From Glaciimonas immobilis (GTDB lineage: Bacteria; Pseudomonadota; Gammaproteobacteria; Burkholderiales; Burkholderiaceae_D), in assembly GCF_011947285.1 (NCBI RefSeq), contig NZ_JAAOZT010000009.1:434001-498000 (forward strand): DNA of 64,000 nucleotides. Reading direction: 5' to 3'. Both the position numbers and the translations under genes were made by a program. The notes under the pieces were generated by a model. It did no database searches and was not told the DNA's origin. It saw only the letters and a program-made list of their open reading frames with translations. This document shows, piece by piece, positions 1-64,000 of the stretch (its first letter is position 1; each line of letters starts with the position of its first letter).

Positions 1-2
1 TC

Positions 3-3000
3 AGGCCAGCGACGATCTGGGCAGCAATTCGGGCGCACAACGGCCTTGAATTTCCGCCAGTGGTCAACCCCATTGGTCCATCGCCGACGCGGACTCAGGC
101 TCCAAGCGCGGCCTGCAGAAGGGAAAATATTGCGTCTATAGGCAACGATAACCCCGCATCCTTGGTATTAAAATTGCCCTCCTTTAGTAATATTGGAAGC
201 AGCATTTTAGAATGCGGGCAGAAAATAGTTAACGCGCTGCCGTTCTGGCCAGTAATACTGCCGACTGCTTCTGCTGAAGTCCTGTCAGATATTAAACCAT
301 TGCGAGATTGGGGCCATCAGAAAGTCGGTGTAAAACCTCGGCACGGGGCTGCAAGCATCGCAACAACTACTACAACAGCGCCCAATCCGCCGCCCTCCGA
401 ACATCATTTTAATATCGAGACAGCCTTTGTAAAAGGACCTGCCTGGACGCCTATACTTCAGGAGGCGACGCTGAAAGGCATCATTGCTTTTCAGCGCTGG
501 TCCCCGGATCTGGCGCCGGATGTGCGACTCAAAGGGATAGCAACTGAACGACCCAACGATTCAACGCTGGATTTTAATCAACTTGTCGATGTTTTCCAAT
601 CTATATTGCCGCGGTTAACGGGTACTCCCGTTCTAGTCAATCCGTATCAGTTTTCCGTGTTGAAATATGCGATACAAAATCAGTTTCCTTCCGGCTTTAG
701 TGATGTGGAGCCGCTTGACCCGGCGCGGCCACAACCTGTGCCATCGCAGGCAACGCTGCAAGCCGAGGTTGCACGGATCTTTTTCTGTGCGCTCGGGCAA
801 ATTTCGGTATCCGTGGGAGCGGAAGCCCTCCGAGGATTGATCCGCGAAAGGCTACAGATTGCGTTGGCTAACAACCCTGCGCTGCGGTCATTGCCAGCGC
901 TCGTTGATCGCATCAAGGCAGAGATTATTGAGGAATTGTTCCAACTGGTCCCCTCGCTTGACGCCCGCGAGCGTGCCACGCTGAATAAGCTGGCAAAATG
1001 GTTTGTCGAGGCCAGGTTAATTGCTATTGACCCCTTGTTTAGCTCACGCATAAACCTTAGACACACTGATTTTGGTCAAACACGTTATAAAAGCGCTGAG
1101 ACCGTATTGATGCGTGTCGGTGCCGGTTTCATCAACCAGTTTCCTACCAAATCCCAAGCCATGCTGACGCCGGAGATATTGCGAGAGGTAGCATTACACT
1201 GCTTGATGGATATGGATTCCAAAAACTGGCCGCGAGCCGTTGGCGCGGTTTTGTTGGACCTGGGAAATGCACTGTCAGGAGTGATCCCTGGCCAGCCTTC
1301 CGCAAGTGTTGCCGATCGGAAGCGGGCTGCACTTGCCTTCCTGATTGCGCCGGAGATGGAAAAAATTCGGAGGCTGCACACGGTTGAGGCGCTGGCAAAA
1401 GCGTTGCTTGCCAAGGTGAACGATCAGAGCAATGAAGACGCTCTTCACCAGCAGGAATCGGCGGACGCATCACGGCTCCTTGCTGCAGGTAAATATAGTT
1501 TATATAGCCTTGGTCTGGAGCGGATGCCGTTAAGGGACCGCCAAAACATCCTCAACGCGTGCCAAAGAAATCAGCTAAGGGTCTACCTGCCCAGAGCGAT
1601 CTTATCCGATGGTGTCGCGCATAAAGCTACTTTCAATGCGATGTCAGGACTCATCTTGCGCACCGGTCCGACAGACGTTGAAAAAGACGCAGAGTATTAT
1701 GGATTCTCCGAAGCGCGTGCCTGGGCCGCCCCGGTGGTATACAAAGTCACACAACCAATACGTAAAGCGGGCGGGATCAATCAATATTTCAGCAAAAACC
1801 ATGCAGCTTTTACCAGTGGCATTAGTTTTTCTAATCAAACCAGATTTGAGACCGAGAGCGTGGATATTAAGGCTGGAGACTTAGACGAACTTGCCCTAGA
1901 GGTAAGTGATCTGCAGAGTTATCCCTTGGAATTAAATAAAAAATTTAGCAACCTGTCGCCTCCGCAACCAGAGGGTCCCACGGGTGCAGAAAAATTCTTT
2001 CATTCCAAAATTTATGTTTTAGGCGAAACCTTTATTGGTTTTCTCCCATGGGGGCCTTGTTTCATAGTCGCAGGGGACATCGCAGAAATGATCTTCGCGC
2101 CAGGAAAAACAAACGCCGAATGGTTTGAGCAAGAAATTAGGACGGTAACAGATGGCATGTTTTGTGCCACCGGCATGCTTAAGGCCGGGTCAACACGTGC
2201 TCTCATACGTTCTTACCGCCCTCTTATGCGTTACATGACTTCAGAAACATTCGCCGCGGATAAAGACTTAACGGAGAAAATCGAACAGCCGCACGAAGCA
2301 GACCTGGAGTCTGGTTTGTTCGATGAGAATGTTGAATCAGCAGCGGCCACGGCGAGTGCACACTTTGCTACCCCGTCAAAAGACCTGCTCTTTATGACCG
2401 GTATTACCGAATTTTTTGATCCTTCTCCATTGAGGGCAAGCGAATATCCCGACATCATTTTAATGCACCAAAACGCGCTAAACCTACCGTCCAATCTGGT
2501 CCCCGAGGGCGTTATACAAAAGTCGGAAGGAGGCCCGGTATTTTTGGTCCTGAGCGAGGTTAAGTCCAGAGAAAGAGTGGGTTATAGGTGGAACGAGGCA
2601 GTAGGACAAATGGAGCGACAGAGTAACGAATGGCTTAGCTTCTATGAAAAGTTGATAGATCGCGATCCGAAGGTTTTGGCCTTGTTCACCGAAGACTCTC
2701 CGCATCGTTTATCGTCAACGTATATATCTGACAGGTTATACGAGAATAAATGTTTTAGCAGGCTACATCAGCAGTCATACCATAGCCATATTCCTTACCT
2801 GCTGCCGGAGGCTGAGCGCGGTGTCTACACCATCAGACAGCAACGTTATCTGAAGCACGGGAACAAATTTTACCTACTGGCAAATACCCTTGAGTCGACT
2901 GCAACCGAGCGGATTGTGGGAGAAAGGATGCCGGCAGATTTACAACTTGACGTGTACTTTGACGGCACCACGTGGCGTATAACGAAAGATTATTTGATCA

Positions 3001-4895
3001 CGCCTGTTTTAAATCTCCCTGAGAGTGTCACCTCGTTTGAGGGGGCGCTAAAAGAGGGGTTTAATTTGCCACACGGATGGGAGGCGACCGGAGCCTACAT
3101 TGATAACCACAACAGCGAACAAGTTATTATTAGTTTTAAGGATAGTGAAGAGAACACCGTATTTCGCCGCGGACCGAATCAAAGAAATGCTTTCGAAGAA
3201 TTAAGTAAAGAGGATTTTGATGAAAATCAATGCAATAAGGTACGGCGCTCACCGAGTAACTTCCCTCAGGCCAGTTGCAGTACGCTGGGCGCGCACATCT
3301 CTGCGCTGTCGTCCGAGGCTGCGCGGACTGCCGCATTAGATCGCATTGTTACGCTGGATGTGGAAGCGCGTCCTTATTATGAGCGCGAATTTTTGCGACT
3401 TTACGTCGTGCGTGATGCAGAAAAAATTAGGACTTTGTTCGAGAAATACCCCGGACTTGGACACCAGTTCTTCGCTTTAATAAGTCGTATGGAAAGTAAA
3501 CCAACATTGAACCTGCCGGAGGCCATGCAGAAAATGGCATCCGTGATGCAAGGCCGCGGTGCTGTCGCTGTTGACGCCTTGACGAAGCTGCCAGAATTTT
3601 GGGAAAAAGCGCAGGCGCAACTATTAGTCAATTCCGCTGGCAGGTCTAATGTTTATGATCCGGCGCTACACGAGTCTGTCAGGTTAGGGCTGCAATTTAG
3701 CAAAAATTTGCGGTCTTACAGTAGCCTGGGACGACAGTACTCGGAAAAAATAGGCGAATTGAATCGCCTGGATAACGCGTATAACAATCAATTTATAAAA
3801 CCCATGCAAAAACTGTGGCCGCTTCTTTGGAGGAGGGTAATAGGCCCTGTGATGACATCACGCTTTATCAATTCTGAAGGTTGGACATACGAGTTAATCG
3901 CGAAAGGCATATCACAAACACGCACCAAATTTGGTATGGAGGTGGCGCATGAAATAAGCGCTGTTTACAGCGAAAGTCATGAACTTGCGGGGCAGATGAT
4001 GGATTGGTACGATCTTGACCCCGACGCTTTCTGGCAGCGTAGTGCCAGCTTTTTTCATGTTTCTAATGAACGGTCGCCGATAGGCGAAAGTGATTTAGTA
4101 GAGGCGGTGTCAAAATTTGAGGATGCCACGCATCCGGTTAACATGGAGAACCTGCGCGTTATCGCTCCGTCAGTCAATCCAGAAGGGACCCAATATAAAT
4201 ACAATGTGGAAGAACACGCGCAAGGCATTCCTCAGGAAGCATCGCTATTTGGCAATTCTGTGGCCGGGTACACGTATTTAGGAGGCAAGCGCCAGGGTAA
4301 GCTTTTTGTGACGACTACAACATTTTTATCCCCGACCGCTGGCACCGCCGAGTTGGGAGAAACCCTGCAGCACGAATTAGCCCATTTGGCCGTCCCGGAC
4401 AGTGCAGAAGAAATTTATCTTTTTGCCGATAGATCGAAGTACGGACACTATTCTACGGGTGGCTTGCGTCGTCAGGCGGACGTGTTACTCGAGTCGCATG
4501 CAGCATTTTTGAAGTACGCAGAGTATCATTCCTCGGTTACGGGAAACTTTCTGAAGCACTGTATGGATGTTATTCCGGAGCTTACGAAACGTCATTTTCC
4601 AGAAGGAATTTCGGAGACTAATATCGATATGGGCCGCTTTAAGAAGTTCTTAATTGCACTTTATGAAGGACCAGCGCATATAAAAATTAAGGCATTCCTG
4701 ATGCCAGATTTTTATGTTGGATTGTTTCAGCATATGGCGCAAGGACTACCTAAACTGAAAGGCGCGGGGGCAGCAGAAGCCGGAGCAGAGTCGAGGCCGC
4801 AGCGCGATGCGCCGCCAAAAGACTGGTATGCCGAGATGCTGCGATTATTGGCGCGCGATGCGTTTCGTTCGATCATACCCGAACCGAAAAAGTAA
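3..4895 (+). CDS. Very large putative toxin/effector with HExxH motif (5' end cut by window edge)
   Basis: The frame is open from the left edge of the window, so the true start probably lies upstream; the first possible in-window start is GTG at 60, with no ribosome binding site in front of it. Counting from that codon the protein has 1611 residues. I do not recognise the family for most of its length. A hydrophobic stretch lies near residue 660. HELAH at about 1438-1442, with a Glu at about 1478 in the context ESHAA, is the pattern of a gluzincin-type zinc protease site. The protein is otherwise soluble in character and ends in a short Ala/Pro-rich linker and a charged tail. Great length, a low-complexity Thr/Pro stretch near the N-terminus and a lone protease motif suggest a secreted toxin or type III/VI effector; this is inference. 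It runs convergent to gatB. Confidence 0.6.
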   Translation, partial: RPATIWAAIRAHNGLEFPPVVNPIGPSPTRTQAPSAACRRENIASIGNDNPASLVLKLPSFSNIGSSILECGQKIVNALPFWPVILPTASAEVLSDIKPLRDWGHQKVGVKPRHGAASIATTTTTAPNPPPSEHHFNIETAFVKGPAWTPILQEATLKGIIAFQRWSPDLAPDVRLKGIATERPNDSTLDFNQLVDVFQSILPRLTGTPVLVNPYQFSVLKYAIQNQFPSGFSDVEPLDPARPQPVPSQATLQAEVARIFFCALGQISVSVGAEALRGLIRERLQIALANNPALRSLPALVDRIKAEIIEELFQLVPSLDARERATLNKLAKWFVEARLIAIDPLFSSRINLRHTDFGQTRYKSAETVLMRVGAGFINQFPTKSQAMLTPEILREVALHCLMDMDSKNWPRAVGAVLLDLGNALSGVIPGQPSASVADRKRAALAFLIAPEMEKIRRLHTVEALAKALLAKVNDQSNEDALHQQESADASRLLAAGKYSLYSLGLERMPLRDRQNILNACQRNQLRVYLPRAILSDGVAHKATFNAMSGLILRTGPTDVEKDAEYYGFSEARAWAAPVVYKVTQPIRKAGGINQYFSKNHAAFTSGISFSNQTRFETESVDIKAGDLDELALEVSDLQSYPLELNKKFSNLSPPQPEGPTGAEKFFHSKIYVLGETFIGFLPWGPCFIVAGDIAEMIFAPGKTNAEWFEQEIRTVTDGMFCATGMLKAGSTRALIRSYRPLMRYMTSETFAADKDLTEKIEQPHEADLESGLFDENVESAAATASAHFATPSKDLLFMTGITEFFDPSPLRASEYPDIILMHQNALNLPSNLVPEGVIQKSEGGPVFLVLSEVKSRERVGYRWNEAVGQMERQSNEWLSFYEKLIDRDPKVLALFTEDSPHRLSSTYISDRLYENKCFSRLHQQSYHSHIPYLLPEAERGVYTIRQQRYLKHGNKFYLLANTLESTATERIVGERMPADLQLDVYFDGTTWRITKDYLITPVLNLPESVTSFEGALKEGFNLPHGWEATGAYIDNHNSEQVIISFKDSEENTVFRRGPNQRNAFEELSKEDFDENQCNKVRRSPSNFPQASCSTLGAHISALSSEAARTAALDRIVTLDVEARPYYEREFLRLYVVRDAEKIRTLFEKYPGLGHQFFALISRMESKPTLNLPEAMQKMASVMQGRGAVAVDALTKLPEFWEKAQAQLLVNSAGRSNVYDPALHESVRLGLQFSKNLRSYSSLGRQYSEKIGELNRLDNAYNNQFIKPMQKLWPLLWRRVIGPVMTSRFINSEGWTYELIAKGISQTRTKFGMEVAHEISAVYSESHELAGQMMDWYDLDPDAFWQRSASFFHVSNERSPIGESDLVEAVSKFEDATHPVNMENLRVIAPSVNPEGTQYKYNVEEHAQGIPQEASLFGNSVAGYTYLGGKRQGKLFVTTTTFLSPTAGTAELGETLQHELAHLAVPDSAEEIYLFADRSKYGHYSTGGLRRQADVLLESHAAFLKYAEYHSSVTGNFLKHCMDVIPELTKRHFPEGISETNIDMGRFKKFLIALYEGPAHIKIKAFLMPDFYVGLFQHMAQGLPKLKGAGAAEAGAESRPQRDAPPKDWYAEMLRLLARDAFRSIIPEPKK

Positions 4896-5003
4896 TACGC
4901 ATTGGTCGCATTAATTTAAGCAGATCAGATTTGTAGTCTATTTTTGATTGTGGCACCCATGCTAAAACTTTTTTCTTGCACAACGAACCTCATCGCAAAC
5001 GGG

Positions 5004-5041
5004 CCAGCAATTATATTGAAACTTATCGATTCAATTGCTGG
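5004..5041. repeat. Inverted repeat between convergent genes
   Basis: Perfect 9-base arms (ccagcaatt at 5004-5012 and aattgctgg at 5033-5041) lie between the 3' ends of the large toxin-like gene and gatB. There is no T tract directly after either arm, so a classical intrinsic terminator is not clear, but the position between two converging genes would suit a transcript-end hairpin. Confidence 0.4.
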
Positions 5042-5084
5042 TCATCCGTTGCCCATTGCCTGACGGCGTTTGCGATGGCGGTTA

Positions 5085-6545
5085 TTACAACGCCAGTTTT
5101 TGCTTCAACAGCTCAGTCAATTGCGCAGGATTTGCTTTTCCTTTGCTGGCTTTCATAGCTTGGCCGATTAACGCATTAAACGCTTTTTCCTTACCGGCGC
5201 GGAACTCTTCCACTGATTTCGTGTTGGCGCTGAGGACATCGTCGATGATTTTTTCTAACGCGCCGCTGTCAGAAATTTGCTTCAACCCTTTGCTCTCGAT
5301 GATCTCGTCGGCCAACGATTCTTGCGGCGCTTTTGCCTCCCACATTGCGGCAAAAACTTCTTTCGCAATCTTGTTGGAAATGGTGCCGTCGGCAATGCGT
5401 TGCAACAGCAGCGCCAATTGCACAGCGCTTACGGGCGCAGCGTTGATCTCCACGTTTTCGCGATTCAAGGTTGACGCGATATCGCCCATGAGCCAGTTTG
5501 CAGCAGGCTTGGCCTGATCTTTACCCGCTTTCATCACGACTGCTTCAAAATAGGCCGCCATGGCTTTGGATTGCGTCAGGACCACGGCGTCATAGTCAGA
5601 CAGACCTAAATCGCGCACAAACCGCGCACGCATCGCGCCTGGTAACTCCGGCATGGTGGCGCGCACGCGCTCCACCCATTCGCGCGAGATCACCAGCGGC
5701 GGTAAATCAGGATCAGGAAAGTAGCGGTAATCCTGCGAGTCTTCCTTACTACGCATTGATCGTGTTTCTTTTTTATCCGGATCGTAAAGGCGCGTTTCCT
5801 GGCGTATCGTCCCGCCGTCTTCGATCGTCTCGATTTGATTTTGAACTTCGTAGTTGATGGCTTCTTCGAGGAATCGGAACGAGTTCAGATTTTTTACTTC
5901 GCGTCGCGTGCCGTATTCCTTTTGTCCGACCGGACGCACCGAAACGTTGGCGTCGCAACGGAACGAGCCCTCTTGCATGTTGCCATCGGAAATCCCCAGC
6001 CACATCACCAGGGCGTGCAAAGACTTGGCATAGGCTACGGCTTCTGCCGCGCTACGCATGTCAGGCTCGGTCACGATTTCGAGTAACGGCGTACCGGCGC
6101 GATTGAGGTCGATACCGGTCATGCCCTGATAATCTTCGTGCAGCGATTTACCGGCGTCTTCTTCCAGATGCGCACGGGTCAGCTGGACCGAGCGGACCTC
6201 ACTCTTGCCATCTTTTTCCAGTATGAAGGAAACCTTGCCGCCCTGAACCACTGGAATTTCAAACTGACTGATTTGATAGCCCTTAGGCAAATCCGGATAG
6301 AAGTAATTCTTGCGCGCAAAAACAGATTGCGGCGCAATCACTGCATCGACCGCCAGACCGAACTGGATCGCCCGCTCGACCGCGCCGCGGTTAAGTACCG
6401 GCAACACCCCGGGCAAGGCAAGATCAACCGGGCTGGCCTGGGTGTTCGGTTCTGCACCGAATTGGGTAGAAGAACCGCTAAAAATTTTAGATCTGGTCGA
6501 GAGTTGCGCATGCGTCTCCAGACCAATGACGACTTCCCATTGCAT
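5085..6545 (-). CDS. gatB: Aspartyl/glutamyl-tRNA(Asn/Gln) amidotransferase subunit B
   Basis: GatB is the kinase and tRNA-binding subunit of GatCAB, which converts Glu-tRNA(Gln) and Asp-tRNA(Asn) to the amidated forms in the cytoplasm. The 486-residue length is normal. The N-terminus [15 protein letters not shown] is the family signature, followed by the conserved cradle-domain segments ([48 protein letters not shown]) and a C-terminal YqeY-like helical domain ending in a Lys-rich helix. It is the last gene of the gatC-gatA-gatB series on this strand and is separated from gatA by one small unrelated gene. The start at 6545 matches the family N-terminus. Confidence 0.97.
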
Positions 6546-6697
6546 AATTTTCTCGCTTTATTTGTAGGTACGGGCGAGGGCTATAGCCACTGTTATTTTG
6601 GCCGCCTGACGCCTGTACTGGTGCTGCATTTATGAGTCTGCTTACGGAACCTGTCGCGCTTAATCTTCACGACGCACTCTACGGTTTTGAAAGAAAT

Positions 6698-7210
6698 TTA
6701 TTCCTCATGTTGGCAAACGCCGGTTTTTAAATTAACCGATAATTCCGTAAAATTTACGCGTGAACCGCATAGCGCCGGACAGGTCGGTTTAATACTTAAC
6801 GTGTCGCCCTCGCGTTGCAGGCGGATGCTGCAGTTTTTGCCATGGTTGTAGAAGTCAAAGCCACGCCGGTCTCGTGCTGCTGCCGCATTTTTGAGGGTAA
6901 CTCGCCAGCCGGGGGTGGTGCCGCTTTCGGTCACTTCTGCTACCGGTTCGTCGCTCTCATCCACGCTGCAATCAAAACCGTGCAGGGTGCGGTATTGATC
7001 CGATTCCCACCGAAAAGTATCGATCTTATTGCCGTTCAAATGTATTTCGCCGTCATCCGCATAAATCACTTTCTCGCCGTTTTCAGTGCGGGTCGTATTG
7101 CATCCGAATTTGGTCTGCAGTTCCTGCGCATTCACCGGGTGCAATAGTGCAGCGCTAAAGAATAACGTTATCGTTGCGGCAAAATGACGAAGAAAAAAGT
7201 GACGGCGCAT
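6698..7210 (-). CDS. Small secreted protein of unknown function, between gatA and gatB
   Basis: A 170-residue protein with a clear Sec signal peptide (positively charged start, hydrophobic core to about residue 28, VNAQE cleavage context), so probably periplasmic. The mature part contains six cysteines, suggesting disulphide bonds, and no family I can name. It starts 22 bases after the gatA stop and ends about 150 bases before gatB, so it is probably cotranscribed with them, but nothing links it to tRNA amidation. A conserved lineage-specific passenger of the operon is the simplest reading. Confidence 0.75.
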   Translation of the reverse strand: MRRHFFLRHFAATITLFFSAALLHPVNAQELQTKFGCNTTRTENGEKVIYADDGEIHLNGNKIDTFRWESDQYRTLHGFDCSVDESDEPVAEVTESGTTPGWRVTLKNAAAARDRRGFDFYNHGKNCSIRLQREGDTLSIKPTCPALCGSRVNFTELSVNLKTGVCQHEE

Positions 7211-7232
7211 GATGGGTCTTAATAAACTGCGG

Positions 7233-8699
7233 TTAAGTAGGGGCCTGCACGTGCCAATCGGTGACTTGCTGGTATTGATGCGCTACGTTTAGTAACCGTG
7301 CTTCATCGTAATAGCTGCCAATAATCTGCAGGCCAACCGGACGACGCGCATTCTTCTCTCCCTGGCCGAAGCCACACGGAACAGACATGCCTGGCAAGCC
7401 TGCCAGGCTACTGGATAACGTATAAATATCGGCCAGATAGTTGGCGACCGGATCGTCGGCTTTGGCACCCAAATCCCACGCCACTGTCGGTGACACCGGA
7501 CCCATGATGACGTCGCATAAACGGTTTGGTCCCGTCAGGGCGCGCTGGAAATCCTGCGCGATCAGGCGACGTATCTTTTGCGCTTGCAAATAGTACGCGT
7601 CGTAATAGCCGTGCGACAACACGTACGCACCCACCAGAATGCGGCGTTTGACTTCCTCGCCAAATCCCTCTGCACGTGACTTCTGATACATGTCGGCCAG
7701 GTCTTTGTAATCGGCAGCGCGATGACCGTAACGCACGCCGTCAAAACGACTCAGGTTGGACGACGCTTCCGCTGGCGCAATCACGTAGTACACCGGGATG
7801 GACAACTCCGTTTTAGGCAAAGAAATATCAACCAGTACCGCGCCTAGTTTTTCATATTCGCGCAAGGCGGCACGTACCGCTTGCTCAACGTCGGGGGCCA
7901 GTCCGCTACTGAAATACTCTTTAGGTATGCCAATGCGCAAACCTTTGATGTCGTTATTCAGATTACGGGTGAAGTCTTCTTTTGGGCGCTCCAGGCTGGT
8001 CGAATCGCGCGGATCGAAACCCACCATGGCGTTGAGCAATAACGCACAATCTTCTGCAGTTTGGGCTATTGGTCCGGCCTGATCCAGCGACGATGCAAAC
8101 GCAATCATGCCAAAGCGCGATACGCTGCCGTAAGTCGGTTTGATGCCGGTGACGCCGCACAATGACGCGGGTTGGCGGATTGAGCCGCCGGTGTCCGTTG
8201 CCGTGGCGGCAGGGGTCAGACGGGCCGCAACTGCTGCTGCTGAGCCGCCTGAAGAACCGCCAGGGATCGCGGTTTTATCCCACGGGTTTTTGACCGCGCC
8301 AAAATACGAGTTTTCGTTGGAAGAGCCCATCGCAAATTCGTCGCAATTCAGCTTGCCAAGGTGAACCATGCCGGCTTCCTTGAAATGCGACACCACGGTT
8401 GCATCGAAAGGGCTGACGTAATTCTCCAGCATGCGGGAGCCAGCAGTCGAGCGCCAGTCACACGTGACAAAAATATCCTTGTGCGCAATCGGCAAACCGG
8501 TCAACGGCGTGCTATTGCCTTGCCCCAGCGACAGATCCGCAGCCTTTGCCTGCTGTAATGTCAGATCAGCGTCAACGTGTAAAAAAGCGTTGAGATCGCT
8601 TTGCTGGATTCGGGCCAGAAAATGGGTGGCAAGTTCCACGGAAGAAATTTTCTTGGCGTGCAGTAATATTGACAGCTGTTTAAGAGTTTTTGTATGCAT
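7233..8699 (-). CDS. gatA: Aspartyl/glutamyl-tRNA(Asn/Gln) amidotransferase subunit A
   Basis: GatA is the glutaminase subunit of GatCAB and supplies ammonia for tRNA-bound Glu/Asp amidation. Amidase-signature features are all visible: the catalytic Lys in [10 protein letters not shown], the Gly/Ser-rich [11 protein letters not shown] stretch, and the cis-Ser and Ser nucleophile in [11 protein letters not shown]. The frame extends upstream to 8798, but the ATG at 8699 gives [10 protein letters not shown], which fits the family N-terminus and a 488-residue product; the extra 33 residues look non-coding. A 278-base gap separates it from gatC upstream, unusually long for this operon. Confidence 0.96.
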
Positions 8700-8977
8700 A
8701 GATTCGTAACTTACCGGGTAATTGGAGACTCGTTGCGGGGCGCAGGTGATGTAACTGGCAACGAAAATTTCCGCGTGTTGTTGCCGATGATATTGCAATG
8801 TTGATACAGACCAGCGCCTGTTGCATGCGTTAAGTTTATGAGCAGGTCATTAGCTAATTATTAACGGGTCAATAACGAGTCAATAACAAGTTTTTCCCCA
8901 CTCACTAGCCGCGAAGTACAACGAATGTTTATTGTTTAATATCTCACGACCTGGCACGGAATATTTATTTGTGGAAA
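8700..8977 (-). promoter_or_regulatory. Spacer between gatC and gatA
   Basis: An AT-rich 278-base gap inside the gatCAB series, with an imperfect direct repeat (gtcaataacgagtcaataac at about 8870-8889). I see no open frame with coding character. It could hold a separate gatA promoter. Confidence 0.25.
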
Positions 8978-9280
8978 TTATTCTATTACTTTAGGAACTA
9001 AATAGAGTCCATCCTCGGTTGCTGGTGCCGTGCGCTGATAATCCTCGCGTCGATTGGTTTCAGTGACAACATCGTCGCGCAAACGCAAGGACAACTCGGC
9101 CTGGATGGCGGCAATCGGATGGCTCAGCGGTTCCACACCTTCGGTATCAACGGCGCGTAGTTGTTCTACCAGAGAGAAAATACCATTCAGTTTGTCAAGG
9201 GTGGACGCGGCTTGACCTTCAGTCAACTCAAGGCGTGCGAGATGGGCAATACGTTTAACGTCGGAGAGAGCTAAGGACAT
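8978..9280 (-). CDS. gatC: Aspartyl/glutamyl-tRNA(Asn/Gln) amidotransferase subunit C
   Basis: GatC is the small subunit that wraps around and stabilises GatA in the GatCAB complex. The 100-residue product begins [19 protein letters not shown], the standard family start, has the conserved VEPLSHP segment in the middle and ends VPKVIE. A GTG five codons upstream at 9295 is possible but the ATG at 9280 matches homologues. It is the first gene of the leftward gat series and is divergent from mreB. Confidence 0.95.
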
Positions 9281-10768
<1,488 letters not shown>

Positions 10769-11004
10769 TTGCACGATATCAAGTATTCTGCCGATTTCCG
10801 GATTAGGTCTCGCATCGGTAAGGTGGCAACGGCTGAGACCGGTTTCCGGGTTCATCTGCTGCTGCCGGGCAGCTCGTGACCCGACCGGTGCCGACGCGGT
10901 CATTTGCGACCCGGTCATCGTGACCTGACCGCGGGCCAGAATGCGCGATCTTGTGATGCAGACTTTTCTCATTTATTTAGATACTGATAACCTGTTTGCC
11001 ATCA
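10769..11004 (+). other. Spacer between mreB and mreC
   Basis: A 236-base non-coding gap. Its centre holds repeated gacccg/cggtca blocks (about 10877-10935) that can fold into alternative hairpins. It may reduce or separate expression of mreC from that of mreB, a common arrangement because MreB is needed in large excess; this is inference. Confidence 0.3.
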
Positions 11005-12048
11005 ATGGAATACAGTCCGCCGCCACTATTTAAGCAAGGCGCTTCGGCACGCGTAAAGGCAATTGTCTGTACGTTGCTGGCACTCACGCTATTAATTCTT
11101 GATGCGCGTTTGCATGCGCTCATATTGGTCCGCCAGGCGGTCGGCACCGTTCTGTATCCGGTTCAGGCCATTGCCCTGATGCCGCGCGATGCTGCCTACC
11201 GCATGATCGATTATTTCTCTTCGTTGTCGTCGGTAGAAAAAGAAAACCGGGAACTTCGCTCCGTTCAGGCGATGCGCGCACAGCAATTACAACAAGCACA
11301 ACTGTTAGAAATAGAAAACGTCCAATTGCGTAAACTGTTGGGCGCTCAGCAACAATTGCCGGTGAAATCCGTGATGAGTGAGATTCTTTACGATGCACGC
11401 GACCCGTTCACCCGCAAAGTCATCGTTGATCGGGGTTCGCAGCAAGGCGTACTGGCCGGTCAGCCGGTAATTGATGACGCCGGCATAGTCGGACAGGTCA
11501 CACGCGTGTTCCCTTTTACAGCCGAAATCACATTATTAACCGATAAAGATCAAGCCATCCCGGTGCAGGTGCTGCGCAACGGATTGCGGAGCGTCGCCTA
11601 TGGTCGAGGCCAGTCAGGGTTTCTGGATTTGCGCTTCATGGCCGCCAACGCCGATATCAAAAAAGACGACATACTGGTTACTTCCGGGATAGACGGCATC
11701 TATCCGCCCGGCCTTGCAGTTGCTAAAGTAGTACTGGTTGAAAACAAGTCCTCCGACGCTTTTGCGCATATCGTTTGCGAGCCAGCGGCCGGTATTGACC
11801 GCCATAAACAATTGTTAATATTACTAGTCGATCCGAAGCCAACCCCGCGCCCGGCTGATCTGGTAAAACCGAGTAGTGGAAAAGTAGATACCTTGAGCAA
11901 ACGTCGTCTGAGTGACAGTCCGCGAGAAAAGGCTCAGGAGGCAGCGCAGGAGGCGACTAAAGAAGCCAATAAGGATGCAGCCAAGAAAAGCGCAGATGAA
12001 GCACGTGCGGAACTGGCCCGTAAAAAATTGCAAGAGCGTTCGCGATGA
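11005..12048 (+). CDS. mreC: Rod shape-determining protein MreC
   Basis: MreC is a periplasmic scaffold anchored in the inner membrane that activates PBP2/RodA. One transmembrane helix lies near residues 17-36, followed by a coiled coil (about 65-110, rich in Gln and Leu) and the two beta-barrel domains (KVIVDRGSQQGVLAGQPV, DDILVTSGIDGIYPPGL). The C-terminus from about residue 290 is a long Ala/Lys/Glu-rich tail, probably disordered or helical, making this copy longer at the end than the compact family core. The ATG at 11005 is preferred to the TTG at 10996. It overlaps mreD by four bases (ATGA). Confidence 0.95.
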   Translation: MEYSPPPLFKQGASARVKAIVCTLLALTLLILDARLHALILVRQAVGTVLYPVQAIALMPRDAAYRMIDYFSSLSSVEKENRELRSVQAMRAQQLQQAQLLEIENVQLRKLLGAQQQLPVKSVMSEILYDARDPFTRKVIVDRGSQQGVLAGQPVIDDAGIVGQVTRVFPFTAEITLLTDKDQAIPVQVLRNGLRSVAYGRGQSGFLDLRFMAANADIKKDDILVTSGIDGIYPPGLAVAKVVLVENKSSDAFAHIVCEPAAGIDRHKQLLILLVDPKPTPRPADLVKPSSGKVDTLSKRRLSDSPREKAQEAAQEATKEANKDAAKKSADEARAELARKKLQERSR

Positions 12049-12557
12049 ACCGCCCTCACTATATTTTATTGCCCGCGAACCCGCTGTTTATCGCAATGAC
12101 CTTTTTGATAGCTTTTTTTATCAATTTACTGCCGTGGGGGCAATGGGACGGCGTCCCCGACTTTGTGGCGCTGGTGCTGGTTTTCTGGAGCATTCATCAG
12201 CCGCGCAAGATCGGGATCGTGATCGGGTTCTGTATGGGACTCGTGATCGACGTTCATGATGCGACGTTGTTGGGCCAAACCGCTCTAGCGTATACGCTGC
12301 TTTCTTATTTTGCGATCATGATGCACCGCCGCGTATTGTGGTTCTCCCCGCTCGGCCAGGCGCTCCACATTTTGCCCTTGCTGTTATTAACGCAGGCAGT
12401 ACAGTTGGTATTGCGTTTGCTCATCAGCGGCAAATTTCCCGGTTGGTTCTACTTTGCCGAAAGTCTGGTGAGTATGCTTTTATGGCCGCTGCTGAGCTGG
12501 ATGTTATTGGCGCCTCAACGACGCGCCATTAATCGTGATGATAATCGTCCGATTTAA
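12045..12557 (+). CDS. mreD: Rod shape-determining protein MreD
   Basis: A 170-residue integral membrane protein with about five hydrophobic segments, the expected size and character of MreD, the membrane partner of MreC in the elongasome. The segment DFVALVLVFWSIHQPRKIG carries the usual loop pattern of the family. It is translationally coupled to mreC by an ATGA overlap and followed by mrdA. Confidence 0.93.
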   Translation: MNRPHYILLPANPLFIAMTFLIAFFINLLPWGQWDGVPDFVALVLVFWSIHQPRKIGIVIGFCMGLVIDVHDATLLGQTALAYTLLSYFAIMMHRRVLWFSPLGQALHILPLLLLTQAVQLVLRLLISGKFPGWFYFAESLVSMLLWPLLSWMLLAPQRRAINRDDNRPI

Positions 12558-12713
12558 CTTATCTGGGCCGTTTTATGCGCTGCCTTGTGCAGCGCTTTAT
12601 GCGTCGCTTTCTGCCGCATTTATGGCTACAGGCAAGGCATCGACTTCTGGGCCAGTACATTTGAGCCAGTACTTCTGCACCAGCAACTGACGGTATACAT
12701 CGATAATATATCC

Positions 12714-14693
12714 ATGACGGAATTTAAAAATACCGAACGCGAACTACATAATTTCCGCATGAGGATCACCGCGGCAGTGGTGTTTGTCCTGTTTTGCTTT
12801 TCACTTTTGATCGCCCGCTTTGTCTGGCTGCAAATAGTCCGGCATGATGTCTATGCGGCGCAAGCGGAAGAAAACCGCATTTCGTTAGTGCCGGTGGTCC
12901 CAAATCGGGGGTTGATTCTGGACCGTAATGGCGTCGTTCTGGCGCGTAATTATTCTGCTTATACGCTAGAGATCACGCGCTCCAAGATTAATGGCAAACT
13001 CGAAGACGTGATTGACGATCTGTCGAAATTAGTCACGATAGAACCCAAGGATCGACGCCGCTTCAAAAAATTGATGGACGACTCCAAAAGCTTTGCCAGC
13101 TTGCCGATTCGTACACGCCTCACTGATGAAGAGGTCGCCAAGTTTACGGTGCAGCGTTATCGTTTTCCCGGCGTTGACGTACAGGCGCGTTTATTCCGCG
13201 AATATCCGCTCGGTGACGTAGCCGCGCACGTGATCGGGTACATTGGTCGGATCAGTCAGAAGGACGCCGCAGCCATCGACGATGGCGACGATGCCGCCAA
13301 CTATAAGGGTACCGATTACATAGGCAAGGAAGGTCTCGAAAAAAGCTACGAGAGCCAGCTGCATGGAACCACCGGTTACGAAGAAATTGAAATTTCGGCA
13401 AGCGGACGTGCTGTGCGGACTTTGTCGCGCACCTCCGCGATTCCCGGCAATAATCTGATTTTGTCGATTGATATCGAGCTGCAAAAGATAGTTCAGAAAG
13501 CATTCGGCGATCATCGTGGCGCGCTGGTGGCGATTGATCCAGCGACAGGTGACATTCTGGCGTATGTATCGCAACCGAGCTATGACTTGAATCTCTTTGT
13601 TGACGGTATTGATCAGCAGAGCTGGAATGAGTTGCTTGAATCGCCGGATCATCCGCTGATCAACCGACCAATGAACGGTGCCTATCCGCCTGGTTCAACT
13701 TACAAACCGTTTATGGCACTGGCAGGGCTGGAACTGGGTAAGCGCACACCACAGCAAACCATCAGAGATCAGGGATTTTTCATGCTCGGCGGCCATCGCT
13801 TCCGCGACGATAAGGTAGGCGGTCATGGCATAGTTGATATGTTCAAGGCGATAGTTGAATCCTGCGATACGTATTTCTATATGCTAGCCAATGATTTGGG
13901 CGTTGATCCGATCCATGACTTCATGAAGCCGTTCGGTTTCGGTCAGCTCACCGGTATCGATCTTGAACATGAACGCACCGGCTTACTGCCGTCGACCGCC
14001 TGGAAACGTTCTGCCTTTAAAACCGCGGCACGGCAAAAGTGGCAGGGCGGCGATACAATTTCGTTAGGAATCGGTCAGGGGTTTAATGCCTTTACGCCGC
14101 TGCAAATTGCGCATGCAACCGCCACGCTCGTGAACAATGGGATCGTTATGAAACCCCATCTGGTAAAAATCATTGAAGATGGCGTTACGCATAAGCATAC
14201 TGTGACGGTACCAAAAGAAAGTTTCAGGATTCCATTAAAGCAGGAAAATATCGATTTTGTTAAACGTGCCATGGTGGCCGTGACGCATGAAGGTACGGCA
14301 GCGCGAGTGTTTGCCGGCGCTGGTTACGAGTCGGGTGGCAAAACCGGTACCGCGCAGGTATTCACGATTAAACAAAACGAAAAATACAATCAGCACGCGG
14401 TCGGCGAGCGTTTTCGCGACCACGCGTTATATACGGCGTTTGCGCCCGTTGATAAACCGCGTATCGCGATTGCGGTCATTGTCGAAAACGGTGGATTCGG
14501 TGCCGCCGCCGCAGCGCCGATTGCGCGTAAGGCGCTAGATTACTATTTGCTCGGTAAGCGGCCTGGTGATACCGATAAGCCGAGCGTCGTCTTGCCCGGA
14601 GCGGATGAGCAAGATGCCGAGGATGTTAAACCCGACCCGAGCGAAGATCGCACTTATAAGCCGGGCGCAGAAACGGCAGGTAATCGCGAGTAA
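12714..14693 (+). CDS. mrdA: Penicillin-binding protein 2, elongation transpeptidase
   Basis: PBP2 is the D,D-transpeptidase that cross-links lateral-wall peptidoglycan with its partner glycosyltransferase RodA. From the ATG at 12714 the product has 659 residues: a short cytoplasmic start, one transmembrane helix (about 20-40), the pedestal dimerisation domain (PNRGLILDRNG, ARLFREYPLGDVAAHVIGYIG), then the transpeptidase domain with catalytic serine motif PPGSTYKPF, SCD motif (VESCDTYFY) and KTGTAQ motif. A 43-codon upstream extension of the frame lacks family similarity. The last 60 residues are an acidic/Pro-rich tail. Confidence 0.96.
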   Translation: MTEFKNTERELHNFRMRITAAVVFVLFCFSLLIARFVWLQIVRHDVYAAQAEENRISLVPVVPNRGLILDRNGVVLARNYSAYTLEITRSKINGKLEDVIDDLSKLVTIEPKDRRRFKKLMDDSKSFASLPIRTRLTDEEVAKFTVQRYRFPGVDVQARLFREYPLGDVAAHVIGYIGRISQKDAAAIDDGDDAANYKGTDYIGKEGLEKSYESQLHGTTGYEEIEISASGRAVRTLSRTSAIPGNNLILSIDIELQKIVQKAFGDHRGALVAIDPATGDILAYVSQPSYDLNLFVDGIDQQSWNELLESPDHPLINRPMNGAYPPGSTYKPFMALAGLELGKRTPQQTIRDQGFFMLGGHRFRDDKVGGHGIVDMFKAIVESCDTYFYMLANDLGVDPIHDFMKPFGFGQLTGIDLEHERTGLLPSTAWKRSAFKTAARQKWQGGDTISLGIGQGFNAFTPLQIAHATATLVNNGIVMKPHLVKIIEDGVTHKHTVTVPKESFRIPLKQENIDFVKRAMVAVTHEGTAARVFAGAGYESGGKTGTAQVFTIKQNEKYNQHAVGERFRDHALYTAFAPVDKPRIAIAVIVENGGFGAAAAAPIARKALDYYLLGKRPGDTDKPSVVLPGADEQDAEDVKPDPSEDRTYKPGAETAGNRE

Positions 14694-14881
14694 CTGTGCT
14701 AGCGGAATAAGACGTGATTGCAGCGGGCTTGCAAAGCAGGCGAGCGTGACGATCTGGCAGGATACTTGCGCTGGCAATACGTGGCGCTTATTGCGTCTGC
14801 GGTCCAGAAAACCTGGTCAAATACTGTTTGTTGCGTGTTCGTCCGATAGTTAGAAATCCGTATTTTAAGTAGAACTAAATA

Positions 14882-15994
14882 ATGTATTTGTCCCCTAAAA
14901 ATTCGTGGTGGAGTCAGATCAGGTCGCATGTCGCGATCTTTGATGGCCCATTGTCGCTGATTATTTTTCTGATTTTATCGGTCGGCATTGTCACTTTGTA
15001 CTCGGCCGGGATCGACTTTCCCGGGCGGGTAGAAGACCAGTTGCGCAATATCATGGTGGCGTTTGTAGTCATGTGGGTCGCCGCCAGCATTCCGCCGCAA
15101 ACCTTAATGCGTTTTTGCGTCCCTATTTACACTGTTGGCGTGGCCCTGTTAATCGCGGTGGCGATGTTCGGTATGGTAAAAAAAGGCGCCCGTCGCTGGA
15201 TCAATTTTGGTGTCGTCATTCAACCTTCTGAAATAATGAAAATAGCCATGCCATTGATGCTGGCCTGGTATTTTCAAAAACGCGAAGGCATGATTTCGTG
15301 GCGCGATTACGTGGTTGCAGGGCTATTGCTGGTGGTGCCGGTAGGCCTGATTATTCGACAGCCGGATTTAGGTACCGGCACGTTGGTGCTGGCAGCTGGA
15401 TTTTATGTCATCTTTTTGGCTGGCTTGTCCTGGCGTGTGCTGGTCGGTCTGGTGATTGCGGTGGGAGCAAGCTTGCCGGTGGTGTGGACCGTGCTGCATG
15501 ATTACCAGCGTCAGCGTGTGATGATGCTGATTGATCCGACCTCCGATCCGCTGGGCAAAGGATTTCATATCATCCAGTCGACCATCGCGGTTGGTTCAGG
15601 TGGAATTTTTGGCAAAGGTTGGTTAAAAGGCACGCAGTCGCATCTGGAATTTATACCTGAACGCACCACCGATTTTATTTTTGCGGTCTTCTCGGAAGAG
15701 TTCGGATTGATGGGAAATAGCATTTTGTTATTCCTCTATGTGCTACTGATCGCACGCGGCCTGATGATCGCAGCTAATGCGCCGACCATGTTCACGCGTT
15801 TGCTGGCAGGATCGATCACGATGATTTTCTTCACTTATGCTTTCGTGAATATGGGAATGGTCAGTGGTATTCTTCCTGTAGTCGGGGTGCCGTTGCCATT
15901 TATGAGTTATGGTGGAACCGCATTGGTAACCCTGGGACTCGGCGCGGGAATTTTGATGAGCATCCAACGCCATCGCAAATTAATCCAGACCTAA
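14882..15994 (+). CDS. rodA: Peptidoglycan glycosyltransferase RodA (SEDS family)
   Basis: RodA polymerises lipid II into glycan strands during cell elongation. The 370-residue protein has about ten hydrophobic segments and SEDS hallmarks: KKGARRWINFG with the conserved Trp in the first extracellular loop, QPSEIMKI, RQPDLGTGTL, KGTQSHLEFIPERTTDFIFAV with the catalytic-loop residues, and GVPLPFMSYGGTAL near the end. It follows mrdA after a 188-base gap, the standard order. Confidence 0.96.
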   Translation: MYLSPKNSWWSQIRSHVAIFDGPLSLIIFLILSVGIVTLYSAGIDFPGRVEDQLRNIMVAFVVMWVAASIPPQTLMRFCVPIYTVGVALLIAVAMFGMVKKGARRWINFGVVIQPSEIMKIAMPLMLAWYFQKREGMISWRDYVVAGLLLVVPVGLIIRQPDLGTGTLVLAAGFYVIFLAGLSWRVLVGLVIAVGASLPVVWTVLHDYQRQRVMMLIDPTSDPLGKGFHIIQSTIAVGSGGIFGKGWLKGTQSHLEFIPERTTDFIFAVFSEEFGLMGNSILLFLYVLLIARGLMIAANAPTMFTRLLAGSITMIFFTYAFVNMGMVSGILPVVGVPLPFMSYGGTALVTLGLGAGILMSIQRHRKLIQT

Positions 15995-16158
15995 TCGTTT
16001 CAAATGTGCCTAAGGTGCACTAATTACACCAATCGGACTAGTCCCTGGTCCGTGAGGATCGTGAGCACCGCACAATGCAGTCTGCAGTTTCGCGCGCCGC
16101 CGCAGGTTCCAAAGGAGGTCCTGCCCTCCATCACCATCCGCTCGCCAAGGAAAATGTC

Positions 16159-17313
16159 ATGACAATTTGCAACGTCAATTCCCCTCATTGCAGCCGGTAC
16201 GTTGATCTTCGCAGCGGTCTGGTCCGTTTGGCAGGCGCGCTGGTGCCACTGCTGATTGTCGCTGGGTGTAGTACCGCGCCGACGCAAGGTGATCACCGCG
16301 CTGCCGCTGTAACGCGCACCAAACCAGCCACCTCCGCAAATAATACGCCCGCAATGCCCGCTGCCGGTTCAGGCCGCGGCGGTTATTATAAGGATGACGG
16401 CCCCGGTGACAATATCCCTGACGGCTTGGAGAACGTCGCCAACGCGATACCTACGGTTGAGCCTTACTCGCGCACCGGAAACAAGCCTTACGTTGTATTT
16501 GGAAAAACCTACACGCCGTTAATCGACAATAAACCATTTATGCAGCGCGGGATTGGCAGCTGGTACGGTAAGAAATTTCACAAGCAACGTACCTCCTCCG
16601 GCGAACCGTACGATATGTACAAGATGACCGCGGCGCATCCGACCCTGCCGATTCCATCCTACGCACGCGTAACCAATCTAAAATCCGGCAAGCAAGTTAT
16701 TGTCCGCATCAATGATCGCGGTCCTTTTCACTCCAGCCGAATTATTGATTTGTCCTACACCGCCGCATTGAAGTTGGGATATTTGGGCAAGGGGAGCGGT
16801 GAGTTGGAGGTTGAGCGCCTGCTGCCGGCCGACATTGTCGCAATGAACCAGCCGGGCAATACCGTTGCGGATCGAACCGGTAGTTCCACTCCCGCCGCGA
16901 TGAGCGTGGACAGTCCGACGATCGAAAGTACTCTGCTGGCGTTGGACTCGCCTCAATCGGCTTCACCAGTTTCACAATCTTTACCAACGACATCAACGTC
17001 AACGAGCCAGGATGTAAAACGCGCGGACGATACGATCAAGCCGGATGTTAATAGCCTGCCTGCCGCAACGACGCCTGCGGCATCGGGATTTTACCTACAA
17101 CTCGGGGCATTTTCTCAGCAGTTGAATGCGGGACTGGCGCGAAAAAAGCTATTGGATCAGTTTCCCGGGGTAGTCACAGCGGTGCAAGACGTTGAGATCG
17201 GTGGCGTTTATCGCCTGTACGCAGGGCCATTTGCTAACCGTTCAGATGCAGAAAATGCGGCATCGCTAGTACGATCACGTGGCATAGTGAATCCTATTAT
17301 AGTCATGCGTTAA
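16159..17313 (+). CDS. rlpA: Endolytic transglycosylase-type lipoprotein RlpA with SPOR domain
   Basis: RlpA is an outer-membrane lipoprotein that cleaves denuded glycan strands or binds them at the septum. The ATG at 16159, with an aagga ribosome binding site about 8 bases upstream, gives 384 residues with a lipoprotein signal ending LLIVAGC (lipidated Cys about 37). The double-psi beta-barrel domain runs from GIGSWYGKKFHK (about 147) to LEVERL and contains RINDRGPFHSSRIIDLS with the catalytic-type Asp. A Ser/Thr-rich linker leads to a C-terminal SPOR domain (about 310-384, GFYLQLGAFSQQ, YRLYAGPFANRSDAE) that targets septal peptidoglycan. It closes the cell-shape cluster. Confidence 0.94.
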   Translation: MTICNVNSPHCSRYVDLRSGLVRLAGALVPLLIVAGCSTAPTQGDHRAAAVTRTKPATSANNTPAMPAAGSGRGGYYKDDGPGDNIPDGLENVANAIPTVEPYSRTGNKPYVVFGKTYTPLIDNKPFMQRGIGSWYGKKFHKQRTSSGEPYDMYKMTAAHPTLPIPSYARVTNLKSGKQVIVRINDRGPFHSSRIIDLSYTAALKLGYLGKGSGELEVERLLPADIVAMNQPGNTVADRTGSSTPAAMSVDSPTIESTLLALDSPQSASPVSQSLPTTSTSTSQDVKRADDTIKPDVNSLPAATTPAASGFYLQLGAFSQQLNAGLARKKLLDQFPGVVTAVQDVEIGGVYRLYAGPFANRSDAENAASLVRSRGIVNPIIVMR

Positions 17314-17793
17314 AAGTTATTGGTTACTCGATTGCCCGAGGCGGCATTTTATCTGTCGATCGCGCGCCCCTATCTCGTCGTCGCACCACGTCGCACTACG
17401 TCGCATCAGAGCGGGTGGGCACATACTGCCGACCAGCCTTTACGGAGTGGCCACCATTTCCGTTTTCGACCGTCTAACCGACGCGCTCACACCTCGGAAG
17501 AAAATTAGCCAGAAATAAATGCTGTCCACGCCTTCTATATGACGCCCCATTAGGCTCCGATTCAGCCAATCGTGAAGACGATCGGCACCTACTATTTAAT
17601 GGGTAATTTGGCCACCACCACCTTCTACCCCCCCGTCCGGTACTCCAATCCTGCCAACTTGTCCGTCCACGTCATTAAACCGTCACAAAACCTTCACACG
17701 CCCGACATATTTGGTAGTGATACTTCTATCATTCATGCTGCGCGTCTTCTTGTTGGGCACTCCGACTTTGTTCTACACAGATTGGTTATAAAA
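17314..17793 (+). promoter_or_regulatory. Intergenic region upstream of phnC
   Basis: A 480-base gap between rlpA and phnC. It contains a short run of tandem cgtcgca-like units (about 17376-17406) and no convincing gene; the phnC reading frame stays open back to 17572 but the extra N-terminal part does not resemble PhnC. The promoter of the phosphonate uptake genes should lie here, and any Pho box would be expected here, but I could not identify one reliably. Confidence 0.35.
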
Positions 17794-18642
17794 ATGATGC
17801 TTGAAATCAAAGGCCTCTCTAAAACATTCCGGGGAGGCTTTAAAGCGCTGAACCACGTTAGCTTGTCCTTCAAATCAGGCGAGATGGTCGCCCTGATAGG
17901 TGCGTCTGGCTCCGGTAAGTCGACCCTGTTACGTCACCTGTCAGGATTGATGTCGGCCGACATAGACGGCGGCGAGATACATCTTGATGGCCAGCCAGTG
18001 CAACAAAACGGCGTGATCAACCGCAACATACGTGCCGTCCGCGCCAACATCGGATTTGTCTTCCAGCAATTTAATTTGGTGGGCCGATTGCCGGTCTTGA
18101 CCAATGTACTGACCGGCGGGTTGTCGCGCATTCCATTGTGGCGCAGTTGCTTCAAATTATTCACCGCAGAAGAAAAAGCCGCCGGACTGGCCGCTTTAGC
18201 CCGCGTGGGTATCTCCGCGCATGCCTACAAACGTGCGTCGGCGTTGTCCGGCGGTCAGCAACAACGCGCCGCCATCGCCCGCACCATCGTGCAAAAGGCG
18301 CGCATCGTACTAGCCGACGAGCCGATTGCATCACTTGATCCCGAGTCGGCGCGGCGCGTAATGCAAACGCTGGCCGACATCAATCGTGAAGATGGCACCA
18401 CCGTCATCGTATCGTTACATCAGGTCGATGTCGCGCTGCGTTTTTGTGCCCGTACCGTGGCGCTAAGTAATGGCCGTGTAGTTTACGACGGTCCATCCAG
18501 TGCCTTGACCGAGCAGATGCTGCGTGACCTGTACGGCACGGAAGCTGACGATATTATTAGCGGTTCAAACACACTGACCCGTCCAAAGAGCGATGTGCCG
18601 ACCATTTTCGATGCGACGCGAGCGTTGGCCGCCGTAGCCTGA
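17794..18642 (+). CDS. phnC: Phosphonate ABC transporter ATP-binding protein PhnC
   Basis: PhnC energises uptake of phosphonates with PhnD and PhnE. Walker A (GASGSGKST), the PhnC-typical [12 protein letters not shown] segment, the signature [13 protein letters not shown], Walker B ([17 protein letters not shown]) and the switch His ([10 protein letters not shown]) are all present. Two adjacent ATGs at 17794 and 17797 are possible; they give about 282 residues, the family length, whereas the open frame starts 74 codons earlier. First gene of the phnCDE uptake operon. Confidence 0.95.
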
Positions 18643-18793
18643 ATCGATCATGCTGATATCGTATTGACGCCCGGGTCATTTGGTTCACGCTAATGTGGGC
18701 GCATCCACATACAAGAACGCTATACAAATAAAAGCATCATCCCCAAGTTATTGTTCCCATTTTTTGGTCCAACTTTCCATCGAGATACTTACT

Positions 18794-19771
18794 ATGCTTA
18801 AAAAACTTATGACTACCGCAGCCCTGGCTTTTGCTGTGTTAGCAGCTGGTGCCGTGCACGCGCAAGAGGCCGAAAAGTCGCTTAATTTCGGCATTATCTC
18901 CACTGAGTCGTCGAAGAATCTTAAGCAGGACTGGCAGCCAGTTCTGGACGAAATGAGCAAAAAACTAGGCATGAAAGTGAATGCCTTCTTTGCTTCCGAT
19001 TACGCAGGCATAATCGAAGGCATGCGCTTTGGCAAAGTCCAGATGGCCTGGTTTGGCAATAAATCCGCCATGGAGGCTGTGGATCGTGCCGGTGGCGAAG
19101 TCTTTGCGCACGTCGTTAATCCGGATGGTTCAGAAGGTTATTACAGCATGGTCGGTGTACCAAAAGACAGCCCGATCAAAAGCATTGACGACATCGTAAA
19201 GAATGCGAAAGTCCTCAACTTTGGCATCGGCGATCCTAACTCAACTTCTGGATTTTTGGTGCCTGGCTATTACATTTTTGCTAAAAATAATCTCGACTCA
19301 AAGACCGCCTTCAAAACGATTCGTAGCGCTAATCACGAATCAAATATTTTGGCAATCGCCAATAAACAAGTCGATGCTGCGGTTTTTGCCTCCGATACGA
19401 TGGACCGCATTACTGCGCGCTTGCCGGATATGGCGAGTAAAGTGCGCGTAGTCTGGAAGTCGCCATTGATCGCCGCCGATCCCTTGGTATGGCGCAAAGA
19501 TCTGCCGCAGGCAACCAAGAGCAAGATTAAGGACTTTTTCTTGAGTTATGGCAAGACCGGTCCGAACGCAGTGCAAGAAAAAGCGCAACTTGAAAAACTA
19601 CAGTTTAGCGGATTCAAAGATTCCACCGATGCGCAATTGAACCCAGTGCGTCAGCTTGAACTGTTCAAAGATAAAAATAAGATTGAAGCCGATACCACGC
19701 TGAACCTTGATGACAAGAAAGCTAAACTTGATGACATCAATCGCAAACTGACTGAACTGGCAAAAGCGTAA
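18794..19771 (+). CDS. phnD: Phosphonate-binding periplasmic protein PhnD
   Basis: PhnD is the high-affinity periplasmic phosphonate receptor. The ATG at 18794 gives 325 residues with a Sec signal peptide (to about residue 23, cleavage context VHAQE). The mature protein has the family features NFGIISTESS, the ligand-pocket segments SDYAGIIEGMRFGKVQMAWFGN and GDPNSTSGFLVPGYY (a Ser-Thr-Ser phosphonate-binding helix start), and DAAVFASDT. The frame extends upstream without similarity. It lies between phnC and phnE. Confidence 0.95.
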   Translation: MLKKLMTTAALAFAVLAAGAVHAQEAEKSLNFGIISTESSKNLKQDWQPVLDEMSKKLGMKVNAFFASDYAGIIEGMRFGKVQMAWFGNKSAMEAVDRAGGEVFAHVVNPDGSEGYYSMVGVPKDSPIKSIDDIVKNAKVLNFGIGDPNSTSGFLVPGYYIFAKNNLDSKTAFKTIRSANHESNILAIANKQVDAAVFASDTMDRITARLPDMASKVRVVWKSPLIAADPLVWRKDLPQATKSKIKDFFLSYGKTGPNAVQEKAQLEKLQFSGFKDSTDAQLNPVRQLELFKDKNKIEADTTLNLDDKKAKLDDINRKLTELAKA

Positions 19772-19774
19772 ACA

Positions 19775-20593
19775 ATGACCACGTTAGCGCCATCAAAAAT
19801 GCAAAAAGCCAGCGCCCAGCCAGCGCTGCCGACACCGCCTAAGCAACCCCTTGCACGTACGTTATTTTGGGGTGTGCTGGTGGTGATCTTGCTTGCTTCA
19901 TGGCGCGGGGCGGACATGCGGCCCATGGAGTTGCTGCGCGATGGCGGTAACATGGGCGTCTACGCCGCCAGCTTCTTTCCGCCAGATTTTCGTGACTGGC
20001 GCATCTACCTGGAAGAAATGCTGGTGACGTTGCAGATTGCAGTCTGGGGCACCGCTTTGGCAGTAGTGTGCGCAGTGCCGTGCGGCTTGCTGGCATCGTC
20101 GAATATCGCACCGCCATGGGTTAGTCAGCCGGTACGTCGCCTGATGGATGCTGCGCGTGCGATCAATGAAATGGTATTTGCAATGTTGTTTGTGGTGGCG
20201 GTCGGTCTGGGGCCATTTGCCGGTGTCCTGGCTTTATTTGTCGCCACTACAGGGACGTTATCCAAGCTGTTTTCCGAAGCTGTTGAAGCCATTGATCCGC
20301 AACCTGTTGAGGGTATTCGCGCCACCGGCGCGCATGCGCTGGAAGAAATTGTTTTTGGCGTGTTACCGCAGGTAATGCCGCTGTGGATTTCTTATGTGCT
20401 ATACCGTTTTGAAGCCAACGTGCGCTCCGCAACCGTCGTCGGCATGGTGGGAGCGGGCGGGATAGGCGTGATTCTGTGGGAAGTCATCCGCAGCTTTGAA
20501 TACGCGCAAACCTGTGCGGTATTGCTGATGATTGTTATCGCGGTAACCTTGATTGATCTTTGCTCTTCACGCCTGCGCAAACTGTTTATTTAG
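19775..20593 (+). CDS. phnE: Phosphonate ABC transporter permease PhnE
   Basis: PhnE is the inner-membrane permease of the phosphonate importer. The 272-residue protein has six hydrophobic segments and the binding-protein-dependent transport signature around [26 protein letters not shown], followed by [20 protein letters not shown]. It starts three bases after the phnD stop, so translation is probably coupled. A small inverted repeat (agccca/tgggct, 20607-20627) lies just after its stop, without a T tract, and might partly attenuate transcription into the next gene. Confidence 0.95.
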
Positions 20594-20690
20594 TGCTGGA
20601 TTTGACAGCCCAAAAGTTTTCTGGGCTATGCCCAACCTTGGTAATAAACTGTTATTGTTAGGGGGAGCAAATCAAATTCCCCTATTCCTC

Positions 20691-21236
20691 ATGACACTTC
20701 CCAGCGCTGTTAATCCTGCTTCTCCTACCATTACGGTCCGACTTGCAACACTTGACGATACCGATACTTTGGTGGCGTTGCTGGCGCAGATGGACCACGA
20801 TATAAAGGCGGATTCCGAGGCATCCTCGGACCAGCAAGCGAACAGTGCTAAACCTCACGACAGTATGGGTGCACTGAAGCGTCTCGATAGCGACGGCGCG
20901 CGCCGGGTTATTGCGCAGATGGCGACTTATCCCAACTTTAACGTATTGTTGATTTGTGCCGATGGCGTTGCCGTCGGCACGTTCAGTCTATTGATATTTT
21001 GCAGTCTGGCGCACGGAGGCAGCCAACAGGCGGTGCTGGATGCGGTCGTGATCAGCCCGCATTGTAGGGGACAGGGCATCGGTAGCGTAATGCTGGGACA
21101 TGCATGCAAAATAGCTGCTGATGCCGGATGCTACAAAATAGCGCTATCCTCCAGTCTGCAACGCATGGACGCGCATCGATTTTATGACAGCTATGGATTT
21201 CAACAGCACGGGATTAGCTTTGCATTGCCGTTGTAG
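20691..21236 (+). CDS. GNAT-family N-acetyltransferase in the phosphonate cluster (PhnO-like?)
   Basis: A 181-residue GNAT acetyltransferase when started at the ATG at 20691, where ITVRLATLDDTDTLV resembles the family N-terminus; the open frame begins earlier inside phnE. The acetyl-CoA loop is VVISPHCRGQGIGSVML and the C-terminal motif is RMDAHRFYDSYGF. PhnO, the aminoalkylphosphonate N-acetyltransferase of some phn operons, is a GNAT with a similar DAHRFY ending, so acetylation of aminophosphonates is a reasonable guess from location, but the protein is longer than PhnO because of an insert rich in Ser, Asp and Ala near residues 35-60. Confidence 0.75.
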   Translation: MTLPSAVNPASPTITVRLATLDDTDTLVALLAQMDHDIKADSEASSDQQANSAKPHDSMGALKRLDSDGARRVIAQMATYPNFNVLLICADGVAVGTFSLLIFCSLAHGGSQQAVLDAVVISPHCRGQGIGSVMLGHACKIAADAGCYKIALSSSLQRMDAHRFYDSYGFQQHGISFALPL

Positions 21237-21416
21237 GATTTCAAGTCATCATGTTAAAAATTATTTGCGCTGATGATATTGAAGATAAATTTGAGAGGCG
21301 CGTAAGACTATCTTTAAAGATTGATAATCAAAGATTGAAAATATCGGACAATGCGCTAGACAACTCTCCAGACAATCCGCATCATCTCTATTTCTGCCAA
21401 CCGGAAGGGTCCAATA

Positions 21417-22355
21417 ATGCATGCCAGTCAATCATATCCAGCGCACGCAGAGCATCCTTTGCATGCCGATTTAATAGCCTTGTCGTCTAGCGACGGTGCG
21501 CAAATTTCCGTGTCGCTACATGGCGGTCATATTTGTTCCTGGCGCACAGCCGATGGTATAGAACGTCTGTTCTTAAGTCCGTTGACAAAGTGGGATGCGC
21601 CGTCTGCGATTCGCGGTGGAATTCCTGTGGTCTTCCCCCAATTTGCCGGTCGCGGTCCGTTGCCCAAGCATGGTTTTGCGCGCACTTCGCAGTGGACTCT
21701 GATCGCCTCTGAACTCCGCGCTAATGGCGAGGGCTTTGTACACATGACGATGTCCGATACGGCCGAAACCAGGTCACAGTTTCCGTTCGCTTTCAAACTT
21801 GACTTACAGGCGAACTTTGCCGGTGCCTCGCTTAGTACCGCGTTGCTGGTGACTAATACCGGTGAGCAATCATTCGATTTTACCTGCGCCTTACATACTT
21901 ACTTAGCCGCCGAGGTGCCTGCCGCAGGGACGCCTGTCGCAGGATCGCCTGCCGCAGGATCGCCTGCCGCAGTACCTTCACAGCCAGCAATCCTCGGCTT
22001 GTCTACATGTCGCTATGAAAATAGTATCCCCGCAGACCCGCTTAATTTTGATGGAAATGGCACATTGCACATTACCTCTGAGGTAGATAGCATTTTCTTT
22101 CAGGCTCCCGCTACGGTGGAATTAGCTACCAGTAATATGGTCATGCAGATTCAGCAGGGCGGATTTGAGGATATCGTGGTGTGGAATCCGTGGGTCGCAG
22201 GCACGGAAAAAATTGGAGATCTGATGCCTGACGCGTACCAACATTTTGTATGCGTTGAAGCGGCTACCATCGAACACCCGGTGACACTCGCGCCGGGGGT
22301 GCAATGGCGTGGTCATCAGGAATTTCTGGTTAAGCCGATCGCGCATGTTGATTGA
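21417..22355 (+). CDS. D-hexose-6-phosphate mutarotase (YeaD-like)
   Basis: An aldose-1-epimerase-fold protein of the glucose-6-phosphate 1-epimerase subfamily, which interconverts alpha and beta sugar phosphates. Family motifs: HGGHICSWRTADG, SAIRGGIPVVFPQF, KHGFARTSQWTL, and the C-terminal IVVWNPWVAG with the catalytic-type region. The start at 21417 has a ggaaggg ribosome binding site about 7 bases upstream. Residues about 167-186 are an Ala/Gly/Pro-rich insertion encoded by a 15-base tandem repeat. It sits between phnCDE and phnGHIJKLM; a role in phosphonate use is not established and it may simply be a neighbour. Confidence 0.88.
   Translation: MHASQSYPAHAEHPLHADLIALSSSDGAQISVSLHGGHICSWRTADGIERLFLSPLTKWDAPSAIRGGIPVVFPQFAGRGPLPKHGFARTSQWTLIASELRANGEGFVHMTMSDTAETRSQFPFAFKLDLQANFAGASLSTALLVTNTGEQSFDFTCALHTYLAAEVPAAGTPVAGSPAAGSPAAVPSQPAILGLSTCRYENSIPADPLNFDGNGTLHITSEVDSIFFQAPATVELATSNMVMQIQQGGFEDIVVWNPWVAGTEKIGDLMPDAYQHFVCVEAATIEHPVTLAPGVQWRGHQEFLVKPIAHVD
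21917..21976 (+). repeat. In-frame 15-base tandem repeat, four units
   Basis: Units of the form gcctgccgcaggatc at 21917-21931, 21932-21946, 21947-21961 and 21962-21976 differ by one to a few bases. The length is a multiple of three, so copy-number change would lengthen or shorten a PAAGS-type linker in the mutarotase without breaking the frame. Confidence 0.85.
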
Positions 22356-22419
22356 TCAGCGTTTGACCAGCATGGATTTACGAGATTTTGAATTAGCGTA
22401 ATCCGTTATCCATAAGTAA

Positions 22420-23844
22420 TCATATTTGCGGACGGCGCAAAATTTCGGATAGCTGGCGTCCCGCAATCTCAATCGCGCCGCTATTGTCGATATACGTAAT
22501 GCCAGCCACTTTCTCGGGGTTGAATCCTGCGCTGCGGAGTAAGCGACTTTGCAGCGCAGCCTCAGATTCGCGTTGTCGATTTTTTATGCGCTTGAGGATT
22601 AATTCTTTATCCGCATAAATCCAGATAATCTGCGCCTCAGGAAATAATTGCTGTAACTGCGGTATGTACGCGCGTGATCCGTTGATGACAACATCTCGAC
22701 CCACTTTTAAATCTGCTTCGATCTTTCTTGCTATGCCGTACCGTGTGTCGTTTGCCTGCCAGTGCAGGCTGAAGTGACCGTCATGCAGGCATAGTTGAAA
22801 CTCATCTTCTGTCATGGCGTGGTGCGCTTCGCTGACGTGGGCGGGACGGGTCACGCAGCGTCTGGCAAAGACGGTTCCGTGATCGTGCGGCAATTGTGCT
22901 TGCACCCATTGCAGCAAGGTATCTTTGCCGACGCCGGATGGTCCGACTACAAAGAATAAGCGGCCTTCGGCGGGTAAATCTGGCACATCTGCACACACCG
23001 TCTCAGCACTTTGCGTGAACGGAAAATGTCGCCACACCATCATCGCCGCGCCCGGTGACGACTCCTTAAAAATCGTCAGGCCATCTATCACTAAGGGCGC
23101 GTCCGATGCAGCGATTGCATCGGCGAAGCATGCATCAGCGGCTGTCTGCAATGCTGCAATATCAGATTTTTCCAACGCTGCAAGGCTATCCGTCAAGGTC
23201 AAATGAAAGCGATATTCCTCTTCTGTATAGGGGTAGCCCCAACGTGAGAGAAGTGCTTCCTGGCGCGCACTTAAGCCAGCCTTGTGCCGCTTGGATAGTT
23301 CGGCATCTGTCGGCGCCGCTCTCAATAAATCGAAATAGCGTACGCATCGCGTAGCGAGGGCACCGATTTGTCTTTTGCTGGCGGCGTTGGTCGTTTGCAG
23401 TGCCAGAAAATGCCCAAGTGCGTGAACGCCTATATCAAGGACAGGAACCGGCTTTTGCCGGGTGGCAAAGAAAGCTGCCATCTTCAGCAGATCCTCTTCC
23501 GAAAATCCTTTTGCTAACCGAAACGGCGCTTTTAATGTGGCGTGAAAGCCATAGCGCTGCGCATCTCTGGTCAGATGACCGAGCGCACCGGGTGATAATT
23601 CTGCAATTTCCGGCTGTATCGACGGCAGGTCGGTGATAGCGTCGCGTCCCAACCATTGGCTGGCTGCGTGCCACCAGTCGGCGTGATGCAGCGGCGCAAA
23701 ATAAATCGCGTATCGCTCCTGCTTTAGGCCGGGAGGCTGACACTCGTTGCCACTATCAGTCCCAATAACCGGGATAGTATCGGGCGCTAGCATCGGTGCG
23801 AGGGATGTCATTGGTATCATTGGCGCTGCTGGGGTCGAAGGCAT
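22420..23844 (-). CDS. phnN: Fusion: DUF1045 2H-phosphoesterase domain + PhnN ribose 1,5-bisphosphokinase
   Basis: Counting from the ATG at 23844 (474 residues; a TTG at 23892 is also possible), residues about 43-260 form a DUF1045 phosphonate-metabolism domain of the 2H phosphoesterase superfamily, with both histidine motifs present: HAT at 101-103 (GFHATLKAPF) and HLT at 214-216 (YRFHLTLTDS). Residues about 295-474 are PhnN, which phosphorylates ribose 1,5-bisphosphate to PRPP, with Walker A GPSGVGKDT at 301-309. The first 40 residues are a low-complexity Pro/Met/Ala stretch. The two functions are usually separate genes. It is divergent from phnG across a 260-base gap. Because no phnP is visible, the 2H domain may open the cyclic ribose phosphate that PhnN's substrate comes from; this is inference. 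Confidence 0.93.
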   Translation of the reverse strand: MPSTPAAPMIPMTSLAPMLAPDTIPVIGTDSGNECQPPGLKQERYAIYFAPLHHADWWHAASQWLGRDAITDLPSIQPEIAELSPGALGHLTRDAQRYGFHATLKAPFRLAKGFSEEDLLKMAAFFATRQKPVPVLDIGVHALGHFLALQTTNAASKRQIGALATRCVRYFDLLRAAPTDAELSKRHKAGLSARQEALLSRWGYPYTEEEYRFHLTLTDSLAALEKSDIAALQTAADACFADAIAASDAPLVIDGLTIFKESSPGAAMMVWRHFPFTQSAETVCADVPDLPAEGRLFFVVGPSGVGKDTLLQWVQAQLPHDHGTVFARRCVTRPAHVSEAHHAMTEDEFQLCLHDGHFSLHWQANDTRYGIARKIEADLKVGRDVVINGSRAYIPQLQQLFPEAQIIWIYADKELILKRIKNRQRESEAALQSRLLRSAGFNPEKVAGITYIDNSGAIEIAGRQLSEILRRPQI

Positions 23845-24106
23845 TGTTGGCAAATCTGTTAAAAAAAGCGCACTGAAAAGAGTCGAATACAACCAATAAA
23901 AATTACCGCCACAATGCTTTGCTGCTGACCTCTGTTGTGCGCCTGTTGTGCGTCAGTGGCTAGGTGTGGCGATAATTGGAATGACTTAAATAGTACTGCT
24001 TAAATGTTACCGCTGATTGACATTGTGACCAATATATTTCGTGTCATAGGGATGGCGCCAGCTTCAATGTCATCAAGCGTTAACATTCCGATGTTTCAAT
24101 GATCGC
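23845..24106. promoter_or_regulatory. Divergent promoter region between the phnN fusion and phnG
   Basis: About 260 non-coding bases between the leftward phnN fusion gene and the rightward phnG operon. Promoters for both should lie here. No regulator gene (phnF or similar) is adjacent. Confidence 0.45.
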
Positions 24107-24583
24107 ATGGAATCAAACACACTTGCTTCGGCGCACATTGCACGCGCGTCATGGATGTCATTACTGGCTAAAGCACCGGGTCCTGTTTTGATCGATGCGG
24201 TTGCTCGTTACACGCGACAACATGGCGTGCTTCCGACGCATATCTGGTTGCGGCGTCCAGAGATTGGACTGGCAATGGTGCGCGCACGTACTGGCGGCAC
24301 CGGTCAGCAGTTTAATCTGGGGGAAATGTCGCTCACGCGTTGTGCGTTGCGTCTTGCCTGCGGTCAAATGGGCGTGTCCTACGTCGCGGGACGGGACGCG
24401 CAACATGCCGAGTGGGCCGCATTATTTGATGCGTTATTGCAGACCGACACCGCGGCGCAGGTTGAGCAAATGATCTTGCTGCCAATCAAAGACGCGCTGG
24501 CTGCGCAACGTGCGGCAGTCGATGCGCAGGCGGCGGTTACCAAGGTCGAATTCATGACGATGGTCCGAGGAGAAAACGAATGA
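24107..24583 (+). CDS. phnG: C-P lyase subunit PhnG
   Basis: PhnG is a small subunit of the PhnGHIJ carbon-phosphorus lyase core complex, which couples ATP to phosphonates and breaks the C-P bond. The 158-residue protein begins with the family-typical ARASWMSLLAKAP and contains RPEIGLAMVRARTGGTGQQFNLGEMSLTRC split across the usual central region. First gene of the phnGHIJKLM operon; its stop overlaps the phnH start by four bases. Confidence 0.95.
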   Translation: MESNTLASAHIARASWMSLLAKAPGPVLIDAVARYTRQHGVLPTHIWLRRPEIGLAMVRARTGGTGQQFNLGEMSLTRCALRLACGQMGVSYVAGRDAQHAEWAALFDALLQTDTAAQVEQMILLPIKDALAAQRAAVDAQAAVTKVEFMTMVRGENE

Positions 24584-25191
24584 GTGCCCTTCCAGAAGTC
24601 GCGCTGCTACCAGCGTGGGACGATCCGGTCCGCGAGTCCCAGGCTACTTTCCGTGCCATTTTGAAGGCGTTGTCGGAGCCAGGATTGGTCCAGACTATTG
24701 GTGCCGATATCGAATTTCCGCCGCCGCTATTTTTATCGACCACCGCACTTTGCCTTGCGCTGGCAGATGTGGAAACCCCGGTATGGCTGGACCCAGGCGC
24801 TGACACAAACTCGCTTAACGCCTACTTGCGCTTTCATTGCGGTTGTCCATTGGTGGAAGATCTGGCGCAGGCGAGCTTTGCAGTGGTGACCGATCCGCAG
24901 CAATTGGAGAGCGAACACTTCTTCTCGCAATTTTCGCTCGGGACGATGGAATATCCTGATCGTTCGGCCATGTTATTTTTGCAGGTACCCGATTTAACCG
25001 GTGGGCCACAGCGTGTTTTCAGCGGCCCCGGGATTGATGGTCAGCGTGCGGTACGCGTAGCGGGCTTGCCAGTCAATTTCGATGCAATGTGGCAAAAAAA
25101 TGTCGATGGATTTCCACGCGGAATCGATTTGATATTTTGTCACGGACCACACATTCTTGGCCTGCCACGCACCACCAGAATTGTTAACTGA
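24580..25191 (+). CDS. phnH: C-P lyase subunit PhnH
   Basis: PhnH is a homodimeric core subunit of carbon-phosphorus lyase. The 203-residue length and motifs (AWDDPVRESQATFRAILKAL, TPVWLDPG, GTMEYPDRSAML, LTGGPQRVFSGPGI, DGFPRGIDLIF) fit the family. The ATGA overlap with phnG indicates translational coupling; an agga sequence lies just upstream of the start. Confidence 0.96.
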   Translation: MSALPEVALLPAWDDPVRESQATFRAILKALSEPGLVQTIGADIEFPPPLFLSTTALCLALADVETPVWLDPGADTNSLNAYLRFHCGCPLVEDLAQASFAVVTDPQQLESEHFFSQFSLGTMEYPDRSAMLFLQVPDLTGGPQRVFSGPGIDGQRAVRVAGLPVNFDAMWQKNVDGFPRGIDLIFCHGPHILGLPRTTRIVN

Positions 25192-25237
25192 AAGCGGGGA
25201 CCGGCACCGCAACCACGCCAGCTAATGGAGTAAATTT

Positions 25238-26440
25238 ATGTATGTTGCAGTCAAAGGTGGCGAGAAAGCCATCGAAGAATCGTATCTGGCCTTAGCGCGG
25301 GTCCGCCGCGGCGATCCGGCGCTGCCTGAAATATCGATAGACCAGATACGTGAACAAATGCCACTGGCGGTCGCGCGCGTGATGACTGAAGGGTCGTTGT
25401 ATGACCGCGATCTGGCGGCGCTGGCGATCAAGCAGGCCAGCGGCGATTTGATTGAAGCGATATTTTTGTTGCGCGCTTACCGGACCACGCTGCCGCGATT
25501 GTTATCTACGGTGCCAATCGACACCGCAAAGATGGCAATTGAGCGACGAATCTCGGGGACATTTAAAGACGTACCGGGCGGTCAGATATTGGGCGCGACT
25601 TACGACTATACGCAGCGTCTTTTGGACTTTTCACTGGCTGCAGAAGCGACCTTGCAGGTCAGCCCGCAGAGCACGACAACGCCACCATCCTGCGTTGATA
25701 CGGTACCAGAGGGCGCGGCCAGCATGACAGCGACCGCCGCTATGCCGCGCGTACTGGACTTTCTCAATGCCGAAGGGTTGATTGAGCAGGAGTCAATTCC
25801 GGCAGGTGATCCGGCACCGGGCGACTTAACCCGCGACCCGCTTGAGTTCCCGGCACAACGCGATATCCGCTTGCAAAATCTGGCCCGAGCGGATGAAGGG
25901 TTCGTTCTTTCTATGGCCTATTCTACTCAGCGCGGTTACGCTAATAGTCATCCGTTCGCTGGCGAAATCCGGCACGGAAAAGTGAGTGTAGAAGTAGTGC
26001 CGGAAGAGCTTGGTTTTGCTATCGAGATTGGCGACATCGAAATCACTGAATGTCAGATGGTGAATAAATTTGCAGGTTCGCACACGGAGCCGGCGCGCTT
26101 CACGCGCGGTTATGGATTAACCTTTGGCTACAACGAGCGGAAGGTCATCGCGATGGGATTGATGGACCGCACCTTGCGTTGTCAGGAATTGGGTGAAGAG
26201 GCCAGCTCGCCAGCGCAAATGGCCGAATTTGTGTTGTACCACTCGGACAATGTGGAGGCGTCCGGATTTTTGCAGCATTTGAAGTTGCCGCATTATGTTG
26301 ACTTTCAGGCAGAGCTTAATTTGATCCGTGCATTACGTCGCCAAACCGCGGATGTTATGGATGCCGCTCCGGCAGTCACCCAAAATAACCACGCAGATGA
26401 CGCCAATGCCAATGGCGCACGATTCGATAAGGCCGCATGA
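25238..26440 (+). CDS. phnI: C-P lyase subunit PhnI
   Basis: PhnI is the nucleosidase-like subunit that, with PhnG and PhnH, joins phosphonate to the ribose of ATP while releasing adenine. The 400-residue protein starts MYVAVKGGEKAIEESY and contains QIREQMPLAVARVMTEGSLYD, VPGGQILGATYDYTQRLLDF and the C-terminal FTRGYGLTFGYNERK and HSDNVEASGFLQHLKLPHY blocks typical of PhnI. It is slightly longer than the usual protein because of an Asn/Ala-rich tail. A ggag ribosome binding site precedes the ATG, and the stop overlaps phnJ. Confidence 0.97.
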   Translation: MYVAVKGGEKAIEESYLALARVRRGDPALPEISIDQIREQMPLAVARVMTEGSLYDRDLAALAIKQASGDLIEAIFLLRAYRTTLPRLLSTVPIDTAKMAIERRISGTFKDVPGGQILGATYDYTQRLLDFSLAAEATLQVSPQSTTTPPSCVDTVPEGAASMTATAAMPRVLDFLNAEGLIEQESIPAGDPAPGDLTRDPLEFPAQRDIRLQNLARADEGFVLSMAYSTQRGYANSHPFAGEIRHGKVSVEVVPEELGFAIEIGDIEITECQMVNKFAGSHTEPARFTRGYGLTFGYNERKVIAMGLMDRTLRCQELGEEASSPAQMAEFVLYHSDNVEASGFLQHLKLPHYVDFQAELNLIRALRRQTADVMDAAPAVTQNNHADDANANGARFDKAA

Positions 26441-27354
26441 TGGAGGCCCCGACTATTGCGTTGCCGCAGTCGCCGCAATCTTTACACTTCATGCCAGCGG
26501 TGCAGCCAGAACCCGGCTATAACTTCGCCTATCTGGATGAACAAACCAAGCGCATGATCCGTCGCGCCATCTTGAAGGCGGTTGCGATTCCCGGCTATCA
26601 GGTGCCTTTTGGTGGCCGTGAAATGCCATTGCCTTACGGCTGGGGCACTGGCGGTATCCAGGTCACCGCCGCAGTAATCGGCCGGAATGACGTGTTGAAG
26701 GTGATTGATCAAGGCTCGGACGATACCACCAACGCGGTTAATATTCGTCGCTTTTTCCGACGTACCACCGGCGTGGCGACAACCGAGCGCACGACCGAGG
26801 CGACATTGATTCAAACCCGTCATCGTATCCCCGAAACACCGCTATCCCCAGGGCAAATAATGATCTATCAGGTGCCGATTCCCGAGCCGTTACGCTGGTT
26901 GGAACCAAGCGAGCAGCAGACCCGTAAATTGCACGCGATGGCCGACTACGGTCTCATGAGCGTTGAGTTGTATGAGGATATTGCGCGCATGGGTAAAATT
27001 GCGACGGCCTACGATTATCCGGTGGTGGTCAATGATCGGTATATGATGCGTCCGTCGCCTATTCCTAAGTTCGATAATCCCAAGCTTGATCATAGTCCGG
27101 CGCTGCAAATTTTCGGCGCTGGTCGTGAAAAACGGATCTATGCGGTGCCGCCTTACACATCGGTTAAAAGTCTCGATTTTGAAGACTATCCGTTCGAGAT
27201 CGAGAAGTGGGATCACTGTTGCAGCTTATGCGGCGCGGAGGAAAGTTTCCTTGACGAGATCATTGTCGACGACCATGGCGCACGCATGTATGTGTGCAGC
27301 GATACCGATTATTGTCAGCAGCGGGTGGTCGCACAAACGCCGCAAAAATCATGA
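26437..27354 (+). CDS. phnJ: C-P lyase radical SAM subunit PhnJ
   Basis: PhnJ is the 4Fe-4S radical-SAM enzyme that cleaves the carbon-phosphorus bond of ribose 1-phosphonate 5-phosphate, yielding the 1,2-cyclic phosphate and an alkane. Four cysteines at 262, 265, 287 and 293 have the same spacing as the essential cysteines of the E. coli enzyme (241, 244, 266, 272), in the contexts CSLCG and CSDTDYC. The N-terminal half holds YNFAYLDEQTKRMIRRAILK and GGREMPLPYGWGTGG, also typical. ATGA overlaps couple it to phnI and phnK. Confidence 0.98.
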   Translation: MMEAPTIALPQSPQSLHFMPAVQPEPGYNFAYLDEQTKRMIRRAILKAVAIPGYQVPFGGREMPLPYGWGTGGIQVTAAVIGRNDVLKVIDQGSDDTTNAVNIRRFFRRTTGVATTERTTEATLIQTRHRIPETPLSPGQIMIYQVPIPEPLRWLEPSEQQTRKLHAMADYGLMSVELYEDIARMGKIATAYDYPVVVNDRYMMRPSPIPKFDNPKLDHSPALQIFGAGREKRIYAVPPYTSVKSLDFEDYPFEIEKWDHCCSLCGAEESFLDEIIVDDHGARMYVCSDTDYCQQRVVAQTPQKS

Positions 27355-28160
27355 TCCCCGATATTTCTTCTCCTTTATCTTTGCCTTTGTCTTCTCCTCT
27401 ACTAGCGGTTGAAAACTTGACGCATCGCTTCGGTGCGTTATCAGCCTGCGAGAATATTAATTTGCAGCTTTATCCGGGCGAGGTCCTGGGTATTGTTGGT
27501 GAGTCCGGCTCCGGTAAAAGTACCTTGCTGAACTGTCTGGCGGGCCATCTGGCACCGAGCGAGGGCCGGGTAATGTTTTCTACGCGGCATGAAGGCGTGG
27601 TCGATTTATATAAAATCAGCGAAGCGCGGCGGCGCTTGTTATCGCGCACCGACTGGGGCTTCGTACATCAAAGTGCGCGCGATGGATTACGGGCAAATGT
27701 ATCGGCAGGCGCGAACGTGGGCGAGCGCTTGATGGCGATTGGCGCGCGCCATTACGGCAATATCCGTGAAGAGGCCTTGCATTGGCTGGATCGGGTGGAA
27801 ATCGATGCTAATCGGATTGATGATCTGCCGCGTCATTTTTCGGGTGGTATGCAGCAGCGTTTGCAAATTGCGCGCAATCTGGTGACTAAGCCACGCTTAA
27901 TTTTTATGGACGAGCCGACCGCAAGTCTTGATGTGTCGGTGCAGGCGCGGTTACTGGATTTGCTGCGCCAGCTGGTATCCCAATTGCACGTCGCTGCGGT
28001 GATCGTTACGCATGATCTGGCAGTGGCAAGATTGTTGGCGCACCGATTAATGGTCATGCGTCAGGGGCAGGTGGTTGAGCAGGGTTTGACGGATCAGGTA
28101 CTTGATGACCCGCAACACCCTTATACACAGTTACTAGTCTCGTCAGTTTTACAGGCATGA
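27351..28160 (+). CDS. phnK: C-P lyase ABC-type ATPase PhnK
   Basis: PhnK is an ABC ATPase that binds the C-P lyase core rather than a membrane permease. Walker A GESGSGKST, signature SGGMQQRLQIARNL, Walker B LIFMDEPTASLD and switch His (VIVTHDL) are present, with the PhnK-typical DWGFVHQSARDGLR at the Q-loop. The ATG at 27351 overlaps the phnJ stop (ATGA) and gives 269 residues; an in-frame start 57 bases upstream lies inside phnJ and is unlikely. Confidence 0.96.
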   Translation: MIPDISSPLSLPLSSPLLAVENLTHRFGALSACENINLQLYPGEVLGIVGESGSGKSTLLNCLAGHLAPSEGRVMFSTRHEGVVDLYKISEARRRLLSRTDWGFVHQSARDGLRANVSAGANVGERLMAIGARHYGNIREEALHWLDRVEIDANRIDDLPRHFSGGMQQRLQIARNLVTKPRLIFMDEPTASLDVSVQARLLDLLRQLVSQLHVAAVIVTHDLAVARLLAHRLMVMRQGQVVEQGLTDQVLDDPQHPYTQLLVSSVLQA

Positions 28161-28164
28161 GAAC

Positions 28165-28917
28165 ATGGATGGTAATCGGATGAAGCCATTAAGACAGATT
28201 GAAGTAAGAAACCTTTCAAAAGAATTCGTATTGCATCTGCAAGATGGCTTGCACATGCCGATTTTTTCTTTGGTCGACATGGATGTTGACGGCGGTGAGT
28301 GCGTAGTTATTCATGCACCCTCTGGCGCGGGCAAGAGTACCTTGCTGCGTTGCCTGTACGCGAACTATCGCGCCAGTAGCGGCAGCGTCAATATCCGGCA
28401 TGTGCCAGATCGCAATGGTGGTGGAGATGGCGACTGGGTGGATTTAACCACAGCATCGCCACAGCAGATTCACGCCGTACGACGTACGACGCTCGGCTTT
28501 GTCACGCAGTTTTTGCGCGTGATACCACGCATCACTACGCTTGATCTGGTGGCCGAGCCGTTGATCAGTCGAGGCATGGCCGTCGACGAGGCGCAGGATC
28601 AGGCTAAGTCGTGGCTCGCCAGATTGAAAATTGCGCCGCGGCTATGGCAAGTGCCACCGGCGACGTTTTCTGGCGGAGAGCAACAACGCGTCAATATCGC
28701 CCGCACACTGATCAGCGATTTTCCGATATTGTTGCTTGACGAGCCGACTGCCTCGCTAGACGAAGGCAATCGCGATACCGTCATCGCGATGATTCAGGAG
28801 GCTTGTGATCGTGGCACCGCAGTGGTGGGCATCTTTCACGACGAATACGTACGGCGCGCTTTGGCTACCCGGTTGTTTCCGCTAGAGGCAATACAATCGG
28901 TAGCAATGGAAGCGTAA
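28165..28917 (+). CDS. phnL: C-P lyase ABC-type ATPase PhnL
   Basis: PhnL is the second ABC ATPase of the C-P lyase system and pairs with PhnK on the core complex. Motifs: Walker A APSGAGKST, LGFVTQFLRVIPRI at the Q-loop, signature FSGGEQQRVNIART, Walker B ILLLDEPTASLD and switch GIFHDEYV, all PhnL-like. The start at 28165 is four bases after the phnK stop; an ATG at 28180 is an alternative. Confidence 0.96.
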   Translation: MDGNRMKPLRQIEVRNLSKEFVLHLQDGLHMPIFSLVDMDVDGGECVVIHAPSGAGKSTLLRCLYANYRASSGSVNIRHVPDRNGGGDGDWVDLTTASPQQIHAVRRTTLGFVTQFLRVIPRITTLDLVAEPLISRGMAVDEAQDQAKSWLARLKIAPRLWQVPPATFSGGEQQRVNIARTLISDFPILLLDEPTASLDEGNRDTVIAMIQEACDRGTAVVGIFHDEYVRRALATRLFPLEAIQSVAMEA

Positions 28918-29137
28918 ATTTACGCTTGTGGCATCATTACCAGATTGTTCGCGGCACTTCAAAAACCGCGGTCCGTAATGTGGGGCTTGTAACTGCTTTT
29001 TAGCTGCGCTTTTATTTGCGCTTTTATTTGCGTTTATAGTAGCGGTTGGAAGCTGCATAATCAGCAGCACAAACAGCTGAATTTTATTGGCACAAACGGC
29101 TGAACGAATGGCTAACTTTTAATCATCTATATCTATT
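28918..29137 (+). other. Spacer between phnL and phnM
   Basis: A 220-base gap with short direct repeats: cttttatttgcg appears in two neighbouring copies near 29009-29031, and a cacaaac(a/g)gctga block occurs twice near 29069 and 29092. No gene is apparent. phnM may have its own promoter here. Confidence 0.3.
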
Positions 29138-30271
29138 ATGACCGCAATCTTCGCCATCAAAAACGCGCGTATCGTCGGCTCGGAAGAGCACTTTATCGGC
29201 AACCTATCTGTTGCCGATGGCATTATCAACGAGCTCTCCGCTGGTGCATCGCAAGTGGGAGAGGATTGGGATGGCGACTATTTGATTCCAGGCCTGGTCG
29301 AGCTACATACTGATAATCTTGAAAAACACTTGATGCCGCGTCCCAAAGTTAACTGGCCGATATTGCCAGCTATTCTAGCCCATGACGCGCAGATTGCAGC
29401 AGCGGGGATCACGACGGTTCTGGACGCACTGGGGGTTGGTGATATTGACCCCGAAAGCGTGCGCAGTACCATGCTGGCAGCTTGTGTGACGAACCTGCAA
29501 CAGGCGCGTGCTAACGGCTTGCTGCGCGTTGAACATTATTTGCATCTGCGACTGGAACTGGCAGAAGAAAACCTGCTCGACATGTTCTCGCCTTTCGTGA
29601 ATGACCCGACCCTGAAGTTGGTGTCATTGATGGACCACACCCCCGGCCAGCGGCAATGGACGGACCTCAGCCACTACCGGATATATACTACTGGCAAGCG
29701 TGGATGGAGCAACGAAAAAGTCGATGCGATGCTGGAGGACATGCGCGAGCGCCAGGTCCGCTACGCAGACGATAATCGTCGTCGCATCGTCGAGAGTTGC
29801 AATGCCATTGGTAAGCCTATGGCGACCCATGACGACACCACTATTGCGCACGTAACCGCAGGGTTTGCAGAGGGTATCAAAATTTGCGAGTTTCCGACCA
29901 CCATGATTGCAGCACAGACTGCGCGCAAGCACGGTTTAGGCACCATTATGGGCGCGCCAAACGTGGTGCGCGGCGGATCCCACTCAGGCAACGTCTCTGC
30001 GGCTGAGCTGGCACGCGCAGATTTACTGGATGTACTGTCATCAGATTACGTTCCGGCCAGCTTGTTGCACGCTGCCTTTTTGTTGCAAAAAGAAGGTTAC
30101 AGCCTGCCGAAAGCTATCAATACTGTATCGCGTAATCCAGCGCGCATGATCGGGTTTGAGGACCGTGGTGAAATCGCTCCCGGTTTGCGTGGCGATTTTC
30201 TACGGGTGCGCGTGGTCGATGACATCCCCGTGATTTTGCAAGTATGGAAATCGGGTCAGCGCGCAATATAA
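29138..30271 (+). CDS. phnM: Alpha-D-ribose 1-methylphosphonate 5-triphosphate diphosphatase PhnM
   Basis: PhnM removes pyrophosphate from the triphosphate made by PhnGHI, giving the PhnJ substrate. The 377-residue amidohydrolase-fold protein has the metal-binding start DYLIPGLVELHTDNLEKH, HDAQIAAAGITTVLDAL, MDHTPGQRQW, ATHDDTTIAH and the C-terminal SSDYVPASLLHAAFLLQ typical of PhnM. It is the last phn gene in the series; about 80 bases later the degraded IS5-type element begins. Confidence 0.97.
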   Translation: MTAIFAIKNARIVGSEEHFIGNLSVADGIINELSAGASQVGEDWDGDYLIPGLVELHTDNLEKHLMPRPKVNWPILPAILAHDAQIAAAGITTVLDALGVGDIDPESVRSTMLAACVTNLQQARANGLLRVEHYLHLRLELAEENLLDMFSPFVNDPTLKLVSLMDHTPGQRQWTDLSHYRIYTTGKRGWSNEKVDAMLEDMRERQVRYADDNRRRIVESCNAIGKPMATHDDTTIAHVTAGFAEGIKICEFPTTMIAAQTARKHGLGTIMGAPNVVRGGSHSGNVSAAELARADLLDVLSSDYVPASLLHAAFLLQKEGYSLPKAINTVSRNPARMIGFEDRGEIAPGLRGDFLRVRVVDDIPVILQVWKSGQRAI

Positions 30272-30348
30272 AATATGTTTCCCAAGCCTATTGAGATGCG
30301 ATTTGGGGGAAGGTATCTCGTGAGTCATATATGCATGGCCCCTAAATA

Positions 30349-31206
30349 CTTGTTTAAAATCTTTTCAACATCTTCTCAAGAGCAAAACGAGAAATGCCAA
30401 ATTAACGAATTGAAGGCTGGTGTTAAGCTGCCGTTCACAGTTTTTCCCCAGCCTTCTGCATTTTTCAAGCCAGGCAAAAGAACGTTCTACCACCCACCGC
30501 TGAGGCATCACCGCAAAGGTATGAAGCGCACTGCGTTTTGCAACACTGACAGAGGCTCCCACTATTTCGCATACGGCATCGGCAAAAGGCTGTCCGGTAT
30601 ACCCACCATCGGCCATTATATTAACGACTTTGGAGAGTGTTTTTTTGTGCCGTGTCAGCGCTTCCACAGCGCCTTTTCTATCCGTGACATCGGCCGTCGT
30701 CACCGAAATCGCATGCGGTAAGCCCTGTGTATCCACGGCAATATGGCGCTGGATACCAGATACTTTTTTACCCGCGTCATATCCTTTGTACTTTGCCGTA
30801 TCCGTATTTTTTACGCTCTGCGCATCAACGATGAAGAACGTGGTCAACGCGCTCCGTCCATTGCTGGTGCGGACCGCGCCAGCCACATTTTTTAAAAGCC
30901 TGCTCAAGCAGACTTAGTCCATCCTCCGACGGCCTCTCTTTCCATAGCTGAAAGTAATAATAGACCGTGCTCTTCTTCGGAAAATCACTCGGAATCATGT
31001 CCCATTGACACCCACTTTTCAGCAGATACAGAATCGTGCAAAATACGTCGTCCACATCAATTTTCCCGGGCTTCGGGCGCTTACCCGCACTCAACAACAG
31101 CGGGGCTATTTATTCGAACATCTCTCGACTATATCGCTTGGGTATTTTTTTCGCATGCAGCCCAAAAACACAATTACTTCTACATTGGCAAAAAATTTTA
31201 AACAGG
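30349..31206 (-). mobile_element. Degenerate IS5-family insertion sequence (ISL2-like group)
   Basis: The decayed transposase frame is bounded by imperfect inverted repeats: cttgtttaaaatcttt at about 30349-30364 and its near complement at about 31191-31206 (14 of 16 positions match). The exact outer ends and the target duplication could not be fixed by eye. The element lies between phnM and an AT-rich accessory gene and marks the left end of the island. Confidence 0.7.
30365..31156 (-). pseudogene. IS5-family transposase, inactivated
   Basis: Read leftward, the protein starts MRKKYPSDI, the typical beginning of this transposase group, then loses frame near base 31130. In the next frame YSREMFE is followed by a TAA where Gln is expected, then IAPLLLSAGKRPKPGK continues. 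A second frame change occurs at the A-rich run near 30890-30900, between LLEQAFKK and LKNVAGAVRT. The catalytic part is then complete in one frame: IVDAQSVKNTDT, GYDAGKKVSGIQRHIAVDT, and the C-terminal RWVVERSFAWLEKCRR with the last acidic residue. Two frameshifts plus a nonsense codon make it a pseudogene; only the A-run shift might have been programmed. Confidence 0.85.
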
Positions 31207-31693
31207 CTCTCAGAAGGGATAAACCAACTTCTGGATGGAAACAAAAAAATGAGCGGTATGGAAAATGCGAAAAGTCATTTTTGGAAGAGAACCAAGTAAT
31301 GAGGCTGTAATCATCCAGACTCATGATTATTTTAATTAATTCGAGACAGAATACCGTGATACGTTAGATGAACCGTACGATTAACTAATGTCGGATAATT
31401 AGCCATAATTATAGTAAACATAATACCGAGTATATTATCAATATCCAATATAGCAAAGATCTGCATGCAGTTATGGATGAATTCCCATTTTACAGAAAAG
31501 CTCCGATTAAGATGGGTCATTTGCATTAATGGGAGACTAATCGAAAAAACGTAAGTAAAAGGCGCTCGAAAAATTTCGTTTTCTCTATTGGGTGTCCGAT
31601 CCAGATAAAATATACAGCGATGCCGCTTTTTTGATAGCAAAAATCGATATTATTGGTATAGTTTTTATTTTTAAGAAATAATTCTGAAAATAT
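31207..31693 (+). promoter_or_regulatory. AT-rich region upstream of the glycosyltransferase gene, with candidate promoter
   Basis: A markedly AT-rich 487-base stretch without a convincing gene. Just before the next gene, tggtatagt at 31654-31662 resembles an extended -10 element (TGnTATAAT), with a weak ttgata about 20 bases further upstream. This is a suggestion from pattern only. Confidence 0.35.
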
Positions 31694-33397
31694 ATGCGAT
31701 TCCCTTTACCGTGCCATCAATTGACTCAATCTTATCCACTCAGAGGTAATAATAGAGATACACATGTAATGCGTGGAGACAAAAAATTTATACACAATAT
31801 ACATGCAGTACATAGCTTCCCTACGCTCTTTTCAAAAACCAGCATGATTCGGTCTCCCTCAGTACAACAGTCCAGGAATACTGAAACTGGCACACTGGTA
31901 ACAGCAATTCTGTCGGTTGAACCAATGACGTCTGCGACGCAGGCTCCCGAAGAAAAAATTTCAAGCGATTTTGGTCACCCCAGTACCCCTTTACTAAAGT
32001 TTAACAATAACAGAGCAAAACTCTCTGCACACCATGAAAAAACTTTTGTTGCATTCAAAGATATTCCTGACAGCTTAACAATTACCGTAGAGAACGACTT
32101 AACTCCGCGTGATAAATATGATGAAGCCACTCTTACTCCGGAGAGTTGTGATACAGGTAAAGCGAGTTACGTCAATGTTAACGATCAAACTATTTATAAA
32201 AGCATACAGGGAGACGGGATTATATTGCAGCCTTTGCTAGAGCCATATTCAAAAAATATTCCTATGGATGGCATTGTTTTTAGACACAATTTTAAGACCG
32301 CAGTCACTATAGGAGATAGAACTTCTCTGGTGAAGTATGATGCTGCTCTTGGAGCCTGGAGAAAATATAATGGCTGGAATGATCAGTTAAAAAACCCTGT
32401 ATGGTTGATTTCAACATCTCCGGCAAAATGGGAAACTGGATCGGTAGATCAATACAAGAAAATAGCAACAACGCTACCAGTTGCTGTGGAAATTAAGGCA
32501 GTTGAGATGCCACGCATACCAAAACTCCCAGATAATATTCAACCAATACCTAAAACAATCCATTATGTTTGGGTAGGAGATGAAGCACTGCCAGAAAAGA
32601 TGGTAGAAAACATAAAAAAAAATCGGAGCAATAGTCATGGTTTTCAATCGATCATACATGTCGATGCTATCCAAAAAAATGTATTAACAGAAATTCAGAA
32701 ACAATTTGAAGGGTCTGGTATAACAATATCTGATCTTAATGATGAGAAATTTTTTAAGAATTTCCTGCCAACCGAAAATAGTGGACTCTATACTCACGCT
32801 AAAAAAGTTAAAAGGTATGTTAATTCAGCCGACTATATGCGCTGGCGATTGATTAATGAATATGGTGGAATTTATATGGATGTAGACGACGCATTCAAAC
32901 AGTCCATAGAAAACATTGATATTTTTGCAGCACATGGTGATGTTTTATTAGGACCAGTGGTAGTAAACTACAATGTTGGATTTGAAGGCTATAACTCTAG
33001 TATTTTTGCTAGTCTGGCAAATAATCCGGTAGTGATTAAAATATTAGAAAAAATGACCAATATTTATAATGCCGACAGATCATTTTATGATAAAGCGCGC
33101 CCGGTTCTCATCAGAAACGCATTGGGCAATGTTATTGTAGGTTCGGAAGAAGAAATGCGCGTTTATGCTAGGCAGGTTTTTGAACGTACTGGCCCTGGAA
33201 TGTGTAATGACGTCCTAAAAAAATATCGGCCAGACTATTATGATTTATTTGATAGGTATCAATATTCAGGTTTGTCAGTTCATATTGTCAATTGCCCATA
33301 TGACAATAAAATGCGGGAAGTTTTAGATCATTACCTTCCATTTTTCGAAAAAGTGCCGGTTGAGATTGGCCATGCTAATTCATGGGAGGTCAATTGA
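31694..33397 (+). CDS. DXD-motif glycosyltransferase, toxin/effector-like
   Basis: A 567-residue protein. Residues about 280-540 form a glycosyltransferase domain of the sugar-binding DXD type, related in pattern to the catalytic domains of large clostridial toxins and many bacterial effectors: IPKTIHYVWVGDEALPEKM opens the domain, YVNSADYMRWRLINEYGGIYMD leads to DVDD at about 396-399 with the metal and nucleotide-sugar binding DXD, and later NVGFEGYNSSIF and ALGNVIVG. The N-terminal 270 residues are unknown and could be a secretion or targeting region; there is no Sec signal peptide. The gene is far more AT-rich than its surroundings and lies between two broken insertion sequences, so it was probably acquired. 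Substrate and secretion route unknown. Confidence 0.75.
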   Translation: MRFPLPCHQLTQSYPLRGNNRDTHVMRGDKKFIHNIHAVHSFPTLFSKTSMIRSPSVQQSRNTETGTLVTAILSVEPMTSATQAPEEKISSDFGHPSTPLLKFNNNRAKLSAHHEKTFVAFKDIPDSLTITVENDLTPRDKYDEATLTPESCDTGKASYVNVNDQTIYKSIQGDGIILQPLLEPYSKNIPMDGIVFRHNFKTAVTIGDRTSLVKYDAALGAWRKYNGWNDQLKNPVWLISTSPAKWETGSVDQYKKIATTLPVAVEIKAVEMPRIPKLPDNIQPIPKTIHYVWVGDEALPEKMVENIKKNRSNSHGFQSIIHVDAIQKNVLTEIQKQFEGSGITISDLNDEKFFKNFLPTENSGLYTHAKKVKRYVNSADYMRWRLINEYGGIYMDVDDAFKQSIENIDIFAAHGDVLLGPVVVNYNVGFEGYNSSIFASLANNPVVIKILEKMTNIYNADRSFYDKARPVLIRNALGNVIVGSEEEMRVYARQVFERTGPGMCNDVLKKYRPDYYDLFDRYQYSGLSVHIVNCPYDNKMREVLDHYLPFFEKVPVEIGHANSWEVN

Positions 33398-33564
33398 CAG
33401 AGGCGAGAATAGTTCATCCTGGATGATTAATGACTTCACGCATCCGAACACAGCGCCAAAGCTTACTTTAAAGTGTCGTAAATAGTCGGCCTTTATGTGG
33501 ACGTCTCCCGGAAAGCAAGACATAACAGCGTGAAGTTTCAGCGAAGGTTGCAGTTTTATATACG

Positions 33565-33584
33565 GCCTGTCTTCGCAGGCTTTT
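33565..33584 (+). terminator. Possible intrinsic terminator
   Basis: A six-pair stem (gcctgt/gcaggc, one G-T pair) with a cttc loop followed by tttt lies about 170 bases downstream of the glycosyltransferase stop. The stem is short, so this is tentative. Confidence 0.35.
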
Positions 33585-33696
33585 CCCTGCTGGCCCTGAT
33601 GGTATTCGCGGGCGGGGTTCTTATTTGAATAGCGGGCTTGATGCCCTGGCCGACTAGCAGAATTTTCCTACCCGGGTGTGACCTGTTGACCCGTCA

Positions 33697-34355
33697 CTAT
33701 GTGTCAAGACGCGTTTGGTTATATGCGCGTTTAACGAACAAAACAGGCTTTTTGTTGTGCCATTCTTTAAGTGCCTGAATTGGTGTTTAATGTTTTAAAG
33801 CACGCTGAGGAATGTTGTGATTATAAATTCTGAGATGGTTTTGCAGTGTTGATTCGAGCTCGGCTGCAGAGTTGAAACGGGTCTGATTGTCAATCTCGCT
33901 AATGCGCCCATTGAAGCGCTCGACCATGCCATTCGTTTGTGGATGACGGGTTTAATCAAGCGATGTTCAATCTCAAATTGCGTGCAAAGACGATCAAATA
34001 AATGCTTGCTACTAGTTTCTTTTTTCTTAGTGGTGAAGCGATCCGTAAATTGGCTGCCGTTGTCGGTGAGAAGCTTAGTGATTTTAACGGGGCAGGCTTT
34101 TTTACTTTGATGAGAAAGTCGGTGTTGCTGTTTTCAGTTTGATCAGCATAGATTTCCATGTAGACCCAACGCGTTGCACGGTCAATGGCGACAAATAAAT
34201 AACGTCGTGACGTTTTATCTGTCATTTGCGGTAAGTACTTGATGTCTATGTGTAAAGCCTGGTTATAGTCTTTAAACGTTTCTTTTTGGTTGGTTCTTCT
34301 TCCGTTTGTGCAACCAGATCACGTAAATTGGAAACGCCATGGCGACGTCGGTTAA
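33697..34355 (-). pseudogene. IS481-family transposase remnant
   Basis: Pieces of one integrase-fold transposase can be read leftward in several frames: FNRRRHGVSNLRDLV near 34300-34350, then the DDE-domain start KTSRRYLFVAIDRATRWVYM with a catalytic-type Asp, a further frame change near 34100, ERFNGRI near 33920, a TAA in place of a Lys codon near 33785, and a complete C-terminus ending YNQTRLDT with a stop at 33697. The N-terminal helix-turn-helix part is missing; the remnant ends about 10 bases from the fmt stop codon. No function remains. A tgtgacctgttgaccc sequence at about 33677 may be the original end of the element. Confidence 0.85.
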
Positions 34356-34364
34356 AAGCTTCAG

Positions 34365-35327
34365 CTAATCAAACTGCCCCTCAGCCATCGGAAACGCACG
34401 TAAAAATTCTGAAGCCGGTAGGCGCTTGCCGTTTGGCTTTTGTAATATAGTCAGTCGTAAAGCGCCTAGGCCACACGCTACCACTACGCCGTTTTGCGCA
34501 TCTGCGCTGATGATCCGACCGGCGCTGTAGTTGCCGTTCACCGCATCATGCGTGGCCACCTCTGCGCCCCAGATTTTTAACGTTACGCCACCTAATGTCG
34601 CAGATGCGCCCGGGAACGGATTAAATGCGCGGATTTTTCTGCCTAGTGCTGTGGCGCTTAAGTGAAAATCCAGCGCCGCTTCGTCCTTGGTAATTTTAGC
34701 CGCGTAGGTCACGCCCAGTTCCGGTTGCGGGGTCGCGGGCAACGCATCGCGTGCTAATTTCTCTAACGCATCGACGATCATGCGCGCGCCAAGTGCTGCT
34801 AACTTGTCGTGCAGGGTGCCAGTCGTGTCCTCATCGTCAATCGTTATACGTTCAAGTAGCATCATTGGACCTGTATCCAAGCCTTGTTCCATCTGCATAA
34901 TGGTGACGCCGGTTTCTGTGTCACCCGCTTCAATGGCGCGATGTATCGGCGCTGCACCGCGCCAGCGTGGCAAAATTGAGCCATGAATATTGATGCAGCC
35001 GCGGGTTGGGATTGTCAGAACGCTAAGGGGCAATATTAAACCATAAGCGGCCACCACCATGACGTCGTGCGGAGTCGATTGCAACAGCGCATGCGCTTCA
35101 TGCGCGATGTTGGGGTATTTTCCATCGAGTCTTAACGAGACTGGCTGGGCCACCGGGATGTCGTGGGCGAGGGCAAATTGCTTCACGGCTGACGCATGCA
35201 GCTGCATACCGCGACCCGCAGGGCGGTCGGGCTGGGTCAGTACCAGCTTTATCTCGTGACCCGCATCGTGAAGCGCTGTGAGCGCTACGGCGGCAAATTC
35301 GGGTGTTCCGGCAAAGATTATTTTCAT
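34365..35327 (-). CDS. fmt: Methionyl-tRNA formyltransferase
   Basis: Fmt formylates initiator Met-tRNA using 10-formyltetrahydrofolate. The 320-residue length is normal. [19 protein letters not shown] is the characteristic start; [23 protein letters not shown] is the catalytic segment with the Asn-His pair and SLLPRWRG-type loop, and [17 protein letters not shown] contains the catalytic Asp. The C-terminal tRNA-binding domain follows. It lies downstream of def on the same strand, as is common, but separated by 384 bases. Confidence 0.97.
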
Positions 35328-35711
35328 GGCGGGATTTTATTACGGATGCGCTAGTTTCTGTGCCATTGGCGATAAACGTTTTCCGACTGCCACGTTACGT
35401 TTACCTTTTAAGAGAGGAGCGGAACTCACCATCGGCAGAAAATGATTTTTTAACAATTCAACGTTATCAAAAACAGCATCAAATTGGATTGAATTGCCTG
35501 CCCGGAAACACAGGCCATTAAATGTTTAAGCGGCTACGGTTCAGGCAGTACCAAAAAATCCAAATGGCTGCGGTAAATGCCACCACATTGGGTTAGCAAG
35601 CGACCAATCAAGCGACTAAGGTTGACCAATGGTGGCAACGGGTGACCATTTGTGGCAGATGGTGGCAAATTAACGACAGTCAATGCTTAAGTAATTACCC
35701 TAACTTTTCTG
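35328..35711 (-). other. Spacer between def and fmt
   Basis: A 384-base gap without a convincing gene. It contains repeated blocks around 35611-35668 (for example gaccaatggtggca, tgaccatttgtggca, gatggtggca), an imperfect short tandem repeat. Such a wide gap inside the def-fmt pair is unusual and could be the scar of a lost gene or insertion. Confidence 0.35.
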
Positions 35712-36242
35712 TTACCGATTGGCGTATTGCTTGTCTTTTTTCAACTCACGCTCTTCCTTCAGCATCTTCGCTTTGATACGGTTCCTCTTCAGCGGTGACA
35801 GGTATTCGACAAACATTTTGCCTTTAAGATGGTCCATTTCGTGCTGAATACAAACTGCGAGCAGTCCCTCTGCATCAAGTTCAAATGGTTTGCCATCGGC
35901 ATCCAGGGCGCGTACTCTGATGCGGGCTGGACGTTCAACGCCGTCATAGACACCGGGAACCGATAGGCAGCCCTCGTCATAAGTCTGCCGCTCTTCGCTG
36001 GACCAGAGGATTTCCGGGTTTATAAAAACGAGTAAATCGCGTCCGGTGTCTGAGGTATCAATGACGATCAGTTGCTCATGGACATCGACTTGCGACGCGG
36101 CCAGGCCGACGCCGGGTGCTTCATACATGGTTTCTGCCATGTCGGCGATTAATCGTTTCAGACGGGCGTCAAAAACGGTGACCGGACGGGCAATTTTATG
36201 CAGGCGGGAGTCAGGGTAACGCAGAATATTTAGTAAAGACAT
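35712..36242 (-). CDS. def: Peptide deformylase
   Basis: Def removes the formyl group from nascent polypeptides. The three family motifs are present in a 176-residue protein: [10 protein letters not shown] (motif 1, GxGLAAxQ), EGCLSVPGV (motif 2, metal-binding Cys) and QHEMDHLKG (motif 3, HExxH with two metal-binding His). A Lys/Glu/Arg-rich C-terminal helix follows. It is divergent from the LysM gene. Confidence 0.97.
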
Positions 36243-36777
36243 ACTGTTTTGGACGGCAAAGTTTTAAAAAATGATTAGAGAGGTAGTAAAAAGGCAATTT
36301 CATAATATTTCAAAAATATTCTGAAATAGGTTTGACGCCTTTTTAATGTGGATGTTGGTTTAGTAAATCATTTTGACGTACCTCACCGCTATCTGGCACT
36401 TATTTTGCTACTGCTTCGCTGTTATTGCGCTGTTTTTCCGCTCTTGCTTGTTGACTTGCTAATTTCAACATTTTTAGGCAAAATTTGATGCGATTTGGCA
36501 ACTATTTTGCAGGTCTTTCGCACTATGTTTGCAATGTAGTTTGCTTCGCTCTCGACGATTATGCGCGTCCGAAGCATTATATTATGCGCCAAAGCAACGG
36601 CTGTCACATTGAAATTAAAGTTGTAATAACTTTAGTTGCCAGCGAGATCTTCGTAACCGCGTTATGGAATCGGCCTGCCCGTACCAACAACGCAGATCGG
36701 CGCTTTGTTCGTTCGGGATGGAAAAGCGATTCGCGCCAGCGCATATTTAATTCATCGCACCACCCATTGGGACCAAT
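36243..36777. promoter_or_regulatory. Divergent promoter region between def and the LysM gene
   Basis: A 535-base AT-rich non-coding region between the leftward def and the rightward LysM gene. It must hold both promoters. It contains short palindromic AT-rich segments (for example around 36300-36330, aatatttcaaaaatatt) but no recognisable gene. Confidence 0.4.
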
Positions 36778-37854
36778 ATGAAAAATTTTAGCACAGCTGC
36801 AGTCCTTCTCGCTTTTGTAGCAGGCATGGGCGTCTTGCCTGGCGCTTATGCGCAGACTACAGCTTCGGGCCGCTGTGCATTTTTGCCCAATGCCCCAGAT
36901 CAGCATGCCGTGGTACGCGGCGATACGCTGTGGGGAATTTCTGCTCATTTTTTAAAAAATGCATGGTGCTGGCCGCAAGTGTGGGGAATGAACAAAGAAC
37001 AAATTCGCAACCCGCATTGGATCTATCCGGGACAAATTGTCTACTTTGATCGGGCTGCGGGACGATTACGCCTTGGTACGCCGACCGGCAGCGGCCCTTC
37101 CGGCACGATCAAATTGTCACCTCACGTCAGGGTCGAAGGGTTGGGTCTGGAAGCGATCTCCGCAATCCCCGCTGAGCAAATCGCACCCTTTCTTTCTCAG
37201 CCGTTAATCATAGAAGAAGATGGCTTACTGAACGCGCCACATATAGTTGCAGTTCAAGAAGGTCACATTAATCTGGGACGCGACGATCTTGCGTTTGTGC
37301 GCGGCGATCTTAAGGGCGGGACGTCGTTTCAAGCCTTTCAAACCGGCAAACCATTGAAAGATCCGGTCACCGGCAAGGTCATTGCTTACGAGGCGATATA
37401 TGTCGGTTCCCTGAAGTTGGAACGCGCTGGTAAAACGGCCAATGAAGCGGATACGTTCCGCGTGGGCGAGGCTAAAGAAGAGCTGGGCGTCGGCGACCGT
37501 TTGGTCGTCTTGCCGCTGACACAGATTTTGAACTATGTACCGCATCCGCCAGACCACGATGTTAATGCGCGTATTGTCTCCGTGTACGGCGGCGTTGCAA
37601 CTGCGGGGCAGAACCAGATCGTGACGGTTAATCAGGGGGCAGACGACAATCTGGAAGTCGGTAACGTGCTGGAACTATACCGGTTTGGCAAAACTATTCC
37701 TGATCCTCTGGATCAAAAAAAAGCAGTCAAACTACCGGATGAACACTACGGCACGCTATTTATTTTCCGCATATTCAAACATATTTCTTACGGGCTGATC
37801 ATGCAGGTACGCGATACAGTGCAAGTCGGCGATATCGCCCGTTCGCCGGAGTAA
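36778..37854 (+). CDS. LysM-domain periplasmic protein
   Basis: A 358-residue exported protein with a signal peptide (about residues 1-25, cleavage context AYAQT) and one LysM peptidoglycan-binding domain at about 41-85: VVRGDTLWGISAHFLKN, WPQVWGMNKEQIRNPHWIYPGQIV. The rest is a conserved unknown region with several beta-rich segments. In many Burkholderiales the same gene lies between def and dprA, as here. A role in cell-wall binding is supported by the domain; nothing more specific can be said. Confidence 0.92.
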   Translation: MKNFSTAAVLLAFVAGMGVLPGAYAQTTASGRCAFLPNAPDQHAVVRGDTLWGISAHFLKNAWCWPQVWGMNKEQIRNPHWIYPGQIVYFDRAAGRLRLGTPTGSGPSGTIKLSPHVRVEGLGLEAISAIPAEQIAPFLSQPLIIEEDGLLNAPHIVAVQEGHINLGRDDLAFVRGDLKGGTSFQAFQTGKPLKDPVTGKVIAYEAIYVGSLKLERAGKTANEADTFRVGEAKEELGVGDRLVVLPLTQILNYVPHPPDHDVNARIVSVYGGVATAGQNQIVTVNQGADDNLEVGNVLELYRFGKTIPDPLDQKKAVKLPDEHYGTLFIFRIFKHISYGLIMQVRDTVQVGDIARSPE

Positions 37855-37946
37855 CCCTGCTCAGTGAAACAAATCACCACTCTTACATCAATTCCTTTCC
37901 AGCGGTTAAAGCGGCGCTTAAACCTGACACAGGATCCACTGCAGTT

Positions 37947-39209
37947 ATGGTGACGATGGCAACCTCCGGCCAGTCAGGGCTGGCTCAGAGCAATGCGCCC
38001 GCGTCGCCCTCCGATCTTGCAGACTGGCTCAGGTTGGAGCAAACCGACGGAGTAGGCTCAAGCACCGGGCGGCGTTTGTTAGCGGCCTTCGGCCTTCCTG
38101 CGAACATTTTTGCCAGTTCGTTCACGGTTTTACAAAGCGTGGTGTCGCACAAGATTGCGTTGGCATTGCTCGCTCCGCTGTCGGATGTGGCCAAACAGCG
38201 CATTGAGTCTGCATTGATCTGGGCGCAGCAAAAAGGTAATTGCATCCTGACGCTTGCCGATAACGGCTATCCCGCAACGCTACTGAATATTGCCGATCCG
38301 CCGCTCATCCTGTACGTAAAAGGCCGCATGGAATTGCTGGCGCGGGCTTCTATAGCGGTCGTGGGCAGCCGCAATGCGACGGCGCAAGGAATCGCTAACG
38401 CGGAACGTTTTTCGGAAACGCTGAGCCAGTGTGGTCTGACGATAGTCTCTGGTCTGGCGCTAGGGATTGACAGCGCGGCCCATCACGGTGCGCTGCGCAA
38501 TATGGCCAACAACCCGGATGGCGGCAGCACGGTTGCGGTGATCGGGACCGGCGCGGATATTGTCTATCCCGCGCGAAACCGCAGTCTGGCGCACCAGATC
38601 GCTGAGATCGGATGCATTGTTAGTGAGTACTCACTTGGTGTTTCTGGCATTGCCGCCAATTTTCCACGCCGTAATCGCATCATTTCCGGCTTGTCCTCCG
38701 GGGTGTTGGTGGTAGAGGCTGCAGCCCAGTCAGGATCGTTAATCACGGCCCGGATGGCAGCGGAGCAGGGGCGTGACGTGTTTGCAATTCCCGGCTCGAT
38801 TCATTCGCCCCTATCCAAAGGTTGTCATCAACTACTCAAGCAAGGAGCAAAACTGGTCGAGTCGGCGCAAGACATACTGGAAGAAATCGCCGCTTACAGT
38901 GTTTCAGTGGGCGCGTCACGGGCACCCCGGCAGGTATCGTTTCTCAGCGCGCCGGATGCCACCAGCGTCAGAGCGACCGCCACCCAACTTAATGTCGCCG
39001 GTACGCCATCGATTTCCTCTTCAACCGCGGAAAGTGAGGGGGAGGACGATCCACTCATGGCGGCACTAGGATTCGATCCCGCCAGTCTGGACCTGCTGGC
39101 GGCCCGTTGCGGGCTTGATGTTGCCATTTTGAATGCCCGGCTATTGACGTTGGAACTAGAAGGCCGTGTTGAGATGCTGCCTGGTGGGATTTATCGACGC
39201 ATAGGATAG
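37947..39209 (+). CDS. dprA: DNA-processing protein DprA
   Basis: DprA binds incoming single-stranded DNA during natural transformation and loads RecA. The 420-residue protein has an N-terminal helical domain, the Rossmann-like DprA core (VVGSRNATAQGIANAE, SGLALGIDSAAHHGAL, GTGADIVYPARNRSL, FPRRNRIISGLS, AAAQSGSLITARMA, IPGSIHSPLSKGCHQLLKQG) and a C-terminal winged-helix domain (about 355-420, LLAARCGLDVAILNARLLTLE). It lies 90 bases after the LysM gene. Confidence 0.97.
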   Translation: MVTMATSGQSGLAQSNAPASPSDLADWLRLEQTDGVGSSTGRRLLAAFGLPANIFASSFTVLQSVVSHKIALALLAPLSDVAKQRIESALIWAQQKGNCILTLADNGYPATLLNIADPPLILYVKGRMELLARASIAVVGSRNATAQGIANAERFSETLSQCGLTIVSGLALGIDSAAHHGALRNMANNPDGGSTVAVIGTGADIVYPARNRSLAHQIAEIGCIVSEYSLGVSGIAANFPRRNRIISGLSSGVLVVEAAAQSGSLITARMAAEQGRDVFAIPGSIHSPLSKGCHQLLKQGAKLVESAQDILEEIAAYSVSVGASRAPRQVSFLSAPDATSVRATATQLNVAGTPSISSSTAESEGEDDPLMAALGFDPASLDLLAARCGLDVAILNARLLTLELEGRVEMLPGGIYRRIG

Positions 39210-39467
39210 TGTAAGGTGGCGTGGCCATTGCGGTCGGCGCCCCTCTCCGTTCCGAAGTCGGCATGGCGAGTTCGACAGCTTTTGTTAAATCCTGCAATAC
39301 TCCGACAGTCCCACCATATAATACATAAGGTTCACAACTGGCGTTCGAGTGTTGAAGTGTTATATCTTATGCACTATTGTTATAATGTTTAATTTGCCAC
39401 TATGCTTATTTTGTTTACGTACACTAAGCATCTTGTTTTAGTCCAATCATAGCGATACAGTAGAAAT

Positions 39468-39947
39468 ATGTTTGAAGTCCTCGTTTATCTTTATGAAACC
39501 TATTACCGTCCCGATGCCTGTCCGGAAACTGAGGCCTTGGTGAAGAAGCTGTCGGCAATCGGTTTTGAAGAGGATGAAATTTCCAAAGCGCTGGGCTGGT
39601 TGACAGATCTGAAGGAAACTAACCACATCTACGCCGGTCTGTATCCGCAGCAGACGGCGTTCTCGTTCGGTGTGCGGATTTACGCGCCGCAAGAGCTTGA
39701 TGCGCTCGGTACTGCCGCGATTGGCTTTGTGCAATTTCTTGAGTCCGCCAAGATGCTTAATCCGGTACAGCGTGAGATCGTCGTCGAGCGTGCGCTGGCC
39801 GCTGGCGAGTCGCCGGTATCGCTGGACAAGCTGAAAGTGATCGTCCTGATGGTGCTCTGGAGTCAAGGTAAAGAACCCGGCGGGTTGATGTTTGACGAAT
39901 TATTTATTGACGACGACGAGGATCCGGAACCACGTCTCTTGCATTAA
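39468..39947 (+). CDS. smg: Smg family protein (DUF494)
   Basis: A 159-residue protein that begins [13 protein letters not shown], the Smg family start, and is acidic at the end (DDDEDPE). Smg-type proteins are conserved next to dprA in many proteobacteria; their biochemical role is not known. It lies 258 bases after dprA and is followed by topB. Confidence 0.93.
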
Positions 39948-40288
39948 TATTGGCACCAAGCGCTACTTCGCTTTATAGTTGCGAGCACCGGCAACGATTA
40001 CCCTACTTGCGATATTCCCGGTAACCCGCTTATCATTGGCCGCTTATCAGTCTCCTTTCGAATGCGCAGCAGGTTTGAAAGAAGCCTAATCACCGCCATG
40101 TACTATGCTGGCTGTTATAGTATGCAACAGTTGTCATATGGCAATGCACTGCTTTGTTTCGAAACCGCTATTTTTTTTGGACGCGTATCGAACCGAAGCT
40201 TGCGTTCCACTCATAGTTAACAAGCCTTTAGCTGAAAAATGCACTGACCCAGTAATCGGGAAAGCGCGCCACTTTCGAGAATATATTT
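39948..40288 (+). promoter_or_regulatory. Intergenic region upstream of topB
   Basis: A 341-base gap. One short frame crosses it, but it runs into topB and has no features of a gene. A topB promoter is expected here; I cannot place it with confidence. Confidence 0.3.
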
Positions 40289-43012
40289 ATGAGCAAGACC
40301 CTCATCATCGCCGAGAAACCTTCTGTCGCGAACGACATCGCGAAGACTCTCGGCGGCTTCACCAAGCACGATGAGTACTTTGAGTCAGATGAATACGTGC
40401 TGTCATCCGCCGTCGGCCACCTGCTAGAAATCGCAGTGCCGGAAGAGTTTGACGTCAAGCGCGGTAAATGGACCTTTACCCATCTGCCGATGATTCCGCC
40501 TTATTTTGCGTTGAATCCGATCGCCAAGACAGAAGCGCGTCTCAAAGTACTCAATAAGCTAATCAAGCGCAAAGACGTTACCGCATTGATCAACGCCTGC
40601 GATGCCGGTCGTGAAGGTGAGCTGATTTTCCGTTTGATAGCACAACACGCCAAGGCCAAACAGCCAGTCAAGCGTCTGTGGCTGCAATCGATGACGCCGG
40701 GCGCTATTCGCGATGGGTTCGCCAATTTGCGCGCTGATGAAGACATGCTGCCATTGGCCGACGCAGCGCGTTGTCGCAGTGAAGCCGACTGGCTGATCGG
40801 TATCAACGGCACGCGCGCAATGACCGCGTTTAATTCGAAAGAAGGCGGTTTTTATCTGACCACCGTTGGTCGCGTACAAACGCCGACGCTCTCGATTGTG
40901 GTTGAGCGTGAAGAGAAGATCAAAAAATTTGTTCCGCGTGACTTCTGGGAAGTGCGCGCCGAGTTTATCTGCGCCGCCGGTATCTACGAAGGTCGCTGGC
41001 TTGATACGCAACACAAAAAAGTGGAGAACGATCCTGAGAAGCGCGCCGAACGCCTCTGGAGTCTGGCCGCCGCAGAGTCGATTGTTGCCGCTTGCCGCAA
41101 CAAGATGGGCAACGTTACGGAAGAGTCCAAGCCGACCACGCAAATGGCACCGGGCTTGTTCGACCTCACCAGTTTGCAGCGTGAGGCTAACTCGCGTTTT
41201 GGCTTCTCCGCTAAAAATACCCTCGGCCTTGCGCAGTCCTTGTATGAGCGACACAAAGTCCTGACCTATCCGCGTACCGATTCGCGCCATCTGCCGGAAG
41301 ATTACCTGAGCACGGTTAAAGAAACACTGGAGACCGTCTCTGAGAACAATAATTACCAGCAGTTTGCAGCGCAGATTTTGAATAAAGGCTGGGTTAAGCC
41401 GAACAAGCGGATTTTTGACAACAGCAAAATCAGTGATCACTTTGCGATCATCCCGACTACGCAGGCACCAAAGAATTTGTCCGAGCCTGAGCAAAAATTG
41501 TACGATCTGGTCACGCGTCGCTTCATGGCGGTGTTTTTCCCGGCAGCAGAATTTCAGGTAACGACGCGCTTTACCGAAGTGTCTGGCCATCAGTTCAAGA
41601 CTGAAGGCAAGGTCATGATTAATCCCGGCTGGCTGGCTATTTACGGCAAAGAAGTCGCGGATGAAAAAGACGCCGATAACAATGGCACATTGGTCGCAGT
41701 TGCCAAGGGCGAAAAAGTTAAGACCGACAAAGTCACTGCCAACGGCCTGGTCACCAAGCCACCAGCGCGCTACACGGAGGCCACGTTGCTGTCCGCGATG
41801 GAGGGTGCTGGCAAGTTGGTCGATGACGGCGAGTTGCGCGAAGCGATGGCCGGGAAGGGTCTGGGCACGCCAGCCACGCGTGCCGCCACCATCGAAGGAT
41901 TGATCTTCGAGCGCTATATGTTGCGCGAAGGTCGCGAACTGATTCCGACAGCCAAAGCATTTCAGCTGATGACGCTGTTGCACGGTCTGGGGGTGGATGA
42001 GCTGACCGAGCCTGAGTTGACCGGCGAGTGGGAACATAAGCTGTCGCTAATGGAAAAAGGCCAGATCACGCGCGAAGAATTCATGCGTGAAATAGCCCAG
42101 ATGACACAAACCATCGTCAAGCGCGCCAAAGAATACGATAACGATACAATCCCCGGCGACTACTCCACGCTGGTCGCACCTTGTCCAAATTGTGGCGCGG
42201 TAGTGAAAGAAAATTATCGCCGTTTCGCCTGTACCAAATGCGAATTCTCAATGAGCAAGACGCCGGGAAGTCGCCAGTTTGAGATTTCCGAAGTCGAAGA
42301 TTTGCTGATCAACCGGACCATCGGACCATTGCAAGGTTTCCGCTCCAAGATGGGACGACCGTTTGCAGCGATCCTTAAAATAAGTCGCGACGAAGAGATC
42401 AAAAACTTCAAGCTAGAATTCGACTTTGGTCAGAACGATCAGGAGGGCGAGAACGGCGAAGGCGTTGACTTCACTGGCCAGACGCCCGTCGGCCCCTGTC
42501 CTAAATGCGGCAATGGCGTATTTGAAATGGGCCTTGCATACGTTTGCGAAAAAACCGTCGCCAAGCCAAAAGAATGTGATTTCCGTAGCGGTCGTATCAT
42601 TTTGCAGCAAGAAATTTTGCCAGAGCAAATGGTCAAATTGCTTAACGAAGGGAAGACCGATTTGTTACCGGGTTTTGTCTCGCAACGCACGCGTCGACCG
42701 TTTAAGGCTTTCCTGGTAAAAGGCAAAGACGGCAAGGTTAGTTTTGAGTTTGAAGAGCGCAAAGCTAAAGCACCGGCCAAAGGGAAAGCCAAAGCGGCAG
42801 CGGTGGAAGGTGACGCGGACAGCGAGACTACTGTCGATGTAGCGGTAAAAGCGGTGGCTAAAAAAGCCGTCGTCAAGAAGGTCGCTGCCAAAAAACCGGC
42901 CGCCAAAAAGGCTCCCGTTAAGGCAGCAGCAAAGTCAGTGGTGAAGCCCACAGTGAAGCCCGCAGCCAAGCCAGCCGTGAAGCGCGTTATAGCGAAAGCC
43001 AAAGCCGCATAG
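40289..43012 (+). CDS. topB: DNA topoisomerase III
   Basis: A type IA topoisomerase that passes single strands and resolves recombination and replication intermediates. The 907-residue protein has the TOPRIM domain (MSKTLIIAEKPSVANDIAK, NACDAGREGELIFRLI with the metal-binding acidic residues) and the active-site Tyr at about 327 in LTYPRTDSRHLP, almost the same position as E. coli TopB. Two Cys zinc-binding modules follow (CPNC/CTKC near 630; CPKC/CEK/CDF near 735). The last 80 residues are an Ala/Lys/Pro-rich histone H1-like tail, a non-specific DNA-binding extension longer than in enterobacterial TopB. Confidence 0.96.
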   Translation: MSKTLIIAEKPSVANDIAKTLGGFTKHDEYFESDEYVLSSAVGHLLEIAVPEEFDVKRGKWTFTHLPMIPPYFALNPIAKTEARLKVLNKLIKRKDVTALINACDAGREGELIFRLIAQHAKAKQPVKRLWLQSMTPGAIRDGFANLRADEDMLPLADAARCRSEADWLIGINGTRAMTAFNSKEGGFYLTTVGRVQTPTLSIVVEREEKIKKFVPRDFWEVRAEFICAAGIYEGRWLDTQHKKVENDPEKRAERLWSLAAAESIVAACRNKMGNVTEESKPTTQMAPGLFDLTSLQREANSRFGFSAKNTLGLAQSLYERHKVLTYPRTDSRHLPEDYLSTVKETLETVSENNNYQQFAAQILNKGWVKPNKRIFDNSKISDHFAIIPTTQAPKNLSEPEQKLYDLVTRRFMAVFFPAAEFQVTTRFTEVSGHQFKTEGKVMINPGWLAIYGKEVADEKDADNNGTLVAVAKGEKVKTDKVTANGLVTKPPARYTEATLLSAMEGAGKLVDDGELREAMAGKGLGTPATRAATIEGLIFERYMLREGRELIPTAKAFQLMTLLHGLGVDELTEPELTGEWEHKLSLMEKGQITREEFMREIAQMTQTIVKRAKEYDNDTIPGDYSTLVAPCPNCGAVVKENYRRFACTKCEFSMSKTPGSRQFEISEVEDLLINRTIGPLQGFRSKMGRPFAAILKISRDEEIKNFKLEFDFGQNDQEGENGEGVDFTGQTPVGPCPKCGNGVFEMGLAYVCEKTVAKPKECDFRSGRIILQQEILPEQMVKLLNEGKTDLLPGFVSQRTRRPFKAFLVKGKDGKVSFEFEERKAKAPAKGKAKAAAVEGDADSETTVDVAVKAVAKKAVVKKVAAKKPAAKKAPVKAAAKSVVKPTVKPAAKPAVKRVIAKAKAA

Positions 43013-43089
43013 CGCTCTGTAGTCAGTACCCGGTCTCAGGCTTTACGCTAAGGGGATGATTGCGCCGATGTAAACATCATAGAAGTTGG

Positions 43090-43116
43090 CGCCCGGTGCC
43101 TTGCATCGGGCGTTTT
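43090..43116 (+). terminator. Intrinsic terminator after topB
   Basis: A ten-pair GC-rich stem (cgcccggtgc / gcatcgggcg, one G-T pair) with a three-base loop is followed by tttt. It lies about 80 bases after the topB stop. Confidence 0.8.
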
Positions 43117-43162
43117 GTATTCAAGCCAGAAAGTGTAAATAATTATGGATAGTCGTTCGTGG

Positions 43163-43741
43163 CTATTCACTTTTCTGATCGGGTACTTGATTGTAATCTC
43201 GTGCAATCTGCAGTACCTCTTCGAGATTTAATTTCACAGCGCTCATATTGCCTACGTAGCCCCCTAAAGCCTCGGTAGCACGCCTCTCTATTTCCTCGGC
43301 AGTAACGCGCCTATGCGAAATTAAATTTTCAATATCTCCTCTGTCAGGCCCTGAAAATCGTGCAATTTTGCTTACGATGAGGTCCACTGCACCCAACACA
43401 TATACATCGATATGGTCCGTGTCGACAGGCACTCTGATCGCATCCTGCTGATAGTCTTCGTGCATCAGGGCGAACGTGCTGTTATACGAAGCGTCGAGGA
43501 ATAATACATTGCCTTCCGCTGTTTCCACGAGGAAATCTGGCGGGATTAAAAATCGCTTTGAGAACTCCGCATCTACGTCCATCGTCACCCTACCCGCAGT
43601 ATAAAGATGCGTCGCCATCCCGCCTGCGATGATCATTTTGAGCGGCTCTTTCAGGTCCAGATGCTGGCCTAATTTTTTAACTAGTTCTACAAGACCGGTT
43701 GCGAGATCGGTATCGATATAAAAACGAATATCTTCTACCAT
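43163..43741 (-). CDS. DUF6036/AbiEii-like nucleotidyltransferase-fold protein
   Basis: A 192-residue protein with the pattern of the DUF6036 branch of minimal nucleotidyltransferases: IIAGGMATHLY followed by MDVDAEF (the GG...DxD active-site arrangement) and later YVLGAVDLIVSKIARFSGPDRGDIENLI, the LIxSKlxR...DxxDI block seen in this family and in AbiEii-type toxins. Its start overlaps the stop of the upstream gene by seven bases, so the two are translated together. A toxin-antitoxin role is plausible, but the family also includes proteins without a proven toxic activity. Confidence 0.75.
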   Translation of the reverse strand: MVEDIRFYIDTDLATGLVELVKKLGQHLDLKEPLKMIIAGGMATHLYTAGRVTMDVDAEFSKRFLIPPDFLVETAEGNVLFLDASYNSTFALMHEDYQQDAIRVPVDTDHIDVYVLGAVDLIVSKIARFSGPDRGDIENLISHRRVTAEEIERRATEALGGYVGNMSAVKLNLEEVLQIARDYNQVPDQKSE

Positions 43742-44079
43742 GTACGTCTCCCGGAAAGTTGACGTTCTAAAAGATTACGAACACGCGGCAGGTCTCGCAC
43801 CAGACCCGCCTGGACCACATCCGGAAAGGAGCGCGGTTGTAACGGTCGATGCGAATCAAAGTAAGTTTTTGTTAAGCTCTCTAATGCCGCTGCAACGGCC
43901 GGATGGGTGGTCTTGACCAGCTGTGCCACCAGACGAAATATATCCGCTTCATCCGCGCTTGCGGGAGACTTATTTTCGTTCGCAGCATTGACGCAGAGTT
44001 TAACGAGTGCGTCTTCGCTTTCTCTGGTCCACGCTGCCGATGGTGATTGCGTATCTGCAGACTTCATTTGACTGGTCAT
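43735..44079 (-). CDS. Small protein coupled to the nucleotidyltransferase gene (candidate antitoxin)
   Basis: A 114-residue, mostly helical protein of no family I recognise, with no signal peptide or membrane segment. Its C-terminal part is Arg-rich (RDLPRVRNLLERQLSGRRTW). The gene overlaps the next gene by seven bases, the tight arrangement usual for toxin-antitoxin pairs, and comes first, as antitoxins often do. The role is inferred from position only. Confidence 0.65.
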   Translation of the reverse strand: MTSQMKSADTQSPSAAWTRESEDALVKLCVNAANENKSPASADEADIFRLVAQLVKTTHPAVAAALESLTKTYFDSHRPLQPRSFPDVVQAGLVRDLPRVRNLLERQLSGRRTW

Positions 44080-44579
44080 AAATTTTCCCGTTCTTTCAGA
44101 TATTGCCGCTTGCGCGCCAAGCGCAATAACGCATTATTCTCTCATCCTACGCCTGCCTTCACGCATTTTGTATTAACGCGCGAGAGTACGCTCGCGTCGT
44201 CCAACAGTATCGTCCCTTTACTTGATTTTTAGAATAGGAAATTTTTAAATCTCTTTTTCGAGAATAATCTGTAGCGAAAATAAGAATTCACCTTAAAAAA
44301 TATAAGAATTTTCTTATATTAATAGGAGATGATTCTGAATTTCATATAAGACATTTCTTTTTTTGAATTAGAATATTCTATTTTTTTTATGCCTTAATAA
44401 TTTTTCGCTATTTCAGATAGTATTTCATTAAACCACTTATGTATTTATTAGTTGGTCAGTCGCCTGAACAATAATATTTATTATTATTATCTTATTATTC
44501 ATGTCTTTCATGCGGTGAAAACTACGCTGTCCACGCGACTTTATTACTGCATATGTAAAATTTACATCCCAATAAACAA
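44080..44579 (+). promoter_or_regulatory. AT-rich region upstream of the internalin-like gene
   Basis: A 500-base gap that changes from ordinary base composition to very AT-rich DNA from about 44230. It holds a 22-base AT palindrome (listed separately) and runs of T. No gene is seen. It is the divergent control region for the nucleotidyltransferase pair and the leucine-rich-repeat gene. Confidence 0.4.
44299..44320. repeat. Perfect AT palindrome, possible operator
   Basis: The arms aatataagaa and ttcttatatt are perfectly complementary around a two-base centre. The site lies about 260 bases before the leucine-rich-repeat gene in an AT-rich stretch. It could be a binding site for a dimeric regulator or a nucleoid protein; no T-rich tail or GC stem suggests a terminator. 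Confidence 0.5.
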
Positions 44580-46064
44580 ATGAAAAAATTAATTATTATT
44601 ACAGCTTTCCTGGCTGGAACCGTGCAAGCCCAGGAAGTGCAAATTCAGACTTCCAATTTAGGCGCGAGCTGCCCTGTTGGAAGTGGAACTAAAACTTTCG
44701 GAGAAATTTTTCCAGATAAAAATTTGGCACAAGCTGTCGCGGACATGATGGACATTACGGTTGAACATTCTGTTAACGCAGATAATTTGAAATATCTTTC
44801 CCGCTCTCCATTGAATTTTGACGGCAAGGGAATAACAAATCTGACCGGATTGGAATGTTTATCTGCTGCGAAAGAACTAACTTTGAGTCGTAATAATTTT
44901 TCAACTATCGATCAACTCGAAGGGATGACGAATTTGACCTATTTAAATATGGGTAATAACAATATTTTGAGCTTTTCACCATTAAAATATTTGGTTAATT
45001 TGCAATACCTGAATGTGACAAAAACGGTTTTATCTTCCCGTGGCTTGAAAGAATTTGAAACGCTCACTGATTTGCGTTCTTTAGATATTAGCTATAATCA
45101 TATTGATAAAATTTCTGTCCTGGAAAATTTTAAAAAATTGGAAATGCTCAAAGCGGATCACGCAGGAATAGTCGATATCGCACCGATAACCTGGCTAACC
45201 GGGCTGACCCATCTCGATATATCGGGAAACAAAATTCAAGACCTAAAAGCACTGGAAGAGTTGGCTTCATTAACCGCTTTGGATATTTCAATCAATCCGA
45301 TCACCTCGCTTTCACCGTTGCGAAGCTTGAAGAACCTGACTACGTTATACATGGGGGCGACCCAGACGACTAACCTGAATGCATTGGAGAACTTAACTAA
45401 CTTAGAGACATTAAGTGTGTTGGACAATAATATTACCCATATCAGTCCGTTAGCAGATTTGACCAATTTAACGAATTTAAGATTGTCTCATAACAATATC
45501 ACCGATATTGATGTGCTGAAAAATTTCGATAAAATGACTTATCTGTATGCGGGAACTAATAAAATTGCCGACATCAGTTCTTTAAAGAATATGGTTAATC
45601 TTAAGAAGCTGGATTTGCACGATAATGCTATCACTAGCATAGAAGCGGTAAGATCATTAACCGGTCTGGAGGGCCATATAAATTTATCAGGCAATCAAAT
45701 TACTAACGTTGAGCCATTGGCAGCGCTAGAAAAAATTACTAATGTTGATTTGGATCGGAATAACATTCTTGATTTGTCATCCTTAAAAATTCGTAACATT
45801 GCTGCCGAGGACCAAGTGATTGTATTGCCAGTGGCTAAAAATGTATTAACACCTACAGTTATTCATATAGAAAACGCGGCTGATATTACCGGCGATTCAA
45901 CGCCGATCACATTTACTTTCAATACAGAGGGAAAATATCAGGATGGTGAATTGCGTTGGGTATTGTCCGGCAATAATTCACTGACATTTAAAAGTGATGG
46001 CGCGGGAAGAACATTTTCTGGAAAAATTTCACAAAAAGTTCTCGCCGAAGTAACGCCGTCTTAA
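44580..46064 (+). CDS. Secreted internalin-like leucine-rich-repeat protein
   Basis: A 494-residue protein with a signal peptide (about 1-17, TVQAQE). Residues about 35-85 resemble the internalin cap (FGEIFPDKNLAQAV, then a region ending DGKGITNLTGLECL). From about 85 to 400 come some 14 repeats of about 22 residues of the internalin type, with LxxLxxLxLxxNxIxxI spacing (for example LTNLTNLRLSHNNITDIDVL). The last 80 residues look like an Ig-like beta domain. There is no LPXTG, transmembrane or lipobox anchor, so it is probably released or held non-covalently. The gene is AT-rich compared with its neighbours, which suggests acquisition. Such proteins bind host or other surface proteins; the ligand is unknown. 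Confidence 0.88.
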   Translation: MKKLIIITAFLAGTVQAQEVQIQTSNLGASCPVGSGTKTFGEIFPDKNLAQAVADMMDITVEHSVNADNLKYLSRSPLNFDGKGITNLTGLECLSAAKELTLSRNNFSTIDQLEGMTNLTYLNMGNNNILSFSPLKYLVNLQYLNVTKTVLSSRGLKEFETLTDLRSLDISYNHIDKISVLENFKKLEMLKADHAGIVDIAPITWLTGLTHLDISGNKIQDLKALEELASLTALDISINPITSLSPLRSLKNLTTLYMGATQTTNLNALENLTNLETLSVLDNNITHISPLADLTNLTNLRLSHNNITDIDVLKNFDKMTYLYAGTNKIADISSLKNMVNLKKLDLHDNAITSIEAVRSLTGLEGHINLSGNQITNVEPLAALEKITNVDLDRNNILDLSSLKIRNIAAEDQVIVLPVAKNVLTPTVIHIENAADITGDSTPITFTFNTEGKYQDGELRWVLSGNNSLTFKSDGAGRTFSGKISQKVLAEVTPS

Positions 46065-46200
46065 TCGGTGAAGTAAAAGTCGAGGGCGGTCACTGTATGA
46101 GGGCCTCCTCGCGCTTAACATTTGTTAAGTTATTGAAAAGTTTTTAGTCTTGAAAAATCGCACTTCAGGCGGCAAGTTCCTGGCAATGAACAGCCGCGAT

Positions 46201-46773
46201 TCATCCATCACGCTCACTCCCTTCAAGTCGCAACAAAAAAGCCTTCCGTTCAAGTCCGCCAGCGAACCCCGTCAATGCCCCCGAAGCGCCGACCACCCGA
46301 TGGCAAGGCACAATAATCGAGACCGGATTTCGTCCGATGGCCGTGCCAACCGCCCGCACCGCATTGGCCTTGCCGATTACTGCCGCATGATGGCCGTAGG
46401 TAGTCGATTGCCCAAACGGGATGGCGATTAATGCTTCCCATACAGAGCGCTGAAACGGCGTCCCTTGCAATGCCAGCGGCAGATCAAACTGTTGGCGAGT
46501 GCCGCCAAAGTATTCGTCGAGTTGTTGCGCCGCAAGCTGCAAGTGTAGATGATAGGGCTGATTTAGCCATCCATGTTTACCCTTGAAATGGCGGTGCTCT
46601 TCAAAATACATGCCACTCACGCCAGCGTCGGTTGCTGCAAGCAATAGCGTTCCAATCGGACTCTTGTGCTCAATGTAGTAGGTGATACTTTTGACGACGT
46701 TTTTCTTTGTGAAATTGTCTACATCTTTACGATTGAGGTCCGCATGATGGAGGATATCTGCTGAGATTTTCAT
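46201..46773 (-). CDS. ogt: Methylated-DNA-[protein]-cysteine S-methyltransferase
   Basis: A suicide repair protein that transfers alkyl groups from O6-alkylguanine to its own cysteine. The active site IIVPCHRVVGASG and the helix-turn-helix segment PFGQSTTYGHHAAVIGKANAVRAVGTA are intact. The ATG at 46773 overlaps the stop of the upstream Ada-AlkA gene (ATGA) and gives 190 residues; ATGs at 46785 and 46821 are alternatives inside that gene. Operon with the Ada-AlkA gene supports an alkylation-damage response. Confidence 0.94.
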   Translation of the reverse strand: MKISADILHHADLNRKDVDNFTKKNVVKSITYYIEHKSPIGTLLLAATDAGVSGMYFEEHRHFKGKHGWLNQPYHLHLQLAAQQLDEYFGGTRQQFDLPLALQGTPFQRSVWEALIAIPFGQSTTYGHHAAVIGKANAVRAVGTAIGRNPVSIIVPCHRVVGASGALTGFAGGLERKAFLLRLEGSERDG

Positions 46774-48380
46774 ATTGTTTGCCATAAAAGGAGTGCTGCG
46801 TACCCACGCCATGGTGCCCATGCGCCAGCGGCAGCAGCGAGTTGTTTTTCGGTCAGGCGTCCACCATCGTCGGCCATTGCCTTTTGCAGTCCCAGATCAC
46901 CCACAGGAAACGCATCGGGAAAACGTAAAGCGCGTAGTGCGATGTAGTGCGCGGTCCAGTTGCCGATGCCCGGAATCGCCGTCAATTGTGCGATGGTGTG
47001 TTCCAGCGAAGCGCCGGGTTTGACGCGCAGTTTGCCCTCGGCGGCATAGCGGGCCATATTTTGTATGGTCTGCGCACGGGACGCAGGAATACCAATTTCC
47101 GCCACCGCAGTAATAGAGAGATCTGCCAAAACCGCCGCATCCGGGAAATGATGGGTAACCGTCGGAAACGGCGTTTCAAATAGCATGCCAAAGCGGCTTA
47201 CGAGGCGCGCGGTTAATGTACTGGCACCAACCACGCTGACCTGTTGCCCCAATATCGCCCGCACCGCTAGTTCAAATGGCGTAAAAGTGCCGGGTACGCG
47301 AATCCCGGGCAGATGGGCGATACGCTGGGCCAGCGTGGGGTCCTGCCCTAAATGGGCGGTAATTAAAGCAGGATTCGCATCCAGATCAAACAGGTTGCGC
47401 ACCCGCGCCAGCAGCGGCATAAGCATCGGAGTCAAATTGGCAGAAATCTGTATTTCCAGTTGCTGTTTTTTAGCCAGATGGGTGACCCGTAACCACCCAT
47501 TGAGTTTGTCGATACAAACGCTGCGCAGATACGCAGGGTTACTCGCGGTGAGTAGCACCGATTCTACCCCGCGAATCAAGCGCGGCTGCAAATAGGCCAG
47601 TAGTTGCAGCCAGTCGAACGGAGGCCGATAAGCCAGGCGGACGGTCACGGCGTCTTCTGCCGATTGCTTGCCGATCGCAGGATCGCTTTTTCTGCGTAAC
47701 GCCGTGGGAGCCATGCCGTAGCGTGCATTAAACAGCGTATTGAAACGGCGAACGCTGCCAAAACCCGCTGCGTCGGCAAGCTGGGTCATCGGTAGCGCGG
47801 TCTCCTGCAATAGCTTTTTTGCGAATAATAAGCGTTGGGTTTGCGCCAGTTCAACCGGCGTGACGCCGAAATGCTGGACCAGCACCCGGCGTAACTGGCG
47901 CGATGAAAGACCGACTTCCTGGGCCAGCTTTTCTAGCGCGCTACTTTCCGTGTTATCAACGCTGTGTTTACTTTCGTCATCAATGACTGCCGCTTTGTTA
48001 TCGTCAGAATGGTGATTCAGCGCACCTGCGGTAATGCGCTGCCATACCGCATACGCAAGATTTTGCTGTAACGCGTAGGGTGCCATTTCTGGCCGGCAAC
48101 GCAGGCAAGGACGAAAGCCTGCTGCCTCTGCGGCAGCGGCGCCTTTATAGAATGTACAAGAAGAAGGGCGGGGCGTTTTGGCGGTGCAGATAGGGCGGCA
48201 ATAAATACCGGTGGTGCTGACTCCCACAAAAAAGACACCATCAAAGCGAATGTCTTTGGCAGACAGCGCGCGATAACAACTCTCGTCATTGAGAGATTCT
48301 GGTGTTGCATTCGCATCCTGCCGGATAAATTCAGGCGAGGTTAAATGCTTTGAGTGGACTAGATTGAGATCGGTTTCCAT
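46770..48380 (-). CDS. alkA: Ada regulatory domain fused to AlkA DNA-3-methyladenine glycosylase
   Basis: A 536-residue fusion. Residues about 30-100 are the Ada zinc domain that takes up methyl groups from phosphotriesters (FFVGVSTTGIYCRPIC, FRPCLRC giving the four Cys). Residues about 150-230 are an AraC-type helix-turn-helix (LSSRQLRRVLVQHFGVTPVE, DAAGFGSVRRFNTLFNARYG). From about 245 the AlkA glycosylase follows, with its N-terminal domain and helix-hairpin-helix (LTAIPGIGNWTAHYIALRAL) and the catalytic-type Asp in FPVGDLGLQ. It therefore combines damage sensing, transcription activation and removal of alkylated bases, and heads an operon with ogt. Confidence 0.94.
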   Translation of the reverse strand: METDLNLVHSKHLTSPEFIRQDANATPESLNDESCYRALSAKDIRFDGVFFVGVSTTGIYCRPICTAKTPRPSSCTFYKGAAAAEAAGFRPCLRCRPEMAPYALQQNLAYAVWQRITAGALNHHSDDNKAAVIDDESKHSVDNTESSALEKLAQEVGLSSRQLRRVLVQHFGVTPVELAQTQRLLFAKKLLQETALPMTQLADAAGFGSVRRFNTLFNARYGMAPTALRRKSDPAIGKQSAEDAVTVRLAYRPPFDWLQLLAYLQPRLIRGVESVLLTASNPAYLRSVCIDKLNGWLRVTHLAKKQQLEIQISANLTPMLMPLLARVRNLFDLDANPALITAHLGQDPTLAQRIAHLPGIRVPGTFTPFELAVRAILGQQVSVVGASTLTARLVSRFGMLFETPFPTVTHHFPDAAVLADLSITAVAEIGIPASRAQTIQNMARYAAEGKLRVKPGASLEHTIAQLTAIPGIGNWTAHYIALRALRFPDAFPVGDLGLQKAMADDGGRLTEKQLAAAAGAWAPWRGYAALLLWQTI

Positions 48381-48487
48381 GCGTTATTTATACGCCTTGG
48401 GAAGTAAGGCGTCTAGCCGTTTTCGGACATACATATAACGACCCGTGATCCACCCCGAGACCTTCTATGGGCGGAGCACAGAACTCG

Positions 48488-49456
48488 TCAGCAATCAGCA
48501 AACCGATCAGTGGCTCTGATGAGTTGATCCAGGATTCCCGGTTCCGTCACTGAATGTCCTGCATCGGGAACAATGATGAGTTCGCTTTGCGGCCATGCCT
48601 GATGTAGTTCCCACGCCGTTTGCGGCGGGCAAATAACGTCGTAACGACCTTGCACAATAATGCCGGGAATATTATGTAGTTTGCCCGCATTTAACAGCAG
48701 TTGGTCGGGCGCAAAAAAGCTCTTATTTACAAAATAGTGATTCTCAATGCGGGCAATCGCCAACGCGTGGTGGGCTTCCGAAAATTCGGCGACAAAATCA
48801 GGATTGGGTAACAAGCTAATCGCGTGGCCTTCCCACGTACTCCAGGCCTGGGCGGCTTCAAGTCGGATTACCTGATCGTCGGCATGTAACAAACGATGAT
48901 AGGCCGACATCAGGTCGCCGCGCTCGGCCTCCGCAACCGGGGCGATAAATCCTTGCCAGACTTCCGGAAATATCATCGAAGCGCCGTGTTGATAAAACCA
49001 GTCAAGCTCCTTTTGGCGAGATGTAAAAATGCCGCGCACAATTAATTCAGTCACCCGCTGCGGGTGCGCTTGCGCATATGCCAATGCCAGCGTGCTTCCC
49101 CACGATCCGCCAAAAACCTGCCAGCGCTCAATGTTTAACAATATACGCAGACGCTCTATATCGTCGACCAGATGCCATGTCGTATTTGCTTCCAGGTGCG
49201 CATGCGGGATACTGCGGCCACAACCGCGCTGGTCAAATAACACTACCCGGTACCGTCTCGGATCGAACAGGCGTCGATGATTCTCGTTACAACCTGCGCC
49301 CGGGCCGCCGTGTAGAAATATTACCGGCTTGCCTGCCGGATTGCCGCATTCCTCCCAATAAATGTGGTGACCTTCACCGACGTCCAGCAAATCATGCGCG
49401 TGGGGCGCAATAGGGGGATAAAAGCAGCGCAATTTTTCAGCCGGTAATGTCGTCAT
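48488..49456 (-). CDS. pip: Proline iminopeptidase (prolyl aminopeptidase)
   Basis: An alpha/beta-hydrolase that removes N-terminal proline from peptides. From the ATG at 49456 the product has 322 residues and begins MTTLPAEKLRCFYPPI; the open frame runs 22 codons further without similarity. Motifs: HGGPGAGCNENHRRLFDP (oxyanion hole), FDQRGCGRS, the nucleophile elbow GGSWGSTLAL, the acid in QGRYDVICPP and the catalytic His in PDAGHSV. Divergent from the lectin-like gene and downstream of the repair operon on the same strand. Confidence 0.95.
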   Translation of the reverse strand: MTTLPAEKLRCFYPPIAPHAHDLLDVGEGHHIYWEECGNPAGKPVIFLHGGPGAGCNENHRRLFDPRRYRVVLFDQRGCGRSIPHAHLEANTTWHLVDDIERLRILLNIERWQVFGGSWGSTLALAYAQAHPQRVTELIVRGIFTSRQKELDWFYQHGASMIFPEVWQGFIAPVAEAERGDLMSAYHRLLHADDQVIRLEAAQAWSTWEGHAISLLPNPDFVAEFSEAHHALAIARIENHYFVNKSFFAPDQLLLNAGKLHNIPGIIVQGRYDVICPPQTAWELHQAWPQSELIIVPDAGHSVTEPGILDQLIRATDRFADC

Positions 49457-49767
49457 ATTTACTTTTTCCGTTGATAGAGGTGCAACGAGGTTGAAGTACA
49501 ACTTTATTAAAACCGTTATCACTATTGGCAGATACGATATTTATCCATTTCAAAAATACGTTTCTGAAGCGGAGCAAAAACATCCATCAGCCACTCAGAT
49601 TATAACGTGGGTGCGTAAAGATAATGCCTGAAAAGAATAGAGGTACTTCCTGTTTTTGATAGATAGATTTCTATTTTCTTCGTTTCGGCACCCACAATGA
49701 GACGGCCTAAAAGCATTGTGGGCTAATATATTGCAGCTCAAGAACAACATCATTACTGCACAAAATT
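49457..49767. promoter_or_regulatory. Divergent promoter region between pip and the lectin-like gene
   Basis: A 311-base non-coding region. It includes perfect inverted arms cccacaatg (49691-49699) and cattgtggg (49714-49722) separated by 14 bases, about 45 bases before the lectin-like gene, a possible operator or mRNA leader hairpin. Confidence 0.45.
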
Positions 49768-51327
49768 ATGAAACAGTTTTATAAAAATATTTTCTTGACG
49801 GGAGGGCTTGCCTCTCTGCTACTGATCCTCTCACCCGCGGTCCAAGCTAAAACTCCGACCACAATATTCGTCGCGCCGGATCAAATTTATACATATGTAC
49901 TAAAGCACCTGCCTGTGTCTTCAATTAAAACGCCACGGCTAAATACAACCGCTTTCGAACCGATTTCTATTACTACTGAAATTGATGGACAAGAGCAAAC
50001 TATCCGTGTTGAGCGCCAGTTAAATGTTCGCGTCAAAATTCAAGGCGTGGATCAGGCTATAACGACATACAGTGGAAAGCAGGGAGAGCTTACTGCGGTA
50101 GTGATTTTAAGAGACCGCAAGCTGGTAATAGTCAGCCCCAATTCAGAAGGATCAATGCAGGTATCTACATTGCAACCCGGACAGGCGCTTGTCGTTACGC
50201 GCACACTGAAAAGTCAGAAACCGCCGGAAGGTCTGGAAGCACCGTCAAGTAATGACCCGCATCTTCCCGACGCCACCACAATTGGAGAGGTTCAACCCGA
50301 ATTGCGTCCCGTGAAAACCGCGGCTTTTCCCGACCACGCATTGCTGATCAATGTCGCTATCCACAACGATGTGACTTTGACGGCGGGACAAGTGTATGAC
50401 GATTATTTCTCCTGGTGGAGTAAAGAAGTTTTGCAACATGTGTCTAGCATGCAGGGCATTCTTCTTAGCTTTTGGGCCCAGGTTCCGGAAGTAACGGATG
50501 TAGACTATAAGGCTTCCGATTCTGGAATTTCATATCAGATTGCCCGCGATGCACTGCTTACAAAGGTATCAGAATGGGCGGACGGCTTTCCTGTTTATCA
50601 AAGTAAATTCATGCTGTTCACCAACGATCGTCTTAATTCCAGCTATTCCGGCCTCGGTCTGACTACTGTAGGAGGTCGATTTGTGATCGCCAGTGGCGCC
50701 AATTATCAGACCGCTGCAGCAATGCTTGGGTGGATGCTTGGCGGGCATCCGGATTATGCGGAAGTGCAATACAACGGTTGGTGGTGTGAAACAATTATGA
50801 CGCGGGAAGCCGAGATAGGTATGCGTGGTAACTGCTATACATACAGTAATAGAAATCGGGCAGATATTACCGCTTATTGGGCGAAAGAAATTCGGGAACA
50901 CGGGGTCGAAGAATTTGTTGTACAAAATGTGGAGACTGGCTTGGTTCTAGATGTGCACGGACAGATTGCAACGGGTGCGGTGGTAGGAGGATGGAAAAAA
51001 TACCATACTATGAATCAGCTATGGAAATACGTTCCCCAAAGTCCATTTGTATTTCGTCTGGCGTCGCAGGCGGCAGATGGCTTATGTCTATCCGTTTACG
51101 GAGCGGAAGCAAACTCCGCTGATCTGCAACCTTGTGATAGTGGATATTACGGCATGGATTTTACCTTCCAATTTAAGAAAGCTGTTACCGCCGTTGCGCA
51201 TTTAAAAAATCTTAATACCGGTCTTTTTTTAAGCATTAATGCTGATAACGACATTAGACTTTCTAATATCGAAGCGGTATCAGTACATAAAAATTGGTTC
51301 ATGCAAAAAATGGGGTCTGTGCGTTAG
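49768..51327 (+). CDS. Secreted metalloprotease-like protein with C-terminal lectin-like domain
   Basis: A 519-residue protein with a signal peptide (about 1-27, AVQAK). Residues about 190-355 have the look of a metzincin-type metalloprotease fold (LINVAIHNDVTLTAGQVYDDY, then AMLGWMLGGHPDYAEV and NGWWCETIM), but the place where HExxH would be expected reads AMLGW, so the zinc site appears lost and only a His at about 327 remains. Residues about 385-515 resemble a ricin-type beta-trefoil: FVVQNVETGLVLDVHG, MNQLWKYVP, GLCLSVYGAE, LQPC and LKNLNTGLFLSI. Probably a secreted binding protein that evolved from a protease. Family assignment is tentative. Confidence 0.65.
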   Translation: MKQFYKNIFLTGGLASLLLILSPAVQAKTPTTIFVAPDQIYTYVLKHLPVSSIKTPRLNTTAFEPISITTEIDGQEQTIRVERQLNVRVKIQGVDQAITTYSGKQGELTAVVILRDRKLVIVSPNSEGSMQVSTLQPGQALVVTRTLKSQKPPEGLEAPSSNDPHLPDATTIGEVQPELRPVKTAAFPDHALLINVAIHNDVTLTAGQVYDDYFSWWSKEVLQHVSSMQGILLSFWAQVPEVTDVDYKASDSGISYQIARDALLTKVSEWADGFPVYQSKFMLFTNDRLNSSYSGLGLTTVGGRFVIASGANYQTAAAMLGWMLGGHPDYAEVQYNGWWCETIMTREAEIGMRGNCYTYSNRNRADITAYWAKEIREHGVEEFVVQNVETGLVLDVHGQIATGAVVGGWKKYHTMNQLWKYVPQSPFVFRLASQAADGLCLSVYGAEANSADLQPCDSGYYGMDFTFQFKKAVTAVAHLKNLNTGLFLSINADNDIRLSNIEAVSVHKNWFMQKMGSVR

Positions 51328-51538
51328 GGAGGTTATAGGCCTACTTCACGGATAGAGTGCATTGAAGAGTGAGTCATAAAAACGTTGCTGCCGCGCTAAT
51401 AAACGCTGGCGTGCTTTGGGTGGCTAACTAACGTCCCGGATGCGTTACACTAATTCTACGCTCGCAGGAAATACCAGCACGCTACTGGTAATCCACGGGG
51501 AATAACCATTGCACCCTCACTTGAAAGGTCTCAGATCT

Positions 51539-52747
51539 ATGCCTCAGCACGGCTTTCCCGCAGCACGCCTTATCGTTCAAAATCTTGTGGCCTCGCAGAT
51601 TCGCGAAGTCGCTAACGTCGGTATCGGACGTGCCGATGTGTTGCCGTTCTGGTTCGGTGAGCCGGATCAGGTCACGCCAGCGTTTATTCGCGATGCCGCC
51701 AAATTAGCACTGGATGACGGCGACACTTTTTATACCAGCAACTATGGTATCCCACCGTTGCGGGAAGCGATTGCGGCATACTTATCGGCATTGCATCGTC
51801 CGGTAGACGCCAGTCGGGTGGCGGTCACGTCATCCGGCGTGTCGGCGCTGATGCTGTTGTCTCAAATGATTATCAGTCCCGGGGATCGGGTCGTGGCAGT
51901 AACGCCGTTGTGGCCTAACGTGGTTGAAATTCCTAAAATTCTTGGTGCTGAGGTGGTGCGGGTGCCACTGCGGTTGGGGGATGTATGGGATCTCGATATC
52001 CAGCAACTACTGGATGCGTTGACACCCGGCACCCGCGCAGTAATGATTAATTCTCCCAATAATCCAACCGGCTGGGTCATGTCGCGTACCCAGCAAAAAC
52101 TGGTTCTGGCGCATTGTCGTCAGCACGGTATCTGGATTGTCGCGGATGATGTTTATGAACGCGTCGTCTATACAAACTCATCAACTACAGGCGGGCAGAC
52201 AGAAGACGGCAACGATAAAACATGCGCGCCGTCATTTCTGGATATTGCCGAGCCGGACGACCTGCTTATTTCCTCCAATAGTTTTTCCAAGGCCTGGTTG
52301 ATGACGGGTTGGCGTCTCGGTTGGTTGGTTGCGCCACCATCTTTAATGGTGGACCTGGGCAAGTTAATTGAATACAACACGTCTTGTGCGCCGGGATTTG
52401 TGCAGCGCGCCGGTATCGCCGCGATTGCCGGTGGCGATACTGTTATTGCTGCCACCATGACGCGCTATCAAACCGCACGCGACTATTTATACCAGCGCCT
52501 GAACGCGCTGCCCGGCATCACCGCGCCGCTGCCAAAAGGGGCGATGTATTTGTTTTTTCGGATGGAGGGTGTGACCGATAGTCTGGCCTTGTGCAAGCAG
52601 TTGGTGCGGGACGCAGGCCTTGGTCTCGCACCGGGCAGTGCTTTTGGCGCAGAAGGCGAAGGCTGTATTCGCTGGTGCTTTGCAAGTTCAGTGGAACGGA
52701 TCGAACTGGGTGTTCAGTGTCTGGAGAGGTTTTTGTCGGTCCGCTAG
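51539..52747 (+). CDS. Pyridoxal-phosphate aminotransferase, class I/II
   Basis: A fold-type I aminotransferase, 402 residues from the ATG at 51539; a TTG at 51509 would add ten residues. Motifs: PFWFGEPDQVTPAF, FYTSNYGIPPLREAI, NSPNNPTGWVM, the phosphate/PLP-binding DDVYERVVY, and the Schiff-base Lys in SSNSFSKAWLMTGWRLGW. The C-terminal RWCFASSVERIELG carries the carboxylate-binding Arg. The amino acid substrate cannot be read from sequence. It stands alone between two secreted-protein genes. Confidence 0.92.
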   Translation: MPQHGFPAARLIVQNLVASQIREVANVGIGRADVLPFWFGEPDQVTPAFIRDAAKLALDDGDTFYTSNYGIPPLREAIAAYLSALHRPVDASRVAVTSSGVSALMLLSQMIISPGDRVVAVTPLWPNVVEIPKILGAEVVRVPLRLGDVWDLDIQQLLDALTPGTRAVMINSPNNPTGWVMSRTQQKLVLAHCRQHGIWIVADDVYERVVYTNSSTTGGQTEDGNDKTCAPSFLDIAEPDDLLISSNSFSKAWLMTGWRLGWLVAPPSLMVDLGKLIEYNTSCAPGFVQRAGIAAIAGGDTVIAATMTRYQTARDYLYQRLNALPGITAPLPKGAMYLFFRMEGVTDSLALCKQLVRDAGLGLAPGSAFGAEGEGCIRWCFASSVERIELGVQCLERFLSVR

Positions 52748-53310
52748 TTTATGCCCGTGCGTCAAGATTAACAGGGTATGCATAAAGATGCTTCAGCGTG
52801 TACTTTTGCCTGGCAATAGGATAAAAAAAGATAGTAGCCTCAATCATTTATTGGGGGTTACTTTAGCAGCTCGCAACGGACTGCTATTCTAAAACGCACC
52901 ATTTGCAAACCGCAGGTACCCAAAAATTCTCTGCGTAAGCGCTGCATTTCAATCACTTTCAGTAGTTAACTTCCGCTCGCTCTCGTTCGAGAAAAACAGA
53001 TTTTTTGGCATCTATCAACCTCTCCATTTCTCTTCGGTTTTAATCTCACCCTGATGCAGCTAACGTCTGCCTCGTCGCTATTGTTTGCGCACCAATGTAT
53101 TTACGACGCCGTTGAATAATTTGATAATTAGCGCTCAGATAAATCTATGTAATGCAGAATTATCTGAGCAATAAAAAGAATAGTCTTAGTCAAATAAAGA
53201 AAAAATCTACTATTTTCTGGGATGGGAAATATTTCCTATTGTGGCTCACTGCTGATGAGGTTTTTTATCTTCAGGATTTTGTATGGAATCGCATTGTTTA
53301 AGGAAATGTA
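52748..53310 (+). promoter_or_regulatory. Upstream control region of the fimbrial gene
   Basis: A 563-base gap before fimA. It contains an inverted repeat ctcagata (53134-53141) / tatctgag (53161-53168), then tcttagtcaaata at 53184-53196 and ctatttt at 53210-53216, about 100 bases before the fimbrial start. The same arrangement recurs at 56359-56440. The conserved order suggests a regulator site followed by a promoter. An aaggaa ribosome binding site precedes the ATG. Confidence 0.5.
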
Positions 53311-53841
53311 ATGCAATTAAAATTAGCCGCCACTATCGCAGCGTTGACGCTTGCTGGCTTCGCATCACAATCGGCTATGGCCTCTGACGGAAAAGTGAAC
53401 TTTGAAGGAAAAGTCGCACAAACGACTTGTACTAATAAAGGTGAGAACTATGTAAACCTTGGTGTCCTGAATCTTGGCGACGCAACAATGACGGACAAAG
53501 GGACAAAAGGTCTGGCTAACCGCTTTTATCTGAAGCTTGAGAATTGTACAGATTTCGCAAGTAAGAATGCCACAGTGAAGTTTACCGGCTCAGCGGTGGA
53601 CGGTGATCCTAAGTTACTGGTTAACGCTACCGGTGCTGAATTTGCGACGCGCGTTGGCGTTGAGATTGCGGATGATAATGGCAAACAAATTCTGGGTGTT
53701 GATTCCAAACAATTTACATTGTTGGGCGTGTCTAACAAACTGTTATTTGATGCGCGCTTTGTTCGTACAGCCGAGACCGCCACTCCTATGACGGCAGGTA
53801 AGGTAGTGGCCATCGCAGAATTCGATATCACTTACCAGTAA
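53311..53841 (+). CDS. Type 1-like fimbrial major subunit
   Basis: A 176-residue chaperone-usher pilin with a signal peptide (about 1-24, SAMASDG). The mature protein starts with the donor-strand region GKVNFEGKVAQTTC, contains the two disulphide-forming cysteines (QTTCTNK, LENCTDF), VGVEIADDNGKQIL and ends AIAEFDITYQ, with the penultimate Tyr common to such subunits. It should be assembled by a chaperone and usher, but the next gene is a broken chaperone hybrid and no usher is visible, so assembly would need a system elsewhere. Confidence 0.9.
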   Translation: MQLKLAATIAALTLAGFASQSAMASDGKVNFEGKVAQTTCTNKGENYVNLGVLNLGDATMTDKGTKGLANRFYLKLENCTDFASKNATVKFTGSAVDGDPKLLVNATGAEFATRVGVEIADDNGKQILGVDSKQFTLLGVSNKLLFDARFVRTAETATPMTAGKVVAIAEFDITYQ

Positions 53842-54014
53842 GAATATTTCGGCAGATAATGCCGCCGCTCTTCGGTCCCTTTCGTCCTGAAGACCGTATC
53901 TTCCAGCTTCAACTCAGCTAAGAGTTAATTCATTTTCCTATAGCGACAATGCAATGCGTCTGGTAAATGGCCAGAGCGTTAATTTCTGTCGACTATGCAT
54001 TGCTAAGGGCCGTT

Positions 54015-54676
54015 ATGTTTCCACATTACTTTACACGCACATGCGCAGTCGCACTGTTGTCGTTCGGCTGCGCAACGCACGCTGCAGCAAGCATTAGCGT
54101 TGGTGGAACGCGTGTGATATACGACGCGGCTAAGCGGGAGGCCTCTGTCTCTATTCGTAATCTGGGTAATGCGCCTTACGTTGTGCAGGCCTGGATCGAC
54201 GCGGGCCGGAGCGTGTGGCGGGAGATAAATCGGCATTGGTCGTAACGCCGCCGCTGTCCTGGTTAGATGCCGGCAAAGAAAACATTCTCAGAATCGTTAA
54301 ACGCAAGGGCGCAGATTTTAGTGGGAGTGGCACTAAAACTAAATCAACCCCGTTTTATATTGTCCTTAATTGTCCTTCAGCAGGGGACACCGCCTTCAAT
54401 ATTTACACCCAGATAGATACCACAACTCCGATCGGGGATCTTGTAGGCGTGATCGGGTTGACCCCTGAACCGGATGTCGCACAAGGTATCGGTATCCAAT
54501 TGTCCGATGAGGCTGGCAAGCCGATTAATCTTGGCACGCCCGTTCTGATGGGCAGACATGCTGGTGCAGAAAGTCAGCAAACAATCTCATTACAAGCTGC
54601 TTATTTGCAGATATCCGAGAAGCCAACCGCTGGGGTGGCGAACGGTGCCGTGACGTTCACAATGCGTCACAAATAA
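54015..54676 (+). pseudogene. Hybrid remnant: fimbrial chaperone N-terminus joined to pilin C-terminus
   Basis: From the ATG at 54015 a signal peptide and PapD-like chaperone N-domain can be read (ISVGGTRVIYDAAKREASVSIRN...QAWIDAG). Near 54205-54215 the frame shifts; the next frame continues the chaperone with SALVVTPPLSWLDAGKENILRIV. Straight after VKRKG the sequence changes to a pilin or adhesin C-terminus: STPFYIVLNCPSAG, GIGIQLSDEAGKPINLG, LQAAYLQ and GAVTFTM. The chaperone C-domain, any usher and the pilin N-terminus are therefore missing. This looks like the product of a large internal deletion plus a frameshift in a former pilus operon. Confidence 0.8.
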
Positions 54677-55187
54677 ATGTGCTCTGCAACGGTAAATGCA
54701 TTGCGGGGCGCATATCACTGCAATATTTCCATCACATTCGCAATTTCTTAAAACAGCATGCGTGTATATCAATATGAAAGGTAAGCTCCTTTGACATAAA
54801 AAAATCTAATTGCCCGATTGGTTATTAAAATTTGATGATTAGATAGTACGAATAGGCCGATTAACACCCTAAAAGGTTATGCCCACAATAAGGCGGGCAT
54901 TAAATCCATAACTCAAGATAATTCAAACGACGGCATATTGGGCTGGTCCGAAAACGCCGATTATATTTTCCGAGGTCTGCAGGCCTTGGTCGCAGCGCAC
55001 TGCCATTGGCGGCATGTATTCGTAGTTGATTGACTTCCATCGATTGTCATGACTGTCATTTACTGCCATGGGTCGCGATAAATAGTGCCGAAAAAACCGC
55101 ATAGTTCAACGAGCGCGGCGGATTTTGCCTGCGGTCGGCTTGCCCCTCGCCGGAGTGTGAATTTCTCCCATTTTTTTAAATAGAAAT
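54677..55187 (+). other. Intergenic region between the pilus remnant and the YadA-like gene
   Basis: A 511-base gap, AT-rich in its first third. A small gcccacaataaggcgggc inverted repeat lies near 54881-54898. Otherwise I see no gene and no clear promoter. Confidence 0.3.
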
Positions 55188-56081
55188 ATGATTATGTTAA
55201 AACTGAAAAAAACTTCTTCAATATTATTGGCAGCGATTGCCTTAACCGTTTCTGGTAGCGCGTTCAGCGTTAATCCCGGTGATTTGTCGAATGTACGTGG
55301 CGAGATAGCAATGGTGGCGGGCGGTTCGTTAGAAGGTAACTGGAATACCACCGGACGATATGTTTCATCAGCAAAAGGTGGTGTGGCGGTGGGTGCACTC
55401 GCCTTTGCTACACTCGATTCTGAGGCCGCGCTAGGCACCCTAAGTAGCAAATGGTACAAATATGACACCTACGCTACGGCCGTGGGTTCACAATCCAACG
55501 CCTGGGGATATAAGGGCACGGCGTTAGGTTTCAAGGCGGTCGCTGGCGACAAGGACGGCTCTGCCAATAATCTTCTTACCAACACCACGGCCGTTGGTTA
55601 CAGCAGCCATGCGTACGCCAGTTATTCGACCGCGATTGGTGCTGATGCCGAAGTCCGCGTCGACGGTGGTGTGGCGCTGGGCGCGAACTCAGAGCTGGAC
55701 AAATACCGTGACCAGACACCACAAGAAGACACCGTGGTCTATAACGGTAATATAGCTAAATTGAACTTTTTAGCAAAAAACAGCCGTCAAGGTGCGGTCT
55801 CGGTCGGTTCTTATTATCTGGGCAGCAGGTCCAACGAGGAAGTTGGTGGTCATCGGCAAATCAAACGCGTTGCCGACGGATCGGACAACAGCGATGCGGT
55901 TACCGTGCGCCAATTGGTCGAAGTCATCGTGCCGCTGGATAAAGACCTGAGTAATATTGACGCTAAGCTGACGGATCTTAATGCGCGTCTGGCTGGTCTT
56001 GTCGCGCTTGAAACTAAGATGAAAAATTTGGAAGCACGGATGCTGGTACTGGAGGACGGATCAGGTTATAAAAATAAGTAA
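55188..56081 (+). CDS. YadA-like trimeric adhesin head and stalk protein lacking a membrane anchor
   Basis: A 297-residue protein with a signal peptide (about 1-27, GSAFSVN). Head repeats of the YadA/Hep_Hag type run from about 60 to 175: GVAVGALAFA, ATAVGSQSNAWGYKGTALGFKA, TTAVGYSSHAYASYSTAIGADA, GVALGANSEL. A neck motif follows (RQIKRVADGSDNSDAVTVRQL split over about 223-243), then a coiled coil to the end. The C-terminal YadA beta-barrel anchor that normally exports and holds such proteins is absent, so it is either periplasmic, secreted by another route, or held by a partner. An ATG at 55194 is an alternative start. Confidence 0.88.
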   Translation: MIMLKLKKTSSILLAAIALTVSGSAFSVNPGDLSNVRGEIAMVAGGSLEGNWNTTGRYVSSAKGGVAVGALAFATLDSEAALGTLSSKWYKYDTYATAVGSQSNAWGYKGTALGFKAVAGDKDGSANNLLTNTTAVGYSSHAYASYSTAIGADAEVRVDGGVALGANSELDKYRDQTPQEDTVVYNGNIAKLNFLAKNSRQGAVSVGSYYLGSRSNEEVGGHRQIKRVADGSDNSDAVTVRQLVEVIVPLDKDLSNIDAKLTDLNARLAGLVALETKMKNLEARMLVLEDGSGYKNK

Positions 56082-56130
56082 TTTAGTCGTTAATATTATG
56101 AGTGTTTTTTAAGTAAAACCTAACAGGAGT

Positions 56131-56160
56131 GGTCTACAGCATAGCTGTACACCATTTTTT
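56131..56160 (+). terminator. Intrinsic terminator after the YadA-like gene
   Basis: A stem of ten positions with one mismatch (ggtctacagc / gctgtacacc), an ata loop and a run of six T. It lies 50 bases after the stop codon. A nearly identical hairpin occurs at 59096-59129. Confidence 0.8.
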
Positions 56161-56826
56161 AACTATGCTCCGTGTTGCCCTATGACTTATAAGTAGTGAA
56201 CTCCCGATTTCGATCGATTGATACCAAAAATAGATGCTTTGGTCTCTTCCAATTTCTTTCGTTTCAATACAACTTTGATGGCAACTCGCGGCTGCTGCAT
56301 CGCATGTGGGTGCGCTTCAACTTATCCTCACTCCGATGAATATTGATTAATACGAATACAGATATTTCTGCCTGATACAGATTTATCTGTGTCATTTAAA
56401 GAAAATTCTTAGTCAAATATAGATAAGTCCTCTATTTTTCTTTAAGGCAAATATCTACCATTGCACCTGTGTTCCTGATGGCGTTTGCGATGGCGCTAAA
56501 GCCGTTCGTGACAATAAAGTTGAATGGCGAATATCGCCAGCCAGTTATACGTTTGATACTGGCTCAAAAAATAGCGATCCGAAACTTTCGTTACTGACTT
56601 TGGTGGGAGTGTACCAAGGTTAAATTGATCCCATTCGATACCGTTTTGAATCGCCCTTAACCGTCCTGCGCTAAGAAATAGCGCCACTGATATTTCCATA
56701 TCAATAGACCAAAAAATTTTATCCACGATGTTATTGAAGTGTCGGATTATCGCTCGCTTCGGATCTCTTTCACGGTATGGGTGAATTAAATTGGATTTTT
56801 TATTTTTTTAATTTAACGAATAAGAT
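56161..56826 (+). promoter_or_regulatory. Duplicated control region without its own gene, upstream of the beta-propeller gene
   Basis: About 56240-56480 is a diverged copy of the fimA upstream region. It has two palindromic boxes (cagatatttctg at 56359-56370 and acagatttatctgt at 56377-56390), then tcttagtcaaata at 56407-56419 and ctatttt at 56432, with nearly the same spacing as before fimA. No start codon follows at the expected place; a frame from about 56423 to the TAA at 56621 is open but has no usual start and may be a gene remnant. The next gene starts 395 bases later. Confidence 0.5.
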
Positions 56827-58554
56827 ATGAATATACCAAAAAGAAGTAAACAAAATGCCCTCCGATTGTTACCTTTGGCGATAGGAATTGCGCTTTGTTC
56901 GGGCACCGCCTGGGCTAAACCCGGTGATGTCACATGGCAGCATGGCGGGATGACCAGAGAAGTGAGTAGTGATCAAGCCAGTTATTATGATCTTGCAGTC
57001 GATGCCCAGGGCGACCTCTACACGACAGAGGAACCCAAAGGATGGAGCAATGTGCTTGCGTTCAAAGGAGCCAGTCCTCGCTTCGAGCAGAAATGGACGG
57101 AAACAATTTTAGTCGAGGGTCCATCTAGACATCTGCTGCTCAAGGGCGACAAGCTTGCGACGCTATCGTCGGACGAGAACAGCCTCACGCTGATTGATCG
57201 GATCAGCGGTAAAGTCTCAAGCCAGACGAAAGTCAATCTTGGTGACCACAAGATTGAAAAGGTGGACAAACCGATGACCTTAGGCCGGGACGGCACGCTG
57301 TACTTCAATAATTGCAAAACCCGCATTAATGAAGGTATGACCTACTCTTTAGTAACTGCGATTGGTTTCGGCGACGGCTTGGTTAAATGGGAAAAACGGC
57401 CCTACAAACATGCCTATTGCACAGTGCCATTGACTACACAAGGCTATGTTTTTAATGCGCCTGCGCCCGCGGTGGATGCCGAGGGTACCGTGCATACGGT
57501 TACATCTCCCGATATGAGCAAAGAGGCTATCTTTTTAAATATAAAAGAAGACAACATCGTGCGCGGGCCGACAATGAAGGGGTTATTAACAGGACATCCT
57601 GTGCCAGGCCCCGATGGCATGCTGTATGTGATCGGTTATCCGGACGTGTTTGGCTTTAAAGATTATGGGCTATACGCCGTCAATCCAAAAGCTGATGCCT
57701 ACCACGAGTCTGCTCAACGGATTCAGGGCGCGACGTTTGGAAGCAAGAACGTCCCCACTTTTCTGCCCGAGCCAGTTATCGCAGGCAATTCCATTTACTT
57801 CATGGATACCGCAGAAGGCGACAAATGGGCGCTCTCTGCAGCCACGTTCAACGATGGCAAGAGCGATGCGACAACGTTGCGCTGGACCTTCCCTTTCCTG
57901 GACACAGAAACCTGGCAAACCAAAGAGTACATGACCACCACACCGGCAGTTAGTGAGGATGGCACGCTCTATGTTGGGACCAATCTTGCCCTGTATGGCA
58001 TTGATACCGTCACCGGCAAGCAAAAATGGAAGCGTACCGAATTAAACAATGCCGGTGCCAAAACCCTAACCATTGGACTGGATGGCACGGTGTATTTCAT
58101 CGGCTGTAAGAGCAAATGTATTGTTGCCATTGAGGGTGACGGTAGTGCATTGGCTAAGGGTTCATGGCCTAAAGGGCGCGGTGACCTTGGCAACACCGGT
58201 CAGGCGCAAGTGGTTGAACAGCCGGACGTGATTGGTGCAGCACCTGTCGCTGCGCTTGAGATCAGTGGCATTACGGATGCAACGTTTTTTGGCAGGGTCT
58301 CCACTTTACTTGGCGCTAGCGGCTCTACCGATCCAGACGGCAAGGTTCAGCCGTGGGAACTGACGTATGCATGGAGCGTGACGCAAGCAGACATGGTGGA
58401 ATTGGAATCCCCTGATTCGGTCTCGACCATGATCCGGCTGAAGGAAGTTGCAACCAAAGACTTCGACGTAGTTGTCACGCTAAAAGTGACCAATCCAGTG
58501 ACCGGAAAATCTAGTGTAGCGCATCAAACTTTGCACGCCAAAGCGGGTAAGTAA
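56827..58554 (+). CDS. Secreted PQQ-like beta-propeller protein with C-terminal PKD-type domain
   Basis: A 575-residue protein with a signal peptide (about 1-30, GTAWAKPG). Residues about 45-455 carry beta-propeller blades of the PQQ/outer-membrane-assembly type, with recurring AxxxDGTLYxG patterns (AVDAQGDLYTT, LGRDGTLYFNN, VSEDGTLYVGTN, IGLDGTVYFIG) and the tryptophan-containing KQKWKR blade closing. Residues about 480-575 form an Ig-like PKD domain (LGASGSTDPDGKVQPWELTYAWSV split over 498-521, VTLKVTNP). Likely an extracellular or periplasmic binding protein; no catalytic residues for a PQQ enzyme are evident. Confidence 0.85.
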   Translation: MNIPKRSKQNALRLLPLAIGIALCSGTAWAKPGDVTWQHGGMTREVSSDQASYYDLAVDAQGDLYTTEEPKGWSNVLAFKGASPRFEQKWTETILVEGPSRHLLLKGDKLATLSSDENSLTLIDRISGKVSSQTKVNLGDHKIEKVDKPMTLGRDGTLYFNNCKTRINEGMTYSLVTAIGFGDGLVKWEKRPYKHAYCTVPLTTQGYVFNAPAPAVDAEGTVHTVTSPDMSKEAIFLNIKEDNIVRGPTMKGLLTGHPVPGPDGMLYVIGYPDVFGFKDYGLYAVNPKADAYHESAQRIQGATFGSKNVPTFLPEPVIAGNSIYFMDTAEGDKWALSAATFNDGKSDATTLRWTFPFLDTETWQTKEYMTTTPAVSEDGTLYVGTNLALYGIDTVTGKQKWKRTELNNAGAKTLTIGLDGTVYFIGCKSKCIVAIEGDGSALAKGSWPKGRGDLGNTGQAQVVEQPDVIGAAPVAALEISGITDATFFGRVSTLLGASGSTDPDGKVQPWELTYAWSVTQADMVELESPDSVSTMIRLKEVATKDFDVVVTLKVTNPVTGKSSVAHQTLHAKAGK

Positions 58555-59368
58555 GGGTTGTAGTTTATTTTTGTGAGCGGCATGACGGTCTGTTTATTTA
58601 TATGAAAAATTTATTCAAACACATCGTGTGCCGCAAGTATGAATAACTGCATTTAACTATTTTATTCGTCAGTCATTTTTGCCATTCCTATGGCATAGGA
58701 TGAATATTTTTTGGTTTCAAAAAGTATGTCACCGCTCTTAATACTTCGGTCGACGCGACGGACTGGTTGTTGCGGAACACGCTCCCTTAAAAAATTCTGC
58801 ATAGTTTTTATTACATTTCGGACCGCCCTCGACGTGGTAATTTAATCGCGATAGTAGATGGGGACGTTAAATCATTTTTTTGAAAAGTGATATTTTAATT
58901 AGTACAGATTTCTCTTTGTCGAAAAGAGATTTTTCTGAGCGAAATTCAGATTTTTCTCGTAGATATTCAGTTTAATTTATTAGATAATTTTTACATTGAT
59001 AGCGGTAACAAATTGTTCACAAAATTAAAAGTGTAAAGATAAATTGCCTGAGGCCGAGACAATGGTTTGATTAATGCCTGAGTGAATTGGCATACTGGTG
59101 TACAGCGCAATGCTGTGCACCATTTTTTTATGACCGTGAGCGATGCGGCCATTTTGGTCAACATGGCATTTCCTTTCTTCGACTCGATTAATCCTGATTT
59201 CACCATTTCAATAAAACCTTGCGCCTTTTGATCCAAGTACTATTATTAAGCCGCGCAAACCTTTGCGCTATTGATTTTCGCGACTTTTTATACTTTTCGT
59301 GAATTTTAAGCATCACGTAAATCAATAAATAAATAGAAAGATAATAGTAAGACCACAGGAGACTTTTG
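58555..59368 (+). promoter_or_regulatory. Long intergenic region with hairpins, before the sugar transporter
   Basis: An 814-base gap. Around 58904-58950 is AT-rich DNA with a small inverted repeat (tctcttt/aaagaga at 58911-58929) and repeated cagatttt/ttctgag boxes reminiscent of the fimA upstream boxes. A strong terminator lies at 59096-59129. A small RNA or a lost gene between them is possible. The promoter of the ribose-type operon is expected in the last 200 bases; an aggag ribosome binding site precedes the ATG at 59369. Confidence 0.35.
59096..59129 (+). terminator. Intrinsic terminator hairpin
   Basis: The arms tggtgtacagc and gctgtgcacca (one G-T pair, five-base loop) are followed by seven T. 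It is almost the same sequence as the hairpin at 56131-56160. It lies 540 bases after the beta-propeller stop, too far to be its obvious partner. Confidence 0.75.
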
Positions 59369-60346
59369 ATGAATACCGTTAATGCGCGTATGTGCCGCCG
59401 CACCCGTCTAAAACTAATAGCTGCCACCATTCTGGTATGCGCTTTACCCGCCATTAGTCCGCCTGCCATGGCGCAGACCAAGCCTAAAGTTGCATTGGTC
59501 ATGAAGTCACTTGCCAATGAATTCTTTTTAAATATGGAAACCGGCGCTAAAGACAATCAGAAAGCTAATGCCTCCAAGTATGATTTAATCGTCAACGGCA
59601 TCAAGGACGAAACTGACACTTCCAACCAGATTAAGATCGTTGAGCAAATGATCATTGCCAAGGTCAACGGCATGGTGATCGCACCCGCTGATTCAAAAGC
59701 ACTGGTACCAGTGATCAAGAAAGCGATCGATGCTGGCATTATCGTGGTGAATATTGATAACAAGCTCGACGATGGCGCGCTCAAGGAAAAAGGTATCGTC
59801 GTGCCGTTCGTCGGTCCGGATAATCGGATGGGTGCCAAACTGGTCGGCGACTATCTCGGCAAGCAAATCAAACGCGGCGATAAAGTCGGCATCATAGAAG
59901 GTGTTTCGTCCACCTTTAATGCCCAACAACGCACTGCCGGATTTCAGGATGCGATGAAAGCTGTCGGCGCAAACGTGGTCAGCGTCCAGTCTGGTCAATG
60001 GGAGCTCGACCCGGGCAACAAAGTGGCTGCGGCGATGCTCAATGCGCATCCCGATATTAAGGCGCTGTTAGCTGGCAACGATAACATGGCACTCGGTGCG
60101 GTCGCGGCAGTACGCGCAGCGGGCAAAACGGGCAAAGTATTAGTCGTAGGGTACGATAATATCAATGCCATCAAACCGATGCTAAAGGATGGTCGTGTAC
60201 TTGGGACCGTTGATCAGTTTGGCTCGCAACAAGCGGTATTTGGCATCGAGACGGTGTTGAAGGCAATCGCTGACAAGAAGTCGCAGTCTAGTCTTTCGGG
60301 CGTAGTCGAAACCAAAGTACAGCTAGTAACTAAAGACACCAAGTAA
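59369..60346 (+). CDS. rbsB: Sugar ABC transporter periplasmic binding protein (ribose type)
   Basis: A 325-residue periplasmic sugar-binding protein of the RbsB type with a signal peptide (about 1-36, PAMAQ). Motifs: KVALVMKSLANEFFLNMETGA, MIIAKVNGMVIAPADSKALVPV, GIIVVNIDNKLD, and AGNDNMALGAVAAVRAAG with the hinge and pocket residues. The ATG at 59369 has a good aggaga site upstream; a TTG one codon earlier is unlikely. First gene of an operon with the ATPase, permease and a LacI regulator. Ribose is the likely substrate from gene order, but other sugars are possible. Confidence 0.9.
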   Translation: MNTVNARMCRRTRLKLIAATILVCALPAISPPAMAQTKPKVALVMKSLANEFFLNMETGAKDNQKANASKYDLIVNGIKDETDTSNQIKIVEQMIIAKVNGMVIAPADSKALVPVIKKAIDAGIIVVNIDNKLDDGALKEKGIVVPFVGPDNRMGAKLVGDYLGKQIKRGDKVGIIEGVSSTFNAQQRTAGFQDAMKAVGANVVSVQSGQWELDPGNKVAAAMLNAHPDIKALLAGNDNMALGAVAAVRAAGKTGKVLVVGYDNINAIKPMLKDGRVLGTVDQFGSQQAVFGIETVLKAIADKKSQSSLSGVVETKVQLVTKDTK

Positions 60347-60574
60347 CACTTTTCAGGTTTACGTAAATCTGACCGACGGCGTTCTGCTTTCTTGCCGCAT
60401 TAGCGTACTGTCTGCATCGGCAGAGTTGGGCAACCCGTCGCTGGTACGGTTTTGCGTAAGGCCGGCGTTGTCTGAATTGCTTCCAGGCGTTGTTTTTCTT
60501 ATCTTAACGCAGTGCGGTATTCGTCGGCTTGATGCCCCAATTAATGTATTTACAATACCGCCGGTGGAGGCCGC

Positions 60575-62194
60575 ATGCCCGCTGCAACGCACATTTTACA
60601 GAATAAAATACCAGCCTCGTTCATCGATGCGCATACTGGAGCAGCAGCACCGTTATTAGCGCTCACCAACATCGGCAAAAATTATGTAGTGCCGGTTTTG
60701 GGCGGCGTGTCGATGCAGATTTGCGCCGGTCAGGTATTGGCATTGACCGGTGAAAATGGTGCAGGTAAAAGTACCCTATCGAAAATTGTGTGCGGCTTGA
60801 TTTCAGCCACTCAAGGCAGCATGTTACTGGACGGTCAGGCGTATCAGCCTGCCTCGCGCCAGGCTGCAGAAAAACTCGGCATTCGGATGGTGATGCAGGA
60901 ACTGAATTTGATTCCTACCCTGAGCATTGCCGAAAATCTCTATTTGCAGCAGTTACCAAGTCGTTTCGGCTGGATTGACCGCTCGCGTCTGGAAGCAATG
61001 GCGCGGACGCAAATGACTGCCGTTGGTTTGGCCGATATTGATCCATGGACGCAGGTCGGTGATCTGGGCGTAGGTCACCAGCAAATGGTTGAAATCGCTC
61101 GTAACTTGATCGGTGATTGTCGCTTGCTGGTATTGGATGAGCCGACCGCGATGCTGACCGATCGCGAGGTTGAATTGTTGTTTTTGCAGATCGCCCGATT
61201 GAAGGCGGAGGGCGTCGCGATTGTCTACATCTCACACCGGCTGGAAGAACTTAAGCGCGTAGCCGACCGGATTGCCGTGTTGCGCGATGGTGAGCTGGTG
61301 TGCGACGCCGACATTCAAGGTTATTCCAGCGACGATCTGGTGCGATTAATGGTGGGACGTAACGTGGATATTGAGCGCGAACATAGCGTTCGGACCTTCG
61401 GTGCGCCGTTGTTACGCGTTCGTGACCTGGGCCGCCATGGCGTTGTGCATCCGACCTCGTTTGATCTGCGCGCTGGAGAAATTTTAGGTATTGCTGGCTT
61501 GATTGGATCGGGCCGCACTGAATTGCTGCGCCTGATTTTTGGTGCGGATCGCGCCGATCAGGGCGAATTATTCTTCGGCGACAATACCACCGCTACTAAC
61601 ATACACTCGCCCAAAATGGCGATCGCCGCCGGTCTCGCAATGATCACGGAAGACCGCAAAGGGCAAGGCCTTTTGCTATCGCAATCCATTGCCGCCAATA
61701 CGACGCTGGCAAAATTAGACAGCGTTAGCAGTGTTGGCTGGATCGATAGTGCGGCGGAAGGTGCCGTAGCCGACGACTATATCGGACGTTTAAAAGTGCG
61801 CTGTCGGAGTAGCGCCCAAGCGGTCGGCGAATTATCGGGTGGCAATCAGCAAAAGGTGGTGATTGCCCGTTGGCTCTACCGCGATTGCCCGATCATGTTG
61901 TTCGACGAGCCGACGCGCGGAATCGACATTGGCGCCAAGTTTGAGATTTATCAGTTGCTGGCAGAACTGGCTTGCCAAGGTAAAGGATTAGTGATTGTTT
62001 CCAGCGATTTGCGCGAATTGATGCTAATTAGTGACCGCATAGCCGTTATGAGTGCGGGCCACATGGTGATGACTTTTGAGCGCGGAGCGTGGAGTCAGGA
62101 CGCGATTTTGCAAGCAGCGTTTAGCGGGTATGCGAAGGCAAAGGACGATCCATCTGGAGAGACGGTTGCTGGCAATGCCATGCGTGCGGGATGA
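60575..62194 (+). CDS. rbsA: Sugar ABC transporter ATPase with two ATP-binding domains (RbsA type)
   Basis: A 539-residue tandem ABC ATPase, the form used by ribose, xylose and related importers. The first domain has Walker A GENGAGKST, VGDLGVGHQQMVEIARNL signature and Walker B LLVLDEPTAMLTD. The second has the degenerate P-loop GLIGSGRTE usual for this class, ITEDRKGQGL, signature LSGGNQQKVVIARW and Walker B IMLFDEPTRGIDIGAK. A ggtggagg ribosome binding site precedes the ATG. It extends about 35 residues longer at the N-terminus than the compact family form. Confidence 0.94.
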   Translation: MPAATHILQNKIPASFIDAHTGAAAPLLALTNIGKNYVVPVLGGVSMQICAGQVLALTGENGAGKSTLSKIVCGLISATQGSMLLDGQAYQPASRQAAEKLGIRMVMQELNLIPTLSIAENLYLQQLPSRFGWIDRSRLEAMARTQMTAVGLADIDPWTQVGDLGVGHQQMVEIARNLIGDCRLLVLDEPTAMLTDREVELLFLQIARLKAEGVAIVYISHRLEELKRVADRIAVLRDGELVCDADIQGYSSDDLVRLMVGRNVDIEREHSVRTFGAPLLRVRDLGRHGVVHPTSFDLRAGEILGIAGLIGSGRTELLRLIFGADRADQGELFFGDNTTATNIHSPKMAIAAGLAMITEDRKGQGLLLSQSIAANTTLAKLDSVSSVGWIDSAAEGAVADDYIGRLKVRCRSSAQAVGELSGGNQQKVVIARWLYRDCPIMLFDEPTRGIDIGAKFEIYQLLAELACQGKGLVIVSSDLRELMLISDRIAVMSAGHMVMTFERGAWSQDAILQAAFSGYAKAKDDPSGETVAGNAMRAG

Positions 62195-62220
62195 TTCACT
62201 ATGCTCCTTAAACTGTTCTC

Positions 62221-62256
62221 TTGCTCTATCGCTTGCTCTATCGCTTGCTCCATAGC
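62221..62256 (+). repeat. 12-base tandem repeat between rbsA and rbsC
   Basis: Two exact copies of ttgctctatcgc (62221-62232, 62233-62244) and a third with two changes (62245-62256), in the 116-base gap between the ATPase and permease genes. It is non-coding. Confidence 0.8.
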
Positions 62257-62310
62257 TAGCTCAATGAGCATTTCTTGTGTCCAGCGTATAACTTTTTTTA
62301 AATACTGATA

Positions 62311-63273
62311 ATGACAAATACTTCTCTAAAAACAGCGATGTCCGGCATGATTAATTACATCGGGCTGATTGGTGCGCTTTTGGCGATGTGTGCTTTGTTT
62401 TCTGTGTTGAGCGAAAACTTTCTGACGATGGAAACCTTTAAAACGCTTTCCAACGATATTCCGACTTTGGTGGTGATGGCAGTTGGCATGACGTTCGTCC
62501 TGATTATTGGCGGTATCGATCTGTCGGTCGGCTCGGTACTGGCGCTGGCGGCATCCGTATTATCGACGGCGATGGTGCAATGGGGTTGGGGTTTGTTTCC
62601 CGCTTGCGTACTAGGTGTTCTGGCCGCGACATTGTGCGGCGCGGTCACCGGTACCATCTCGGTCGGATGGCGCATACCTTCTTTTATCGTCTCGCTGGGC
62701 GTGCTGGAGATTGCCCGTGGAATGGCCTATCAAGTCACCAATTCTCGCACCGTGTACATCGGCAGCGCGGTAGATTCGATCAGCTCGCCAATTGCATTCG
62801 GCTTGTCTCCCGCATTTTTGGCTGCGCTGCTGACTGTTATCGCCGGGCAACTGGTCCTCACCAAGACTGTCGTGGGTCGGCACTGGATCGGCATCGGCAC
62901 CAATGAAGAAGCGATGCGGCTGGCCGGTATCAATCCGCGTCCTAGTAAAATAATGGTGTTTGCATTGATGGGGTTGTTAGCAGGCGTCGGGGCGCTGTTT
63001 CAGGTGTCACGACTGGAAGCGGCCGATCCTAACGGTGGCGTGGGCCTGGAGTTACAGGTGATTGCAGCGGTGGTCATTGGCGGAACTAGCCTGATGGGTG
63101 GACGTGGCTCGGTAGTGAGCACATTCATCGGCGTACTAATTATTTCCGTACTGGAAGCAGGGCTGGCGCAAGTCGGTGTTAGTGAACCGATGAAGCGCAT
63201 TATCACCGGCGTGGTGATCGTTGCCGCGGTCGTGTTTGATGCGTATCGCCGGCGCAACGAGCGTGCCGCATAA
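62311..63273 (+). CDS. rbsC: Sugar ABC transporter permease (RbsC type)
   Basis: A 320-residue inner-membrane permease with about nine hydrophobic segments. Family motifs: GMTFVLIIGGIDLSVGSVLAL, IPSFIVSLGVLEIARGMAY, TVVGRHWIGIGTNEEAMRLAGI with the coupling loop, and IAAVVIGGTSLMGGRGSVVST. It follows the ATPase after a short gap with a tandem repeat. Confidence 0.95.
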   Translation: MTNTSLKTAMSGMINYIGLIGALLAMCALFSVLSENFLTMETFKTLSNDIPTLVVMAVGMTFVLIIGGIDLSVGSVLALAASVLSTAMVQWGWGLFPACVLGVLAATLCGAVTGTISVGWRIPSFIVSLGVLEIARGMAYQVTNSRTVYIGSAVDSISSPIAFGLSPAFLAALLTVIAGQLVLTKTVVGRHWIGIGTNEEAMRLAGINPRPSKIMVFALMGLLAGVGALFQVSRLEAADPNGGVGLELQVIAAVVIGGTSLMGGRGSVVSTFIGVLIISVLEAGLAQVGVSEPMKRIITGVVIVAAVVFDAYRRRNERAA

Positions 63274-63426
63274 GGGTTCAATTTCAGGCGCAGAATGGTC
63301 GCTGGATTAGTCATTTTTTTTAAATTCATAGCAAATGAGAACTTAGTAGGGATGCAATTTCAACTCAGCTTTTACTTGATGTAGACGTAACTCAGATTAA
63401 ATACAGATGCATCTTAATAAAATCAC

Positions 63427-64000
63427 ATGGCTACTATAAAAGAAGTAGCGCGGGAGGCGGGGGTTTCCTACACCACCGTGTCGCACGTGCTCAATCGGAC
63501 CCGGCCCGTCAGCGACGACGCGCGCGCGCGTGTAATTGCAGCCGCAGATGCGCTGGGTTACGTACCTAGCGCATTAGCACGGTCATTAAAAAGTAAGACG
63601 ACCGGTACGATTGGGTTGATCATTCCGAATAATACCAATCCCTATTTTTCAGAGGTTGCGCGCGGAATTGAAGACAGTTGTTACGCTGCCGGTTATAGCG
63701 TCATCTTGTGCAACTCGGACGATGATCCCGCCAAGCAGCGCGACTATTTGAATATGCTATTGACCAAGCGCTGCGACGGTCTGATCGTTGCGATGTTGGG
63801 TGTGGCCGACAGTGAATTGCTGCGCAAAATGAAAGTACCTGCGGTGCTGCTGGATCGCGCGAGGAAAGACCTCGCAGATGATCTGGCGATTGATCTGGTG
63901 GAGGTGGATAACGCTGGCGGCGGGGCGTTGGCTGCCCAGCACCTGTTGACACTGGGACGCACCCGCATCGCCTGCATTGGCGGTCCCGAAAGCATCGCGA
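63427..64000 (+). CDS. rbsR: LacI-family transcriptional regulator (3' end cut by window edge)
   Basis: The frame opens with MATIKEVAREAGVSYTTVSH, a typical LacI DNA-binding start, continues with VLNRTRPVSDDARARVIAAA and ALGYVPSALARSLKS (hinge helix), and enters the periplasmic-binding-like sugar domain (TIGLIIPNNTNPYFSEVARGI). It is open to the right edge at about residue 191. Position after the ribose-type transporter suggests it controls that operon (RbsR-like), an inference from order. Confidence 0.9.
   Translation, partial: MATIKEVAREAGVSYTTVSHVLNRTRPVSDDARARVIAAADALGYVPSALARSLKSKTTGTIGLIIPNNTNPYFSEVARGIEDSCYAAGYSVILCNSDDDPAKQRDYLNMLLTKRCDGLIVAMLGVADSELLRKMKVPAVLLDRARKDLADDLAIDLVEVDNAGGGALAAQHLLTLGRTRIACIGGPESIA

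Follow-up and report, generated by a model that had tools for sequence, protein, structure and literature searches.

A single gene of Glaciimonas immobilis was found to encode both a DUF1045 domain of the 2H phosphoesterase type and a full PhnN, and its product is judged, with a probability of roughly 80%, to be a bifunctional enzyme for the end of the C–P lyase pathway, in which the 2H domain takes the place of the unrelated PhnP. According to this proposal, the 5-phosphoribosyl 1,2-cyclic phosphate (PRcP) made by PhnJ would be opened to ribose 1,5-bisphosphate by the 2H domain instead of PhnP, and the PhnN domain of the same protein would turn the ribose 1,5-bisphosphate into PRPP. The gene was analyzed within a stretch of 64,000 nucleotides, hereafter the window.

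Architecture and surroundings of the fused gene

As shown in Table 1, the fused gene is flanked on one side by phnCDE and on the other by phnGHIJKLM, the latter on the plus strand, and is oriented away from phnG. The profile matches of these neighbors bore out the C–P lyase cluster of the preliminary description, which had also reported both HxT motifs and the PhnN P-loop in one protein without giving a strand. All of these motifs were recovered (H101/T103, H214/T216, and GPSGVGKD) on the minus strand, which forms a single open frame over positions 22420–23844, while the plus strand of this interval is closed by many stops. Initiation at a TTG further out, at 23892, would lengthen the product to 490 aa. 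Nothing corresponding to the first 43 residues, which precede the homologous region, was present in three fused relatives used for comparison, and a linker of about 16 residues joins the two domains.

Table 1. Features of the fused gene and of the surrounding phn cluster (positions in the window).
Feature	Position	Strand	Basis
phnC, phnD, phnE, phosphonate transporter	17797..20593	+	TIGR02315, TIGR03431, TIGR01097, all above cut-offs
Fused DUF1045 (2H phosphoesterase)–PhnN gene	22420..23844	-	474 aa from ATG 23844
PhnN ribose 1,5-bisphosphate kinase domain, residues 294–470	22435..22965	-	TIGR02322 176.6 bits, cut-off 156
PhnN P-loop GPSGVGKD, residues 301–308	22921..22944	-	Translation
2H phosphoesterase domain, residues 44–277, proposed PRcP phosphodiesterase	23014..23715	-	TIGR03223, PF06299, AlphaFold2 model
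Second HxT motif, H214-L215-T216	23197..23205	-	H214 in 106/106 aligned domains; position 216: T 95, S 8, P 3
First HxT motif, H101-A102-T103	23536..23544	-	H101 in 106/106, T103 in 103/106 aligned domains
phnG	24107..24583	+	TIGR03293 151.6 bits, cut-off 89
phnH	24580..25191	+	TIGR03292 177.1 bits, cut-off 91.5
phnI	25238..26440	+	PF05861 526 bits
phnJ, C–P lyase subunit making the cyclic phosphate	26437..27354	+	PF06007 498.5 bits
phnK, start uncertain	27345..28160	+	TIGR02323 388.6 bits, cut-off 302.85
phnL	28165..28917	+	TIGR02324 308.6 bits, cut-off 256.3
phnM	29138..30271	+	TIGR02318 450.3 bits, cut-off 390.55

In Pfam, the N-terminal domain matched DUF1045 (PF06299) with 150.7 bits over residues 103–268 against a cut-off of 24.3, whereas its score for TIGR03223, the NCBIfam profile of the DUF1045 protein of phn operons, was 221.7 bits over residues 44–277 and fell below the cut-off of 248.95. 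The domain thus resembles the RcsF/DUF1045 proteins of phn operons in its Pfam family, its two HxT motifs, and its occurrence in a cluster without phnP, and differs from them in this lower score and in its fusion to PhnN. Its membership in the 2H phosphoesterase superfamily was indicated both by the two HxT motifs with their histidines kept and by the modelled fold, and in a larger alignment both catalytic histidines were invariant in all 146 DUF1045 domains. The C-terminal domain was identified as a full PhnN by a full-length match above the TIGR02322 equivalog cut-off and by its intact P-loop; here it makes up the C-terminal half of a larger protein, whereas PhnN of E. coli is a separate protein.

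An AlphaFold2 model of residues 41–285, covering the DUF1045 domain, was obtained with a pLDDT of 95.7; a first model of the entire fused protein, based on 4 sequences (mean pLDDT 72.5), was discarded as too weak near the first motif. While no PDB chain was clearly similar to the domain by sequence (best E 0.62), its best Foldseek match was the Arabidopsis cyclic nucleotide phosphodiesterase of Appr>p (1jh7, 1jh6, 1fsi), with 12–14% identity and 181–185 residues as compared with the 245 modelled here. The substrate of the Arabidopsis enzyme, ADP-ribose 1'',2''-cyclic phosphate, carries the same ribose 1,2-cyclic phosphate as PRcP, and its phosphate is left on the anomeric carbon. Members of the 2H superfamily differ in the bond that they break, and those of the LigT/YjcG type act, unlike the enzyme proposed here, on 2',3'-cyclic or 2'-5' RNA phosphodiesters.

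Several further genes lie in or next to the cluster. A GNAT protein (20553–21236) that weakly resembles PhnO (53 bits against a cut-off of 142) may acetylate aminoalkylphosphonates. An aldose-1-epimerase-like gene (PF01263; 21417–22355) lies between phnCDE and the fused gene, and no homologue of it was detected at E 1e-5 in 20 loci of the same order (L007–L026), as far as these loci extend. Immediately past phnM, at the cluster border, IS4/5-type transposase frames (DDE_Tnp_1, DUF4096) were found at 30365–31097, and close to them a gene (31694–33397) whose 567-aa product contains a glycosyltransferase region of the DXD type (Gly_transf_sug, 37.6 bits). In five fused relatives (L123, L124, L126, L143, and L149), the fused gene is immediately preceded, in the same orientation, by a second phnM-like gene, which is absent from the window.

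Distribution of DUF1045 and PhnP

The 2H domain would share with PhnP (TIGR03307) the reaction and the place in the pathway, whereas PhnP is of the metallo-beta-lactamase type. The absence of phnP from the window, noted in the preliminary description, proved to hold for the whole source assembly (4.9 Mb, 31 contigs, rated 100% complete), in which one PhnJ, one DUF1045, and one PhnN were found and TIGR03307 gave five weak matches, none of which exceeded 26.4 bits (cut-off 272.25). In addition, a search of the genome with PF02811 gave three PHP-domain proteins as possible equivalents of PhnPP of Eggerthella lenta, which likewise acts on PRcP without being a PhnP but is a PHP-type metalloenzyme yielding ribose 5-phosphate and phosphate. 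All eight proteins were encoded on contigs other than that of the phn cluster.

To survey co-occurrence, 399 genomes of the window's order and 398 of its phylum were drawn, and DUF1045, PhnN, and PhnP were sought in all genomes having PhnJ (42 from the order and 83 from the phylum, 119 different genomes). With PhnP scored at its curated cut-off, DUF1045 without PhnP was found in 86 of these genomes, PhnP without DUF1045 in 26, both in one, and neither in six; DUF1045 was present in 86 of the 92 PhnJ genomes without PhnP. Counted by genus (n = 74), the distribution was DUF1045 only in 48, PhnP only in 19, both in 1, and other or mixed in 6, and within each of three families (f1, f4, and f49) both cluster types occurred. 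In the sole genome with both proteins (G327), PhnP was located inside the phn cluster and DUF1045 on another contig next to a PhnM. Two of the 77 phylum genomes (G414 and G429) had DUF1045 and PhnJ but lacked PhnN.

Two of the six genomes with neither protein (G140 and G208) have a contig edge inside the cluster; the contig of G208 stops within phnM, and in its congener G177 DUF1045 comes after that phnM. The other four (G245, G300, G743, and G746) offer no contig end to blame, although G245 and G300 are rated as 91% and 94% complete, respectively. In the PhnJ tree, the phn clusters of G743 and G746 (L040 and L041) are nested among clusters of a PhnP clade, and these genomes showed no DUF1045 and no genome-wide PhnP match at E 1e-12, which would reflect either loss or a third solution. 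No cyclic-phosphodiesterase-like protein that could be a third PRcP opener was recognized when 10 open frames from L022, L040, and L043 were compared with Pfam; L041, L042, and L114 were examined for phn genes only.

Only two changes of the DUF1045/PhnP state were required on the PhnJ tree, which comprised 106 rows and covered those 105 of the 119 genomes with a PhnJ stretch in the set, the rows with neither protein being left out. So few changes suffice because entire clusters are passed on together, and the 119 genomes are therefore less independent of each other than they look; on account of the two changes, Fisher values (1.9e-19) were dropped as a measure of the strength of the association. 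A diverged second PhnJ copy of G468 (L094) was placed on a very long branch next to a PhnP clade. PhnP-type matches of low score (no more than 111.2 bits, E up to 1e-12) were present in 11 genomes out of 54 and in 22 out of 77, some of which have DUF1045, and were rejected as PhnP because they fell far under the cut-off of 272.25; none lay within 30 kb of a PhnJ match, the nearest being about 33 kb away (G464) by the listed coordinates.

Fusion to phnN and pairing with phnM

The order contributed 30 loci from PhnJ genomes (the window, L007–L026, and L105–L113; G327 was left out), and DUF1045 was present in all but one of them. Of these 29 loci, 4 had it fused to phnN and 25 had the two genes directly adjoining. 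The unfused pairs all had phnN in another frame, and in 24 of the 25 a possible phnN start lay inside the end of DUF1045 (11 ATGA and 2 GTGA), the remaining one having its phnN start 5 bases after the beginning of the DUF1045 stop codon. With phnN thus overlapping or nearly touching the end of DUF1045 in another frame, one frameshift would be enough for fusion. Across 64 loci of the wider phylum, the nearest labelled neighbor of DUF1045 was PhnM alone in 31, PhnM and PhnN in 17, PhnN alone in 4, and neither in 12; PhnM was thus the nearest on one side in 48.

Among the best 80 named loci out of 576 relatives, 12 carried fused genes, a proportion that is not a frequency, as a fused protein served as the query and only its best loci were kept; L129, L130, and L132 among the 12 repeat genomes of the draw (G389, G069, and G220). 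The closest named isolates and bins were Herminiimonas, Undibacterium hunanense, and Noviherbaspirillum, at 47–52% identity to the fused protein, which makes the Oxalobacteraceae the probable family of the organism. When 4 fused proteins were placed among 106 DUF1045 domains, a single origin of the fusion was not rejected (p-AU 0.662), the tree with the fused proteins together being better by 14.7 log units, and a PhnN tree of 74 rows grouped the 4 without support (37). Denser sampling of DUF1045 (72 rows, 13 fused) led us to reject a single origin, although the sparser test went the opposite way: one clade was rejected (p-AU 0.0023), and the fused state changed 4 times on this tree, with one change in 0% of 200 bootstrap trees. 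These change counts do not distinguish gains from splits, and a number of the fused rows come from metagenome bins, in which misassembly could create a false fusion or mask a true one. Three bins titled Bordetella parapertussis (L149, L150, and L156) have phn clusters resembling those of other betaproteobacterial bins, and their titles may be wrong.

DUF1045 was also found outside C–P lyase clusters. In the order draw it was present in 30 of the 42 PhnJ genomes and in 12 of the 357 others. The corresponding counts for the phylum draw were 62 of 83 and 9 of 315, the last 9 including two weak matches (37.8 and 30.1 bits) and having been inspected for G255 alone. PhnM neighbors DUF1045 in 10 of the 12 PhnJ-less order genomes, 11 of which also lack PhnN; from these counts, DUF1045 must have a use outside C–P lyase. 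PhnM–DUF1045 pairs without phnGHIJKL were observed at L027, L028, L030, L031, L033–L036, L038, and L039, as well as at L029, and among the named loci at L136, L139–L142, L146, L147, and L175, with phnCDE-like transporter genes near some of the pairs and absent at others. The paired protein of L027 scored 269.1 bits against TIGR03223, above the cut-off that the window protein misses. The nearest relatives of the PhnM and of the DUF1045 domain of the window cluster were the two proteins of the pair in Undibacterium and its kin (starred sets of 19 rows in each case; 99 for PhnM and 96 for DUF1045), and in U. hunanense a fused cluster (L124) coexists with a separate pair (L175). These pairs constitute the main result against a simple reading of DUF1045 as a spare PhnP.

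Proposed function and its alternatives

The replacement of PhnP by the 2H domain was well supported by the lack of phnP, the near-perfect exclusion between DUF1045 and PhnP, the invariant histidines, and the fold match to a ribose cyclic phosphodiesterase; with the fusion added, these observations make the opening of PRcP the most likely function of the domain. We infer from them the substrate, the bond broken, and the order of the reactions. Because PhnN needs the 1,5-bisphosphate, the bond broken would be the one whose cleavage leaves the phosphate on C1. The fusion to the next enzyme of the pathway is a strong clue in favor of DUF1045 as a stand-in for PhnP, and, judged from the fusion, a direct hand-over from the 2H site to PhnN is plausible.

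The pairing with PhnM suggests a different role, which we regard as unlikely: DUF1045 would work with PhnM rather than after PhnJ, opening or trimming a ribosyl 1-phosphate or a phosphonate ester from PhnM, and its presence in C–P lyase clusters would be a special case. The PhnM neighbors in G327, in most of the PhnJ-less order genomes, and in the wider phylum, the rarity of PhnN in those PhnJ-less genomes, and the close kinship of both paired proteins with those of the window are in line with such a role, but it would leave the 86 PhnJ genomes without PhnP lacking a PRcP opener, and it does not explain a fusion to PhnN, the substrate of which is the product of PRcP opening.

Less probable still is that the 2H domain cleaves PRcP to another product, either ribose 2,5-bisphosphate or ribose 5-phosphate and phosphate, with PhnN joined to it merely by operon history. 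Bond choice varies among 2H enzymes, and G414 and G429 have DUF1045 and PhnJ in the absence of PhnN; however, phnN was fused or adjacent in 29 of 29 order loci, and the nearest fold is that of an enzyme leaving its phosphate on the anomeric carbon. We give the least credence, and very little of it, to the opening of PRcP by another hydrolase of the genome, in which case the DUF1045 domain might act, for example, in regulation or RNA repair. The five weak TIGR03307 matches and the three PHP-domain proteins provide candidates for this, but all lie away from the phn contig, the 2H motifs are intact, and PhnJ genomes without PhnP almost always have DUF1045.

The proposed replacement of PhnP can be set in a wider history, which we consider doubtful in its entirety: PhnM would be the oldest partner of DUF1045, the two forming a ribosyl-phosphate module that also exists in bacteria without C–P lyase (Undibacterium and its kin), and in the lineage of the window the pair would have come to serve C–P lyase and been joined to PhnN, so that one protein would take PRcP to PRPP with the bisphosphate passed from site to site.

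Replacement of PhnP by DUF1045 (RcsF) has already been proposed in print, with earlier papers credited by PMC10574752 and PMC8235418. In the published accounts, a 2H protein termed RcsF in clusters without phnP is said to likely perform the work of PhnP, and a fosmid with such a cluster enabled E. coli lacking phnHIJKLMNOP to grow on methylphosphonate (PMC3840354); the same proposal is made for marine isolates (PMC5649143); phnP is counted in 27 of 54 operons and rcsF in 16 without phnP (PMC10574752, citing Podzelinska 2009); and DUF1045 is described as a putative phosphoribosyl cyclic phosphodiesterase (PMC8235418, citing Hove-Jensen 2014). From family and context, the RcsF of PMC3840354, and that of a second paper among PMC3840354, PMC8235418, and PMC10574752, would be DUF1045. 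Further papers report a DUF1045 protein raised under phosphorus stress (PMC10132767) and the gene order phnN-Duf1045-phnM in Achromobacter (PMC11203657). In the literature searched, most of which was available as listings, we found neither a description of a fusion of DUF1045 to PhnN nor an assay of any DUF1045 protein. The preliminary description was supported in part, namely as to the replacement of PhnP, an idea that is not new, and it left DUF1045 beside PhnM in the absence of PhnJ unexplained. The substitution itself is known, though unproven, and what the fusion adds to it is a new form.

The fusion to an enzyme that uses the product predicts both the substrate and the product of the DUF1045 domain, and the single protein offers the predicted conversion of PRcP to PRPP for one assay. 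DUF1045 was commoner than PhnP among the surveyed PhnJ genomes (87 against 27 of 119, in a sample weighted towards Pseudomonadota and the order of the window). The survey exposes in addition a PhnM–DUF1045 module outside C–P lyase, and if the proposed function is true, clusters of the DUF1045 type would gain a defined PRcP-opening step.
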